Assembly: GCF_022378355.1 (NCBI RefSeq)
Contig: NZ_JAKMAJ010000001.1
Location: 248,001-312,000, forward strand
From: Brenneria bubanii
GTDB taxonomy: Bacteria; Pseudomonadota; Gammaproteobacteria; Enterobacterales; Enterobacteriaceae
Reading direction: 5' to 3'
Length of the DNA stretch: 64,000 nt
Made by a program: the position numbers and the translations under genes. Below are positions 1-64,000 of this stretch, piece after piece. The notes beneath the pieces are model-generated. The model was not told the origin of the DNA. It saw only the letters and a list, made by a program, of their open reading frames with translations, and ran no database searches. Each line of letters opens with the position of its first letter. The stretch's first letter is position 1.

Positions 1-2802
1 TTGCAGCGTATCCAGCGTCACGGGTTTAGATAAACAGTTATCCATTCCTGACTCTAAACAGCGCTGCCGCTCTTCCGCCAGCGCATTGGCCGTCACGCCG
101 ATAACCGGGAAATTCTGCCCAAGCTCGCGTAACCGTTGGGTTAAGCGGTAGCCATCCATATTCGGCATATTGACGTCCGTCAGGACAATATCAATTTGGT
201 TCTTGGCCAATACGCTGAGCGCATCGATACCGTCATTGGCCGTCACCACCTTATAACCCAGCGAGCCAAGCTGGTCGGCCAATAGGCGGCGGTTGATCGG
301 ATGGTCATCCACCACCAGAATCATCATGTCGCCGTTTTCAATGCTGCTATAGTTGCTCAACGGCGCCGAAAGGGCGTAATGGGATGAATCATTGGCGTCG
401 GGCCGGTAAATCTTTTCCAGCAAATTAGGCAGGTATTGCGGCGTAGAGGTACTCTGCACCCAGCGTCCCGGGCTGACTTCCTGCGCAGACCCGGTATGCG
501 AACCGCTAATGACAATAAACGCCCGCGCCTCAAACTGCTGCAAAACCGCGTAATCGCTAATGACCACGTCATCGCGGCCAATCGTTTGGTGCTGATAGCG
601 GCAAGCCTGCATCCCATGCGCCGGCAAGAACGTAAGCAGATAAGACTCCATGCGCGCATTACGCACCATCAGCCAGCATGTTTTCCCCTGCAAACTGGCA
701 TTGATCGGCACCTGCGCATAACAAGCCTGATAGAGCGGGATCCGCACGCCAAATTGGCTTCCCAGTCCCGGATCGGATTCAATAGAAATATCGCCATCCA
801 TCAGGTTGACCAGTTTCTCGCAAATGGCCAATCCAAGCCCGGTTCCCTGAAAATGGCGCTGAACGCCGCTGCCCGCCTGAAAGAACGGATCGAATAACTT
901 AACGGTTTCTCTTGAGGGGATCCCCACGCCGGTATCGCGCACCACAAACTCCAGATAACCGTCACGGCAGGCGACCTGGAAAATAATGCATCCCGTATCG
1001 GTAAACTTGATGGCATTGCTCAACAGATTAGAAAGCACCTGCTGCAGTCGCACCGGATCGCCCGACAAACTCACCGGCACATTGGGATCAATAAAACAGT
1101 ACAGCGTCAGGCGTTTTTTCACCACCAGCGGTAAATAGTTGCTGGATATATGACTAATCACCTCATGGGGGGCAAACTCACAGGGTTCGATTTTTAACTG
1201 TTCAGACTCGATCTTAGAGAAGTCGAGAATATCGCTGATAATCTTCAACAATAGCGAAGATGAATTATTCATTGCCGACACCAGACGATTGGCATCCTTG
1301 GGCAACGCCTTGGTGCGTAATAAATCCAGATTGCCGATAATGCCGTACAGCGGCGTACGCAGTTCGTGGCTGACCGTCGCCAGGAACATCGATTTCGACT
1401 GGCTCGCCTGCTCCGCGGCATTGGCCATATCCTGTAACGACTCTTCCATTTTGACGCGGGAACTGACATCCAGCAGCACGCAGATCGCCACATTCTCATT
1501 GCGATACCGGGAGTGGACGAAGCTGATTTGCAGATGATGGTTGCGGCTGGTCATCACATCGACAAACTTGGACTGCTGCTCGCAAATAATACGGGTAATA
1601 CGCAGACGATCCTCGTGCGTCAGTAAATTCAGGTAGTTGTGCGCGAGCTCGTTGCTCAGAATATTCGTTCCGTCATTGATGCGCAGAATGCAAATGCCAA
1701 CCGGGGCGGAAGCCACGATCTTACGGTTAAATTGTTCGTTTTCTTCCAGCTGGAAGGCATTAACTTCGGCCGGCACCAGCATTTTCCGCTCGAAGAACCA
1801 GGTCAGCATAAACAGCAGGATCGCTGACAGGGTATTAAGAATAACCATATTAATGATCAGCGGACCAATATGAGACAGCAGAACTTTTACCGGCAGTGAA
1901 TAAATGATGCTGAACGAGGTAGGCACCAGATTCTTTTTCAGAATGATTTCATCGTAACCATTTACATAGCCGAAAAAGTTGTGCTCGACGGGATAGCTAT
2001 TCATCGAAGAGGTGTAGCGGCCTGAATCTTCGGCGAACTGCAATATCGGCTGGTTATATTGATTCAACAGCCTGGCGCTTATCGGGAATTTTCCCATGAC
2101 CACGAAATCATCAAGGCGAATGGTTTGCTCAATCCCCATGATCACTTCCAGCTTATTACCGATATAAATCGGCGTAAGCGCATATAAATACCCTACATCC
2201 GATATTGACGCCGGCGTAATCCAATAAACCGTTTCATCCCGGGTTACCGACTGGCTGGTATTTTTTTGCTCCATAAAACGATCCTGCACGTTTTTAAGCA
2301 AATTGTCGCGATCAAGCGACTGGTTGCGAATACCGAAATCAACCATACACTGCCGATCGCCGCCGACAAAGAAAACCCGGTTAAGGTCATACACCGCAGA
2401 AAAGTTTTCACGCCAGCCATTAAAAAAGTTATTTAACGAGGCTAAATGACTATTCTCTTCACCATAATTGGTCGAGCAGTTCGCACCGGGAGAGAGCGGA
2501 TAAATAGATAAAGATGCATTCACATCTATCGGCTTACCCTGCTCGCCGGTCACATTCACCAGCCGGTTGGCGGCCAGATATTTCAGCTCTCTGACAATAT
2601 CCGCCGCATGGCGAATATACCCCTGGGACTGATCGAAACTCAGATTATATTCCTGACGCAGATCCGATTCTTTTTCATTCAGTGTCTTACTGATATAAAA
2701 AATAGATATCAGCGCGCCAAGCGTCCATAGCATAACGGCAAGCACCCGGAACAAATAACGGGAGACTTTTAAGGTCGTATGGAACGAGGCCAGATATTTC
2801 AA
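1..2802 (-). CDS. rcsC: Rcs phosphorelay hybrid sensor kinase RcsC (3' end cut off)
   Basis: Inner-membrane hybrid histidine kinase of the Rcs envelope-stress phosphorelay; it passes phosphate to RcsD and RcsB, which control capsule, motility and biofilm. The reading frame is open from a TTG at 2802 (product begins MKYLASFHTTLK, like E. coli RcsC) to the window edge, 934 codons, so about 15 C-terminal residues are missing. An N-terminal membrane segment and periplasmic sensor region precede the kinase core; the phospho-accepting histidine lies in SHELRTPLYG at codon 479, the E. coli position. The receiver aspartate is in TDVNMPNMDGY at codon 876. Both motifs lie in the frame of the start, so the gene looks intact as far as seen. 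The TTG start lacks an obvious ribosome binding site and rests on homology. It lies downstream of gyrA on the same strand but behind a strong terminator, so it is probably transcribed separately. Confidence 0.95.
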   Translation of the reverse strand, partial: MKYLASFHTTLKVSRYLFRVLAVMLWTLGALISIFYISKTLNEKESDLRQEYNLSFDQSQGYIRHAADIVRELKYLAANRLVNVTGEQGKPIDVNASLSIYPLSPGANCSTNYGEENSHLASLNNFFNGWRENFSAVYDLNRVFFVGGDRQCMVDFGIRNQSLDRDNLLKNVQDRFMEQKNTSQSVTRDETVYWITPASISDVGYLYALTPIYIGNKLEVIMGIEQTIRLDDFVVMGKFPISARLLNQYNQPILQFAEDSGRYTSSMNSYPVEHNFFGYVNGYDEIILKKNLVPTSFSIIYSLPVKVLLSHIGPLIINMVILNTLSAILLFMLTWFFERKMLVPAEVNAFQLEENEQFNRKIVASAPVGICILRINDGTNILSNELAHNYLNLLTHEDRLRITRIICEQQSKFVDVMTSRNHHLQISFVHSRYRNENVAICVLLDVSSRVKMEESLQDMANAAEQASQSKSMFLATVSHELRTPLYGIIGNLDLLRTKALPKDANRLVSAMNNSSSLLLKIISDILDFSKIESEQLKIEPCEFAPHEVISHISSNYLPLVVKKRLTLYCFIDPNVPVSLSGDPVRLQQVLSNLLSNAIKFTDTGCIIFQVACRDGYLEFVVRDTGVGIPSRETVKLFDPFFQAGSGVQRHFQGTGLGLAICEKLVNLMDGDISIESDPGLGSQFGVRIPLYQACYAQVPINASLQGKTCWLMVRNARMESYLLTFLPAHGMQACRYQHQTIGRDDVVISDYAVLQQFEARAFIVISGSHTGSAQEVSPGRWVQSTSTPQYLPNLLEKIYRPDANDSSHYALSAPLSNYSSIENGDMMILVVDDHPINRRLLADQLGSLGYKVVTANDGIDALSVLAKNQIDIVLTDVNMPNMDGYRLTQRLRELGQNFPVIGVTANALAEERQRCLESGMDNCLSKPVTLDTLQ

Positions 2803-2849
2803 ATGAATACCATTGAATTGAGAAAACTGATGGTCGCGATTAATTGTCG

Positions 2850-2869
2850 ATACAGTACCGATACTGTAT
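2850..2869. promoter_or_regulatory. Perfect inverted repeat upstream of rcsC
   Basis: ATACAGTA (2850-2857) and TACTGTAT (2862-2869) form a perfect 8-bp dyad around a 4-nt centre, 48 nt before the rcsC start and touching the U-tract of the gyrA terminator. The size suits an operator, but I recognise no regulator. It could also simply extend the terminator structure. Confidence 0.35.
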
Positions 2870-2897
2870 AAAAAAAGCCAGCGCATCACACGCTGGC
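2868..2897 (-). terminator. Rho-independent terminator of gyrA
   Basis: A 7-bp GC-rich stem, GCCAGCG/CGCTGGC (2877-2883 with 2891-2897), has a 7-nt loop and, on the minus strand, is followed by a run of seven U residues. It lies 29 nt past the gyrA stop codon. Confidence 0.9.
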
Positions 2898-2925
2898 CTG
2901 ATATTGACAAAAAGCTTGCCGCTGC

Positions 2926-5580
<2,655 letters not shown>

Positions 5581-5616
5581 CTATTTATGCATCTACCCGA
5601 GTTCAAAAGGTGAAAA

Positions 5617-5645
5617 AGTATATCACAAAGCGCGGTTTCGGGGAA
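5617..5645 (-). promoter_or_regulatory. Candidate gyrA promoter
   Basis: On the minus strand a TATACT -10 hexamer (plus coordinates 5617-5622) lies 17 nt from a weak -35 (TTCCCC). A GGGGA/TCCCC hairpin overlaps the -35 side. The position about 50 nt before the gyrA ATG is sensible; the weak -35 keeps confidence low. Confidence 0.4.
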
Positions 5646-5829
5646 AAATCCCCGCCATTCAACAAATGATATCCTGCGGCGTGGCCTGAAAGAAAAACGC
5701 GGCGCAATGGATTTCAGAGTCAAGGTGGCGGCCAACTCATCCGCGGCGGACAAGATGAAGGGATGCAACACCCCGGGCGCTGACGATATACTCACCACAG
5801 ACAAAGATAACCAAAGGCAGTAATTGCAC

Positions 5830-6549
5830 ATGAACGCAGAACATCAAACCGCGAACGTCGACCAGCAGGAAATCGCCAAATTCGAGGCGATCGCGCCGCG
5901 CTGGTGGGATCTTGAGGGTGAATTCAAACCCTTGCACCGTATCAACCCGCTGCGGTTGGGCTATATCGCCCAGCGCGCCGAAGGCCTGTTTGGCAAGAAA
6001 GTGCTGGATGTAGGCTGCGGCGGCGGCATTCTGGCCGAAAGCATGGCGAAAGAAGGCGCCGACGTCACCGGCCTGGATATGGGCGCCGAGCCGTTACAAG
6101 TGGCCCGTTTACACGCGCTGGAAAGCGGCATAACGATGAATTACATTCAGGAAACCGTGGAAGCCCATGCCCAGACGCACGCCGGCGCCTATGACGTGGT
6201 TACCTGCATGGAAATGCTGGAACATGTTCCCGATCCGCAATCGGTGGTGCAGGCCTGCGCGCAATTGGTCAAACCGGGCGGTCACGTATTTTTTTCCACC
6301 ATCAACCGTAACGTCAAGGCATGGATGATGGCCGTGATCGGCGCCGAATACATTTTGCAGATGGTGCCGCGCGGAACGCATGACATCAAAAAATTCATCC
6401 GTCCGGCGGAGTTGCTCGGCTGGGTAGATGCTACGCCGCTCCGTGAGCGGCATATCATCGGGCTGCACTACAACCCGCTGACGGACCATTTCAAGCTTGG
6501 CTCTAACGTGGATGTTAATTATATGCTGCATACCCGGCGCGAGGCATAG
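5830..6549 (+). CDS. ubiG: Ubiquinone biosynthesis O-methyltransferase UbiG
   Basis: S-adenosylmethionine-dependent methyltransferase that performs both O-methylation steps of ubiquinone synthesis, working with the cytosolic Ubi complex. It has 239 residues, one fewer than the E. coli protein. The class I fold shows the SAM-binding motif VLDVGCGGG (about residues 60-68) and the characteristic [15 protein letters not shown] segment near the N-terminus. The start at 5830 (MNAEH) follows homology; a TTG two codons earlier (5824) is better spaced from an AAAGG sequence and cannot be excluded. The gene is divergent from gyrA as in E. coli, with a TATACT -10-like element at 5787-5792. Confidence 0.97.
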
Positions 6550-6858
6550 CGCCCGCTGGCCTGCGTGACGCCCTGGCATAGCCGCGCCGACGGGTATGCC
6601 GTATCGTGGCGGCTATCCTGGCGCGCTATAAAGCCCGATTCGATTTTATTAAAAAATCGTTAAAATCAGGCCAATTAACCAGCAATGCGCCACGGGCGGC
6701 TTAAGCATATTATCGATTTCATCAAGATCGTGATTTTCGCGCTCGAGCAAGAATGCGGCAACCGATCAAATATTTATTTTTTTATCGCAACGCATTGACA
6801 ATACCACAGGCCGCGGATGAACAGGCATTTAGCGATTCAATAACATTTCCTCCCTAAG

Positions 6859-6868
6859 TTATCCACAA
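6859..6868 (+). promoter_or_regulatory. DnaA box upstream of nrdA
   Basis: TTATCCACAA is an exact match to the high-affinity DnaA box (TTATCCACA) and lies 20 nt upstream of the predicted nrdA -35. In E. coli DnaA binds the nrdAB promoter and links dNTP synthesis to replication initiation, so the site is probably functional. Confidence 0.8.
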
Positions 6869-6888
6869 TTCATCCCGCTTTTGCTCAC

Positions 6889-6917
6889 TTGCAATAAGCC
6901 AGTTTTCTCATTATCTT
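6889..6917 (+). promoter_or_regulatory. Predicted nrdA promoter
   Basis: TTGCAA (6889-6894), a 17-nt spacer, then TATCTT (6912-6917). Both hexamers match consensus at four of six positions. The -10 lies within the first NrdR box, which fits repression by promoter occlusion. Confidence 0.55.
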
Positions 6918-6952
6918 GTTATCAAATTGAAATCACCCCCTATATATTGTGT
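6906..6952 (+). promoter_or_regulatory. Tandem NrdR boxes
   Basis: Box 2 (6937-6952, CCCCTATATATTGTGT) is a good NrdR-box match. Box 1 (6906-6921, TCTCATTATCTTGTTA) matches 11 of 16 consensus positions. Their starts are 31 nt apart, three helical turns, the usual NrdR spacing. NrdR is the nucleotide-sensing repressor of ribonucleotide reductase genes. Confidence 0.7.
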
Positions 6953-7049
6953 TTGCTGCAAACAAAAAGGCGACGCTGCGCCTGGCTTTTTCTATTGTGT
7001 ACGGCAATCATTAAAGGGTTAAAAAAACGGATAATAGGTGTCACTTCCC

Positions 7050-9335
7050 ATGAACCAGAGCCTGCTCGTAACCAAGCGCGATGGCAGTAAAGAAAGAATC
7101 AATCTGGATAAAATCCACCGAGTCATTACCTGGGCCGCCGAAGGATTACACAATGTTTCCGTTTCTCAGGTAGAGCTGCGCTCCCATATTCAGTTTTATG
7201 ACGGCATCCGCACTGCGGATATTCATGAAACCATCATCAAAGCGGCGGCTGACCTGATCTCCCGCGAAAGTCCGGATTACCAGTATCTGGCGGCGCGCCT
7301 CGCCATTTTCCACCTGCGCAAAAAGGCCTACGGTCAGTTCGAGCCTCCGGCCCTGTTGACCCACGTCGCCAAAATGGTCGACATGGGTAAATACGACCGA
7401 CATCTGCTGGAAGACTACAGCGCGGAAGAGTTCGCCGAAATGGACGGCTTCGTCGATCACTGGCGCGACATGAACTTCTCTTATGCCGCGGTCAAACAGC
7501 TCGAAGGCAAATATCTGGTTCAGAACCGCGTTACCGGCGAAATCTACGAAAGCGCGCAGTTTCTGTATATCCTGGTCGCCGCCTGCCTGTTCTCCGGCTA
7601 TCCGCGTGAAACCCGTCTGGATTATGTGAAGCGTTTCTATGACGCCATTTCGACATTTAAAATTTCGCTGCCGACGCCGATTATGTCCGGCGTTCGCACG
7701 CCGACCCGTCAGTTCAGCTCTTGCGTACTGATCGAATGCGGCGACAGTCTGGATTCCATCAACGCGACGTCCAGCGCCATCGTGAAGTACGTTTCGCAAC
7801 GTGCCGGCATCGGCATCAATGCCGGCCGCATCCGTGCTCTGGGCAGCCCGATCCGCGGCGGCGAAGCTTTTCATACCGGTTGTGTTCCGTTCTATAAACA
7901 CTTTCAGACCGCGGTCAAATCCTGTTCCCAAGGCGGCGTACGCGGCGGCGCGGCCACGTTGTTCTACCCGCTATGGCACCTGGAAGTGGAAAGTTTGCTG
8001 GTGTTGAAAAATAACCGCGGCGTTGAAGGCAACCGCGTTCGTCACCTTGACTACGGCGTGCAGCTCAACAAGCTGATGTATCAGCGTCTGGTGAAAGGCG
8101 GAGACATTACGTTGTTCAGCCCATCGGACGTACCGGGGCTGTATGACGCCTTCTTCGCCGATCAGGAAGAGTTTGAACGCCTGTACCTGCGCTACGAGCA
8201 GGATGACAGCATCCGCAAACAGCGGATCAAGGCGGTCGACCTGTTCTCGCTGATGATGCAGGAACGCGCATCGACCGGTCGTATCTACATTCAGAACGTC
8301 GACCACTGTAATACCCACAGTCCGTTTGATGCCGCTGTGGCGCCGGTGCGTCAGTCGAACCTGTGTCTGGAAATCGCCCTGCCGACCAAGCCGCTGGAAG
8401 ACGTGAACGACGAAAACGGTGAAATCGCGCTCTGTACGCTGTCCGCCTTTAACCTCGGCGCCATCGACAGCCTCGACGATCTGGAAGAGCTGGCGACGTT
8501 GGCGGTGCGCGCGCTGGATGCGCTGCTGGATTATCAGGACTACCCGATCCCGGCAGCGAAACGCGGCGCCATGGGTCGTCGCACCCTGGGCATCGGCGTC
8601 ATCAATTTCGCCTACTATCTGGCGAAGAATGGCGTGCGCTATTCCGACGGCAGCGCCAATAATCTGACGCATAAAACCTTTGAAGCCATTCAATATTATC
8701 TGTTGAAAGCGTCCAACAGTCTGGCTCGCGAGCAAGGCGCCTGCCCGTGGTTCAACGAAACCACCTACTCCGAGGGCATATTGCCGGTTGATACTTACAA
8801 ACGCGATCTCGACGCGATTTGCAACGAACCGCTGCATTACGACTGGGAAACGCTGCGCAAAGAGATAAAAGAATATGGCTTGCGCAACTCGACGCTGTCC
8901 GCGCTGATGCCGTCTGAAACCTCTTCGCAAATCTCCAACGCCACCAACGGTATTGAGCCGCCGCGCGGCCACATCAGCGTTAAGGCATCCAAAGACGGCA
9001 TTCTGCGTCAGGTGGTGCCTGAGTATGAAAGACTGAAAGACGCCTACGAGCTACTGTGGGAAATGCCCAACAACGACGGTTATCTGCAGTTGGTCGGCGT
9101 GATGCAGAAATTTGTCGATCAGGCTATCTCATCCAATACCAACTATGACCCGTCGCGTTTCCCGTCAGGCAAAGTGCCGATGAAACAGCTGTTGAAAGAT
9201 CTGCTGACGGCGTATAAGTTCGGTGTAAAAACGCTTTACTACCAGAACACCCGCGACGGCGCTGAAGATGTCCAGGACGACCTGTTGGCGGAGGCGCAGG
9301 ACGACGGCTGCGAGAGCGGAGCCTGTAAGATTTAA
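7050..9335 (+). CDS. nrdA: Ribonucleoside-diphosphate reductase 1, alpha subunit
   Basis: Large catalytic subunit of aerobic class Ia ribonucleotide reductase; it converts ribonucleoside diphosphates to deoxy forms with the NrdB radical. It has 761 residues, identical in length to E. coli. An N-terminal ATP-cone (about residues 1-95) carries allosteric activity control. Active-site cysteines are visible in RQFSSCVLIECG, SNLCLEIALP and EIALCTLSAFNLG, and the redox-relay pair is in the C-terminal GCESGACKI. ATG 7050 matches the E. coli start and has AATAGG upstream; an in-frame GTG at 7038 overlaps that site and is unlikely. It is followed by nrdB and yfaE as in E. coli, with an unusually structured spacer. 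Confidence 0.99.
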   Translation: MNQSLLVTKRDGSKERINLDKIHRVITWAAEGLHNVSVSQVELRSHIQFYDGIRTADIHETIIKAAADLISRESPDYQYLAARLAIFHLRKKAYGQFEPPALLTHVAKMVDMGKYDRHLLEDYSAEEFAEMDGFVDHWRDMNFSYAAVKQLEGKYLVQNRVTGEIYESAQFLYILVAACLFSGYPRETRLDYVKRFYDAISTFKISLPTPIMSGVRTPTRQFSSCVLIECGDSLDSINATSSAIVKYVSQRAGIGINAGRIRALGSPIRGGEAFHTGCVPFYKHFQTAVKSCSQGGVRGGAATLFYPLWHLEVESLLVLKNNRGVEGNRVRHLDYGVQLNKLMYQRLVKGGDITLFSPSDVPGLYDAFFADQEEFERLYLRYEQDDSIRKQRIKAVDLFSLMMQERASTGRIYIQNVDHCNTHSPFDAAVAPVRQSNLCLEIALPTKPLEDVNDENGEIALCTLSAFNLGAIDSLDDLEELATLAVRALDALLDYQDYPIPAAKRGAMGRRTLGIGVINFAYYLAKNGVRYSDGSANNLTHKTFEAIQYYLLKASNSLAREQGACPWFNETTYSEGILPVDTYKRDLDAICNEPLHYDWETLRKEIKEYGLRNSTLSALMPSETSSQISNATNGIEPPRGHISVKASKDGILRQVVPEYERLKDAYELLWEMPNNDGYLQLVGVMQKFVDQAISSNTNYDPSRFPSGKVPMKQLLKDLLTAYKFGVKTLYYQNTRDGAEDVQDDLLAEAQDDGCESGACKI

Positions 9336-9343
9336 GCCAGTAT

Positions 9344-9492
9344 CAAGGGCTGCGTATCAGCCTTTGAGGTTGAAGAACCTTCTGGTTCTCTACCCGCAGC
9401 CGGTCCCCTTTCCAGCAGTGGGCCGGCTGCGGGTCATTAATGGCAAAGCATCTGACTTTGCCAACAGTCTGAAAGGCTGCCGGCAGCCTTTT
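9344..9492 (+). repeat. Five tandem hairpins in the nrdA-nrdB spacer
   Basis: The 174-nt spacer is almost filled by inverted repeats: CAAGGGCTG/CAGCCTTTG (9344-9366, one G-U pair); AGAACC/GGTTCT (about 9374-9389); a perfect 12-bp ACCCGCAGCCGG/CCGGCTGCGGGT (9392-9434); a perfect 8-bp TGGCAAAG/CTTTGCCA (9441-9463); and a 20-bp perfect palindrome centred on TGCCGGCA (9472-9491) followed by T residues. REP-like elements are common here in relatives. A role in mRNA stability or in setting the nrdA:nrdB ratio is an inference. Confidence 0.8.
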
Positions 9493-9509
9493 ATACTCCG
9501 GAGAGATCA

Positions 9510-10640
9510 ATGGCCTATACCACTTTTTCACAGAATAAAAACGACCAGCTGTTGGAACCCATGTTCTTTGGTCAGTCGGTTAACGTTGCCCGTTACGACC
9601 AACAGAAATATGAAATTTTCGAAAAGCTGATTGAAAAGCAGCTCTCTTTCTTCTGGCGTCCGGAAGAGGTTGACGTTTCCCGCGATCGTATCGACTATCA
9701 GGCGCTGCCTGAACATGAAAAACACATTTTCATCAGCAACCTGAAATACCAGACGCTGCTGGACTCCATCCAGGGACGCAGCCCGAACGTGGCGCTGCTG
9801 CCGCTGATATCCATTCCGGAATTGGAAACCTGGGTGGAAACCTGGGCATTTTCCGAAACCATCCATTCGCGTTCCTACACGCACATCATCCGCAACATCG
9901 TTAACGATCCGTCGCTGGTGTTTGATGACATCGTCACCAATGAAGAGATCCTCAAACGCGCCAAGGATATCTCCGGCTACTACGACACGCTGATCGAAAT
10001 GACCGGTTACTATCATCTGCTGGGCGAAGGCGACCATCAGGTAGATGGTAAAACCGTTACCGTTAATCTGTATGAGTTGAAAAAGCGCCTGTATTTGTGC
10101 CTGATGAGCGTCAATGCGCTGGAAGCGATCCGTTTCTACGTCAGCTTCGCCTGCTCCTTCGCCTTCGCCGAACGTGAACTGATGGAAGGCAATGCAAAAA
10201 TCATCAAGCTGATTGCCCGTGATGAAGCGCTGCATCTGACGGGCACCCAGCATATGCTGAACCTGATGCGTTCCGGCCATGACGATCCGGATATGGCGAA
10301 AATAGCGGTGGAATGTCAGCAGGAGTGCTACGACCTGTTCGTTCTTGCCGCGCAGCAGGAAAAAGAGTGGGCCGAATATCTGTTCCGCGATGGCTCAATG
10401 ATCGGCCTGAACAAAGATATTTTATGTCAGTACATTGAATACATTACCAACATTCGCATGCAGGCCGTGGGGCTGTCGCTGCCGTTCGAAACGCGGACCA
10501 ACCCGATCCCCTGGATTAATGCCTGGCTGGTTTCCGATAACGTACAGGTCGCCCCGCAGGAAGTAGAAGTCAGCTCTTATCTGGTGGGCCAGATTGATTC
10601 TGAAATCAATGCCGATGACCTCAGCGACTTCCAGTTGTAA
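9510..10640 (+). CDS. nrdB: Ribonucleoside-diphosphate reductase 1, beta subunit
   Basis: Small subunit of class Ia ribonucleotide reductase, which houses the diiron site and the stable tyrosyl radical used by NrdA. It has 376 residues as in E. coli. The radical tyrosine is in [12 protein letters not shown] (Tyr123 counting Met1, Tyr122 in mature numbering). Iron ligands are supplied by helices around [10 protein letters not shown] and [14 protein letters not shown]. The C-terminus, DLSDFQL, is the peptide that docks onto NrdA. A GGAG ribosome binding site lies just before ATG 9510. yfaE follows after 4 nt, indicating co-transcription and probably coupled translation. Confidence 0.99.
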
Positions 10641-10644
10641 TCAC

Positions 10645-10905
10645 ATGACGGCATCAACCATTACGCTGCGCACGTCCGGTGCGCAGTTTACCTGCTCCGA
10701 GCGCCATGCGTCGCTGCTGGATGCGCTCGAGTCTCAGCGGATGCGCATCGAATATCAGTGCCGTTCCGGCTATTGCGGTTCATGCCGCGTTCGCCTGCTG
10801 AAAGGTAAGGTGGCATATCGTCAGGCGCCGCTGGCCTGCATTCAGCAGGGGGAGATTCTGCCCTGCTGCTGCATGCCCATCGACGATATTGAACTGGATA
10901 TGTAA
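10645..10905 (+). CDS. yfaE: 2Fe-2S ferredoxin-like protein YfaE
   Basis: Small ferredoxin that maintains the NrdB diiron-tyrosyl cofactor by supplying electrons for its repair. It has 86 residues (E. coli 84). The plant-type 2Fe-2S binding pattern is seen in CRSGYCGSCR with a fourth cysteine in LPCCC. ATG 10645 lies 4 nt after the nrdB stop, so the start is set by translational coupling; longer in-frame extension would run inside nrdB. It completes the nrdA-nrdB-yfaE operon. Confidence 0.96.
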   Translation: MTASTITLRTSGAQFTCSERHASLLDALESQRMRIEYQCRSGYCGSCRVRLLKGKVAYRQAPLACIQQGEILPCCCMPIDDIELDM

Positions 10906-11153
10906 TCTAGCGCTCGCTGGCGGTCACGCCGCCCAGGCTCACCCTATCCACGCCCTGCCGCCAAATCCTGTTCGAGCAAATCGGCAGCGCCATCGTCGTA
11001 TTTTTCACTGATGCCTTATTACGCCGGGAGCAAGATCAAGAGAAACCAAGCCGACGGCGACAAAATAGCGGGGAAAATCACTACTGAACAACGGATTCCG
11101 ACTACGCTTGAGTTACAATAACGACGGATAAAACAACCCGGAGGTTTTAGATA

Positions 11154-12068
11154 ATGTTTACCGTCATTCCCGTCCTGATCGTTGTCGCGCTGATCATCGT
11201 TTGGTCAGCCATCAAAATTGTGCCGCAGGGCTACCAATGGACCGTTGAGCGCTTTGGCCGTTACACCAAAACCCTGATGCCGGGACTTAATCTGGTCGTG
11301 CCGTTCATGGATAAGATCGGTCGTAAAATCAACATGATGGAACAAGTACTGGATATCCCGTCGCAAGAGGTCATCTCGCGAGACAACGCCAATGTCGCCA
11401 TCGACGCGGTCTGCTTCATTCAGGTGATCGATCCTGCGCGGGCGGCATATGAAGTCAGCAATCTGGAACAGGCGATCGTCAATCTGACCATGACCAATTT
11501 CCGTACGGTGCTGGGGTCGATGGAGCTGGACGAAATGCTCTCCCAACGCGACAGCATCAACAGCCGTTTACTGCATATTGTCGATGAAGCCACCAACCCC
11601 TGGGGCGTTAAAATCACCCGTATTGAAATCCGCGATGTGCGGCCGCCGGCCGAGCTGATTGCGGCGATGAACGCGCAGATGAAGGCGGAACGCAACAAGC
11701 GTGCGGATATTCTTGAAGCCGAGGGGGTTCGTCAGGCCGCCATTCTGCGGGCTGAAGGTGAGAAACAGTCGCAAATCCTGAAAGCGGAAGGCCAACGCCA
11801 GTCTGCTTTTTTAGAAGCCGAAGCGCGTGAACGTGCGGCGGAAGCTGAAGCCCAGGCGACCAAAATGGTGTCAGAGGCTATCGCCGCGGGCAACATTCAG
11901 GCCATCAACTACTTTGTGGCGCAGAAATATACCGACGCGCTGCAACAAATCGGCTCATCCAACAATAGCAAAGTCATCATGATGCCGCTGGAAGCCAGCA
12001 ACCTGATGGGCGCCATCGGCGGCATTACCGAACTGATTAAAGATAGCCAAGACAGCCGGAGTAAATAA
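11154..12068 (+). CDS. qmcA: SPFH/stomatin-family membrane protein QmcA
   Basis: Stomatin/prohibitin-like inner-membrane protein, often linked to membrane microdomains and FtsH-type quality control; the exact role is unknown. It has 304 residues (E. coli 305). One N-terminal transmembrane segment (about residues 2-20) precedes the SPFH domain, then a long Ala/Glu-rich coiled coil with repeated ILKAEG-type units (about residues 180-235). GGAGG lies 9 nt before ATG 11154. The stop codon overlaps the ybbJ start by one base, so the two form an operon; SPFH and NfeD proteins are typical partners. Confidence 0.97.
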
Positions 12069-12523
12069 TGGGGATTGAACTGGTGATGGAAAATGCGCAC
12101 TGGTTCTGGCTATCGCTCGGTGGCCTGCTGCTGGCGGCCGAGATGCTGGGCGCCAGCGGCTATCTGTTATGGAGCGGCATATCGGCGGTGCTGGTCGGGC
12201 TACTGGTCTGGCTGATACCGATAGGCTGGCCGTGGCAAGGCATGGCATTCGCCGTCCTGACGATCATCACCGCCGTGCTTTGGTGGTACTGGCTGCGCAA
12301 ACGCACGCTTGCCCGCCCCGCTTCCACTCTGAACCAGCGCGGACAACAGTTGATTGGCCGGCGCGCTACGCTGCTCGAACCCATTGTGGATGGATTTGGC
12401 CGCGTCAAAATCGGCGACGGTACCTGGCGGGTGAAAGCCGAGCAGAATCTGGCGGCAGGGACGCATATTGAAGTGGTGGCGATTGAAGGCATCACGCTGC
12501 ATGTTCGCCCGGTTACGCCTTAA
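12068..12523 (+). CDS. ybbJ: NfeD-like inner-membrane protein YbbJ
   Basis: NfeD-family protein that partners the stomatin QmcA; in E. coli the pair is linked to heat tolerance and membrane protein quality control. It has 151 residues, with three membrane-spanning stretches in the first 80 residues and a C-terminal OB-fold (about residues 85-150). It overlaps qmcA by one base and its 3' end overlaps the convergent cueR 3' end by 11 bases. No separate terminator lies between these convergent genes. Confidence 0.94.
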
Positions 12524-12953
12524 GCTGCGGCTCGTCATTCAGAGGCTGCGTCGTCGCTGAATGACAGCAGCCTGCCAGATTATTGATTATCGGGCAATCG
12601 GCGCCGCCGTCTCCCGGACACTGTTGCGTCAGCGCCAGCAATCGCTGGCGCATCGCGGCCAGTTCTTCCATCTGGGCTTCAATCGCCTTTACTCTCTGCA
12701 TCGTGCGCGCCTTAACGTCGGCGCTGCGCCGCAACGGATCGTTGAACAACGCCACCAACTCCTTACATTCATCCAGAGTAAACCCCACCTGACGAGCCTG
12801 ACGCAGTAAAGTCAGCTCTTCGATATGATGCCCGCTATAGCTGCGGTAGCCATTTTCAGAACGCAACGGCGCAGTCAGTATCCCTTTCTCTTCGTAGAAA
12901 CGGATGGTTTTACGGCTAAGCCCGGTTTTTTTCGCCACGTCGCTGATATTCAT
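12513..12953 (-). CDS. cueR: Copper-responsive MerR-family regulator CueR
   Basis: Monovalent copper sensor that activates copA and other copper-export genes by twisting an over-long promoter spacer. It has 146 residues (E. coli 135), with a longer C-terminal tail. The MerR winged helix-turn-helix occupies residues 1-70 ([20 protein letters not shown]), followed by a dimerisation helix and the metal loop [11 protein letters not shown] whose two cysteines bind Cu(I). A CCHS tail motif is also present. The ATG at 12953 has GGAGG five to six bases upstream; a GTG one codon earlier is less likely. It is divergent from copA across about 620 nt. Confidence 0.97.
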
Positions 12954-13091
12954 CACTCACCTCCTGATCGCCCCTTGACGGAGGCGCTGCGATTAAAATG
13001 AGCATACTTCATCATCAATGAAATGTCAGAACAGCCGCGTCAAATATGAATATTGATAGATACGGTGTTGCGCTTTCCAGGACGCCCCCTC

Positions 13092-13377
13092 ATGGCGGGT
13101 ATCTTGGCATTCCCCGTCTTAATCTTCGCGCTTCTGCTGCTTTTCGAACGCTATCAGGACTACCCAGGGCTTCGGGTTTGAGGTGGGAAATATCCCGCAA
13201 ACCATTTTTCTGATGACCATCGAATACCTGTGGGCGGTGATCCTATATGCCGGCGTATTTGCCACGCTGCCCATCTATTTTTATCGCTTAGACCGCCGGG
13301 CCATGACGCTGGCGGACAAAATCATGTACGCGTTCACCAGCAAACCGCCATCCATCACTAAATCTATTATCGAATAG
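13092..13377 (+). pseudogene. Frameshifted small membrane protein (unrecognised)
   Basis: An ATG at 13092 with AGGA upstream opens a frame giving a hydrophobic stretch (LAFPVLIFALLLLF) that stops at 13181. A second frame, offset by one base, continues without a good start of its own (only a GTG at 13183) and encodes another hydrophobic segment (YLWAVILYAGVFATLPIYFY) and a charged tail ending at 13377. Joining the frames near 13165-13175 would give a continuous protein of about 95 residues with two membrane spans. I do not recognise the family. Alternatives are two unrelated short frames, or a sequencing error in a real gene. Confidence 0.4.
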
Positions 13378-13466
13378 CATCATATTTGTCTTATGGTCGC
13401 CTGCGTCAAAACGCGAGCGGAGTCGAGACTGGGGTTAAAAGTCCGCCTTAATCAGCAAACAAGCGC

Positions 13467-13497
13467 TTGACCTTCCCCTTGAGGGAAGGTTTAACCT
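13467..13497 (+). promoter_or_regulatory. copA promoter with CueR operator
   Basis: The dyad ACCTTCC-N7-GGAAGGT (13470-13490) is a perfect CueR operator, and its surroundings closely match the E. coli copA promoter as I remember it. It lies between a -35 TTGACC (13467-13472) and a -10 TAACCT (13492-13497), giving the 19-nt spacer typical of MerR-family activated promoters. Confidence 0.93.
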
Positions 13498-13572
13498 GTT
13501 TAACATCAGTAAAAAATCAGACCGGCGGTCAAGGTATTTGACCACCCATTGCGTTCACAGGAGAAAATGATT

Positions 13573-16320
13573 ATGTCGCAGACTCTCGTTTTGTCGTTGC
13601 AGGGACTCACCTGCGGACACTGCGTACAGCGGGTTAAAAAAACGCTGGAGGCGCTACCCGATGTAGAACAGGCGGACGTTACGCTAAATTACGCCAAAGT
13701 GACGGGCGAGGTAAACGCGCCGGCGCTGATCGCCAGTATCGAACAGGCGGGATACCAGGCCGCCCCCGCCGGCGCGCCGGATGTTTCCCTGCGACTTTCC
13801 GGATTAAGCTGCCAGCATTGCGTCGCCTCGACGCGTAAGGCGCTGGAATCGGTGCAGGGCGTTGTCGCCGCAGAAGTATCAAAAGAGCAAGCCGATATCT
13901 ACGGCGATACGGCGCCTGCCGAACTGCTCGGCGCGGTAGAGCAGGCCGGTTACCAGGCCAGCGTATTGGAGGCCGCCCACCCAAAAACTGAGCCGCTGGC
14001 ACAGGTAGCGACCACGCCGGAAACGCTGCCAGCGGCTCAGAATAATGTTCCGGCCCCATCCGTTGATGCCGTCCCCGGCGTCGATGATAGCCATTTCGTC
14101 GGCGACGATGACGTGCAGATACTGCTTGATGGGATGAGCTGCGCCAGCTGCGTCAACCGGGTGCAAAAGGCTTTGCAAGGCGTGACGGGCGTAACGCAGG
14201 CGCGCGTGAATCTGGCCGAACGCAGCGCGCTGGTGAGCGGGCGCGCGATGCCGGAAGCGCTGATTGCCGCCGTTGAACAGGCAGGCTACGGCGCAGAAAT
14301 CATTCAGGATGAGGACCAGCGCCGCGCGCGCCAGCAACAGACGGCGCAACAAAATATCCGGCGTTTTCAGTGGCAGGCGGCGCTTGGTCTGCTGTTGGGC
14401 GTGCCGTTAATGCTGTGGGGCGTGCTGGGCGGCAGCATGACCCTGATGCCGGAAAATCGCACGCCGTGGCTGATGGTCGGCGCGCTGACGCTGGCGGTGA
14501 TGATTTTCGCCGGCGGCCACTTTTATCGTAACGCCTGGCGCAGCCTGAAAAACGGCGGCGCCACCATGGATACGCTGGTCGCGCTCGGCACCGGCGCGGC
14601 CTGGCTCTATTCCATTACCGTCAACCTGTGGCCGGACGTTTTCCCCATGGCGGCCCGCCATCTTTATTATGAAGCCAGCGCGATGATTATCGGGTTGATC
14701 AACCTCGGCCACGCGCTGGAACAACGCGCCCGCCAGCGCTCATCCCACGCGCTGGAAAAGCTGTTGGATCTCACGCCGCCCACCGCCCGGGTGGTGATGC
14801 CGGACGGCGAGAAAACGCTGCCGCTGACCGCCGTACAATCCGACATGACGTTACGCCTGACGACCGGCGACCGAATTCCCGTCGACGGCGAAATCCTGCA
14901 GGGAGAAATCTGGGTCGATGAAGCGATGCTGACCGGCGAGCCGCTGGCGCAGCAAAAAGAACCAGGGAGTGCGGTTCACGCCGGCACGCTGGTGGCGGAC
15001 GGCAGCGCGTTATTGCGCGCGGAGGCCATCGGTAACCAGACGACGCTGTCGCGCATTATCCGGCTGGTCAGGCAGGCGCAGAGCAGTAAACCGGCCATCG
15101 GGCAATTGGCGGATCGCATTTCCGCCGTATTCGTGCCGGTGGTGGTGGCTATCGCCGTCATCAGCGGCGCCGTTTGGTTCTTCGCCGGCCCGGCGCCGCA
15201 GCTTGTCTACACGCTGGTGATCGCCACCACGGTACTGATTATCGCCTGCCCTTGCGCTCTGGGGCTGGCGACGCCGATGTCGATTATTGCCGGCGTCGGC
15301 CGGGCGGCCGAATTCGGCGTTCTGGTGCGCGATGCCGATGCCTTGCAACAGGCCAGCCGACTGGATGTTCTGGTGTTCGATAAAACCGGTACCCTGACCG
15401 AAGGCCAGCCGCGCGTGGTGGAAATTCACACCTTTCAGCCGGCGACGGAACAGCAGGCGCTAATCTGGGCGGCTTCGCTGGAGCAAGGCGCCAACCACCC
15501 GCTGGCGAAATCCATCGTTGCCCGTGCTGCAGGTCTTCCTCTTTCGGCGATCAATCAGTTTCGCACGTTACCGGGACTCGGCGTCAGCGGAAAGACAGCC
15601 GAGGGCGTATCGCTGCTGCTCGGCAGTCCGACGCTGCTGAAACAGCAGCGGGTTGATATTCAAGCCGGCGAAGCCTTGATCGCGGAACAGGCGCAACGCG
15701 GCGTCACGCCGGTATTGCTGGCGGCGGATGGTCATGTCGTCGCGCTATTCTCCATTCTCGATCCGCTGCGCGAGGACAGCGCCGCGGCGTTGCGACGCCT
15801 GCATCATCAGGGCTATCAGTTGGTCATGCTGACGGGAGATAACCCGCTGACGGCCAGGGCTATCGCCAAAGAGGCGGGTATCGACCGGGTGATCGCCGGC
15901 GTGCTGCCGGACGGCAAGGCCGAGGCCATCAGAGAGCTCCAGGCGCAGGGAAACCGCGTGGCGATGATCGGCGACGGCATCAATGACGCGCCCGCGCTGG
16001 CGCAGGCCGATGTGGGGATCGCCATGGGCGGAGGCAGCGATATCGCCATCGAAACCGCCGCCATTACGCTAATGCGCCACAGCCTGCACGGCGTAGTCGA
16101 TGCCATGGCCATCGCCAAAGCCACGCTGCGCAACATGAAGCAAAACCTGCTGGGAGCGTTTGTCTACAACGCGTTGGGCATTCCAATTGCGGCCGGCGTG
16201 CTCTATCCGCTGACCGGCACGCTGTTGAGCCCGGTCGTGGCCGGCGCCGCGATGGCGCTGTCATCGATCACCGTGGTCAGCAACGCGAATCGACTGCTGC
16301 GTTTTAAGCCCAAAGAATGA
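13573..16320 (+). CDS. copA: Cu(I)-exporting P1B-type ATPase CopA
   Basis: Inner-membrane ATPase that pumps Cu(I) from cytoplasm to periplasm. It has 915 residues, longer than the 834 of E. coli because it carries three N-terminal heavy-metal domains instead of two, with metal motifs TCGHC (C14, C17), SCQHC (C80, C83) and SCASC (C190, C193). The membrane CPC motif is in [12 protein letters not shown], the phosphorylation motif is DKTGT and the hinge motif is [11 protein letters not shown] 13573 (MSQ) is 9 nt from AGGAG; an ATG at 13567 is too close. It is controlled by the CueR promoter upstream. After the second metal domain, codons 136-138 contain a -1 frameshift signal listed separately. 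Confidence 0.98.
13980..14040 (+). promoter_or_regulatory. Programmed -1 frameshift signal in copA
   Basis: The slippery heptamer C-CCA-AAA (13980-13986, zero-frame codons H136-P137-K138) is followed at once by a perfect 14-bp stem, CTGAGCCGCTGGCA (13988-14001) with TGCCAGCGGCTCAG (14027-14040). In the -1 frame the next codons are AAC TGA, so a slipped ribosome would release a 139-residue protein holding the first two metal domains. E. coli copA has the analogous His-Pro-Lys slippery site that yields the chaperone CopA(Z). The stem begins only 1 nt after the heptamer, so its base must be partly open during slippage. Confidence 0.8.
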
Positions 16321-16330
16321 CCCCAACCAG

Positions 16331-16358
16331 TGCCGGTGACGTCAGCCACCGGCATTTT
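16331..16358 (+). terminator. Probable copA terminator
   Basis: An 8-bp stem TGCCGGTG/CACCGGCA (16331-16338 with 16347-16354) is followed by TTTTC, 10 nt after the copA stop. The U-run is short, so termination may be partial. Confidence 0.7.
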
Positions 16359-16430
16359 CAGCCGATTACCAGTACAACTTGTCTCCTGATGCGTTTAGCA
16401 TAGAGGCTTCAGAAACAGGAGACGAGAGCC

Positions 16431-17234
16431 ATGGGGCAACTGCTGCGTAAAATTGCGACGTTTTTCGGCTTCATCACGCCGCTGGCCTACGCCTATCCGG
16501 CAGTGGATGTCCACCTCGGGGACGAACGTCTGTTTCATCTGGTCGGCAGCATTCATATGGGCAGCATCGATATGGCGCCCCTGCCCGATGAGCTGCTGAG
16601 GCAGCTACAGCGCGCCACCGCGCTGATTGTCGAAGCCGATATTTCCGATACCGGTTCCCCGTTCGAACATACCGAGACCGAACCGCCGCTGGCGGCGCGA
16701 CTCAGCCCGGAAGACTACCGTCTGCTTTTGCAAATCTGCGAAAAGCTCGCTTTCAGCGAAAGTTACCTTGACCGCGTTCCCGCCTGGCAGGCGGCGCTGA
16801 TGCTACAGGCCCGCCAGGCGCAGCAACTGGGGTTACGCCCGAACTACGGCATTGATTATCAGTTGATTAACGCCGCAAAAGCGCAAGGGGTAACGATTAT
16901 CGAACTGGAAGGACAACAAACGCAGGTCGATTTGCTGCATCAATTGCCGCAGGGCGGTTTACCGCTGTTGCAAGATACCATTAGGCACTGGCATATCAAC
17001 GCCCGACTATTGCAAACCATGGTCGGCTGGTGGCTGGACAGTAAACCGGGGAAAATGAGCAGCCCGCTCCCCGCCACTTTCGGCAATGAAATGAATGAAT
17101 TGCTGATGAATCAACGTAATCGGCTCTGGCAAAAAAAACTCAATGCCCTGCCCCCCGGCAACTATGTGGTTGCAGTCGGCGCGTTACATTTATATGGTGA
17201 TGACAATCTCCCCTCGTTATTACAGGCTAATTGA
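16431..17234 (+). CDS. ybaP: TraB/GumN-family protein YbaP
   Basis: Member of the TraB/PrgY/GumN family, related to Tiki-type metalloproteases; no activity is established for the bacterial YbaP. It has 267 residues, close to E. coli. A hydrophobic N-terminus ending at AYAYP suggests a signal peptide or anchor. Family motifs seen are the strand LVGSIHMG near residue 40 with its histidine, the VEADI strand, and the C-terminal VAVGALHLYG. The start at 16431 (GAGACGAGAGCC upstream) is conventional. It sits between copA and ybaK as in E. coli, apparently as a single transcription unit. Confidence 0.9.
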   Translation: MGQLLRKIATFFGFITPLAYAYPAVDVHLGDERLFHLVGSIHMGSIDMAPLPDELLRQLQRATALIVEADISDTGSPFEHTETEPPLAARLSPEDYRLLLQICEKLAFSESYLDRVPAWQAALMLQARQAQQLGLRPNYGIDYQLINAAKAQGVTIIELEGQQTQVDLLHQLPQGGLPLLQDTIRHWHINARLLQTMVGWWLDSKPGKMSSPLPATFGNEMNELLMNQRNRLWQKKLNALPPGNYVVAVGALHLYGDDNLPSLLQAN

Positions 17235-17318
17235 GCAAGACATCCCCGGTTTCAACGTACAGGGAATTGTCCCTGCGATGCGAAAGAACAGGATATCGCC
17301 CTTAAGGATATTTGAACC

Positions 17319-17804
17319 ATGACACCCGCAATCAAACTACTCGAGAAAAACAAGATCGCTTTTACTGTACACAGTTATCATCACGACAGCGACGAAACCA
17401 ATTTTGGCGAAGAAGCGGCGGCAAAGCTGGGGCTGAATAAACAACAGGTTTATAAAACGCTGTTAGTCTCGCTGAACGGCGACGCCAAAAACCTCGCCGT
17501 GGCGGTAACGCCGGTCGCCGGCATGCTGGATTTGAAAAAAGTGGCCCGCGCCCTGTCCGCCAAAAAGGCCGATATGGCCGACCCGGCAATCGCCCAGCGC
17601 GTAACCGGCTATCTGGTCGGCGGCATTAGCCCGCTGGGACAGAAAAAACGTCTGCCGACGGTGATCGATGAAGCCGCGCAGCAGTTCAGCTCCATTTTTA
17701 TTTCCGGCGGTAAGCGCGGGCTGGATATCGAGCTGGCGGCGCAAGATCTGGCTCGACTGTTAGAAGCGAAATTTGCCGATGTCGCCAAAAAACATGAAGG
17801 GTGA
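17319..17804 (+). CDS. ybaK: Cys-tRNA(Pro)/Cys-tRNA(Cys) deacylase YbaK
   Basis: Trans-editing enzyme that hydrolyses Cys-tRNA(Pro) made in error by prolyl-tRNA synthetase, acting in the cytosol. It has 161 residues (E. coli 159) and the single YbaK/ProX editing domain. Family landmarks visible are KTLLVSL (with the essential lysine of the domain), [13 protein letters not shown] and the glycine loop [18 protein letters not shown] precedes ATG 17319. It is convergent with yjiA. Confidence 0.95.
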
Positions 17805-17845
17805 AGAGTAAAGAGTAGCTCCGCCCGGGTTTCGGACTGACACAT

Positions 17846-17887
17846 GCCGCTGTGCGGCTCCCCTTGGCGTACGGTCTTTCGCCAAGG
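17846..17887. repeat. Paired hairpins between ybaK and yjiA
   Basis: Two adjacent inverted repeats lie between the convergent genes: GCCGC/GCGGC (17846-17858, 3-nt loop) and CCTTGGCG/CGCCAAGG (17862-17869 with 17880-17887). Neither is followed by a U-tract on either strand. They look like a REP-type element or a rho-assisted end rather than simple terminators. Confidence 0.55.
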
Positions 17888-17933
17888 AGTGAATATTTAA
17901 ACACCGGGTTGAGATTAAATATCGACACCACAA

Positions 17934-18899
17934 TCAGTTCGCCGTGAGGCGGGCAAAGCCGTCGCGGATCGCCTGCTCGGGCAAATCCTTGCCGATGAAA
18001 ACCAGCACGCTGTGTCTGTCTTCGTCAGCGCGCCATTCTCTGTCCCAGTCAGCGTTGTACAAACGCTGTACGCCCTGAAACAGCAGGCGGCGCGCGTCGC
18101 CGTCAATCGCCAGAATACCTTTATAACGTAATAAATTATCGGCGTGATTCAACAGGACACTTTCCATCAGATCAGAAACGTCGGCCAGCGCCACCGGCGA
18201 ATCAAGATGGACGACAATAGACCGAATATCGTTTTGCGCAGCGCCGATAAAGCGAAAGGTCGGCGTATTCATCGCCAGTTTATCGTTGAGGGTAAAACCC
18301 TCGATGTTGAATAGCACGCTTAAATCAATGTTGCCGTTCACCACCGAGTAGATCGGCGCTCTAGCGTTGATCCGCTGAAGGCGCTGCGCCAGCGTCTTGT
18401 CTTCGACGGCGATATCGGTTTTGGTGAGTAAAATGCGATCGGCGTAACCGATCTGCGACTGGGCGATGGTGAATCGATCGAGCTGCTGCTGAGCATGCAC
18501 CGCATCCACCAGCGTGATGATGCCGTCCAAAATAAAACGTTCGCAGATAACGTCGTGGGAAAAGAAGGTTTGCGCCACCGGGCCGGGATCGGCCATGCCG
18601 GTGCACTCGATCACCACATGATCGAAATCCAGGGAAGCGTCGTCAATGCCGTCCAGTAAATCCAACAGCGCGTCGGCCAGCTCATTGGCCTGACTACAGC
18701 AGATACAGCCATTGCTCAGCGTGGTGATTTTACTTGCCCGTTCACCGATCAGCGCATTGTCGATAGGCACTTCGCCGAATTCGTTTTCAATCACGGCAAT
18801 CTTGTAACCATGATCGGCATTGAGCATATGTCGTAATAACGTGGTTTTACCCGCGCCGAGAAAACCAGTCAGGATAGTGACAGAGAGTGGTTGAATCAT
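17934..18899 (-). CDS. yjiA: COG0523 GTPase YjiA
   Basis: G3E-family P-loop GTPase of the metal-handling COG0523 group; E. coli YjiA binds zinc and other transition metals, but its client is unknown. It has 321 residues. Motifs in order are Walker A GFLGAGKTT (12-20), ENEFGE, the metal motif CICC (65-68), ECTGMADPGP and the base-recognition LTKTD, then a C-terminal CobW domain with LLRYKG and LYNADW. It is the last gene of the leftward btsT-yjiX-yjiA unit, 15 nt after yjiX. E. coli has the same order at a different chromosomal site. Confidence 0.95.
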   Translation of the reverse strand: MIQPLSVTILTGFLGAGKTTLLRHMLNADHGYKIAVIENEFGEVPIDNALIGERASKITTLSNGCICCSQANELADALLDLLDGIDDASLDFDHVVIECTGMADPGPVAQTFFSHDVICERFILDGIITLVDAVHAQQQLDRFTIAQSQIGYADRILLTKTDIAVEDKTLAQRLQRINARAPIYSVVNGNIDLSVLFNIEGFTLNDKLAMNTPTFRFIGAAQNDIRSIVVHLDSPVALADVSDLMESVLLNHADNLLRYKGILAIDGDARRLLFQGVQRLYNADWDREWRADEDRHSVLVFIGKDLPEQAIRDGFARLTAN

Positions 18900-18914
18900 A
18901 ACTGCTCCAGTTGG

Positions 18915-19118
18915 CTAACAACAACGCATGCCGCCTTTGCCATCGCCGCCATAACGCGCCTGCTGGCGCTCGCGGAAAAATTCTTTGTAGGTCATCATCG
19001 GCTTATCCGGATGATTGGTCTGCATATGCTGAACATAGGTGTCATAGTCAGGAATGCCAACCAGCATACGCGCCGCCTGACCCAAATACTTACCGGCCTG
19101 TCCCAGATTGCCAAACAT
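18915..19118 (-). CDS. yjiX: YjiX/YbdD-family small protein
   Basis: Small conserved protein of 67 residues, the E. coli YjiX length. Members always accompany CstA-type peptide or pyruvate carriers, but their biochemical role is unproven. Conserved blocks are the N-terminal [24 protein letters not shown] and the cysteine-bearing C-terminus GGMRCC. The start at 19118 (MFGNLGQ) follows GGGAGGTGATG and matches homologues; upstream ATG and extended frames are not conserved. It lies between btsT and yjiA. Confidence 0.95.
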
Positions 19119-19158
19119 CATCACCTCCCGCCAAAAGCGCCGAACCCGCAATACCCTC

Positions 19159-19234
19159 ATTCCCGCACCGGCGGGAATCTGCTTTACCCGACAATTCGGC
19201 GTCGTCGGACATGCCCGCTGATTGCCGCGGGCAT
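19159..19234. repeat. Two inverted repeats between btsT and yjiX
   Basis: ATTCCCGC-ACCG-GCGGGAAT (19159-19178) and ATGCCCGC with GCGGGCAT (19211-19218 and 19227-19234) form two perfect 8-bp stems in the 220-nt spacer. The first resembles widespread CCCGC-type palindromic repeats. They may stabilise or partially end the btsT message before yjiX-yjiA. A TATAAT-like hexamer lies on the minus strand at 19309-19314 but without a good -35. Confidence 0.6.
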
Positions 19235-19338
19235 ATCGTTTTTCGCTCCCCCGTTAGCGGGGCGGGCAACACCTGACTGTCCACATTTCACCACCGATAA
19301 GTTTATACATTATACGAGGTAAATGGGACATCACCCGA

Positions 19339-21492
19339 TCAGTGACCGGATGATAGCTTAACGCCGCCTTCCGGTACCGGGACGTACGGCGTTTCCTGAT
19401 CGGTACGCTCATTGATCTTGCGGGCTTGCAATGCGGCTTTGACGCCGTAAGCAATGATGCTGTACACCACTATCAGGAACAGAATGCTCAATCCCGCATT
19501 GGTGTAGTTGTTGATCACGATATGGTTCATGTTTGCGATTTGCTGAGCGGTCAAGTCGGCGCCGCCTTGCGCAATCTTGCCCTTGAACATGTTTGCCATA
19601 TAGAAGAAACCTTCAAGCTGCGGGTTGTCGCTGAACAGCTTTAGACCCAGCGCCCAAGTAGTGCAAATCAGCAGCCAAATCGCCGGCACCATCGTTACCC
19701 AGATATATTGAGTACGCTTCATCTTGATCAGAACGACCGTCCCCAGCACCAGCGCCACGGCGGCCAGCATCTGATTGGAGATACCGAACAACGGCCACAG
19801 ACTCTTCACGCCGCCCAACGGATCCACCACGCCCTGATAGAGCAGATAGCCCCATAGACCGACGCACCCGGCGGTACCGATAATCCCCGCCACCAGCGAC
19901 TCGGTTTTCTTCAAGAAAGGAACAAAGTTCCCCAACAGATCCTGCAACATAAAGCGGCCGGAACGCGTCCCCGCATCCAGCGCGGTCAGAATAAACAGCG
20001 CCTCAAACAGAATACCGAAGTGGTACCAGAATCCCATGTCGGCGCCAGGAATAATCTGATGGAATACGTGCGCAATTCCTACCGCCAGCGTCGGCGCGCC
20101 GCCGGCACGATTAAGAATGGAAGGCTCGCCGATGTCTTTGGCCGTTTGCATAATCTGCTCAGGCGAAATGACGAACCCCCAGGAACTGACGGTTGCCGCA
20201 GCATGAACGGAAACGTCCTGCAACTGCGCCAGGATCGCCGGCGCATCCGCCGTTCCCAACTGATGCAGGTTGGGCATGGTGATGCCTAACGCCGCCGGCG
20301 GGGTATTCATCGCAAAATAGAGGCCGGGCTCGATAATGGATGCCGCGACCAGCGCCATCACGGCCACAAAGGACTCCATCAGCATCGCGCCGTAACCGAT
20401 AAAACGGGCATCGCTTTCGCTGGCCAGCAGTTTCGGCGTGGTGCCGGAGGCGATCAGCGCATGGAAGCCGGATACCGCGCCGCAGGCGATGGTGATAAAC
20501 AGGAACGGGAACAGCGTACCTTTCCAGACCGGGCCGGTGCCGTCAACAAACTGGGTAACCGCCGGCATTTTCAGGTCCGGATTCAAAATCACGATGCCGA
20601 TCGCCAAACCGACAATCACCCCGATTTTCAGGAAGGTCGCCAGGTAATCACGCGGCGCCAGAATCAGCCACACCGGCAACAGCGCGGAGACAAACGCATA
20701 GCCAATCAGCGTGAAGGTGATGGTGGTATCTTTAAAGGTCAACGCCGGTCCCCAGAACGGGTCGTGGGCGATAACGCCGCCGAACCAGATGGCCAGCACC
20801 AGCAGCACAATACCGATCACCGAGACTTCGCCCACGCGCCCGGGGCGAATAAAGCGCATATAAATGCCCATGAACAACGCAATCGGCACCGTCGAACACA
20901 CGGTAAACACGCCCCATGGACTTTCCGCCAGCGCCTTCACCACGATTAGCGCCAGCACCGCCAAGATGATGATCATAATAAGGAAACAGCCAAACAGCGC
21001 AATGGTTCCGGGCACCGGTCCCAATTCTTTCTTGACGATTTCACCTAATGAGGCGCCATTACGGCGCGTGGAGAGGAACAGCACCATGAAGTCCTGCACC
21101 GCGCCGGCCAGCACCACACCACCCAATAGCCAGAGCGTGCCGGGCAGATAACCGACCTGGGCGGCCAGCACCGGCCCAACCAGCGGACCCGCGCCGGCGA
21201 TGGCGGCGAAATGGTGGCCAAAAAGCACATTGCGATTGGTCGGAACATAGTTCAGACCATCGTTATTCACCACTGCCGGCGTGGCTCTTGAAGGATCCAG
21301 CTTCATGACCTTCTGAGCGATATACAGGCTGTAGTATCGATAAGCCACAAGATATACCGCGACAGAGGCGACAATAATCCATAAAGCGCTGACGTGCTCG
21401 CCACGACGTAATGCAACTACGCCCAGGCAAGCCGCCCCGACAATCCCTAAGATCATCCAGGGGATGTGTTTAAGAATGGAACCGCTCTTCAT
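19339..21492 (-). CDS. btsT: Pyruvate/H+ symporter BtsT (CstA family)
   Basis: CstA-family inner-membrane carrier; the E. coli orthologue (formerly YjiY) is a high-affinity pyruvate/proton symporter induced by the BtsS/BtsR system. It has 717 residues (E. coli 716) with many membrane spans throughout. Family signatures include NDGLNYVPTNR, FGHHFAAIAGAGPLVGP and ISNQMLAAVALVLG. The C-terminus ETPYVPVPEGGVK is nearly identical to E. coli BtsT and differs from CstA proper, which supports the symbol. AGGAT lies just upstream of ATG 21492. It leads btsT-yjiX-yjiA. The carbon-starvation gene cstA is the main alternative name. Confidence 0.93.
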   Translation of the reverse strand: MKSGSILKHIPWMILGIVGAACLGVVALRRGEHVSALWIIVASVAVYLVAYRYYSLYIAQKVMKLDPSRATPAVVNNDGLNYVPTNRNVLFGHHFAAIAGAGPLVGPVLAAQVGYLPGTLWLLGGVVLAGAVQDFMVLFLSTRRNGASLGEIVKKELGPVPGTIALFGCFLIMIIILAVLALIVVKALAESPWGVFTVCSTVPIALFMGIYMRFIRPGRVGEVSVIGIVLLVLAIWFGGVIAHDPFWGPALTFKDTTITFTLIGYAFVSALLPVWLILAPRDYLATFLKIGVIVGLAIGIVILNPDLKMPAVTQFVDGTGPVWKGTLFPFLFITIACGAVSGFHALIASGTTPKLLASESDARFIGYGAMLMESFVAVMALVAASIIEPGLYFAMNTPPAALGITMPNLHQLGTADAPAILAQLQDVSVHAAATVSSWGFVISPEQIMQTAKDIGEPSILNRAGGAPTLAVGIAHVFHQIIPGADMGFWYHFGILFEALFILTALDAGTRSGRFMLQDLLGNFVPFLKKTESLVAGIIGTAGCVGLWGYLLYQGVVDPLGGVKSLWPLFGISNQMLAAVALVLGTVVLIKMKRTQYIWVTMVPAIWLLICTTWALGLKLFSDNPQLEGFFYMANMFKGKIAQGGADLTAQQIANMNHIVINNYTNAGLSILFLIVVYSIIAYGVKAALQARKINERTDQETPYVPVPEGGVKLSSGH

Positions 21493-21952
21493 AAGACATC
21501 CTTTATAAAAGTCATAATGATTTGGTTTTGATATTTATTAAATAAATCAACGTAATAACTTATATCATTACGTATCTGGCTCAGATGAAAAGGAATAGTG
21601 TGAATAGAGCAACGGCAAGAAGAACCGACACAGAATGCCCCGGCGCGGCGGTAAATCGACCGTACTCAGAACAGAATTGCAGAGCCGTGAAAATGAAGCT
21701 GTCATCATGTTCTACCGAAACACCGCTGTGTGGCAGGACATTACTTTAGTACCAGAAGGGGCACTATCGCTATTTCACTATCCGGTAAAATAGCGCGCTA
21801 AGCGGTTAGAATTCTGTGGTGAACGGTTGGCGGGAAATACCGCGTCAACGTCGTGAAAAATTAAGCCGCGGCGTCAGAAAGGCATGGATAACCGAGGTGG
21901 ATAGATTGACGAAGTTTCGGCAACGCGGTGTGGGGCGGAACGGGAAAGGGAA
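21493..21952. other. btsT upstream region (no gene)
   Basis: About 460 bases between btsT and the ushA terminator without a coding signal. The segment nearest btsT is AT-rich and probably holds its promoter. On the minus strand ACCGCTTA (plus 21799-21806) matches the remembered BtsR half-site ACC(G/A)CT(C/T)A, and ACCGGATA follows after 12 nt as a poor second half. This is only a weak candidate because it lies 300 nt from the start codon. Confidence 0.4.
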
Positions 21953-21994
21953 TAAAAAGCGGCTTTCATCGTCACACTATGGATAAAAGCCGCC
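21953..21994 (-). terminator. ushA terminator
   Basis: GCGGCTTTCATC (21959-21970) pairs with GATAAAAGCCGC (21982-21993) over 12 bp with one G-U pair. On the minus strand it is followed by five U residues. It lies 12 nt past the ushA stop. Confidence 0.92.
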
Positions 21995-22005
21995 ATATCT
22001 ATCAG

Positions 22006-23658
22006 TTACTTGTATACAATCTCGCCTTTCGGTTGATAGGCGGCCGCGTCGAGCGGCGAATTTTTCTCAATATACTGTTTCAGCACATCCGCATCGATAA
22101 AACCGGTGTTCACATAACCAGGGAAACTATCAATACGCGGGTACGCATCCCCGCCCATGGCGTTAAAATTCAGCGTAGACATGCGATAAACCTTATCTGC
22201 CTGTAATGGTTCGCCTTTGATTTTAACATCCTGCACGCCTTTGCCGTCGGCCGTCAGGCTGACGTTAAGGAACTGCGCATAACCGCCGGAATCCACCACT
22301 TTGTTCGCCACGACGGCCAGATATTTTTCGACCTCGCTGCCTTTCATATCGACGTAGACCAGCGTGTTGGCGAACGGCTGCACTTTCAGCACATCTTTAT
22401 AGGTAATGTCGCCGGGCTCAATCGAGTCACGAATACCGCCGCCGCTCATGACGGCAAAGTCGGCGTTGGCGCGCGCCAACTGGGCGCTCAGCAATACATG
22501 GGCCAGGTTGGTCTGGCGGAAACGAACCTGCTTGCGGTCGCCGTCCAGAGCGCCCTTGACGCTGCCGACCTTCACTTCAAGCTGCTCATGTCCTTTCTCT
22601 TGGAACGGCGTCAACATTTTCATCATTGACGGATCCTGAGGGATCTCTTTCGTGTAGAAGACCCGTTCGGTTTTGCCATCCGCCGTTTCGACTTTTTTCT
22701 TCAGGTTGACGGGAATCAACTGATAATGCTCAAGCTTCAACTCGCCGTTGCGGAAAGTGAAGTCCGCCCGGCCGACATATTTACCCCATTCGTGCGCCTG
22801 AACGATCCAGACGCCATTCTGGCGGTCCGGCGCACAGGGCGTACCCGGCACATAATCCACCTGTTTCTTGTTCTCGCTCGCCATACAGACCGGGTCCTGC
22901 GAGTGACCGCCGACGATCATGTCCAGGTAACCGGCGGGTATGCTGCGGGCCATCTCCACGTCGCCCGGCGCGTTGGAACCATGATTACCGTTGTCGTAGT
23001 GCCCCATGTGGGTAGCGGCAATAATCACATCGGGTTTTTCGTCTTTGCGCAGCGCTTCCACAACCTGCTTCACTTCCGCCGCGGGCTTGCGGAACTCTAT
23101 ATCCGTGAAATAAGCAGGGTTGCCTAATTTTACGGTGTCGTCGGTAGTCAGACCAATAACGGCGATTTTAACGCCCTGCTTATCAAATAAAGCGTAGGGT
23201 TTAAATAATCGTTGATTAGTGCTCTTTTGATAAATATTGGCCGACAGCAGAGGGAAACTCGACCATTTCTCCTGTTGTCTTAATACAGACAACGGCTTAT
23301 CAAATTCATGGTTGCCCAACGCCATGGCATCATAGCCCACCATGCTCATACCGCGAAAATCGGGTTCGGCGTCTTGTAAATCCGATTCAGGAACCCCGGT
23401 GTTAATATCTCCACCGGAGAGCAGCAGCACCGTGCCGCCCTTGCCGGCGACTTCCTGACGAATCTCATCGACCAGCGTCTTTTGCGCCGCTAATCCATAT
23501 TCACCATGATCGTTGTGCCAAAAATGGCCGTGGTGATCGTTAGTATGAAGAATAGTGATGGAATAGGTTTTATCCTTTTCCCAGGCCATCGCGCCGTATG
23601 GCGCCAACACCAGGGATAGCGCCAAAGCGCATCCCAGTGTTTTTGTTGAAAAACGCAT
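22006..23658 (-). CDS. ushA: Periplasmic 5'-nucleotidase/UDP-sugar hydrolase UshA
   Basis: Periplasmic metallophosphoesterase that hydrolyses UDP-glucose and nucleotides so the nucleoside can be taken up. It has 550 residues, equal to E. coli. A signal peptide (MRFSTKTLGCAL to GAMAW) precedes the calcineurin-like domain with metal motifs LHTNDHHGH, SGGDIN, GNHEFD and ATHMGH, then the C-terminal substrate domain with SGGGIRDS and NTLVYVDMKG. ATG 23658 follows GGAG at 8 nt; the frame extends 33 codons further upstream, but that would bury the signal peptide. It ends in a strong terminator. Confidence 0.98.
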   Translation of the reverse strand: MRFSTKTLGCALALSLVLAPYGAMAWEKDKTYSITILHTNDHHGHFWHNDHGEYGLAAQKTLVDEIRQEVAGKGGTVLLLSGGDINTGVPESDLQDAEPDFRGMSMVGYDAMALGNHEFDKPLSVLRQQEKWSSFPLLSANIYQKSTNQRLFKPYALFDKQGVKIAVIGLTTDDTVKLGNPAYFTDIEFRKPAAEVKQVVEALRKDEKPDVIIAATHMGHYDNGNHGSNAPGDVEMARSIPAGYLDMIVGGHSQDPVCMASENKKQVDYVPGTPCAPDRQNGVWIVQAHEWGKYVGRADFTFRNGELKLEHYQLIPVNLKKKVETADGKTERVFYTKEIPQDPSMMKMLTPFQEKGHEQLEVKVGSVKGALDGDRKQVRFRQTNLAHVLLSAQLARANADFAVMSGGGIRDSIEPGDITYKDVLKVQPFANTLVYVDMKGSEVEKYLAVVANKVVDSGGYAQFLNVSLTADGKGVQDVKIKGEPLQADKVYRMSTLNFNAMGGDAYPRIDSFPGYVNTGFIDADVLKQYIEKNSPLDAAAYQPKGEIVYK

Positions 23659-24094
23659 GAAAAATCTCCGTGTGTTAAAAAATACCCATTCAGAAACTTT
23701 ACCTGAGCCCCCCCATAAGGCGCAATGACGAGCCATGGGCGACGTCGTCATTATCAAAACGGCAACGGCTGATCATAGACGCCGCTGATGACCAATACAT
23801 AACGGCCCCTTCTTCGCCTGTCTTAAGGCCGTCACGAATTTTTGATAATATGGACAGTTCGACCAAATAACTCATTGTCATGCCTTTTATTCTGTATTTT
23901 CTACGGTTTTAAGATGAGCGGTTGCATTTTATTGCTGGTTCTCAGGTAGATTCATAAGATAAACACGTTAAGAGATCTGCTTTATCCTGATAATTACACA
24001 TGTTTATCAACGCTTATCTAAAGAAACTATGATTAAATCCGTGTCATCATGAGAATACGCTGATAAACCAATATTTTTAGCAAAATACCTATTT

Positions 24095-24123
24095 TTCCCA
24101 AGCAACATTTCTCCAGATACAAT
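24095..24123 (+). promoter_or_regulatory. Candidate ybaL promoter
   Basis: TTCCCA (24095-24100), a 17-nt spacer and TACAAT (24118-24123) match consensus at four and five of six bases. It would start transcription near 24130, leaving a leader of about 300 nt before ybaL. Confidence 0.4.
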
Positions 24124-24181
24124 AGAATTTAAGTGTACCGATAGATTTCAAAACGCAGGAAAGCGGTAACCGAACAACAAA

Positions 24182-24345
24182 CTCCTCGGGAACGAATTTG
24201 ACCAGCTAACGACTGGCCCCGAAAGAGGCAGGATATCTCTTATTCATCCAGTAAACTTATCTGAGTGTAAGCAATAAGAGGAACACAACCGCCAACCGCC
24301 GCCCCGGAAAGAACAACGTTGCCAAAAGTCGCGCCACTTCCGGGG
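24182..24345 (+). other. Structured leader upstream of ybaL
   Basis: Two inverted repeats lie in the predicted untranslated leader. TCGGG (24186-24190) pairs with CCCGA (24218-24222) and encloses an inner CCAG/CTGG hairpin, with flanking CTC/GAG able to extend it. CCCCGGAA (24302-24309) pairs perfectly with TTCCGGGG (24338-24345). I recognise no known riboswitch, and any regulatory role is an inference. Confidence 0.4.
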
Positions 24346-24426
24346 ATCTGGATACCTGCTGTTTGAAAGATAAAGGGGATAAGAAGTCCGCTCATTCACG
24401 TTTCATACATGGTAAAAGGAGTCGGG

Positions 24427-26112
24427 ATGCATGTCGCAACACCTCTAATCTCAACGATTTCCGGAGGGCTTGTTCTTGCCTTCCTTCTCGGTATTCTGGC
24501 GCACCGCCTGCGTATTTCTCCCCTGGTCGGTTATTTGGTCGCCGGCGTGCTTGTTGGGCCTTTTACCCCGGGATTTGTCGCTGATACCTCTCTGGCGCCG
24601 GAGCTGGCTGAGCTCGGCGTTATTTTGTTGATGTTTGGCGTCGGTCTCCACTTTTCTTTAAAAGATCTCATGGCGGTGAAATCGATCGCCATTCCCGGCG
24701 CCATCGCGCAAATCGCTGTCGCGACGCTGCTTGGCATCGGGCTTTCCAGCCTGCTGGGCTGGAGCCTGCCGAACGGTCTGGTATTCGGCCTCTGCCTTTC
24801 AACGGCCAGTACCGTGGTCTTGTTGCGCGCGCTGGAAGAACGCCAGCTAATTGACAGCCAACGCGGTCAAATCGCCATCGGCTGGCTAATTGTAGAAGAT
24901 TTGGCGATGGTTCTGACGCTGGTTCTGCTGCCCGCTTTCGGCGACATGATTAGCGCCGAACATGCGGATACCGGCAAGCTGCTGCGCGATCTGGCATGGA
25001 CCATCGGTAAAGTTATCGCTTTCATCACGCTGATGGTGGTTGTCGGTCGTCGTCTGGTTCCCTGGGTGCTGGCCAAAAGCGCCAGTACCGGCTCGCGTGA
25101 ACTCTTCACCCTGGCGGTGCTTGCCATGGCGCTGGGAATCGCCTTCGGCGCGGTAAAACTATTTGATGTTTCCTTCGCGCTGGGCGCATTCTTTGCGGGC
25201 GTGATCCTCAATGAGTCAGAACTCAGTCAGCGAGCCGCTCACGACACGCTGCCGCTGCGCGACGCCTTTGCGGTACTGTTTTTTGTTTCCGTCGGCATGC
25301 TGTTCGACCCAATGATTCTGATAGAACAGCCGATTGCGGTACTGATTACGCTTGCGATCATTATTTTCGGCAAATCGGCGGCCGCTTTCATGTTGGTACG
25401 CCTTTTCGGCCACTCCAAGCGCACTGCATTGACTATTTCAGCCAGTCTGGCGCAAATCGGCGAGTTTGCCTTTATTCTGGCCGGTCTGGGGATTGCTTTG
25501 GGGCTACTGTCTGAAGAGGCAAGGAGTCTAGTGCTGGCTGGCGCGATCCTCTCTATTATGATCAACCCGGTTCTCTTTACTTTGCTTGAACGCTACCTGT
25601 CGAAAAACGAAACCATCGAAGAACAGATTGTGGAAGAGGCGATCGAAGAAGAGAAGCAGATTCCCGTCGACTTCTGCAATCATGCGCTGCTGGTCGGTTA
25701 TGGACGGGTCGGCAGCCTGATCGGCGCCAAACTTCATCAGGCCGGTATTCCGGTGGTAGTAATAGAAAACTCGCGTTCACGCGTCGACGCGCTGCGTGAG
25801 CAGGGCATCAAGGCGGTGCTCGGCAATGCCGCCAAGCCGGAAATCATGGAAATCGCGCGACTGGATTGCGCGCGCTGGCTGTTGTTGACCATCCCCAACG
25901 GCTACGAAGCCGGTGAAATCGTCGCGGCGGCGCGTGAAAAACGGCAAGATTTGGAGATTATCGCCCGCGCGCATTATGACGATGAGGTCAGCTATATCAG
26001 CGAACACGGCGCCAATCAGGTAGTCATGGGCGAACGTGAAATAGCCAATAGCATGATTACCCTGCTCAAGCTTGAAGAGACTCCGGCAACGCCGCGGGAA
26101 TGTCCCATCTGA
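24427..26112 (+). CDS. ybaL: CPA2-family cation:proton antiporter YbaL
   Basis: Inner-membrane monovalent cation/proton antiporter of the KefB/KefC group; the exact ion is not established. It has 561 residues (E. coli 558). About twelve membrane spans fill residues 1-380, followed by a charged linker (IEEQIVEEAIEEEKQ) and a cytosolic TrkA-N Rossmann domain with the nucleotide-binding motif VGYGRVGSLIG (from about residue 424). The start at 24427 (MHVATP) has AGGAG 5 nt upstream and fits homologues. It is divergent from ushA behind a long leader and convergent with the bcs operon. Confidence 0.96.
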   Translation: MHVATPLISTISGGLVLAFLLGILAHRLRISPLVGYLVAGVLVGPFTPGFVADTSLAPELAELGVILLMFGVGLHFSLKDLMAVKSIAIPGAIAQIAVATLLGIGLSSLLGWSLPNGLVFGLCLSTASTVVLLRALEERQLIDSQRGQIAIGWLIVEDLAMVLTLVLLPAFGDMISAEHADTGKLLRDLAWTIGKVIAFITLMVVVGRRLVPWVLAKSASTGSRELFTLAVLAMALGIAFGAVKLFDVSFALGAFFAGVILNESELSQRAAHDTLPLRDAFAVLFFVSVGMLFDPMILIEQPIAVLITLAIIIFGKSAAAFMLVRLFGHSKRTALTISASLAQIGEFAFILAGLGIALGLLSEEARSLVLAGAILSIMINPVLFTLLERYLSKNETIEEQIVEEAIEEEKQIPVDFCNHALLVGYGRVGSLIGAKLHQAGIPVVVIENSRSRVDALREQGIKAVLGNAAKPEIMEIARLDCARWLLLTIPNGYEAGEIVAAAREKRQDLEIIARAHYDDEVSYISEHGANQVVMGEREIANSMITLLKLEETPATPRECPI

Positions 26113-26118
26113 CGCCGA

Positions 26119-26141
26119 ATCGGCGGGTGTCCCCCGCCGAT
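26119..26141. other. Hairpin between ybaL and bcsZ
   Basis: ATCGGCGGG (26119-26127) and CCCGCCGAT (26133-26141) form a perfect 9-bp stem with a 5-nt loop, 6 nt after the ybaL stop. No U-tract follows on either strand, so it may act as a transcript 3'-end barrier rather than an intrinsic terminator. The next 145 bases hold no gene. Confidence 0.6.
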
Positions 26142-26287
26142 AGCTACCCACTGGATTTCAAGCTACGGGACAACGCGTTATCCTGTTGAACAACGCAAAG
26201 CGCTGGCCCTTTATGACCGATGCCTCGGCAAGGGCCGCGTAATCTGACGGCCAACGCGCCTGCAACATAAAAGATGACGGGCACAGA

Positions 26288-27307
26288 TTAGCGGATGGCC
26301 CACCAGGCCAGCAGATGCAGGCTGGCTGAATAGTAGTCTTCTTCCGGCAACAATCGGTCGCCAAGCAGATTATCCTGCCCCAGGGCAATGTCGCGAATCG
26401 CCATCATTCCGCTGCTGAGCGGGTACTCAGCCTGTTCGCCCGTGGCAACGTTGACCCACGCCGGCGTTTTTTCTCGCCCAAAGCGTTGCCAATAAGAGCG
26501 ATACGGCGCCAGCGTGCGCTCGTCGGCGCGCGCCCAACGCAGGTAGAGCGGGATTCGCACCGCATCAAAGCTAAAACGCGCCGGCCAGCCGGCGGCCGGC
26601 GTCATTTTGCCGTCAATATCCAGCGTAACCCAGTCGGTGGGCAACCGCGGCTGACCAAAAGTCATCTGACCAAGCAGGCGCAATGCATCCTGCCGCAGGT
26701 CAGCCCACACCTTCAGGTGGCTGTCGCGGTAGAATGCCTGCCAGGCCGGAAAGAGAAAATAGGACGGATTGAGAACCACGGAGCTGGTGTGATTAAAGCC
26801 GTTCATACCGGGCAGCATGACCTGAAAACCGGCAAAAGAAATTACCGTATGTTTAATCAGCGCCGCCTGAATCTGCCGCGAGGCGATACGATACTCAGGC
26901 ACTTGCCATTTATCCGCGGCTAGCAGCAGCGCCCAAGCAATAAGCGTATCGCCGTCGGAAGCGTTGTTTTTATCGGTGATTTTCTCTTTGGCCGCAGGAT
27001 CGTAGCGCCAGTAAAACAGCCCGTTTTCCGGCTGATACAAGGAGCTTTTGGTCCAGCGCCACAGCTTGTTAAAGGTGGTCTGGTCATTATTGAACACCGC
27101 CATCAGCAGGGTAAAACCCTGCCCTTCAGTATGGCTGACATTGTGATTGCCGGTATCCACCACCCTGCCTTCCGGCAGAATATAGCGCTGCTTAAACTGA
27201 TCCCAGCCGCTATCCTGCGCCAACGCGGCGGTAGATAAAAAACTCCAGAACAGCAATAACGAAATACCTTTCATCCACTGCATGGGCATTACCATTTCTC
27301 CTGACAT
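26288..27307 (-). CDS. bcsZ: Cellulase BcsZ (glycoside hydrolase family 8)
   Basis: Periplasmic endo-beta-1,4-glucanase encoded in cellulose operons, where it trims nascent glucan and affects fibre export. It has 339 residues, somewhat shorter than the 368 of E. coli. A signal peptide ends near ALAQ (residue 31). The family 8 catalytic acids are Glu61 in SHTEGQGF and an aspartate in ASDGDTLIAW (118-120). The start at 27307 overlaps the bcsD stop by one base, so translation is coupled; internal ATGs before the signal sequence are possible. It is the last gene of the leftward bcs operon. Confidence 0.94.
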   Translation of the reverse strand: MSGEMVMPMQWMKGISLLLFWSFLSTAALAQDSGWDQFKQRYILPEGRVVDTGNHNVSHTEGQGFTLLMAVFNNDQTTFNKLWRWTKSSLYQPENGLFYWRYDPAAKEKITDKNNASDGDTLIAWALLLAADKWQVPEYRIASRQIQAALIKHTVISFAGFQVMLPGMNGFNHTSSVVLNPSYFLFPAWQAFYRDSHLKVWADLRQDALRLLGQMTFGQPRLPTDWVTLDIDGKMTPAAGWPARFSFDAVRIPLYLRWARADERTLAPYRSYWQRFGREKTPAWVNVATGEQAEYPLSSGMMAIRDIALGQDNLLGDRLLPEEDYYSASLHLLAWWAIR

Positions 27308-27801
27308 TACAAGCCGCTTTTATATAGAAAGCTTAAAGTATGCTCGGAAGCGTTCGTCGATTGCCAGCGTACCGCGACATGCGGATGTCCGCCCTGAGAC
27401 TGCATCCATTCGCTGTAGATGCCTTCCAACACCCAGGTGAAGGCTCGACGCCAGCTCAGCGCTTCATTCGGCTGCCCATCGGTCGGCGGCAACGCCGGCC
27501 ACGCCTGGTGCAGGAGCGTTAATTCCTGCTCCGCCGGCTCAAGCCTGACGAATCCCCAGTCAAACTCGGCCAATCGCTGATTAATGCGATCTTCCAGTTC
27601 GCCCAGCGTCAAGCTGGCGGCGAGGGGATATCGACGAGCAAAATGCTTACCGGACAGCCGCAGAAATGCACAGGCGTCACTTTCATCCGCATCAGCAGAA
27701 ATGCCTGAAAAAACAACCTGTAACAGGTCCTGCCAACCAGGCTTTTGCTGTCTGTACTGATAATACTCAAGCTGCTGTGCAACGGGGTCGTAGGCTTGCA
27801 T
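27307..27801 (-). CDS. bcsD: Cellulose synthase subunit BcsD
   Basis: Homologue of the Komagataeibacter BcsD protein, a periplasmic octameric ring proposed to channel several glucan chains and help crystallisation. It has 164 residues (the Komagataeibacter protein has 156) and no obvious signal peptide, as in the family. I identify it by its size, position and the motifs YYQYRQQKPGWQDLL, GKHFARRYPL and WVLEGIYSEWMQSQGG. E. coli lacks bcsD, so this marks a type I-like cluster. It begins 2 nt after bcsC ends and overlaps bcsZ by one base. Confidence 0.85.
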   Translation of the reverse strand: MQAYDPVAQQLEYYQYRQQKPGWQDLLQVVFSGISADADESDACAFLRLSGKHFARRYPLAASLTLGELEDRINQRLAEFDWGFVRLEPAEQELTLLHQAWPALPPTDGQPNEALSWRRAFTWVLEGIYSEWMQSQGGHPHVAVRWQSTNASEHTLSFLYKSGL

Positions 27802-27803
27802 TG

Positions 27804-30800
27804 TTATTTTCCATCCAGTAAGTACTTGAAATAGACCAAGGCCGTACTCTCGGAGTAATCACCAAAGGTATCATAGCCTGCCTGACCGCCTATTATCATG
27901 TTTTTATTGAGCTTATAACTTCCCTCGGCTTTCAGATTATAGCCAATTCCGCTCTGACTTTGCCCGGGATACCAGGCCGCCGAGCCATAGCCAGCGGCCA
28001 CCAGCGACTCCAGTTCGGACTGCCACGCCGGGTTATTCGGGAAATACGCGCTCTCTTTTTGAGAGTATGATTGATAACCGACGGATCCGCTGAGTTTATA
28101 GTTCCAGTTATCGTACTGCTGACTGTATTCGACCGGAAACGATACGCTGATGTAATCCTGCGGGCTGAAGTAACCGCCCTGGCCGTAGCTGAAATAGCTC
28201 AGGTTTTTGGAAAAATCCATATAGCTGACGTTGACGCCCAGCTTCATCTCCCGATCGTCGTAGCGGTAAGGCCGGATATATACCCCCGATGAGGTGCTCA
28301 ATCCCTTATTGCTGGCGACGTTATCGCCGAGGTAGCCGTAATACCCCAGCCCGGTGTAGAAGCCGGCATCGCCGTCGTCGTACCCGAGATTGATGCTGCC
28401 GCCGTTACGCGTGACCGCCCCCCATTTTTCCCCGCTGATCTTGTCGCGCGTGCCGACATAGGCGAGCAGGCTATCGGTGACCGGCCGCCGTTCGGCATTC
28501 AGGGTAAGCGTGGTGTAGTCGCTCAGCTTCGGCGACCACTGCACGCTCCCCACCAGCGAGTTCTGATCCTGGCCCAGCGGCGTTGTGCCGATATCCGCTT
28601 TATAGCTGTCTCCGGCCAGCGCCAGATTCAACTCAACGCCATTGGTTTTTTGCGCACCAGGCGAGTCGGCGTTGAAATCATTCGGACCAAAAGTTTGCGC
28701 CGTGGTTACGTTGCTGTCGGCCAGCTGCTTGGCGTTATAGGCCTCGGTCGCCGAGTTCGTCGCCGCCAGACACGCGGCCGAGGTTGAGCTGACCGCGCAG
28801 ACCGTATCCTGATTGCTTTTCAGCGTCTGATACGCGGTATCGGCCGCCAGCGCAGCCTGAGCGGATTCCGTCGCCGCCTGCGCGGAAGCGACCGTCGCCG
28901 CCTGCGCCAGTTTCGCCTGCTGCAACGCGCCGGTGCCGAAACGGTTGCTGGTCGCGTCTGCTGGCGTACCGGCGTTCAACGTGACCGGCGTGACGTTGAA
29001 GCTCAGGCGCGAGGTATCAAAAGGCACGCCGGACAGACTCAGCGGCGCTTTGGCCTCCGTCAGCTTGCTCAAACCATTTTCCCCGTCGCGTCCGCGTACG
29101 CTGACGTTGCCCTGCGCCCAGCTGGCCTCACGCCCCTGCACCTCATCCAGCAGGCGATCAATCTGACGCTGCGTCGCGCTCTCCTCGCGACTGGCCGCAA
29201 CCAGCGTGGCGCCGCTGTTCAAATCGTAACGGTTATCCACCTGACGCTGGGACAGTTGCCAGGGCAGCACCACGCCATAGGCCGATGGGCTACGGCTGGT
29301 GCGAGTCTGCTGGTTAATGAACGGGTTGTCGGTTACCGGCAATCCGGCGATAGTGGCGTTGCTGCCGGCGCCCTGCAGGCCAATCATCTGCCCTTTGGCT
29401 GAGCGCAACAATGCCAGCGCCTGTTGGCGATCGCCCTGCGCCTGCGCCACTCGCGCCGCCAGCAGCAGGCGCTCCGGCGTACGCGGTCCGCTCATGCCGG
29501 CCATCAGCGTTTTCGCCTGGGCGACATCGTTATTGGCCAGCGCGACATTCACCGCGCCTTCTCTCGCCTGCTGATTTTGCGCATCGCGCCTTAGCAGATA
29601 GTCATACACCTGCGCGGCTTCCCGGTTCATTTTACCGGACTGATATAACCGCCCCATCGCCAGCATCAGATCGTCGTTTTGCGGATCCTGCTGCAAAGCG
29701 ACGATCAATTTGTCGTACGCGTCGGCGTATTGTCCCTGCTCGCGCAGTCTGTCCGCATCGTTAATGACGGAGCCGGTGCGCAGCCGACTGATATCCACCG
29801 GCGAGCTACGGCTTTGAATGTCGGGATTATTCAGCCAGGCGTCAGCCTCCTGCGTCAGGCCGGCCTGATTCAGTACGTTAATCTGAGCGGCGTAATCGCC
29901 GGCGTTGCCCTGTACGCCTTTCTGCATATTTTGCCGCACCAGGCGCACCGCGTTTGCATTATCACCCGCCTGCTGCAGCGCCAAAGCCAGATTACCGAGG
30001 TCAGCCGGCGCCGGCGGCGGAATTTTTGCCAGCGAATTCAATAGAATAGCGGCGGCCGATTGGTTACCCTGTTGCAAATAACCACGGGCCTGAGCCATAC
30101 CCTGACTAAACTGTACCCGTTTGGCCAACGCGGTCATCTCTCGGGTGCGGCGGGCGGGCGCGATACGCGACATCAGTGCGTCGGCTTCCGCCCAGCGCTC
30201 ATTGTCGGCGGCAAACAGGGCGGCCACGTACAGACTTTCACTGGGGGCGCCTGGCTGCGCGAGCGGCGAGATAATCGTTTCGGCCCGCGAGTCATTGCCC
30301 TGCTGGTGGAGAATCCGGGCCATATCCAGACGCACCCACGGGTTGCCTGGCTGCCGTTGCTGAGCCTGCTGCAACAGCGACAGCGCACGTTCGACGTTAC
30401 CGGCGCGCAGCGCCAGCGCCGCATCGCGCCGCAGAGGTTCGGCGCTGGGGGCGGCGGCCTGAATCTGTGGTCGCAGGCTCAGCGGCAGACTTTGCAATAC
30501 CTGCTGGGCATCGGCCGTTTTCTGCTGCTGCTGCAGGCTGTAGTACAATCCGAGGCGCGCGTCGTTATTCTCCGCCGCGCCGGCAAGAATATTGCGGTAG
30601 GCCTGCTCGGATGCCGCGGCATCGCCCTTGCGCCGCAACAGATCGGCCCGAAACAGCTGGGCGGCGATGCCCCGCTCCCCGCCTTGCTGACTGAGCGGCG
30701 CACTGAGCGTCAGCGCCTCATCCAGCCCGCCGGCCGCCGCGGTCTGTTTCGCCTTGTTTAGCTCGGCATAAAAGCGCGCGTCCTGCGCCAGCGCCAGCCA

Positions 30801-31805
30801 GCGTTCGCGATTCGGCCCGCCGATATTGATCGCCTGGTTAAGGTAATTCTCCGCCCCGATGAAATCTTCGTTACGCAATGCGATATAACCCAGCCCGGCC
30901 AATGCATCGGCATCCTGCGGCTTTTGCGCCAATAGCACTTCGAACTGGCTTTTCGCCGCGCTCAGATCGCCACGCTGCAACGCCGCATAGCCCTGTCCAA
31001 GACCGATACCCGCCAGATTGCTTTCATAATGCGCCAAAACGTCCCGGTCGCCAGGATTTCGCGCCTGATAACCGCGATACAGAGCCTCATCGCCTTGCTG
31101 CGGCGTCATCCACAGCAAGGCCTGCTTTAACGCGGAATCGGCGCCGGCGACATTCTGCGCCGCCAGCTCGGCTAAGCGATTGACCCCGTCGCGCCGGGTC
31201 ATTTCGTCGTAGGTGAGAATGCGCGCCAGCGCCAGCTGAGCCGAGCGGTTGCCGGGGCGCGCGGCCTGCCAGCGTTGCAGGCCGCTGATGGCCTCCTGGC
31301 GTAGGGCGGGCAAACCGGCCATGGTCTGATAATATTCGACGGCCAGGCTATCCAGCGGCTCGCCCCCTTTAAACAGCGCGCGGTAGCCGTCGATGGCGCG
31401 AGTAAAATCGCCCTGAGCCGCCAGTTGCCGAATTCTGGCCAACTGGGCGGGCGGCACCGATGTCAGGGCGCTCGCTTTATCCAGATCGTCCAGCCGGCTG
31501 TCGCCGGGCGACAAGGCGGCGAGCTTCTGGCGCCACGACTGCGCCGCGGCGCTGTTGCCGTTTTGCTGGGCATACAGCGCCAGCAGGTATAACGCTTCGG
31601 TGTTCCCGGGCTCCACTTCCAGAATTTTATTCAGCGCCTCATTGGCCAGGTCGCTATGGGCTTTTTCATGCCAATACGCGGCCTGATCCAGCAGAGCCTT
31701 GATCGCCGGACTGTTCTGCGCCGCGGCAGCCATAACCGGCAACATCAGCATGCTTACCATCGTCAGATAGCGCGCTTTCCAACCCATCTGTTTCTTCATG
31801 TTCAT
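27804..31805 (-). CDS. bcsC: Cellulose export outer-membrane protein BcsC
   Basis: Outer-membrane export component: periplasmic TPR repeats lead to a C-terminal beta-barrel through which cellulose leaves the cell. It has 1333 residues, longer than the 1157 of E. coli. A signal peptide ends at AAAAQ (about residue 30), TPR repeats run to about 805, and the barrel occupies about 1057-1333, ending KYLLDGK. Between them, residues about 961-1040 form an alanine/glutamine/serine-rich segment with two cysteines (C1003, C1012). ATG 31805 or 31799 may be used. It lies 54 nt after bcsB in the operon. Confidence 0.95.
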   Translation of the reverse strand: MNMKKQMGWKARYLTMVSMLMLPVMAAAAQNSPAIKALLDQAAYWHEKAHSDLANEALNKILEVEPGNTEALYLLALYAQQNGNSAAAQSWRQKLAALSPGDSRLDDLDKASALTSVPPAQLARIRQLAAQGDFTRAIDGYRALFKGGEPLDSLAVEYYQTMAGLPALRQEAISGLQRWQAARPGNRSAQLALARILTYDEMTRRDGVNRLAELAAQNVAGADSALKQALLWMTPQQGDEALYRGYQARNPGDRDVLAHYESNLAGIGLGQGYAALQRGDLSAAKSQFEVLLAQKPQDADALAGLGYIALRNEDFIGAENYLNQAINIGGPNRERWLALAQDARFYAELNKAKQTAAAGGLDEALTLSAPLSQQGGERGIAAQLFRADLLRRKGDAAASEQAYRNILAGAAENNDARLGLYYSLQQQQKTADAQQVLQSLPLSLRPQIQAAAPSAEPLRRDAALALRAGNVERALSLLQQAQQRQPGNPWVRLDMARILHQQGNDSRAETIISPLAQPGAPSESLYVAALFAADNERWAEADALMSRIAPARRTREMTALAKRVQFSQGMAQARGYLQQGNQSAAAILLNSLAKIPPPAPADLGNLALALQQAGDNANAVRLVRQNMQKGVQGNAGDYAAQINVLNQAGLTQEADAWLNNPDIQSRSSPVDISRLRTGSVINDADRLREQGQYADAYDKLIVALQQDPQNDDLMLAMGRLYQSGKMNREAAQVYDYLLRRDAQNQQAREGAVNVALANNDVAQAKTLMAGMSGPRTPERLLLAARVAQAQGDRQQALALLRSAKGQMIGLQGAGSNATIAGLPVTDNPFINQQTRTSRSPSAYGVVLPWQLSQRQVDNRYDLNSGATLVAASREESATQRQIDRLLDEVQGREASWAQGNVSVRGRDGENGLSKLTEAKAPLSLSGVPFDTSRLSFNVTPVTLNAGTPADATSNRFGTGALQQAKLAQAATVASAQAATESAQAALAADTAYQTLKSNQDTVCAVSSTSAACLAATNSATEAYNAKQLADSNVTTAQTFGPNDFNADSPGAQKTNGVELNLALAGDSYKADIGTTPLGQDQNSLVGSVQWSPKLSDYTTLTLNAERRPVTDSLLAYVGTRDKISGEKWGAVTRNGGSINLGYDDGDAGFYTGLGYYGYLGDNVASNKGLSTSSGVYIRPYRYDDREMKLGVNVSYMDFSKNLSYFSYGQGGYFSPQDYISVSFPVEYSQQYDNWNYKLSGSVGYQSYSQKESAYFPNNPAWQSELESLVAAGYGSAAWYPGQSQSGIGYNLKAEGSYKLNKNMIIGGQAGYDTFGDYSESTALVYFKYLLDGK

Positions 31806-31859
31806 TATTCCAGATACTTGCGCATAGGCAGCTTAAACAGGCTGGTCGGACGTAATGCT

Positions 31860-34280
31860 TTACTTTTTCGCCGCTAAACGCTGTTGCGCATGGCGGCTCA
31901 ATATCCGATACAGCGGAATACCGAGCAGCACGGAAATCAGCGCGGCGAGCAGTGATAAAATCACCACATGCTGATTGGCATACCAAATCACCATCAGATA
32001 CCAAGGCATCTGCCCGTCGGGATACTGCGCGCTGACGCTGAAGCTCTTCACGCCCCCATCGGAGGTGATTACCGCCATGTCGCCGCGAATTCCGGCGTTA
32101 ATCGCTTTCGAATTCAGATCGTCGTCGATCTGCACGATCTGCTCATCGTTGCTGCCGGTGGCCAGCACCACCAGGCGATTCGGCGACCAGGGAGACGGAA
32201 AGCTGAGAAAGCCGCGCCAATCGCCGATTGAGGACAAATAGCGGTCGGCGGCCAGATATTGCTGCGACCACTGGCCGGATAAATAACGTTTGAGTTTGTC
32301 TTGCGTAGAGGGCGTTCTCAGAGAGAGCCGCGCGTCATCAAGATGATAAGGCGAGCGACTCAGCAGTTGGCGCATCAGTTCAGTCTGGTTCAGCGAGGCG
32401 ACGATCAGCACATTTTTATCGGCCAGCGCCGAGGCGGCGTCCAGCAGCCCCAAATTAACCTGTACGTGGCTAACCGCCACGCCGGTCGCACTCCCCGAGC
32501 GCGAGACAAGGTTGAGCAAGGTGCTGATTTCTTCAGGCGTCGGCCGTTCGGCCAATACTATCTGCGTATGGGAGAAGTCCGCCATTTTACTGAACGGAAA
32601 GGCCGCCCCTACGTAATACGCCAGGTTGGGCAGCATCGAAAAATGGTGGGAACCACTCAGATCTATCGAGGAGCTGCCGTCTATCGTACTTTTGATATTG
32701 CCGCTGCGCAGCACCGCGCACGGCGTGCCGGGTTTGTACTTGATGTTGTGGTAGAGCTGCATCTGATTATCACCATAAATCAGATATGGCGCCAGTTCCA
32801 GCCCATAGCTTTCCTGGCGCGTATCGCCGCCAAGCCGATGCCATGCAGACTCCAGCAGCCCTATTTTATTGACCGAAAGATTACGTAAAAAAGTGCCGTT
32901 CAGCGAAATATTCAGCAAGGATGCGTTTTCGTCTATCCAGCTCCCGGTTGGAAAACGATAATTGATGCGCACCGGAATGTTTTGCCCATCCCACATAAAG
33001 AGATCGGGCGCGGCGCGGAAATTAATATGAATGCTGTCATGATACAGTCCCTCGGCTATCAGATCGTCCGGGTGGCTGACCAGCTCGCGAAAGGTAACCG
33101 GCCGCTCGGTATTGATCCAGCGCGGCGCATCGTACGGCTGCCGCTGCGGGATGGTTTGCCCCTGCACCAGCAAACTGTCCTGACCGACGGGAAGCGCCGA
33201 CGTCGTCAGCCGGTATGCCGACTGACGCAGCTCTTCCGCGTTGCGTCCGGTTACCAGCAGCAGTTTATAAATCGGGTTGAGCGGGTTGTCGATGATATGA
33301 ATCGCCGGGCCATCGTCGACAGGCATGGTCAGATCGGCAACCTTTTCGCCCGCAAGGGCGAATATAATCGCGTTGTTGTCCGGCAAGGTATTCTGATAAA
33401 CCGGAAATTCGATATTGCGATAATTGGCGCGAATACCGAGAAAAGAAGCGACTATCGCCGACGCGGTAATGGCCTGGGCGGAAGGTCTGGCCGCGAACAC
33501 CACCGGAATAGCACTTTTTCCCATCACCATCGGATCGAAGAAAGGACGCGGGAAGTATCCCAGATCTTTGTCGATATTCAGGAGTTGATTCGTCAGCTCA
33601 ATACGGGTTCCCGGTAAGATGCTGATCTGATAGCGGGAGTCATCGCCCACTTCGCACAGCAAATCCGTCGGATTATGAATGCTGAAGCTGAGATTGTTAT
33701 CGCTGACCACCATCGCCGCCGGAATATCCAGTTCGTAGGTATTCGCCGTGGACGAAGCGTCCGCCAGTGCAATGTCGCCCAACGGCTGGCCGTTAAGCAT
33801 CAGAGAGAGCTGGTTGCCTTCTTTCGCCAATGAGGGAGTGGCGCTGAACGACAAATAGAGTTTCGCCTGAGTCACCACCTGACCATGAGGCAAAGTGAAG
33901 CGGATGCCGGACTGCGTCTGTCCGCCGCTCAGGACGAGTCCATCGCGCTGCCCCATATCGGCAATGCTGATGGTGTAGTCATCAATCTGGCTCAGCCGTT
34001 GCGTCTCGTCGCCGTTCTGCGCCGCCGGCGCGAATGACGGCAACGAGACCGCCGGAACCGCGCCCTGCGGCATTGGGAGACCGGCGGAGGGATTATCCAG
34101 CGGCGGCAACGGCGGAAAATCGGGCGGCAGCGCGGTCGGGCTGGCGGGCGTTAGCGCCGGCTGAGGCGACGGCTGCTGAGCCGGCGACAGCGTAGCAGCA
34201 AACAGCCCGCACATCATCACCAACAGGCGGCACGGTCGCAACGCACGCCACCCGGTGAACAAAAATCCATACCTGCTCAT
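31860..34280 (-). CDS. bcsB: Cellulose synthase periplasmic subunit BcsB
   Basis: Periplasmic partner of BcsA, tethered by one C-terminal membrane helix and essential for synthase activity. It has 806 residues (E. coli 779). A signal-like hydrophobic N-terminus is followed by a strongly proline-rich linker (about residues 35-80), then paired carbohydrate-binding and flavodoxin-like domains. The anchor is near the end (VVILSLLAALISVLLGIPLY). Its ATG overlaps the bcsA stop by 4 nt, indicating translational coupling. Confidence 0.95.
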   Translation of the reverse strand: MSRYGFLFTGWRALRPCRLLVMMCGLFAATLSPAQQPSPQPALTPASPTALPPDFPPLPPLDNPSAGLPMPQGAVPAVSLPSFAPAAQNGDETQRLSQIDDYTISIADMGQRDGLVLSGGQTQSGIRFTLPHGQVVTQAKLYLSFSATPSLAKEGNQLSLMLNGQPLGDIALADASSTANTYELDIPAAMVVSDNNLSFSIHNPTDLLCEVGDDSRYQISILPGTRIELTNQLLNIDKDLGYFPRPFFDPMVMGKSAIPVVFAARPSAQAITASAIVASFLGIRANYRNIEFPVYQNTLPDNNAIIFALAGEKVADLTMPVDDGPAIHIIDNPLNPIYKLLLVTGRNAEELRQSAYRLTTSALPVGQDSLLVQGQTIPQRQPYDAPRWINTERPVTFRELVSHPDDLIAEGLYHDSIHINFRAAPDLFMWDGQNIPVRINYRFPTGSWIDENASLLNISLNGTFLRNLSVNKIGLLESAWHRLGGDTRQESYGLELAPYLIYGDNQMQLYHNIKYKPGTPCAVLRSGNIKSTIDGSSSIDLSGSHHFSMLPNLAYYVGAAFPFSKMADFSHTQIVLAERPTPEEISTLLNLVSRSGSATGVAVSHVQVNLGLLDAASALADKNVLIVASLNQTELMRQLLSRSPYHLDDARLSLRTPSTQDKLKRYLSGQWSQQYLAADRYLSSIGDWRGFLSFPSPWSPNRLVVLATGSNDEQIVQIDDDLNSKAINAGIRGDMAVITSDGGVKSFSVSAQYPDGQMPWYLMVIWYANQHVVILSLLAALISVLLGIPLYRILSRHAQQRLAAKK

Positions 34281-36388
34281 ACGGCATCATCCCGCGTGTC
34301 GGCTTTAGCCGGTTCGCTGGCGGACTTCCTGGGATGCTTATTGCCACGGATGGCGTACCAAAACAGCTCCAGCACGCAGCGAATAATCCCCAGTAGCGAT
34401 TTGATTGGATTATCATGCGGATAAGGCGGCGCCAACCAGGCATCGGCACGGGTCAGCACCACGCGCACCAGTTCCCGCCGCTTCGACAACGGCATATCTT
34501 CAAACTTCAATTGTAGTATCTTGTCGTTGGCGTCAATGATCTCTACCGGAATACTCACGGCGCCGGAGTGCAGCAGCAGCTCGACCTCTTCTATCTTGTC
34601 GGTTTTATAGCGCTCATCGGGCGTCACCAGGCGGACGCCGCCCATGGAGAGGTTCAGCGTATGCGTACGCAGAGAAATACCGCTGGCGAAATGCACGATA
34701 GCCGGAATATTGGCATCGATACGAATAGCCTGCCGCACCTGACGGGTTTCACGTGCGGCGGCAATCGCGGCCAGCAGAATCAATACATTGAAACCGGCCC
34801 AGAAGACATTGAGGAAAATAACCTGCGGATTCATCCCGATATAATGATCCATCAGGGCTCGCGCCCCTCCCCATATAATCGCGACGATCAACAGGACGGT
34901 GACGATGATATGCGGCCGAACGATATTGAAGTCAAAGTACCCTTCCTCCAGAAGCCGTCCTTTATCGGTAACGTTAAATTTGCCGCGTTTGGGAGAAAAC
35001 AGCGTGACCAGCGTCGGGATAATGATATGAAACATAATCACCGTGTCATAAATTTCCCCCCAGAACGAATAGCGATAGCGCCCGCTGATGCGCGAACTGG
35101 CGAAGAGCGACAACACCAAATGCGGCATAACATAGGCTAAAATCATGGAAGCGGAAGAGGCGATGATATTCTGGTTAAACAGCAGGTAGGCCAACGGGGC
35201 GGTGACGAACACCAGCCGCGGCAAACCATACTGATAATAGAGCATGGAGTTGAGATAACAGATGCGCTGCTGCCACTTTAGCCCGCGTCCCAATAGCGGG
35301 TTGTCCACGCGGAAAATCTGCGTCATGCCACGCGCCCAGCGGGTGCGCTGGATAATATGCAGCGCCAAACGCTCCGTTGCCAGCCCGGCGGCAAGCGGAA
35401 TAGCCAGAAATGCGGAGTGCCAGCCTCGCCGCTGCAGCTTGAGCGAGGTATGGGCATCCTCGGTGACCGTTTCAACCGCGAAGCCGCCTATCTCTTCCAG
35501 CGCGCTGCGGCGAATAACCGCGCATGAACCGCTGAATGCCGTGGCGTCCCAGTTATCGTTGCCTTGCTGAATCGGCCCATAGAACAGATCGTTTTCGCTC
35601 GGAATATGTCTGGCGACGGACAGGTTGCGCTCAAACGGATCCGGCGAGTAAAAATAGTGCGGCGTTTGAATCAACGCCAGCTTCGGGTCGGTCAGGAAAC
35701 CGCCCAGCGTCGCCTGCAAAAACACGCGCGTGGCGACATGGTCGCAGTCGAAAATACAGATTAATTCCCCCTGAGTCAGCGTCATGGCATGATTCAGGTT
35801 ACCCGCTTTGGCATGTTTGTTATCGTTACGGGTAATGTAGCCAACGCCGGCGTCGGCGGCAAAGACGGCGAATTCACTGCGTTTACCGTCGTCGAGCAGA
35901 TAAACTTTGACCTTATCCCTTGGGTAATCAATACACTGTGCGGCAAGCACCGTATCACGAACCACGCTCAGGCTTTCATTGTAGCTGGGAATATAGATAT
36001 CGACCGTCGGCCACAGACTGCTATCCGCCGGCAGGGGGTCGATGGTGCGCTGTAGAGGCCAACTGGTTTGAATATAGCTGAGGAACATCATGATCCAGGC
36101 ATACAGTTCGGCCAGGAATAGTCCGATGCCCAGCACCGTTTCAATCACCGAGTTAAAATGCAGCGTCTCGGTCGCGCGCCAATAGATATAGCGCGAGGAC
36201 ATTAAAAAACACATCACCATGATGATGATATTGGTTTTTTGACTGCGAAAACGCCCGAGCGACCAGACGGCGGCGATCGCTATCAGCCCGAAAACGAACT
36301 GTTTATCGCTATCCATGGGCGTAATGATAATGACCAGAATGAGCGGCGATAACAGCAATATCAGCAACGGGAAAAGAAGTTTATTCAT
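34277..36388 (-). CDS. bcsA: Cellulose synthase catalytic subunit BcsA
   Basis: Inner-membrane family 2 glycosyltransferase that polymerises UDP-glucose and pushes the glucan across the membrane with BcsB. It has 703 residues, without the extra N-terminal region of the 872-residue E. coli protein. Catalytic motifs in order are DDG (166-168), DCD (214-216), TED (309-311) and QRTRW (347-351); FSGS at 286-289 matches the finger-helix motif. A PilZ domain with RQAIR (552-556) and NLSMGG (579-584) predicts cyclic-di-GMP activation. It starts 25 nt after bcsQ and overlaps bcsB. Confidence 0.98.
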   Translation of the reverse strand: MNKLLFPLLILLLSPLILVIIITPMDSDKQFVFGLIAIAAVWSLGRFRSQKTNIIIMVMCFLMSSRYIYWRATETLHFNSVIETVLGIGLFLAELYAWIMMFLSYIQTSWPLQRTIDPLPADSSLWPTVDIYIPSYNESLSVVRDTVLAAQCIDYPRDKVKVYLLDDGKRSEFAVFAADAGVGYITRNDNKHAKAGNLNHAMTLTQGELICIFDCDHVATRVFLQATLGGFLTDPKLALIQTPHYFYSPDPFERNLSVARHIPSENDLFYGPIQQGNDNWDATAFSGSCAVIRRSALEEIGGFAVETVTEDAHTSLKLQRRGWHSAFLAIPLAAGLATERLALHIIQRTRWARGMTQIFRVDNPLLGRGLKWQQRICYLNSMLYYQYGLPRLVFVTAPLAYLLFNQNIIASSASMILAYVMPHLVLSLFASSRISGRYRYSFWGEIYDTVIMFHIIIPTLVTLFSPKRGKFNVTDKGRLLEEGYFDFNIVRPHIIVTVLLIVAIIWGGARALMDHYIGMNPQVIFLNVFWAGFNVLILLAAIAAARETRQVRQAIRIDANIPAIVHFASGISLRTHTLNLSMGGVRLVTPDERYKTDKIEEVELLLHSGAVSIPVEIIDANDKILQLKFEDMPLSKRRELVRVVLTRADAWLAPPYPHDNPIKSLLGIIRCVLELFWYAIRGNKHPRKSASEPAKADTRDDAV

Positions 36389-36413
36389 TTTTACTTACCC
36401 GACGAGGTAATGA

Positions 36414-37214
36414 TTAAAGGCTGTGTTGTGGCGCAGAATAAATCTCCCCACCGCCGACATTAACTCCCAGGATGGCCGCGACTTTTTTACTAATCAGATC
36501 AATATCGAAGGCCGCGGCGGACACCGGGCTGAATTGATGAATAGATTGCTGGGACGCATTGGCTTCCGGCACGCACTCATCGCGGTGGATGGTGCCAAGC
36601 CGCTTGTCGCCTAAACGCTGTTCGAGAAAAAGAGTTACATCGCGGCTAAGCGAACGACGCATATCACTCTGGTTCACAATGTAATATTCCTGTTGTTTAG
36701 CATTGAGGGGAGAACCGAGAAATTTGTGGTTTTCCATCTGCGGCAACAAAGAGAGCGATGCGGTATCCGCCAGCATGACCACGATGTGCATATCAGCCAG
36801 TTCGCGGGTCGCTTCCAGAGCCGGAACCGGACCGGGGGGGAAATCAGCGATAACGACCATATCGGGGTAACTCAGAATACTGTTTAAACCACGTTGGATA
36901 AAATGCTTATCGTGGCCGATCGCCTGCTCAAAAGCCACCCGCTGCTCATGGGTGGTTTCCCCGTAGGGTAAAACAAATAAATTGGAATGCGCTTTAAGGA
37001 TAAACTGTCCCCAGTCGGAAGCGGACGTAGCCTGCGCCACGTATCCGCGCCCGTCAGACATCGGCACGCCGAAGTGCAAACGCAAAGCGTTCTGTACATC
37101 AAAATCGACCGCCAGCACCTTGAGCCCGCTGCTGGCCAGCATCCACGCCAAATTAGCGACAATAGTGGTCTTCCCTACGCCCCCTTTGGGAGAGCACACG
37201 CAAACTAACGGCAT
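36414..37214 (-). CDS. bcsQ: Cellulose biosynthesis ParA-like ATPase BcsQ
   Basis: MinD/ParA-family ATPase of the cellulose machine; in E. coli BcsQ localises the synthase at the pole and is required for secretion. It has 266 residues. The deviant Walker A SPKGGVGKTT lies at residues 8-17, VLAVDFD follows, and Walker B-like VIADFPPG is near 120. The start overlaps the 3' end of the preceding gene by 10 nt. This ParA member belongs with cellulose genes rather than with a plasmid or chromosome partition system. Confidence 0.95.
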   Translation of the reverse strand: MPLVCVCSPKGGVGKTTIVANLAWMLASSGLKVLAVDFDVQNALRLHFGVPMSDGRGYVAQATSASDWGQFILKAHSNLFVLPYGETTHEQRVAFEQAIGHDKHFIQRGLNSILSYPDMVVIADFPPGPVPALEATRELADMHIVVMLADTASLSLLPQMENHKFLGSPLNAKQQEYYIVNQSDMRRSLSRDVTLFLEQRLGDKRLGTIHRDECVPEANASQQSIHQFSPVSAAAFDIDLISKKVAAILGVNVGGGEIYSAPQHSL

Positions 37215-37666
37215 AAGGCAATAGCCTCTAATAGTGGTTTCAACGGGGTATCGCGGCGTTGGTCATTATCATCTACGGACGCGCTTTTTTGCCTGAACAA
37301 GCGCCGAAAACGAGGCTCTTCGTCGGTATTGCGTCGCGCTTCATCGACGGGGGGCGCAGGCGATGCGGGCACCGACGCAGGCAAGACGGTGGAATCCCGG
37401 CCGGCCGAGAGTTGCTGACTGACAGACTGTAACAGAGGGGCTGAACGAAATTCGTCCTTATTCACCGGAACCGGACTGGTCGGGAGCCCGGCCATTCTCT
37501 GGCGAATCCCATCATCGGCGACGGTATTATTCGCGCCGGCGACCTGCTTTATAATCGCCCATTCCTGCGACGGCGTATGGCCATCGTTTTCAGAAGTATC
37601 TTTATAATCAATATGTTCTAGGTTCAGCCTTTCTTTGAATTGCTTAATATCGTCATAACTATTCAT
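37205..37666 (-). CDS. bcsO: BcsO-like cellulose operon protein with BcsR-like N-terminus
   Basis: First gene of the bcs operon, 153 residues. No enzyme motif is visible. The N-terminal 43 residues, with IKQFKERLNLEHIDYKD, resemble E. coli BcsR (short, with an LPDIDYADIS core), which pairs with BcsQ. Residues 60-115 are rich in proline and serine, and a basic cluster FRRLFRQK lies near 120-127. Position before bcsQ and the proline-rich character fit the BcsO proteins of Dickeya-type clusters; BcsP or an extended BcsR are alternatives. The start at 37666 has GGATGG upstream; an ATG 11 codons earlier is weaker. Confidence 0.65.
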   Translation of the reverse strand: MNSYDDIKQFKERLNLEHIDYKDTSENDGHTPSQEWAIIKQVAGANNTVADDGIRQRMAGLPTSPVPVNKDEFRSAPLLQSVSQQLSAGRDSTVLPASVPASPAPPVDEARRNTDEEPRFRRLFRQKSASVDDNDQRRDTPLKPLLEAIALCR

Positions 37667-37704
37667 ACACCATCCAGAGAAGCATATATCAGCTATCATT
37701 AATG

Positions 37705-37723
37705 TTATGCGTATTATGCATAA
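37705..37723. promoter_or_regulatory. Inverted repeat before the bcs operon
   Basis: TTATGC (37705-37710), seven bases, and GCATAA (37718-37723) form a perfect dyad 39 nt upstream of the first bcs gene, inside an AT-rich 200-nt leader. This resembles an operator but I cannot name the protein. A weak TTTTCA-N17-TTAGAT promoter lies further upstream on the minus strand. Confidence 0.35.
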
Positions 37724-37870
37724 TGAGGAAATATGACCGACCGTTCTATTTCCCCAATTTTTTATTTACTCAACCTTTATAGACAGACATTATCCTATCC
37801 TATCTAAAATTTAGCATATAATTTTGAAAACATCCGTCATTTAGTGGCGTAGTAATCCTGGATTTCACCG

Positions 37871-38860
37871 CTACGGATTATATTTTTCTCTTTGCGAATC
37901 CGTCTCCTTCGCCACCAACTTCTCTAGTAAGTCAATATGCAAAGGATCGTCGTTTAACGCAGGAATGTAGGTATATGCTTCCCCTCCCGCGTGCATAAAG
38001 ATCGCTTTATTTTCTTCCTCAATTTCTTCCAGCGTTTCCAGACAATCCGCCGCAAAGCCAGGACACATAATCTGGACATGCTTAACGCCCTGCCCCGGCA
38101 GGTCTTTCAGGGTTTCATCCGTGTAGGGCGTCAGCCATGGCTCGCGGCCAAAACGCGACTGGAAGGTCACCAGCACTTTTCCTTCCGGCAATCCTAATGC
38201 CGCCATCAGCGCCCTGCTCGTCGCCATACAGCGTAGCGGATAATCATCACCTTCGCTGGCATAACGCACCGGGATACCGTGAAACGAGAGCACCAGCCGG
38301 TCAGGTTCGCCATGCTCGGCAAATGACAATTCCACCCGGGCTTTCAGGGCGGCGATATACGCGGGATCGTCCGCATAATCACGAATAAATTGAATGGCAG
38401 GCAATTGCCGGCACCGACTCAGCGCCCTCGCCACCCCATCCCAGACCGAGGCCGTCGTCGAGCAGGAATACTGCGGATACATCGGCAACACCACCAGCCG
38501 GGTGACGCCCTGAGCCAACAGCTTATCCAGCGCCGCCCCCAGGCCGGGCGAGCCATAGCTCATCCCCAACTCAACCGGCATGCCAGGCATACGGCTTGCC
38601 AGCGCCTGTTGCTGGCGGCGGCTAATAACCAACAGCGGCGAACCGCCATCCATCCAGATGGACTGGTAAAGTTTTGCTACGCGCGGCGCGCGGCGCGGCA
38701 GAATGATGCCCCGCAGCAACGGCCACCACAGCCAGCGCGGGGCATCCACCACGCGCCGATCGCTAAGAAACTCTGCCAGATAGCGTTTAACCGCTCGCGG
38801 GGTCGGCGCGTCGGGCGTACCAAGATTCACCATCAATACACCGAACTTCTGTTGCGTCAT
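37871..38860 (-). CDS. hemH: Ferrochelatase HemH
   Basis: Last enzyme of heme synthesis; it inserts ferrous iron into protoporphyrin IX at the inner face of the membrane. It has 329 residues (E. coli 320). Seen motifs are [10 protein letters not shown] at the N-terminus, [29 protein letters not shown] containing the metal-binding histidine, and [15 protein letters not shown] with the catalytic glutamates. It lies downstream of adk on the same strand as in E. coli. No terminator is visible between it and the bcs operon, so read-through is possible. Confidence 0.98.
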
Positions 38861-39078
38861 ACTGCTTTCCTCTTATGGATAAGCCGGTTATCCCGCGCCT
38901 ATCGGTATAATCTGGTTTCTATTGTAGCGAAAAACACCCGATAAAAATTGAAAGTTAGAAACATTGAAAGCAATGTTATCAATAGGGAAAAACGAAGATT
39001 CTGACGAAAGGGCGGGGAGGTAACCGGCTGGTTATGGAAGAGCAGATCGTTGATTTATTTACATGACATACAATATCA

Positions 39079-39114
39079 GCGAATGTCGCCACGCATCTTG
39101 CAGGCGACACTCGC
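39079..39114. repeat. Long hairpin downstream of adk
   Basis: GCGAATGTCGCC (39079-39090) and GGCGACACTCGC (39103-39114) pair over 12 bp with one mismatch (G-U in RNA) around a 12-nt loop, 22 nt after the adk stop. No U-tract follows on the minus strand. It may protect the adk mRNA 3' end. Confidence 0.6.
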
Positions 39115-39135
39115 TCGCGCATCAGACCGGAAAAA

Positions 39136-39807
<672 letters not shown>

Positions 39808-39994
39808 TTATAAAATAAATTTGAAAGCGCTAAACCATACCATTCCGCACCGTTATCCTCAAGGAACGGGCTCGTTTCAGCCAGGCGCCGGCGAACAAAA
39901 AATCTCATCAGCGCCGATGTTTTGCGGCGACGGCGCGCATCCGGGTTTCCGTTCGCGGGCGATGACGGCGGCCGCGAGACCGACGCCATCAGGC

Positions 39995-41254
39995 TTATTC
40001 TCGTTCAGTCAAGCCAGACAATACCTTCTCAAAATCACCGAACGGGCAGAAGCCGTCGGCGTTGGCTGGACAGCCTTGCAGTTCAAGCGTGACGCGTTGC
40101 GGCGAATTGGCCCGATTTAGCGGCGCCAGGCTTCTGATCTGATCGGTGGATTGGTAGACATACTCAAGCTTCAGCAGCGACGCGCCGCTGTTCTTGTCTT
40201 TCCAGCGTTCAAATACCACTTTGCCGCCGATGGGCGTGGTTTCAAACTGATTCGGCAAGCTGTAGGGTTTTACCCCCAGCGCTGAAAGCAGCGACGCGAT
40301 ATTAGAATCATGTCCGACCAGAAACGTGAATTTCGGCGCGCGAGTGTCGAATGAACGCGTCAGTTCTTTAACCAGATTCAACGAGACAGCTTTGGCCACG
40401 ACCGGGGCGCTGAACAGGACGCGGTTATAATATTCCTTGATCGACACCAGGGATTCAAACTGCTGGTTATCCTTAATCCTGCCCCAGCCGACGCTCTCGA
40501 TCGGCGCACCTTCATAATATTGCAGAATAAACGCATCCGAAATCGAGGTGCCGCTTCTTAACGGACCGGAAACGCCGGGTTCCTGACCCACGGCAATTTT
40601 CACCGTGGTTGGCTGCGCCGAGAAATCACACTGCTTATCAACCTGGCAATTTGCCGATTCACCATAGCGGATCACCTGCTCCATCTGCTGATAAGCCGGC
40701 TTTAACCTATCATTCAGTCCATCAAGCCCTTTTTCACCTGCCGTTTGATTAATTGAATCCACCGCTCGCTGCTTAAATTCGGCGCTGCCGTCGCGGATCA
40801 CCGGATTAAAGGTTGCATCCATCGTGCCTAACTTTTCTTTATGCTCTACCGGCACGATACAGCCCGGAAACGCACCGACGGCGAAATATTGGGCGGTGGC
40901 GATGGTGCGTTGCAGGCTATTGGCGTAAAAACGCACCTCCTTTTCCGTCGGACAAGCATCAGCGGCCAACAGGTGGTTATCCACCAGCCATTCGCTGAAA
41001 TAGTGGCCGAAGAAAGCCTCCAGTACGCCACCACGGGTGGTCAGATAGCTACTGGGGGTGTCCCACTGAGGCCAGATGTCCGGCGTCATTTTACCCAATG
41101 CGCTGTTTGGGCTTGCCAACGGCGCCCGCAGACCGTGGCGGCTAACAACCACAACCTGCTCCAAAGAGAAATCATTACCGTCAGCCAGGGCTTCGGTTGA
41201 AAATGGCAACAGTAAAGGTAAACAAAACAACGCCTTGATTTTTAATGACCGCAT
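39995..41254 (-). CDS. agp: Periplasmic glucose-1-phosphatase Agp
   Basis: Histidine acid phosphatase that releases glucose from glucose-1-phosphate in the periplasm; some homologues also attack phytate. It has 419 residues (E. coli 413). A signal peptide ends near ALADG. The catalytic histidine is in SRHGLRAPL and the proton donor region reads GHDSNIASLLSALG. Conserved blocks such as EPGVSGPL, TPIGGKVVFERW and GCPANADGFCP favour Agp over AppA phytase. ATG 41254 has GAGGAA 7 nt upstream; ATG 41266 overlaps that site. In E. coli agp lies elsewhere, so its place between htpG and adk is lineage-specific. Confidence 0.92.
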   Translation of the reverse strand: MRSLKIKALFCLPLLLPFSTEALADGNDFSLEQVVVVSRHGLRAPLASPNSALGKMTPDIWPQWDTPSSYLTTRGGVLEAFFGHYFSEWLVDNHLLAADACPTEKEVRFYANSLQRTIATAQYFAVGAFPGCIVPVEHKEKLGTMDATFNPVIRDGSAEFKQRAVDSINQTAGEKGLDGLNDRLKPAYQQMEQVIRYGESANCQVDKQCDFSAQPTTVKIAVGQEPGVSGPLRSGTSISDAFILQYYEGAPIESVGWGRIKDNQQFESLVSIKEYYNRVLFSAPVVAKAVSLNLVKELTRSFDTRAPKFTFLVGHDSNIASLLSALGVKPYSLPNQFETTPIGGKVVFERWKDKNSGASLLKLEYVYQSTDQIRSLAPLNRANSPQRVTLELQGCPANADGFCPFGDFEKVLSGLTERE

Positions 41255-41557
41255 GCCGTTCCTCATTAAGAAAAAATTATTTCGCGAAAAAAATAAAATA
41301 GCGACGCCGTCAAACATTGTGGCTAATTGAAAATGAATGACAAGCCGATAGAACAAAGAGTCAGCTAAATATGATTTTAATCATTAATATCGGACGAGCA
41401 GGACAGCGATTTTTTCAATAGTGAATGGGCTTTGCGCGCGGGGACGGGCGAATTCTTTATCTTGTGGCAGAGATATTCTTTTTATGAAATATGCTTTACC
41501 GGAGGGTTACCCCCCCGAATGCCTCGGGGGGGCGTGCAGCAGAGACTCAGAGCAACA
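41255..41557. other. htpG-agp intergenic region with GC hairpin
   Basis: A 303-nt spacer with no gene. CCCCCCCGA (41510-41518) and TCGGGGGGG (41524-41532) form a perfect 9-bp stem with a 5-nt loop, 26 nt past the htpG stop. It has no U-tract on the minus strand, so it is at best an imperfect terminator. The rest is AT-rich and probably contains the agp promoter. Confidence 0.6.
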
Positions 41558-43447
41558 TCAGGCGCTCAGCAACTGATTCATACGGCGGATAAACTGGTTT
41601 GGATCGTCCAGCGTGCCGCGTTCGGCGAGCAGAGCCTGATCCAGCAATAGTTCAACCCACTCGGCAAACTGCGTATCGTCACTGACGTCGGATGCGCGTT
41701 TAACCAGCGCATGTTCCGGATTCAGCTCGAAAATATACTTCACTTCCGGCGCCTGTTGTCCGGCGGCGGCAAACAGTTTTGCCATCTGAGTGCTCATTTC
41801 ATTGGCATCGGTCGTCACGATTGCCGGCGTATCGCTCAAACGGTGCGTCAGACGGACTTCCTTCACGCGATCGCCCAACAGAGTTTTCACACGATCGACG
41901 AAAGGCTCCAGCGCTTTTTCGGCTTCTTTCTGCGCTTCATTCTCTTCATCAACCAGTTTATCCAGCGATTCATCCGCCTTGCTGACGGACTGGAATGATT
42001 TACCGTCAAACTCCGTCAGGTAGCTCATCATCCATTCATCGATACGATCGGAGAGCAGCAGCACTTCAATCCCTTTCTTGCGGAACAGTTCCAGATGCGG
42101 GCTGCTCTTCGCGGCGGCATAGCTGTCAGCGGTGATGTAATAGATTTTCTCCTGCCCTTCAACCATACGGCCGACATAGTCTTCCAGTGATACGGTCTGT
42201 GCGGAGCTATCATTGTGCGTACTGGCGAAGCGCAGCAATTTGGCAATCGCTTCACGGTTGGCGGTGTCCTCGGCAGGACCTTCTTTCAGCACCAGCCCAA
42301 ACTGCTGCCAGAATGTCTGATATTTTTCCGCGTCATCTTTCGCCAGTTTTTCCAGCATCTGCAATACACGTTTGGTCAGCGCATTACGGAGATTCTGAGT
42401 CACGCGGCTGTCCTGCAGGATTTCACGAGAGACGTTCAGCGGAAGATCGTTGGAGTCAATCAGGCCGCGCACGAAACGCAGGTAGTTCGGCATGAACTGT
42501 TCGGCGTCATCCATGATGAAGACGCGCTGAACATACAGCTTTAGCCCGTGTTTGTGATCACGGTTCCACATGTCCCACGGCGCCTGCGCAGGGATATACA
42601 GCAGGCTGGTATATTCCTGTTTCCCTTCAACGCGGTTGTGGCTCCAGGCCAGCGGATCGGTAAAGTCGTGAGCGATATGTTTGTAGAACTCGGTGTATTC
42701 TTCGTCGCCGACCTCGGATTTACTGCGCGTCCACAGCGCCTGGGCCTTGTTGATCTTTTCCCAGCTTACGGTGGCTTCGCCGCCTTCTTCTTCGCTTTCC
42801 TGGTGAGTTTCGATTTCTACCGGCAGCGCGATATGATCGGAGTATTTGCTGATGATCGAGCGTACCCGCCACTCATCAAGGAACTCATCTTCGCCGTCAC
42901 GCAGGTGCAGGGTAATTTCGGTACCGCGATCTTCTTTACTGATCTCCGCAATGGTGTAATCCCCTTCGCCGGCAGATTCCCAAAATACGCCCTGATCGGC
43001 TTCAGCGCCCGCGGCGCGGGTGCGAACGGTGACTTTATCCGCAACGATAAACGCCGAGTAGAACCCGACACCAAACTGGCCAATCAGTTGACTATCTTTT
43101 ACCTGATCGGAACCCATTGATTCCAGGAAGGCTTTGGTGCCGGATTTGGCGATAGTGCCGAGGTTGTCAATCACCTCGTCGCGGGTCATGCCGATACCGT
43201 TATCGGAAATGGTCAGAGTACGTTTTTCTTTATCAGTGGAAACACGTACCCGCAGCTCGCCGTCCCCGGCGTATAGCTCAGGCGCAGACAGCGCGCGAAA
43301 ACGCAATTTATCTGCCGCATCGGAGGCATTGGAGATCAGTTCACGTAAAAAGATTTCTTTATTGGAATACAGTGAATGGATCATCAAGTGCAGCAGTTGC
43401 TTTACTTCAGACTGGAATCCGCGGGTTTCTTGGCCTTTCATACTCAT
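41558..43447 (-). CDS. htpG: Molecular chaperone HtpG (Hsp90)
   Basis: Bacterial Hsp90, a dimeric ATP-driven chaperone that cooperates with DnaK. It has 629 residues (E. coli 624). The GHKL ATPase domain shows [21 protein letters not shown] and [11 protein letters not shown], followed by the middle domain with the catalytic-loop region NVSREILQ and the C-terminal dimerisation domain ending [11 protein letters not shown]. The start at 43447 has GAGGT 8 nt upstream and adds two residues to the E. coli protein. It is probably a heat-shock gene, though I did not locate a sigma-32 promoter. Confidence 0.99.
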
Positions 43448-43618
43448 TGTTGCTTACCTCAATCCTAATATTATTCAGGCTGATTAAACTGACGATGAGC
43501 ATGAAATGGGGATAGCCGGCGGTTTTTTCAAGGGCGGAGAAAAGCCGGATGGCGAAAAAACGCGAAGAAATAAGATAGAAGAGAGGCCGCCGGGCGCCAA
43601 CCCCGGCCGCCGCAAGTA

Positions 43619-44223
43619 TCAGAACTTGAAAGGCTGACGCCCCGCCAGCGAGTGGGATAGCGTGGTGCCATCCACCATTTCCAGCTCGCCGCCGACAGGC
43701 ACCCCGTGGGCGATACGGCTTGCCATCACGCCATATTGCGCGCACAGTTCGGCAATATAATTGGCGGTCGCTTCGCCCTCCACCGTCGGATTGGTGGCCA
43801 GAATGACTTCACTGATGGATTCGCTTTCCAGACGCTCTTCCAACCGCCCCAAACCAATATCATCAGGGCCGATGCCATCCAGCGGCGACAGGTGCCCCAT
43901 CAGCACAAAATAGCGTCCGGCGAACTGTCCGGTCTGCTCAATGGCGTGGATATCCGCGGGGCTTTCCACCACACAGATTTGTCCCGTTTGCTGACGCCGG
44001 GGATTCGCACAGATCGAACACACGTCCTGTTCGGTAAAAGTGCGGCAGTCGGCACAGTGGCCGATTTCAGACATCGCCCGGGTCAACGCCTGCGCCAGAC
44101 GCATTCCCCCGCTGCGATCGCGCTGCAACAGGTGAAAAACCATACGCTGGGCTGATTTCGGTCCAACGCCCGGTAAACAGCGCAGGGCTTCCATCAGTGA
44201 TTCAAGAAGCGGGCTGGTTTGCA

Positions 44224-44224
<1 letters not shown>
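43619..44224 (-). CDS. recR: Recombination mediator RecR
   Basis: Part of the RecFOR pathway that loads RecA at single-strand gaps. It has 201 residues as in E. coli. An N-terminal helix-hairpin-helix ([12 protein letters not shown]) is followed by a four-cysteine zinc finger (CADC and CSIC), then the Toprim domain with [12 protein letters not shown]. Its ATG overlaps the ybaB TGA, so translation is coupled, as in the E. coli dnaX-ybaB-recR operon. Confidence 0.99.
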
Positions 44225-46636
<2,412 letters not shown>

Positions 46637-46710
46637 CAATACCGCAACAGTCGAGTTATTGAGGACGCCATGCTAACACAGCAGCGCGGGTATCCGCGAT
46701 ACCGTTATGA

Positions 46711-47262
46711 TTAATGGCCGGGGAAGTCAACCAGGCTATAACAGTTCACACCCATGGCTTCCAGACGCTGCGCGCCGCCCAGGTCGAACAGATTGATTAC
46801 GAATGCGGCATCGGCCACCGTTCCGCCCAAGCGACGAATCAGTTTTACCGTCGCTTCGACCGTACCGCCGGTTGCCAGCAGATCGTCAATCACCAGGACA
46901 TTATCATTGGCGCCGATGGAATCCGAGTGAATTTCCAGGGAATCAGAGCCGTATTCCAGTTCATAGCTTTCGCTGAGGGTCGGACGCGGTAATTTGCCCG
47001 GTTTGCGTACCGGAACGAACCCGACGCCCAACGCCAACGCGACCGGCGCGCCGAACAGGAAGCCACGCGCTTCGGTGCCGACGACTTTATTAATGCCTTT
47101 ATTGCGGTAACGGTTCGCCAGCATCTCAATACTGGCCGCATAGGCGGTCGGATCTTCCAGCAAGCTTGTTACGTCACGGAACAGTATGCCCGGCTTCGGA
47201 TAATCGGGAATGCTTTTGATACTGTTTTTAATTAATTCTGACTGCTGCGCAGTTGAGGTCAT
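46711..47262 (-). CDS. apt: Adenine phosphoribosyltransferase
   Basis: Purine-salvage enzyme that joins adenine and PRPP to make AMP. It has 183 residues, equal to E. coli. Motifs are the N-terminal [40 protein letters not shown] and the PRPP-binding [16 protein letters not shown] 47262 (MTSTAQQ) matches the E. coli start; the ATG immediately before it is also possible. It lies upstream of dnaX in the same direction, with a 74-nt gap. Confidence 0.98.
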
Positions 47263-47447
47263 CATATCTGTGCCTGATAAAACGTTCTGATAATACAAAT
47301 GCTGGCCGCGGCCAGCCTATTACATCCGGCATTATCTCGATGAAATGCTGACTCATGTAACAGGGAAGCGGCAGTCCGCGCACGAAAACGCTCAAATCTA
47401 GTCAAACTGGCCAGCAAATGCAATAGTCCCTGCGATCCAGCGTGTAT

Positions 47448-47816
47448 TTATCGCTTCGGATCGACGACGGGCAGACGAAGCATAAAGGCCAGTAAAATTG
47501 TCATAATGACCAGCAATAGCCCCCTGACCCAGATAATCTTAACCAGCCAGAGCGAAATGGCGAACGTCAGTAGAATTACGACAACCGCTTTCCATTTTGC
47601 CCCCGGCGGCAAAGCCCGATGTCGCTGCCAATGGCGCAGATAACCGCCGAACCAAGAGCGATAAAGCAGCCAGTGGTGAAAGCGCGGCGACGAACGGGCA
47701 AAGCACCAGGCCGCCAATAATAAAAAAGGCGTGGTCGGCAATAACGGCAGCACGACGCCCAGCGTCGCCAGAACAACAGCCACCCACCCCATGACAATCA
47801 GCAACGCGCGATACAT
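47448..47816 (-). CDS. ybaN: DUF454 inner-membrane protein YbaN
   Basis: Small inner-membrane protein of unknown function, 122 residues (E. coli 125). Its N-terminal hydrophobic hairpin carries the family signature LPLLPTTPFLLLAAWCFARSS, followed by LLYRSWFGGYLRHWQ and two more membrane segments. The start at 47816 (MYRALL) has AAAGG 5-6 nt upstream; a GTG two codons before overlaps that site. The same neighbours, apt and priC, are found in E. coli. Confidence 0.92.
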   Translation of the reverse strand: MYRALLIVMGWVAVVLATLGVVLPLLPTTPFLLLAAWCFARSSPRFHHWLLYRSWFGGYLRHWQRHRALPPGAKWKAVVVILLTFAISLWLVKIIWVRGLLLVIMTILLAFMLRLPVVDPKR

Positions 47817-48159
47817 ATTCACCTTTAGTCAATCCACCCTTGGCGGGCAAACAAAGCGCAACACGGCGAGGATACTCTATCACCAACATCGGCGGTTTGT
47901 TAATCGTCGCCGTCATCAGCATAAAAAGCCCGCTCGATGAATCGATACTGTTTGGATAGAAACGGGGTAGCCGGAGCCGTTGCGGCGAAAAATATCATCA
48001 GCGCTGACCTCTCCGCCGCCCAGTAACGAACAATATTCAGGGTATTGCCATACAGCCGGACGGTATTGGATGTGATATTCGCCAGGGGGACGGGCGAATC
48101 ATGTTTTAATATAGAGAACGTTGACAGACCGTCCGCATTCATCGGCAATAAGGAACAGT
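47817..48159. other. ybaN-priC intergenic region (nothing identified)
   Basis: A 343-nt region between divergent genes. It must carry the promoters of both ybaN and priC, but I see no strong consensus hexamer pair, no hairpin with a U-tract and no coding frame with homology. A TAATATAGAG element near 48106 is the best -10-like sequence for priC. Confidence 0.4.
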
Positions 48160-48696
48160 GTGAATACTCACAAACTGCTGCTGGCACTTGAGCAACAAAT
48201 TGCGTCGCTGGCACGAGCGATCGAACCGCTGGCGGATAAACCCGTTTCGCAGTCACGCTTCGACCGGCAGCTTTTTAGCTGCTACGGAACACGGTTAAAA
48301 GACTATTTCAATGAAGTGACGCAGAACTTGCAATCCATCCGTCAGCTAGTCGCCGAGCAACGCGCCGACCGCGTCGCGTTCATGGCTGAAAAACTGGTGC
48401 GGCAGATTACGGCGCTGCAACGTGAACTGGCGACGCAGTCTTTACGACGTCAGGAACAGACGGCAGAAAAAACGCCGCAGGATCTTTATCAAAAACTGGC
48501 GGAACATCAGGATTACGAGAGACGTTTGCTTTCGATGATCCACGACAGAGAAAGCTTGCTGAACAATGGAGCCCCATTCAGTGAACAGCAACGGCTGCAA
48601 CAAGAGCTGGCGGCGCTGGAAGGACGTCTGGCGCGATGCCGCCAGGCGCTGACCCGACTGGAACGCGCCATTGAACGCAGAGAGCAGGGATTTTAA
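48160..48696 (+). CDS. priC: Primosomal replication protein PriC
   Basis: Replication-restart factor that recognises stalled forks and loads DnaB independently of PriA. It has 178 residues (E. coli 175), is mostly alpha-helical and rich in Leu, Gln and Arg. Landmarks are SRFDRQLFSCYGTRLKDY near the N-terminus and the conserved block HQDYERRLLSMI followed by LEGRLARCRQAL. The GTG at 48160 is chosen because AGGAA lies 4-5 nt upstream and the product then starts like E. coli; the frame is open further upstream only through a TTG at 48121. Confidence 0.9.
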   Translation: MNTHKLLLALEQQIASLARAIEPLADKPVSQSRFDRQLFSCYGTRLKDYFNEVTQNLQSIRQLVAEQRADRVAFMAEKLVRQITALQRELATQSLRRQEQTAEKTPQDLYQKLAEHQDYERRLLSMIHDRESLLNNGAPFSEQQRLQQELAALEGRLARCRQALTRLERAIERREQGF

Positions 48697-48767
48697 ATTC
48701 TGATGATATTCTTCTATTGTCTGCTATATCTGAAAGAAACATGCCCCGACCACAAAAGGTAAAGAAT

Positions 48768-48935
48768 ATGCCGCTAGAAAATGCCACGCCGGAAATCAAA
48801 CTGGCGGTCGACCTCATTATGCTATTGGAAGATAACGATATCGAACCGCAAATCGTGTTGTCCGCGCTGGAAATCGTACGCCAGGACTTCCAGAAAAAAG
48901 CGCGGCAGGGAAACCACGTCGGGACGGCGGAATAG
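48768..48935 (+). CDS. rsmS: RsmS/YbaM small regulatory protein
   Basis: Fifty-five-residue protein homologous to E. coli YbaM (53 residues), named RsmS in soft-rot Pectobacterium because it affects secondary metabolism and virulence. The conserved core is KLAVDLIMLLEDNDI followed by VLSALEIVRQDFQKK. ATG 48768 (MPLENA) matches homologues; a longer in-frame extension starting at 48717 is not conserved. It follows priC by 71 nt and converges with mscK. Confidence 0.93.
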   Translation: MPLENATPEIKLAVDLIMLLEDNDIEPQIVLSALEIVRQDFQKKARQGNHVGTAE

Positions 48936-48995
48936 ATAGACGCCATGGCGGCGCTAACCCCGTCTACCGTCGCCCAGACCCGGCCTATTCGGCTT

Positions 48996-51900
48996 TTACT
49001 GATTCAGAGGTCGGCATATTTCCTGGAATTCGTTCCCCTGCGCATTGTGCAAATGCACCTCCAACTGGTTGAAGGCAATATCAATATTATTTTTTCGGCA
49101 CAGGTTATCTATCGCCCGATTCAACTCATCGACGGTATAGCTGCGGTCTCGCAGCTCACGAACGTACAAACGCAGTTCATGATCCAGCGAACTGGCCCCG
49201 AACCCCAGGAAGAAGACCTGCGGTTCAGGATCCAGCATCACACGAGGGTTATCGCGCGCAGCCTTTAATAAAATGTCTTTTACCTTATCCAAATCAGAAC
49301 CGTAAGCGACGCCGATCTTAATCAGCACACGGGTGATGGTATCGGACAGCGACCAGTTAATCAGGCGCTCGGTGACAAACGCCTTATTCGGAATGATCAC
49401 TTCCTTACGATCAAAATCGGTGATGGTGGTGGCGCGGATTCGGATCTTGCTCACCGTCCCGGAAAACGCGCCGATGGTGATCGTATCGCCGATGCGTACC
49501 GGACGTTCAAAAAGAATAATCAGGCCAGAAACGAAGTTGGCGAAGATTTCCTGTAGCCCGAAGCCCAACCCCACGGATAACGCCGCCACCAGCCACTGCA
49601 ATTTATCCCAGGAAACGCCGAGGGAACTCAATGCCGTTACCGCCCCCACGGCGGTGATCAGATACGTCAGCATCGTGGTAATCGCGTAGGATGTTCCCTG
49701 ACGCAGCTGTAAACGGGAGAGCACCAGCACTTCGAGCAGCCCCGGCAGGTTGCGGGTCATAACATAGGCGACGACGGTAGCCACCAGAGCCAGCAGCAGG
49801 TTCCCCAGGGTTACGGCCTGCAACACCGTATTTCCGGCCACCGCGCTGTTGTAATGCCATAGCGTAATGCTGTCGAGATAGGACATCACGGTAATGAGAT
49901 CGGACCAAATCCAGTAAAAGGCGCCTAAAAAAATCAGCAACAGCACCATGGTGGTCAAACGCAGAGACTGCTGTCCAATTTGCTCTAGCGCCAACGGCGG
50001 CTCCGGTACCGGCTCGCTCCCTTCGGCGCCTTCCTTCGCCATACTTTGCCGTCGCGCCACCGCCCGCCGGTAGGCCAGACGACGAGCCGCCACGCTCAGA
50101 CCGCGGATCGTCGTCATATAAATGATGCTCCAGACAATAAGTAAGTACAAACTATCAATCCAGCGCCCCGCCAACCGCAGCGTGGTATAGAAATACCCGT
50201 TAATCATCAGCCCGATGAGCACGGGCGGCATAACGGCAATGGCGGTAATGACCACCAGACGCACTGCATGAGTCTCTTTTTCACGCCAGCTGTCACGACA
50301 CAGAGGAAAAACAAAGATGCCCAGCAGGATCAGGTTCAGGACAATAACAATTTGCCCAATCACATCATCAGCCAGATAAAGCGGCGATTTTTCACCCAGC
50401 ACCGACCAGAAAATTAGCGGCAGCATCGCGCCGCCCAGCCGCACGACCTGACGGCGATAATGCGCGGAAATCGATGCGGTAAAATTAAAATGCTTTTCGC
50501 CGATACTCCCCGGCAGCACCATCCGGTAAGCGAAGGCGAACACCATCCAGAACAACGCCAGATATTGACTCAACGACCAGAAAAACTCACCGACCGAACT
50601 TTCAATATACCGAACCCACAAACCAAGCGATAAAACCAGTAAAGCACCGGGCAGCACCATCAGTATGGTTAATAGAATAGCCTGCGGCGTATGCAGCTGG
50701 CTGTCGCGCTTGAGCTGACCGACATCATTCGCCAGACGCTGCATATAGTCACTGATGGTACGGCGGCGCCAGTAAATCAATAAACTCGCCACCAGCATCG
50801 GCATGACGAAAATCAGCGAACGCAGCGTTCCCGGCAGTAAATTGTCCGGTTTAAGATTGAAGTTAAAATGGTGGATCTGCTGGCTGAGCGCTGACGGCAA
50901 ATCCTTTACCCAACTCCAGTCTATTGATTTATTGCTGCTTACCCAAAAAATCTGCTGCGTCAGCATTCTCTGTAAAGACGCGTTCACATTCACCAGTTGC
51001 TGACGGTTTATCTGTAGATTAATAGCCAGCATAAGCTGATTGCCCAACTGTTTATTCAACTGATCCAGCAATTCACGCCGCATGTCCATAATTTGCCCGA
51101 GCGCGTCGCTCACTTCATCGTCGACCGGAGCCTTATTGCCGGCAATCAGTTTTTGAATATACTCGTCGCCACGAAACAACACGTCGCGCTGTTGGTTGAT
51201 CTCAAACTGTTCCAGTCGTAAATCCGCAATCTGCGCGCCCATATCGCTCATCGACTCCGCCGAAGGCAAATTCAATTGTTGCTGATACAAAATACGCGAC
51301 AGAAGCAGGCTGCCTTTCAGCACCATCACCTGCTCTTTCAAATTTCGCTCTGACTGCATGGTTCTATCCAGCCAGTTTTTCACCTGAATGCTTTGCTGAA
51401 CCAAGGTATTGTTCGCCTGCGTCGCTTCGATCAGGCGCTGGCTGAGCTGACGGTTGGTATCCAGCTCGGCTTTTACCAGCGGATTTTCCTGAATACGCTG
51501 CGTATCTTCCGACGTTTGCGCTTCTTTAGCCGTTTTCTCGGATAAATTCAATCGCTTACTATTGATAACGTTTTGTAAAGCCTGAACCAGCCGCTCCAGC
51601 TGATTTATCTGGGCAGCCACATAGTCGCGCTGCTTCTGCAGTAAATCCTGAAGCGTGGTGTTGACTTCCAGGCTCTTGCGCTGTTGCTCCATTTGCAGGC
51701 TAATCAGCACCTGTTCCGTTTGCAACGCCACCTGCTGACTGGCGCGCAGGCTGTCCTGATGCGGCTCCAGCCCATTGAGTTGGTTACGTATTTGTTGACT
51801 TCGCTGAGAAGCGGAAAATAACGCGCTTTGTACCCGCTCCGGCTGTGTTTGCAGTGATATCAACTGGCTATTATAGGTAGACAGATTTTCCTGGGCAGAC

Positions 51901-52337
51901 TGCAAATCATCCAGCGTTTCATTCAGTTTCGCCTCCAGCTGTCTGAGCGATAACGACTCCAATGATTGACTATTGATGCTTTCGGCGCCGTTTAAATCAG
52001 CCAGCTCTTCCGTTGCCTGCTTTAATTTTACCGGCGCCTGCGCGGCTTGCTGCTTAAGCTGATTGGTTTCCTGACGCACCCGATCTATCGCATCCAGCAG
52101 ATCCAACGTTTGAGTCAAATCCTGGATGATCAGCTTATCGTTGGACGTCAGGCTTTTTTGCTTATTTAACGTATCCAACCGGCTTTGAATATCGCCGCGG
52201 GCGGGGACTTCATTAGAAGAAGCTGCCCGGGTCGCTGGTGCCGCCGCCAATAATAAAATAACCAACATACATAGGTATCTGGCGATAGAAGAGAAACGAC
52301 AAGAGGGAAATGAAGGGAAAAGGAGCCTGCAACGCAT
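48996..52337 (-). CDS. mscK: Mechanosensitive channel MscK (KefA)
   Basis: Large inner-membrane mechanosensitive channel that releases ions on osmotic downshock and, in E. coli, is sensitive to external potassium. It has about 1113 residues (E. coli 1120). A signal peptide (to TRAASS) is followed by a long periplasmic coiled-coil domain (to about residue 480), then eleven or so membrane segments, the MscS-like pore helix LVAALSVGLGFGLQEIFANF and the beta domain ERPVRIGDTI. The start is uncertain: 52337 (MRCRLL) fits the signal peptide, 52415 is the longest frame, and neither has a clear ribosome binding site. Confidence 0.95.
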   Translation of the reverse strand: MRCRLLFPSFPSCRFSSIARYLCMLVILLLAAAPATRAASSNEVPARGDIQSRLDTLNKQKSLTSNDKLIIQDLTQTLDLLDAIDRVRQETNQLKQQAAQAPVKLKQATEELADLNGAESINSQSLESLSLRQLEAKLNETLDDLQSAQENLSTYNSQLISLQTQPERVQSALFSASQRSQQIRNQLNGLEPHQDSLRASQQVALQTEQVLISLQMEQQRKSLEVNTTLQDLLQKQRDYVAAQINQLERLVQALQNVINSKRLNLSEKTAKEAQTSEDTQRIQENPLVKAELDTNRQLSQRLIEATQANNTLVQQSIQVKNWLDRTMQSERNLKEQVMVLKGSLLLSRILYQQQLNLPSAESMSDMGAQIADLRLEQFEINQQRDVLFRGDEYIQKLIAGNKAPVDDEVSDALGQIMDMRRELLDQLNKQLGNQLMLAINLQINRQQLVNVNASLQRMLTQQIFWVSSNKSIDWSWVKDLPSALSQQIHHFNFNLKPDNLLPGTLRSLIFVMPMLVASLLIYWRRRTISDYMQRLANDVGQLKRDSQLHTPQAILLTILMVLPGALLVLSLGLWVRYIESSVGEFFWSLSQYLALFWMVFAFAYRMVLPGSIGEKHFNFTASISAHYRRQVVRLGGAMLPLIFWSVLGEKSPLYLADDVIGQIVIVLNLILLGIFVFPLCRDSWREKETHAVRLVVITAIAVMPPVLIGLMINGYFYTTLRLAGRWIDSLYLLIVWSIIYMTTIRGLSVAARRLAYRRAVARRQSMAKEGAEGSEPVPEPPLALEQIGQQSLRLTTMVLLLIFLGAFYWIWSDLITVMSYLDSITLWHYNSAVAGNTVLQAVTLGNLLLALVATVVAYVMTRNLPGLLEVLVLSRLQLRQGTSYAITTMLTYLITAVGAVTALSSLGVSWDKLQWLVAALSVGLGFGLQEIFANFVSGLIILFERPVRIGDTITIGAFSGTVSKIRIRATTITDFDRKEVIIPNKAFVTERLINWSLSDTITRVLIKIGVAYGSDLDKVKDILLKAARDNPRVMLDPEPQVFFLGFGASSLDHELRLYVRELRDRSYTVDELNRAIDNLCRKNNIDIAFNQLEVHLHNAQGNEFQEICRPLNQ

Positions 52338-52460
52338 GATTCGTAATCGCTTTAAAAGAGATAAGCTAGAGTAGCATGCATCCAACATCCGATATAAGTG
52401 CGCATGGACATACAAACGTAACCATTCATTATCAGTATGGCAGGCGCATGATCTTAGTGA

Positions 52461-53093
52461 TTAGTGACGCAACGATGTGCTAAAGCGCAGCATATCGATA
52501 AAGCCATCGACCAGATCGGGCGCATCTTGATTAAGATCGAAACTTTCCGGCATGAACAACCAATTCTCCATCAGGCCGGAGAAATAGGCGCGCAGCGCGA
52601 TAGCCGCACGGCGGGGTTGAATATCTTCAGGCAGCAGTCCCATATCGATGCAACGAATCAGGTAAGCTTCGATATCAGAATAACAATCAAGATAAAAGTC
52701 TTTACGCGCATTAAGCGATGGCAGCATCTCACCGACAAGTTCACATTTATGGAAGATAATTTCCATCATCGAACGCCACTGATAGTCACTCACGGTTAAA
52801 CGAAGCATATAAATCAATAATTCGCGCATCACACGGAGTGGATTATCAGGAAATTTTGTCTGATACTCTATTTCAAAATCACTAAGCTTTGACTCTGTCT
52901 GGGTCCATATTTCGTCAAACAGCTCGGCTTTATTTTTAAAATGCCAATAAATGGCGCCACGGGTTACCCCCGCCGCCATAGCTATGTCAGCCAGCGATGT
53001 GGCAGATACCCCGTGCTCTGAGAACACGCTCAACGCGGCGTTAAGTATCTGTTGTCTGGTCTCTTGAGCTTGTTGTTTGGTTTTTCGTGCCAT
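52461..53093 (-). CDS. acrR: AcrAB repressor AcrR (TetR family)
   Basis: TetR-family repressor of the AcrAB-TolC efflux pump, released by drugs binding its C-terminal pocket. It has 210 residues (E. coli 215). The helix-turn-helix lies around residues 33-52 (SLADIAMAAGVTRGAIYWHF), preceded by the basic start MARKTKQQAQETRQQI. The C-terminal ligand and dimer domain is intact. It is divergent from acrA with a shared 141-nt control region containing a near-perfect operator. Confidence 0.97.
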   Translation of the reverse strand: MARKTKQQAQETRQQILNAALSVFSEHGVSATSLADIAMAAGVTRGAIYWHFKNKAELFDEIWTQTESKLSDFEIEYQTKFPDNPLRVMRELLIYMLRLTVSDYQWRSMMEIIFHKCELVGEMLPSLNARKDFYLDCYSDIEAYLIRCIDMGLLPEDIQPRRAAIALRAYFSGLMENWLFMPESFDLNQDAPDLVDGFIDMLRFSTSLRH

Positions 53094-53121
53094 ATCGCTG
53101 TATTTAAAAGAAAGTATGATT

Positions 53122-53145
53122 TACATACATTCGAGTATGTATGTA
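53122..53145. promoter_or_regulatory. AcrR operator between acrR and acrA
   Basis: Perfect 9-bp inverted half-sites TACATACAT (53122-53130) and ATGTATGTA (53137-53145) flank six bases. Half-sites and spacing closely match the E. coli AcrR operator. It sits between the divergent starts, 23 nt upstream of the acrR ATG complement and 90 nt before acrA, so it can control both genes. Confidence 0.92.
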
Positions 53146-53234
53146 ACATAGCACGAACATAGAATTATCGCAGCAATGGGTTTTAAAGCGCGTGATCCAT
53201 TGGTCAATTCAAATCGGATACTTGAGGTTTATCT

Positions 53235-54428
53235 ATGAACAAAAACAGAGGGCTAACGCCTCTGGCGGCAGTTCTGATGCTTTCTGGCGGCTTAATTCTC
53301 GCGGGATGTGATAATAGTGAAAAACAACAATCTGGAGCGCAGCAATCAGCACCTGAAGTCGGCATTGTCACATTGAAAACCCAAGCGTTTAACGTCACGA
53401 CGGACTTGCCGGGTCGTACTAATGCCTACAGGGTTGCAGAAGTTCGTCCCCAGGTTGGCGGTATTATCCTGAAGCGCAACTTTGTCGAAGGCAGTGACGT
53501 TCAGGCCGGCTCATCACTATATCAAATCGATCCTGCGCCCTATCAAGCCGATTATAACAGCGCCAAAGGCGCATTGGCCCAGGCCCAGGCCAGTGCCGAA
53601 ATCGCCCGGCTGACGGTTAACCGTTATAAACCTTTGCTGGGAACCAACTACGTCAGTAAGCAAGACTACGATCAGGCCGTCTCGACATCCCGTCAGGCGA
53701 ATGCCAGCGTACAGGCCGCTCAGGCTTCGGTGGATAATGCAAAAATCAATCTTGCCTATACCAAAGTCAATACCCCGATCTCGGGGCGCGTGGGTAAATC
53801 CACGGTGACCGAGGGCGCGCTGGTTTCGACAGGGCAAACTACCGCGCTAACCACGGTACAACAACTCGATCCGATGTACGTCGATGTCACTCAGTCCAGC
53901 AACGATTTTCTGCGGCTGAAAAAAGAACTGGAAAATGGCGCCTTAAAACAGAGCGAAGGCAAAGCTAACGTTCGCTTGCTGCTGGAAAACAATTCTGAAT
54001 ATGCTCAACCGGGCACACTGGAATTTTCCGATGTCACCGTAGACGAAACCACAGGTTCGATTACCCTGCGGGCCATTTTTCCCAACCCGCAGCACGACCT
54101 TTTACCCGGCATGTTTGTCCGCGCACGTCTGGATTCCGGGGTGAAAGACGACGCTATCCTGGCGCCTCAGATGGGCATTACCCGTAATGCGCGTGGCGAA
54201 GCCACCGCGATGGTCATCGGCGAAGGCGATAAAGTCGAGGTTCGCAATGTGACCACATCAACGGCGGTTGGTAATAAATGGCTGATCACTGACGGTTTGA
54301 AAGCGGGCGATCGCATCATTGTCACCGGTTTGCAAAAAATCAAACCCGGCATGCAGGTAACAGGAAAAGAAGTCGCTCAAGAAAACAAGCAGCCACAGCA
54401 ATCGCAGGCTGAACCCGCGAAGTCTTAA
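53235..54428 (+). CDS. acrA: Multidrug efflux periplasmic adaptor AcrA
   Basis: Periplasmic membrane-fusion lipoprotein that bridges AcrB and TolC. It has 397 residues as in E. coli. The lipobox LAGC places the acylated cysteine at residue 25. Lipoyl, alpha-hairpin (about 100-170), beta-barrel and membrane-proximal domains follow, with typical blocks such as LPGRTNAYRVAEVRPQVGG and INLAYTKVNTPISG. GAGG precedes ATG 53235. It is repressed by AcrR and is followed by acrB after 16 nt. Confidence 0.99.
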   Translation: MNKNRGLTPLAAVLMLSGGLILAGCDNSEKQQSGAQQSAPEVGIVTLKTQAFNVTTDLPGRTNAYRVAEVRPQVGGIILKRNFVEGSDVQAGSSLYQIDPAPYQADYNSAKGALAQAQASAEIARLTVNRYKPLLGTNYVSKQDYDQAVSTSRQANASVQAAQASVDNAKINLAYTKVNTPISGRVGKSTVTEGALVSTGQTTALTTVQQLDPMYVDVTQSSNDFLRLKKELENGALKQSEGKANVRLLLENNSEYAQPGTLEFSDVTVDETTGSITLRAIFPNPQHDLLPGMFVRARLDSGVKDDAILAPQMGITRNARGEATAMVIGEGDKVEVRNVTTSTAVGNKWLITDGLKAGDRIIVTGLQKIKPGMQVTGKEVAQENKQPQQSQAEPAKS

Positions 54429-54444
54429 CAGGAGCCGGTAATTC

Positions 54445-57400
54445 ATGGCTAAGTTTTTTATAGATCGACCCATTTTTGCATGGGTAATCGCCATTGTGGT
54501 GATGCTGGCCGGGGCGCTGGCGATTGTGAAATTGCCTATTGCGCAATATCCGACAATCGCGCCGCCTGCAATCGAAATCACAGCGAGCTATCCGGGAGCG
54601 GATGCTTCAACGCTGCAGGATTCCGTTACGCAGGTTATCGAACAGAACATGAATGGTATCGATAACCTGATGTACATGTCTTCCAGTAGTGACTCATCTG
54701 GTACGGTTCAGATTACCCTGACCTTCGATGCGGGCACCAACCCCGACATTGCACAGGTTCAGGTACAGAACAAACTGCAACTGGCGACGCCGTTGCTGCC
54801 TCAGGCAGTTCAACAGCAGGGCGTACAGGTTCAGAAATCGAGCAGCAGCTTCCTGATGGTCGCCGCTTTCATCAGTAACGACGGCGAAATGACGCAGCAG
54901 GATATTGCTGACTACGTTGCCGCCAATGTGCAAGACCCGATAAGCCGTACCAACGGCGTCGGTGACGTGCAGCTATTCGGCGCGCAATATGCCATGCGTA
55001 TCTGGCTGGATCCGAACAAGCTGAATAATTATCAGCTGACCACCGGCGACGTTACCACCGCCATTACGGTACAGAATAACCAGATTGCTTCCGGTCAGCT
55101 CGGCGGGGTGCCGCCGGTTCCGGGGCAGGAATTGAATGCGTCGATCATCGCGCAAACACGATTGAATTCGCCCGAAGAGTTTTCCAATATTTTGTTGAAG
55201 GTGAACTCGGACGGTTCGCAAGTGCGGCTGAAAGACGTGGCGCGCGTCGAGCTCGGCGCGGAAGGTTATGACGTTATCGCCCGATATAATGGCCAGCCGG
55301 CAGCCGGTATCGGGATCAAGCTGGCAACCGGGGCCAATGCGCTGGATACCGCTTCAGCGGTAAAAAATGAATTATCCCGGTTACAAGAGTTCTTCCCGAA
55401 CGGGTTAAATGTGGTTTACCCCTACGATACGACGCCTTTCGTTAAAATCTCTATTAACGAAGTCGTGAAAACGTTGATAGAAGCTATCGTGCTGGTATTC
55501 CTGGTAATGTACCTCTTCTTGCAGAACTTCCGTGCGACGTTGATTCCGACTATCGCCGTGCCTGTCGTTCTGTTAGGCACATTCGCCATTATTTCGGCGT
55601 TCGGCTATTCCATCAACACCCTCACCATGTTTGGGATGGTGCTCGCAATCGGTTTGCTGGTGGATGATGCCATCGTCGTAGTGGAAAACGTTGAGCGCGT
55701 GATGGCGGAAGAGGGTCTGCCGCCCAAAGAAGCCACCAAGAAATCGATGGAGCAGATACAGGGCGCCCTGGTGGGGATAGCGCTGGTCCTCTCCGCGGTA
55801 TTTGTACCAATGGCCTTTACCGGTGGTTCGACCGGCGCAATCTACCGCCAGTTTTCCATCACCATTGTCTCCGCGATGGCGCTTTCGGTGCTGGTTGCGT
55901 TGATTTTGACCCCGGCGCTTTGTTCCACGCTGTTAAAACCTATCGCCAAAGGCGATCACGGCGAGAAAAAAGGGTTCTTCGGCTGGTTCAACAATCTGTT
56001 TGAAAAGAGCACCCACCATTACACCGACAGCGTTGCCAATATTCTGCGCAGCACCGGTCGATATCTGGTGGTTTATCTGCTGATTGTTATCGGACTGGCG
56101 TTGCTGTTCACTCGCTTACCTAGTTCCTTCCTGCCCGAAGAAGACCAGGGGGTGCTGCTTAATATTGTTCAGCTTCCTGCCGGCGCGACGCAGGAAAATA
56201 CCCAGAAAGTGATGGATCGGTTGACCAAGCACTATCTGGATAACGAGAAGAACACCGTGAGATCGGTCTTTACGGTCAGCGGCTTCGGTTTTTCAGGTCG
56301 TGGTCAAAACGCCGGTTTGGCATTTGCCAGCCTGAAAGACTGGGATGAGCGAGACGGCGCGGAGAATAAGGTAGCGGCTATCGCCGCAAGGGCCAATGCC
56401 GCATTCAGCCAAATCAAGGAAGGGATAGTAATTGCTACAAACGTTCCCGCGATCGTGGAACTGGGAACGGCAACCGGTTTTGACTTCCAGTTGATCGATC
56501 AGGCGAACCTGGGACATACGCAACTGACGCAAGCGCGTAACCAACTGTTGGGCATGGCCGCGCAGCGACCGGATGTGCTGGTACAGGTTCGTCCGAACGG
56601 TATGGAAGACACCCCGCAGTTCAGGCTTGATGTCGATCATGAAAAAGCCCAGGCTCTGGGGGTATCGCTGTCGGATATTAACGCCACGCTGGCAACGGCG
56701 CTGGGCGGAAGTTATGTAAATGACTTTACCGACCGCGGCCGCGTGAAGAAAGTGTATGTGCAGGGCGATGCTCCGTTCCGTATGCTGCCGGACGATATCA
56801 AAAACTGGTATGTCCGCGGCAGCAATGGACAAATGGTGCCCTTCTCCGCGTTCACACAAAGCCACTGGGAATATGGCTCTCCGCGTCTGGAGCGCTATAA
56901 CGGTCAGCCATCCATGCAGATACAGGGTGAAGCGGCGCCAGGTAAAAGTACCGGTGAGGCAATGGCATTGATGGAGGAGTTTGTCACCAAGCTGCCAAAA
57001 GGCATTGGCTATGAATGGACGGGAATGTCATATCAGGAACGATTATCTGGTAACCAGGCTCCGGCCTTGTATACCATATCGCTGATTGTGGTCTTCCTGT
57101 GTCTGGCAGCACTGTACGAAAGCTGGTCGATTCCGTTCTCGGTTATGTTAGTCGTACCGCTGGGTATTCTGGGGGCTGTTGTCGCCGCATCGATGCGCGG
57201 GCTTGAAAACGACGTTTACTTTAAGGTGGGCCTGCTGACAACCATAGGGCTATCGGCGAAGAACGCCATACTGATCGTCGAATTCGCTAAGGATCTGATG
57301 GAAAAAGAGGGTAAAGGTTTGATTGAGGCGACGCTGGATGCAGTACGTATGCGTTTGCGCCCAATTCTGATGACCTCCCTTGCCTTTATCCTTGGGGTCG

Positions 57401-57579
57401 TACCGCTGGTTATCAGTACAGGTGCGGGCTCTGGCGCTCAAAACGCGGTGGGTACTGGCGTAATGGGCGGGATGATTACGGCAACCATTTTGGCTATCTT
57501 CTTCGTTCCTGTATTCTTCGTGGTGGTTCGCCGCCGCTTTAGCAAGAAGAATGAAGAAACCGAGTCCCAACAACAGTAA
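54445..57579 (+). CDS. acrB: Multidrug efflux RND transporter AcrB
   Basis: Proton-driven trimeric pump that exports drugs, bile salts and plant antimicrobials through AcrA and TolC. It has 1044 residues (E. coli 1049). It starts [20 protein letters not shown]. The proton-relay aspartates are in [20 protein letters not shown], and twelve membrane helices enclose two large periplasmic loops. The C-terminus is shorter than in E. coli by a few residues. Ribosome binding site AGGAGC lies before ATG 54445. A strong terminator ends the operon. Confidence 0.99.
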
Positions 57580-57607
57580 TCAGAACATCAACGCATTATC
57601 CTTCACT

Positions 57608-57632
57608 AAAGGCCGCATTCGCGGCCTTTTTT
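57608..57632 (+). terminator. acrAB terminator
   Basis: AAAGGCCGC (57608-57616) and GCGGCCTTT (57621-57629) form a 9-bp stem with an ATTC loop, followed by a run of T residues, 28 nt past the acrB stop. Confidence 0.95.
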
Positions 57633-57743
57633 ATTTATGCGCCTTAATATCTTCTCACCTTACGCTCCTCAGCTTCATGTATAGACAGCCATTCCCCCAC
57701 CAATACAAAGGTTGATTGAGGTAATAAAAAAGCGCAATATATA

Positions 57744-57761
57744 GTTATGTTATAACATAAC
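57744..57761. promoter_or_regulatory. Zur box upstream of rpmE2
   Basis: GTTATGTTATAACATAAC is a perfect 18-bp palindrome 13 nt before the rpmE2 ATG. It matches the AT-rich ATGTTATA-type palindrome bound by the zinc repressor Zur in enterobacteria. The zinc-free L31 and L36 paralogues downstream are classic Zur targets, which makes the call strong. Confidence 0.88.
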
Positions 57762-57774
57762 AATAGAGGAAAGT

Positions 57775-58023
57775 ATGAAGGCGAACATCCATCCCGATTA
57801 CCGGACAGTGGTGTTTCATGACACCAGCGCCGATACGTATTATCAAATTGGTTCAACCATCAAAACAGAGCGCACGATTGAATTGGATAGCATCCGTTAC
57901 CCCTACGTTACCATTGATGTTTCTTCGGCTTCTCATCCTTACTATACCGGGAAGCAGAAAGAGTATGCTAAAGAGGGGAGCACTGCCCGTTTTCAGCAGC
58001 GTTTTGGTCGTTTTTTCAAATAG
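57775..58023 (+). CDS. rpmE2: 50S ribosomal protein L31 type B (zinc-free)
   Basis: Paralogue of L31 without the zinc-binding cysteines, made under zinc starvation to replace L31 and free ribosomal zinc. It has 82 residues (E. coli YkgM 87), with no cysteine at all. Signature segments are [29 protein letters not shown] and [15 protein letters not shown] precedes ATG 57775. It is preceded by a perfect Zur palindrome. Unlike E. coli, where rpmJ2 follows closely, a 197-nt gap separates the two genes here. Confidence 0.95.
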
Positions 58024-58220
58024 TGCGCGCATAGATTTCACAGGGCGCAGCGAAAAGAGAGCGAATTGAAGTCGATATTCATGCGCTGGTAATGGGAATC
58101 CTGAAGCCGATTCCAGCATTCAGACATCGCCCGGCAATGTTCAAACAGGGAACAGGTCAAATGAATGAAGCCGTATCGCTGCAACCGGAAAGATGATAGG
58201 TATTAAAGAGGAATATTCAG

Positions 58221-58364
58221 ATGCAGGTACTTAGCTCCCTTCGCTCAGCAAAGAATCGTCATAAGGATTGCGTAGTCGTACGCCGCCGCGGGCGAATCTA
58301 TGTGATATGCAAAACCAACCCTCGCTTTAAAGCGGTGCAAGGCAGAAAAAAGAAAAAGGGCTGA
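58221..58364 (+). CDS. rpmJ2: 50S ribosomal protein L36 type B (zinc-free)
   Basis: Forty-seven-residue L36 paralogue (E. coli YkgO 46) that substitutes for zinc-dependent L36 when zinc is scarce. The sequence begins [17 protein letters not shown] and ends [15 protein letters not shown]. The zinc ribbon of normal L36 is incomplete, as expected for the type B form. AGAGGAA lies 8 nt before ATG 58221. It may be co-transcribed with rpmE2 from the Zur-controlled promoter; a strong terminator follows. Confidence 0.95.
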
Positions 58365-58389
58365 TCCCTTTTCCGTAACAATTTTCTAC

Positions 58390-58426
58390 AGCTCTGTTAT
58401 GCATGTAACAGAGCTTTTTCTTTTTT
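58390..58426 (+). terminator. rpmJ2 terminator
   Basis: AGCTCTGTTA (58390-58399) and TAACAGAGCT (58406-58415) make a 10-bp stem with a 6-nt loop, followed by a T-rich run, 25 nt after the rpmJ2 stop. Confidence 0.95.
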
Positions 58427-58442
58427 AAAGAAAAACAACAGG

Positions 58443-58532
58443 ATGAAAAACAGCCGATCGGTACATATCTTTACACTGGCGCTTTGGCTATTGATTTTTT
58501 CAGTTATGAACCCTGTTCTATACGTAAATTAA
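58443..58532 (+). CDS. Possible 29-residue single-span membrane peptide
   Basis: An ATG frame of 29 codons just after the rpmJ2 terminator encodes a basic N-terminus (MKNSRSVH) followed by one hydrophobic stretch (IFTLALWLLIFSVMNPVLY). This is the usual form of small enterobacterial membrane proteins. Against it, AGG lies directly next to the ATG with no normal spacing, no promoter is clear between the terminator and the frame, and I recognise no family. It is reported as a candidate only. Confidence 0.25.
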   Translation: MKNSRSVHIFTLALWLLIFSVMNPVLYVN

Positions 58533-58935
58533 TTTAATAGGCTAATATTATGGTTATTCCAAAACTATTCCTCCGATAGAAATTTTTGTGATTTAATCCC
58601 GATAAATAGCATTGAAAACCTTATCTAATTTCCGCGAATCTTACCGACTCTTTTGCTATAGTTATATACAGAGCGACCCGATACGTATCAAAATGGCACA
58701 ATGTAGGCCTCTCTTGTTTTCATTAAAATGAAAAGATACTCTGTCGGCATCGGGAGGTGTGAGCCATCGTGGGCTGAATTGTGGTTGTCTAAATCCCAGA
58801 CGTTGAACGCTTGCATGTAGACATCATGATTGTAGAAACATGGTTAAGGCTATTCTCTTATGAGTTTGTCAGTCTGCCTGTTTACCAGGTGTTAACCTCA
58901 GTGACACTGAATAACGGCTTAACGGAGGGATTGAT
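58533..58935. other. tomB upstream region
   Basis: About 400 bases without a recognised gene. A candidate promoter is TTACCG (58641-58646) with TATACA (58665-58670) and an 18-nt spacer; it would leave a 260-nt leader before tomB. A 70-codon frame (58811-59023) overlaps the tomB start in another frame and is probably spurious. The region is AT-rich, as expected for an H-NS/Hha-bound locus. Confidence 0.4.
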
Positions 58936-59304
58936 ATGGATGAGTACACTCCTAAACATTATGATATTGCCCAACTCAGATTCTTATGTGAGAATCTATG
59001 CGACGAGAGCATTGCTACGTTAGGCGACAGCAGTCATGGCTGGGTCAACGACCCAACATCTGCGATCAATCTCCAATTAAATGAACTTATTGAGCATATC
59101 GCTACATTTATTCTTACGTTTAAAATAAAATATCCTGACGAAAGTGAACTTTCTCAGCGGGTCGAAAAGTATTTAGATGACACCTACGTACTGTTTAGCA
59201 ACTATGGTATCAATGATGCTGAATTACGCGGATGGAAGAAATCCAAAGAAAGATTATTCGGAATGTTCTCAGAACCGGGTATCTGTACGCCTGCTAAAAC
59301 TTAA
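58936..59304 (+). CDS. tomB: Hha antitoxin/biofilm regulator TomB (YbaJ)
   Basis: Acidic partner of Hha; in E. coli TomB counteracts Hha toxicity, by oxidising an Hha cysteine, and affects biofilm and conjugation. It has 122 residues (E. coli 124). The conserved N-terminus is MDEYTPKHYDIAQLRFLCE, and residues near 30-50 read GDSSHGWVNDPTSAINLQLN. The C-terminal half is helical with YLDDTYVLFSNYGI. GGAGG lies just before ATG 58936. hha follows after 56 nt on the same strand. Confidence 0.96.
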   Translation: MDEYTPKHYDIAQLRFLCENLCDESIATLGDSSHGWVNDPTSAINLQLNELIEHIATFILTFKIKYPDESELSQRVEKYLDDTYVLFSNYGINDAELRGWKKSKERLFGMFSEPGICTPAKT

Positions 59305-59360
59305 GCAATAATTTATCTTATATTTATTAACCACCAGGTACTGTTAGCATAAAGGCCAAC

Positions 59361-59564
59361 ATGAAAAAAATCGATTATTTGATGCGTTTACGTAAATGCA
59401 CAACCATAGACACGCTGGAACGTGTTATTGAGAAAAACAAGTATGAACTCTCCAACGATGAACTGGAGATGTTCTATTCCGCAGCGGATCATCGCCTGGC
59501 AGAACTGACGATGAACAAACTTTACGATAAAGTTCCCACCGCGGTATGGAAATACGTCCGTTAA
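59361..59564 (+). CDS. hha: Hha/YmoA-family nucleoid modulator
   Basis: Small protein that binds H-NS and modulates silencing of virulence and horizontally acquired genes. It has 67 residues, the length of Yersinia YmoA (E. coli Hha 72). Conserved segments are [21 protein letters not shown] and [17 protein letters not shown]. The single cysteine (RKCTT) corresponds to the residue implicated in TomB-mediated inactivation. It forms a two-gene unit with tomB and is followed by a terminator. Confidence 0.97.
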
Positions 59565-60065
59565 TTCTTCAAGGTAAAGTACGACAAACGCTGATATAAA
59601 TTAATACATCGTGCCGATATCATCATCGGCCTTTGTTTTTATTGTATTTTTAACGTTTTAATACGCCAAGAGTTGTAACAAATTGTATTTTATATAATAG
59701 AAATAATTAGAGTACTGAGTTTTATAAAAATATCTGAACCACCATTATTTCGCCCTTCATCACAATACCGGTAAAGATCGATTACGATAATTACGGCTAT
59801 TCTCGTTCATTCTCCACAGGCATATTGTACCTGACAATTCACACCTGCGTTTTTCATTTCGCCTGAATTCAATAACTAATAAAGTCATTGGAATTACAGT
59901 AATAGCAGATCGTTTTTTCGATTATGACAATGAGCCACGTCGCTGGATAATAAAATAACCATCGGTAACAACAGATTTGGGAATGTACCCATTGACGACA
60001 TGCGATCTATGTCACAAAACGGCTTGAGGGGATTTTTAGTGTGGAAAAATATCAGACGAGAAATT
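59565..60065. other. hha-ffs intergenic region
   Basis: About 500 AT-rich bases with no gene. The left end carries the hha terminator. The remainder shows no RNA-like structure or coding frame that I can support; a 64-codon minus-strand frame (59894-60088) runs into ffs and looks random. Confidence 0.5.
59613..59641 (+). terminator. hha terminator
   Basis: GCCGAT (59613-59618) and ATCGGC (59625-59630) form a 6-bp stem with a 6-nt loop, followed by CTTTGTTTTTA, about 50 nt after the hha stop. Confidence 0.8.
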
Positions 60066-60178
60066 GGTGGAGGCCCTGCCAGCCACATCCCGGCACACGC
60101 GTCTCCTGCTGCGGCTGCTTCCTTCCGGACCTGACCGAGTTAACAGGTTAGCATTGCGGGAGAACCGACAGGGCCTCC
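60066..60178 (-). ncRNA. ffs: 4.5S RNA of the signal recognition particle
   Basis: RNA scaffold of the bacterial signal recognition particle; it binds Ffh and pairs ribosomes making membrane proteins with FtsY. The minus strand is about 113 nt and matches E. coli 4.5S RNA (114 nt), with the apical tetraloop region GTCCGGAAGGAAGCAGCC and complementary ends GGAGGCCCTG and CAGGGCCTCC that close the long hairpin. Ends are set from this closing stem. A TATAGT -10-like hexamer (plus 60206-60211) lies about 30 nt upstream, consistent with a 5'-extended precursor. Confidence 0.97.
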
Positions 60179-60454
60179 ATTGACAGCCCTAACTAAACAT
60201 CCATTACTATAGAGCGGTGAGCATTATGGGCGATGGGCCGTTCAATTGCAAGCTAACACCTCCCAACCGTTGTTTTCTTACACAGTAGCCGGCATGACAT
60301 ACTACCAGTAGCCTGCATCGTTCGAGTCGTGCGAAAGCATCAGTTCAAGCGGGCCGAGATCCATAGATGGTGCGAGTAACAAAGACAACGTGCATGCGAC
60401 TGGAAGTATGCCGGCGTATACTTCCTCTACTGGTTAACACATAAGGTTTCGTTG

Positions 60455-60775
60455 ATGACAGCAGAATTAGACACGTTTCAACAACGTGTTTTTCAGATCG
60501 TAGCCGCCATCCCTTACGGGAAAATCGCCACCTATGGCGATGTCGCCATGATGGCAGGTTCGCCTCGCGCCTCAAGACAAGTTGGCGGCGTATTAAAGCG
60601 TTTACCCGTAGGCAGCAAGCTCCCCTGGCACCGAGTGATTAACAGAAAAGGTGAAATATCACTTATTGGTGACGACCACCAACGCCAAAAATTAGCATTA
60701 CAGGCAGAGGGCGTGATCTTTAACCAGCAGGGAAAAATAGACCTTACCGCATTCCGTTGGCGGAGCGTGCCATAA
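60455..60775 (+). CDS. atl: Alkyltransferase-like protein Atl (YbaZ)
   Basis: DNA-binding homologue of O6-alkylguanine methyltransferase that flags bulky alkyl lesions for nucleotide excision repair rather than removing them. It has 106 residues. The reactive cysteine motif PCHR is replaced by PWHR (57-60), the hallmark of Atl proteins. The helix-turn-helix region is IATYGDVAMMAGSPRASRQVG. ATG 60455 has AAGG 8 nt upstream; a TTG one codon earlier is possible. It is convergent with ybaY, as in E. coli. Confidence 0.94.
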   Translation: MTAELDTFQQRVFQIVAAIPYGKIATYGDVAMMAGSPRASRQVGGVLKRLPVGSKLPWHRVINRKGEISLIGDDHQRQKLALQAEGVIFNQQGKIDLTAFRWRSVP

Positions 60776-60828
60776 CATTATGACACGCTCAGTTTCAGGC
60801 TCCCCTACCAAGCGGGTTGCACTGGGTG

Positions 60829-61350
60829 TTATGGCTGCGGAGTCAACGACCCGCTACCTGTTTTTTCCACCGGTAACGGCACGGACGCTACGGGCGCCAT
60901 GACCAGATCGGCATTATTCACACCATTAGTGATAACCGGTAAAACATTTTCCGTCACCATCACCACTCGGTTATCAATAGCAATAGCCGCGCTAAGGAGG
61001 ATACGAGCGCGGGGCTGAATGTCAGTCGGGTTATAGGGTAATACAAAGGTGAAAGGCGCCTGCTTTCCTCCGGTTCGCGTTACGCGCTGGGTAATCACTT
61101 TTGAAGGCGCATCCGCCACCGATGCGTCGGATACCGTTACCGTCAATACTGCGTTAGGCGGTAAGGCAATGCGCTGACGAATATTCACGGTCCCGGTGAC
61201 GGCGGGCATTGATACCGCTGTCGGCTGAGTAGCAGCGGCTGTCACGGGCGGCGCGCCGGCTTCCGAAGAAACCGCATAATCACTCCTGCCCCCACAGGCC
61301 GCCAGAGCCATTGATAACGTGATACCGCCTAAGATATGCCATAATTTCAT
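60829..61350 (-). CDS. ybaY: Lipoprotein YbaY (YscW/type III pilotin-like)
   Basis: Predicted outer-membrane lipoprotein of unknown function with a type III secretion pilotin-like (YscW) fold. It has 173 residues (E. coli 190). The signal peptide ends in LAAC with the acylated cysteine at residue 19. A low-complexity Ala/Thr/Pro linker is followed by the conserved blocks RQRIALPPNAVLTVTVSDAS and PRARILLSAAI. The start at 61350 has GGAG upstream and preserves the lipobox; the longer frame would not. It lies between atl and tesB. Confidence 0.92.
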   Translation of the reverse strand: MKLWHILGGITLSMALAACGGRSDYAVSSEAGAPPVTAAATQPTAVSMPAVTGTVNIRQRIALPPNAVLTVTVSDASVADAPSKVITQRVTRTGGKQAPFTFVLPYNPTDIQPRARILLSAAIAIDNRVVMVTENVLPVITNGVNNADLVMAPVASVPLPVEKTGSGSLTPQP

Positions 61351-61568
61351 TCGGTCAGTCTCCTTTATTATTGTCGGACTACCGGCATCAGAAAACCGGC
61401 ATTCAGATACCCAACTAATCTCGATGTTGAAACACGAATACACCTCAAACTGAAAAATAAAGGGTATAAGTAGTATGGGTCACTCAATACCATAATGATG
61501 GTACAAAATTCTGATATTTTCCTGATAAATAATTTAAATTACCAAGTCCAACCCATGAGGCCGGCACC

Positions 61569-62432
61569 ATGAGCCAAGCACTGCAAAATCTTCTCGACCT
61601 CCTCAAGCTGGAAAAAATCGAGGAAGGACTGTTCCGGGGACAAAGTGATGATTTGGGGCTGCGGCAGGTATTTGGCGGGCAGGTCGTAAGCCAGGCGATG
61701 TCGGCAGCGAAACAAACCGTGCCAACCGATCGCGGTATCCATTCATTTCACAGCTACTTTCTGTTGCCCGGAGAAAGCCAGAAACCCATTATTTACGATG
61801 TGGAAAATCTGCGTGACGGCAATAGCTTCAGCGCGCGTCGAATCCGCGCCATTCAGAACGGCAAGCCGATATTTTACATGACGGCCTCGTTCCAAAGTCA
61901 CGAAACAGGGTTTGAACATCAGAATATCATGCCCAAGGTCACGCCGCCGGAGGCGCTCAAATCAGAGCAGGAAATCGCCCAAAGCATAGCGCATTCATTA
62001 CCACCGCAGATTCGTGACAAATTCACCCGCCCCAGACCCATTGAGTTTCGACCCGTAAGGTTTTATAACCCGCTGAAAGGGGACGTGGACGAACCGGTGC
62101 GACATGTTTGGTGCCGTGCCAGCGGCCCGTTACCAGAGGATGAGCGAATCCATCAATATCTGCTTGGCTATACATCCGACTGCAATTTTTTGCTAACGGC
62201 ACTACAACCACACGGCGTTGGCTTTCTTGAACCGGGAATGCAGGTCGCCACAATCGATCACTCAATGTGGTTTCATCGCAATTTTCGTCTGGATGACTGG
62301 TTATTGTATGCCGTAGAAAGCACTTCCGCTTCAGGCGCCAGAGGATTTGTACGCGGACAATTTTATACCCGAGAGGGCGTGCTGGTTGCCTCAAGCGTGC
62401 AGGAAGGAATAATACGCCGCGCTCCCCATTAA
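61569..62432 (+). CDS. tesB: Acyl-CoA thioesterase II TesB
   Basis: Cytosolic double-hotdog thioesterase that hydrolyses medium and long acyl-CoA. It has 287 residues (E. coli 286). Recognisable blocks are [19 protein letters not shown] at the N-terminus, HSFHSYFL, and in the second hotdog IDHSMWFHR and the terminal [14 protein letters not shown], which carries the catalytic glutamine. The start MSQALQNLL matches E. coli. It faces amtB convergently. Confidence 0.98.
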
Positions 62433-62490
62433 AAGCCCGACAGACATGTTCGGGAAGCGAACGGGTAAAAGCGATGACCGGCCGCAACAG

Positions 62491-62528
62491 ACAAAAAACA
62501 GGGCGTGGAATTACCCAACGCCCTGTTT
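62491..62528 (-). terminator. amtB terminator
   Basis: AAACAGGGCGT (62496-62506) and ACGCCCTGTTT (62518-62528) form a perfect 11-bp stem with an 11-nt loop. On the minus strand U residues follow. It lies 24 nt past the amtB stop and may also stop convergent tesB transcripts. Confidence 0.92.
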
Positions 62529-62552
62529 CTCAATCAATGCTAACCTTGCTAC

Positions 62553-63839
62553 TTATTGGTTATAAGCATTCTCGCCGTGACTGTTGACGTCCAGACCTTC
62601 GCGTTCCTGTTCTTCAGGTACACGCAGACCAACGACCATATCAGCAATTTTGAAAGCGATGAAAGATACAACGCCAGTCCACACGAAGCAGACAACCACG
62701 CTGAATAGCTGGACCCAAACCTGATGGGCCATGGTTACGCCTTCCGCATAACCCACGCCGCCCAGAGATGCGGAAGTGAATACGCCGGTCAGAATACAAC
62801 CCACGATACCGCAGACGCCATGAACGCCGAACACATCACAGGGATCATCAACACGCAGCCATCTTTTCAGTACGGTTACACCCCACAGGCCAGCGATACC
62901 ACCAGCGATACCGATGATCAATGCGCCACCGACACCGACATACCCCGCCGCCGGCGTAATGGCGACCAGGCCGGCAAGACAGCCAGAACACGCGCCTAAC
63001 AGCGAAGGCTTGCCGCGCACCATCCACTCACCGGCAACCCATGCCAGAATAGCGGCGGCGGTAGCAACAACCGTATTCAGGAAAGCCAGACCAGCGATCT
63101 CGTTTGCCGCACCGGCAGAACCGGCGTTGAAACCAAACCAGCCGATGTACAGAATCGCGGTGCCGATGAATACCATGGGAAGATTATGCGGTTTAAGCGC
63201 TTCTTTACCGAAACCAGCGCGTTTACCCAACAGATAAGCGCCGACCAGACCGGCAACAGCGGCGTTGATGTGCACCACGGTACCGCCAGCAAAGTCCAGA
63301 GCACCGTCAGCAGCCAGATAACCGCCGCCCCATACCATGTGAGTCATCGGCAGGTAAGAGAAAGTCAGCCACAGCGCAACGAAAATCAGCACCGCGGAGA
63401 AACGAACGCGCTCAGCAATGGCGCCGACAATCAACCCTACGGTGATACAGGCGAAAGAGGCCTGATAGGCGACGTGAACGTACTGATAGAACGTGCCAGT
63501 GATCGAATTAATGGCGATCCCCTTCAGCATAAAGCTGGAGAAACCACCGAAGAATGCGTTGCCTTCGCTAAAGGCCAGGCTATAGCCATAGATAACCCAT
63601 AAAACACAGACTAACGCGAAAGAGACAAACACCTGCGATAACATGGAGAGGACGTTCTTAGAACGAATCAGACCGCCATAAAACAACGCAATTCCAGGTA
63701 TAGTCATAAAAAGTACCAACGCGGTACAAATCATAATAAAAGCATTATCTGCTTTATCGATCGTTGGCGCGGCAGCCATAGCCCAGGACGGGAGCAAAGC
63801 AGCCACACCAAGACCCAATGAGGAGACAAGTTTTTTCAT
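62553..63839 (-). CDS. amtB: Ammonium transporter AmtB
   Basis: Trimeric inner-membrane ammonium channel, plugged by GlnK when nitrogen is plentiful. It has 428 residues as in E. coli. A cleaved signal peptide (to WAMA) precedes eleven membrane helices. The twin histidines are in GGTVVHINA and FGVHGVCG, and the C-terminal tail EEQEREGLDVNSHGENAY binds GlnK. ATG 63839 has GGATGG 6-7 nt upstream; an ATG two codons before overlaps it. It follows glnK in the usual nitrogen-controlled glnK-amtB operon, whose promoter lies outside the window. Confidence 0.98.
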   Translation of the reverse strand: MKKLVSSLGLGVAALLPSWAMAAAPTIDKADNAFIMICTALVLFMTIPGIALFYGGLIRSKNVLSMLSQVFVSFALVCVLWVIYGYSLAFSEGNAFFGGFSSFMLKGIAINSITGTFYQYVHVAYQASFACITVGLIVGAIAERVRFSAVLIFVALWLTFSYLPMTHMVWGGGYLAADGALDFAGGTVVHINAAVAGLVGAYLLGKRAGFGKEALKPHNLPMVFIGTAILYIGWFGFNAGSAGAANEIAGLAFLNTVVATAAAILAWVAGEWMVRGKPSLLGACSGCLAGLVAITPAAGYVGVGGALIIGIAGGIAGLWGVTVLKRWLRVDDPCDVFGVHGVCGIVGCILTGVFTSASLGGVGYAEGVTMAHQVWVQLFSVVVCFVWTGVVSFIAFKIADMVVGLRVPEEQEREGLDVNSHGENAYNQ

Positions 63840-63875
63840 TTTCATCCATCCCTATTAACCAATCTAAGTCAGGTG

Positions 63876-64000
63876 TTAAAGTGCGGCTTCGTCAGTTTCG
63901 CCAGTACGAATACGAATAACCCTTTGTAATTCAGCGACAAAAATCTTTCCGTCACCAATTTTTCCGGTATAGGCCGCTTTACTGATTACATCAATGACTT
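63876..64000 (-). CDS. glnK: Nitrogen regulatory PII protein GlnK (5' part outside window)
   Basis: The last 41 codons of a PII signalling protein. The visible end, with [16 protein letters not shown] and [15 protein letters not shown], matches the GlnK C-terminus, including the [10 protein letters not shown] nucleotide-binding loop. It is cut by the window edge. GlnK binds ATP/ADP and 2-oxoglutarate and, when not uridylylated, blocks AmtB. It lies 36 nt upstream of amtB on the same strand, the standard operon. GlnB is excluded by this linkage and by the terminal sequence. Confidence 0.95.

Follow-up and report, generated by a model that had tools for sequence, protein, structure and literature searches.

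A putative -1 frameshift cassette in Brenneria bubanii copA predicted to yield a two-domain copper chaperone

Based on comparison with its relatives, the copA gene of Brenneria bubanii very probably carries a working signal for -1 programmed ribosomal frameshifting, the ortholog of the one in Escherichia coli copA, from which a tandem chaperone of 139 residues would be produced. What is most likely new is that this would be a two-domain version of the known E. coli frameshift, in a cassette that appears to stay in place while the domains upstream of it vary. Taken by itself, E. coli CopA(Z) can be read as a lone curiosity; here the cassette is fixed across many genera and the upstream domains vary repeatedly. 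These genes thus offer natural variants for testing the parts played by the slip site, the pseudoknot and the nascent chain, and they bear on annotation, where genes of this kind may be labelled as defective or have their short product overlooked.

The copA gene and its candidate frameshift site

In the window (the whole stretch of 64,000 nucleotides that was analyzed), copA occupies positions 13573 to 16320 of the forward strand, from the start ATG at 13573 through the stop codon, and codes for a copper-exporting P-type ATPase of 915 residues with three HMA domains. Its orthology is indicated both by its score against the NCBIfam equivalog NF007952 (1573 bits, with a cut-off of 1316) and by its position in one clade with E. 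coli copA in a tree of the ATPase part. In a search of the organism's own genome the Pfam HMA profile (PF00403) matches three stretches of the protein, namely metal-binding domain 1 (MBD1; 13591-13758, motif GLTCGHC, 50.8 bits), MBD2 (13789-13956, GLSCQHC, 35.5 bits) and a third domain (14125-14289, GMSCASC, 60.1 bits), which adjoins the membrane part and is absent from the predicted short product. Upstream of the gene, at 13471-13489 on the same strand, a dyad CCTTCCCCTTGAGGGAAGG lies inside TTGACC...TTTAAC; from its agreement with the consensus we take it to be a CueR-type operator within a probable copper-induced promoter, and this candidate operator suggests that copA is induced by copper. 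The gene at 12513-12956 on the minus strand is presumably cueR. Between it and copA is an 84-codon open frame (13123-13377, forward strand) with a membrane-like stretch inside, which is perhaps a gene remnant.

In the linker between MBD2 and the third domain, residues H136-P137-K138 are encoded by CAC CCA AAA, so that the heptamer C CCA AAA at 13980-13986, of the X XXY YYZ type, lies in frame after an HMA domain. The -1 frame reads CCC AAA AAC TGA here, and the predicted short product accordingly consists of 138 residues plus Asn139, with the AAC codon and the nearby TGA stop at 13986-13991. The preliminary description of this DNA had read both the heptamer at these three residues and a -1 frame that stops after one codon, and both readings are borne out. 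We propose that ribosomes would pause at a downstream pseudoknot, that the tRNAs for Pro and Lys would slip back by one base from CCA AAA to CCC AAA, and that the slipped ribosomes would stop at TGA and release a 139-residue protein with two HMA domains ending in His-Pro-Lys-Asn, while the non-slipping ribosomes would make the 915-residue pump. Both HMA domains of the predicted short product keep the CxxC motif, and this protein would probably act in the cytosol as a chaperone that supplies the pump with Cu(I), which is the least certain step of the proposal.

According to three reports taken together (PMC9548414, PMC7558416, PMC5009743), the frameshifting of E. coli copA is real and depends on a slippery site, on a pseudoknot and on the nascent chain, nascent-chain stimulation being reported in the second of these (PMC7558416). 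In E. coli K-12 copA we find the homologous heptamer CCCAAAG at Pro68-Lys69, and the predicted -1 product ends at nucleotide 212, in agreement with the annotated soluble Cu(+) chaperone, which spans 212 nt. The resemblance to the E. coli His-Pro-Lys site that had been pointed out beforehand thus holds, as the two genes share a homologous heptamer, an HPK site before the last metal domain, a -1 stop after one codon and homologous pseudoknot stems. They differ in that the short product of E. coli has one HMA domain and 70 residues and ends in G, whereas the one predicted here has two domains and 139 residues and ends in N; in the last base of the heptamer, which is G in E. coli and A here; and in stem 1, which here, unlike in E. 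coli copA, forms a longer helix of 14 perfect base pairs. The abstract of Meydan 2017, which with Drees 2017 is a primary paper on the E. coli frameshift, reportedly mentions comparable elements in other bacteria.

The predicted product resembles the separate chaperones of the CopZ/Atx1 type in its HMA fold with CxxC and in its presumed delivery of Cu(I) to CopA, but it has no gene of its own, would be made by recoding and, with two HMA domains and 139 residues, departs from the single domain of about 70 residues typical of CopZ. The solved two-domain structures 1p6t and 2rml (bacterial CopA) align with its residues 5-128 and the tandem HMA structure 2ew9 (human copper ATPase 2) with residues 4-131; by their molecule names all three are listed as parts of ATPases and not as natural separate proteins.

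Conservation of the heptamer, the -1 stop and the downstream RNA structure

The preliminary description had also noted a perfect 14-bp stem directly downstream. The complementarity is indeed perfect over 14 nt (13988-14001 with 14027-14040, 25 nt apart), and among the ten inverted repeats listed in copA with arms within 80 nt it is the sole one that is fully complementary over at least 14 nt. The RNA from 13988 to 14060 folds with -33 kcal/mol (z -4.1), none of 200 shuffles being as good. However, the element that would stimulate frameshifting differs from that description. The conserved part of stem 1 is confined to the inner arms CCGCTGGCA (13993-14001) and TGCCAGCGG (14027-14035), whose six core pairs form in 101 of 101 rows of the alignment with paired changes at two of them. 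The lower extension, CTGAG at 13988-13992 with CTCAG at 14036-14040, is not generally conserved; its five pairs form in 19, 34, 39, 21 and 70 of the 101 rows, and each of the eight aligned congeners has a mismatch there. As only the inner stem is widely conserved, the spacer between heptamer and stem 1 is 6 nt and not 1 nt. Furthermore, GCCGGAA in the loop of stem 1 (14016-14022) pairs with TTCCGGC beyond the stem (14048-14054), thereby making the element an H-type pseudoknot, and the pairs of this stem 2 are found in 88-101 of about 101 rows, again with paired changes. All of these arms lie on the forward strand.

The comparison used a codon alignment of 101 rows (L144 and L189 were left out), which was built on amino acids and hence not fitted to the RNA; it contains E. 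coli copA (L209), with whose pseudoknot that of the present gene is homologous. In the core of stem 1, CCGCTG/CAGCGG, paired changes occur in L121 and L187 (G-C to A-T) and in L147 and L148 (C-G to T-A), and in stem 2, CCGGAA/TTCCGG, they occur in L121, L122, L132, L178, L182 and others. In 12 rows the last pair of stem 2 does not form, and in L116, L157 and L187 several of its pairs are disrupted. Across all 12 pairs of the pseudoknot, 98.0% of the cells are paired and 15 double-change cells fall on 7 pairs; none of 2000 column shuffles, which ignore relatedness, reached the observed pairing or double-change value, and when one side of a stem was slid by 1 to 3 columns as a control only 15-58% were paired. 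An Rfam search of the gene retrieved no frameshift family; its two matches (E 0.70-0.74) are well under the gathering scores and lie elsewhere in the gene.

We searched for relatives of this copA at several depths: in the genus (10 genomes, all 10 matching, G005 only to an ATPase of 45% identity), in the family (149 genomes, almost one per genus, with 85 matching and 84 examined, G154 being left out), in the order (394 genomes, 138 with a match) and in a collection of named genomes (at least 80 loci). In 76 of the 84 family genes examined, almost all from different genera, CCCAAA[A/G] is followed by a stop after a single -1 codon. Two more combine another heptamer with the -1 stop (CTCAAAA in L120, AAAAAAA in L121), and one (L115) keeps the heptamer without the near -1 stop, so that its -1 tail would be 18 codons. 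The remaining five comprise three with the ATPase in another frame (G123, G013, G116), one four-domain gene that has lost the site (L124) and one broken elsewhere, near the end of a 632-codon frame (L266, genome G035). The 79 genes with the site have two metal domains in 52 cases, three in 23 and four in 4. In a wider alignment, for which two duplicates and the distant match L060 were dropped (105 rows becoming 103 once L060 was set aside), CCCAAA[A/G] occurs in 100 of 103 genes and the -1 stop stands at the same place in 102; in these genes and in the family set the search covered the stretch between the last two metal domains, and it is there that the site lies. The Vibrio-like copA genes (11 loci: L011, L012, L196-L204) have no heptamer with a near -1 stop in the linker when searched to a point within the last metal domain; such matches as they contain lie inside metal domains (L197, L202) or ahead of the first domain (L201).

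The stretch might instead be conserved for the protein, as a linker motif HPK-x-x-PL, with the heptamer as a by-product of codon choice, and the residues PK and PL are in fact well conserved in the aligned set. However, the residue before the Pro is any of ten different amino acids, and the third base of its codon is nevertheless C in 101 of 103 genes; the Pro codon is CCA in 100 of 103, as against 16% of the Pro codons gene-wide; and where Lys-Lys replaces Pro-Lys, in L121 and L144, a slippery heptamer (A AAA AAA in the former, A AAA AAG in the latter) is still present together with the -1 stop. The codon after the Lys ends in T in 102 of 103 genes, and it is this T which, with the GA or AA that follows, makes the -1 stop. 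Synonymous change is at its minimum at this place: of the 839 windows of nine codons that cover the gene from its penultimate domain through to its end, the 25 lowest all lie at residues 131-166, and the lowest has 19 differences against 123.6 expected (L144 and L189 left out, pairs with a tree distance above 0.6 skipped), although, the z values being over-dispersed (5% quantile -4.2), the rank weighs more than the size. The by-product explanation is thus already shown wrong by the wobble pattern in these alignments, and we give it next to no credence. These patterns support a heptamer and -1 stop conserved beyond the needs of the protein together with an RNA structure that covaries, and the combination of heptamer, near stop and stem is evidently not due to chance. 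The preliminary description had looked to the joint fate of heptamer and stem among copA genes of differing domain number, and both prove to be kept with two, three or four domains.

Alternatively, the stem could act on the mRNA, as a transcription terminator or processing site leading to a short transcript and a truncated protein. It is a strong GC-rich stem inside a gene, and the title of Drees 2017, on E. coli, names 'differential transcript formation' besides frameshifting. However, no run of T follows the stem, and a terminator would need neither the conserved in-frame heptamer with its -1 stop nor a pseudoknot that follows at a distance of 6 nt; this explanation is therefore very improbable in place of frameshifting, while such a role could exist beside it. 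A less remote, if still unlikely, alternative accepts the frameshifting and holds the signal to be a relic in the three-domain lineage, where it persists with a useless two-domain product. The function of the tandem product is only predicted, and MBD2 is the weakest of the three HMA matches. Against this, heptamer, stop and stems persist in three- and four-domain genes across genera, and a profile search of the host genome found no standalone gene for an HMA chaperone, as its four matches (E <=0.01) comprise the three within copA and one in the 776-residue reading frame of another ATPase, which is 37% identical to CopA (residues 370-910). Moreover, in L221 and L222, from another family (f9), a reading frame with two HMA domains ends at the corresponding position, ahead of an ATPase that is read in a different frame, a layout which suggests that a tandem product can exist as an independent unit. 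We accordingly favor a tandem product that is put to use.

Changes in domain number around the cassette

Since the cassette keeps its place in the linker that precedes the membrane-proximal domain, the number of domains upstream of it sets the size of the short product, which would contain one domain in E. coli, two here and three in the four-domain genes. On the 121-row tree built from the ATPase part, 19 changes are needed to account for domain number and 7 for the site. As many as three in each set may be artefacts, because L174, L183 and L195 were coded as one-domain genes lacking the site and their upstream domains were later seen in another frame; L185 has three domains by a loose motif and two by a stricter one.

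In the host genus, five two-domain species keep a first domain like MBD1 and are without MBD2: across strand 1 and the CxxC motif, their first domain is identical to MBD1 at 12-13 of 14 positions, versus 6 of 14 for MBD2. As the neighboring genera on the tree have three domains, loss of MBD2 is the more economical interpretation. The single domain of L113 has a first strand like that of MBD1 (13/14) and a helix 1 like that of MBD2 (16/18 versus 7/18), and since its join lies elsewhere its domain loss would be a separate one. The two-domain genes of the genus therefore look like losses of a middle domain rather than pointing to a recent duplication in the copA of Brenneria bubanii, and by this reading the cassette survived each loss. 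The earlier suggestion that the signal moved with, or was kept despite, a duplication of domains stands insofar as it is kept despite changes in their number; the duplication finds no counterpart in the pattern within the genus, which is one of loss.

Relatives with apparently reversed polarity

In four relatives, L214 and L215 (two species of one genus) and L230 and L232 (two genera), the cassette retains its heptamer and its two stems, with a spacer of 5 nt (stem 2 of L232 includes one G-U pair), and the frame of the metal domains ends soon after the heptamer, with the stop directly following SSPKLSR, APKLRR or APKPRR. The ATPase lies in the -1 frame and is entered exactly by the slip from CCA AAA to CCC AAA. 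Four other congeners of L214 and L215 that were searched are normal. A search of 392 family genomes for the pattern with a 4- or 5-nt spacer matched 14, at least four of them in copA (G013, G113, G116, G123), and the same pattern read backwards, as a control, matched three. G113 (L231, L267) is interrupted at additional points and resembles a genuine pseudogene, and so it was not counted as support. A sequencing error is an unlikely cause of the frame breaks, as the same junction is seen in both species in L214/L215 and L230/L232 come from two genera.

We consider it quite likely that the polarity of the copA frameshift has been reversed more than once, such that the chaperone is read in frame and a -1 slip makes the transporter. 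The candidate set comprises L214/L215 and L230/L232, in which the cassette is kept, and seven genomes of the family f9, which we take to be the Pasteurellaceae; L221 and L222 would need a +1 or -2 shift. If this is correct, the default and alternative outputs of one recoding site can swap in evolution, with the forward type yielding chaperones of one to three domains, and the reversed relatives would open the pump-to-chaperone ratio to direct testing and illustrate how the outputs of a programmed frameshift can be exchanged while the frameshift itself persists. Among the titles and abstract openings listed from the open-licence literature, none concerns a two-domain product or reversed polarity, and in a word search of the main text of Antonov 2013 (PMC3711429) both 'copper' and 'ATPase' have zero occurrences.

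We infer that the reversed loci make their pump by frameshifting; restart or non-standard start codons may instead be responsible. In L214/L215 an ATG lies 11 codons before the last metal-binding motif, without AGGA, GGAG or GAGG, and their pump may come from restart at this codon. In f9, 42 of 61 genomes matched and 30 loci were examined. Seven of these, from five genera (L238, L239, L244, L245, L246, L248, L251), close the frame of the metal domains with YCA AAG TAR and encode the ATPase in the -1 frame, where the reading is YYC or YGC/GGC AAA GTA. An independent start for the ATPase was considered for them and set aside, as no convincing start codon was found in the seven: in L244 the ATPase frame contains no ATG, GTG or TTG upstream of the last metal domain, and in only two genes does AGGA, GGAG or GAGG precede a candidate start, which lies 2 codons (L238) or 5 codons (L246) ahead of the last metal-binding motif.

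Differences by codon position in the linker (positions 1/2/3) fit translation in the ATPase frame for L238/L239 (4/1/12), L245/L246 (3/4/8) and L245/L238 (9/8/21) and do so more weakly for L244/L251 (17/15/22); L230/L232 (11/8/11) have no excess at the third position and lend this no support. Among the other f9 loci, ten of the 30 have forward cassettes, and in two (L221, L222) the ATPase is in the +1/-2 frame, the two-HMA frame ending TTA GCC AGG ... TAA with no good ATPase start, possibly by way of a +1 shift at the rare AGG codon. One locus, L241, is split, with an ATG that overlaps the stop, and was counted as plain gene splitting. Two are fused without the site, and eight have a one-domain CopA with a separate HMA reading frame just upstream.
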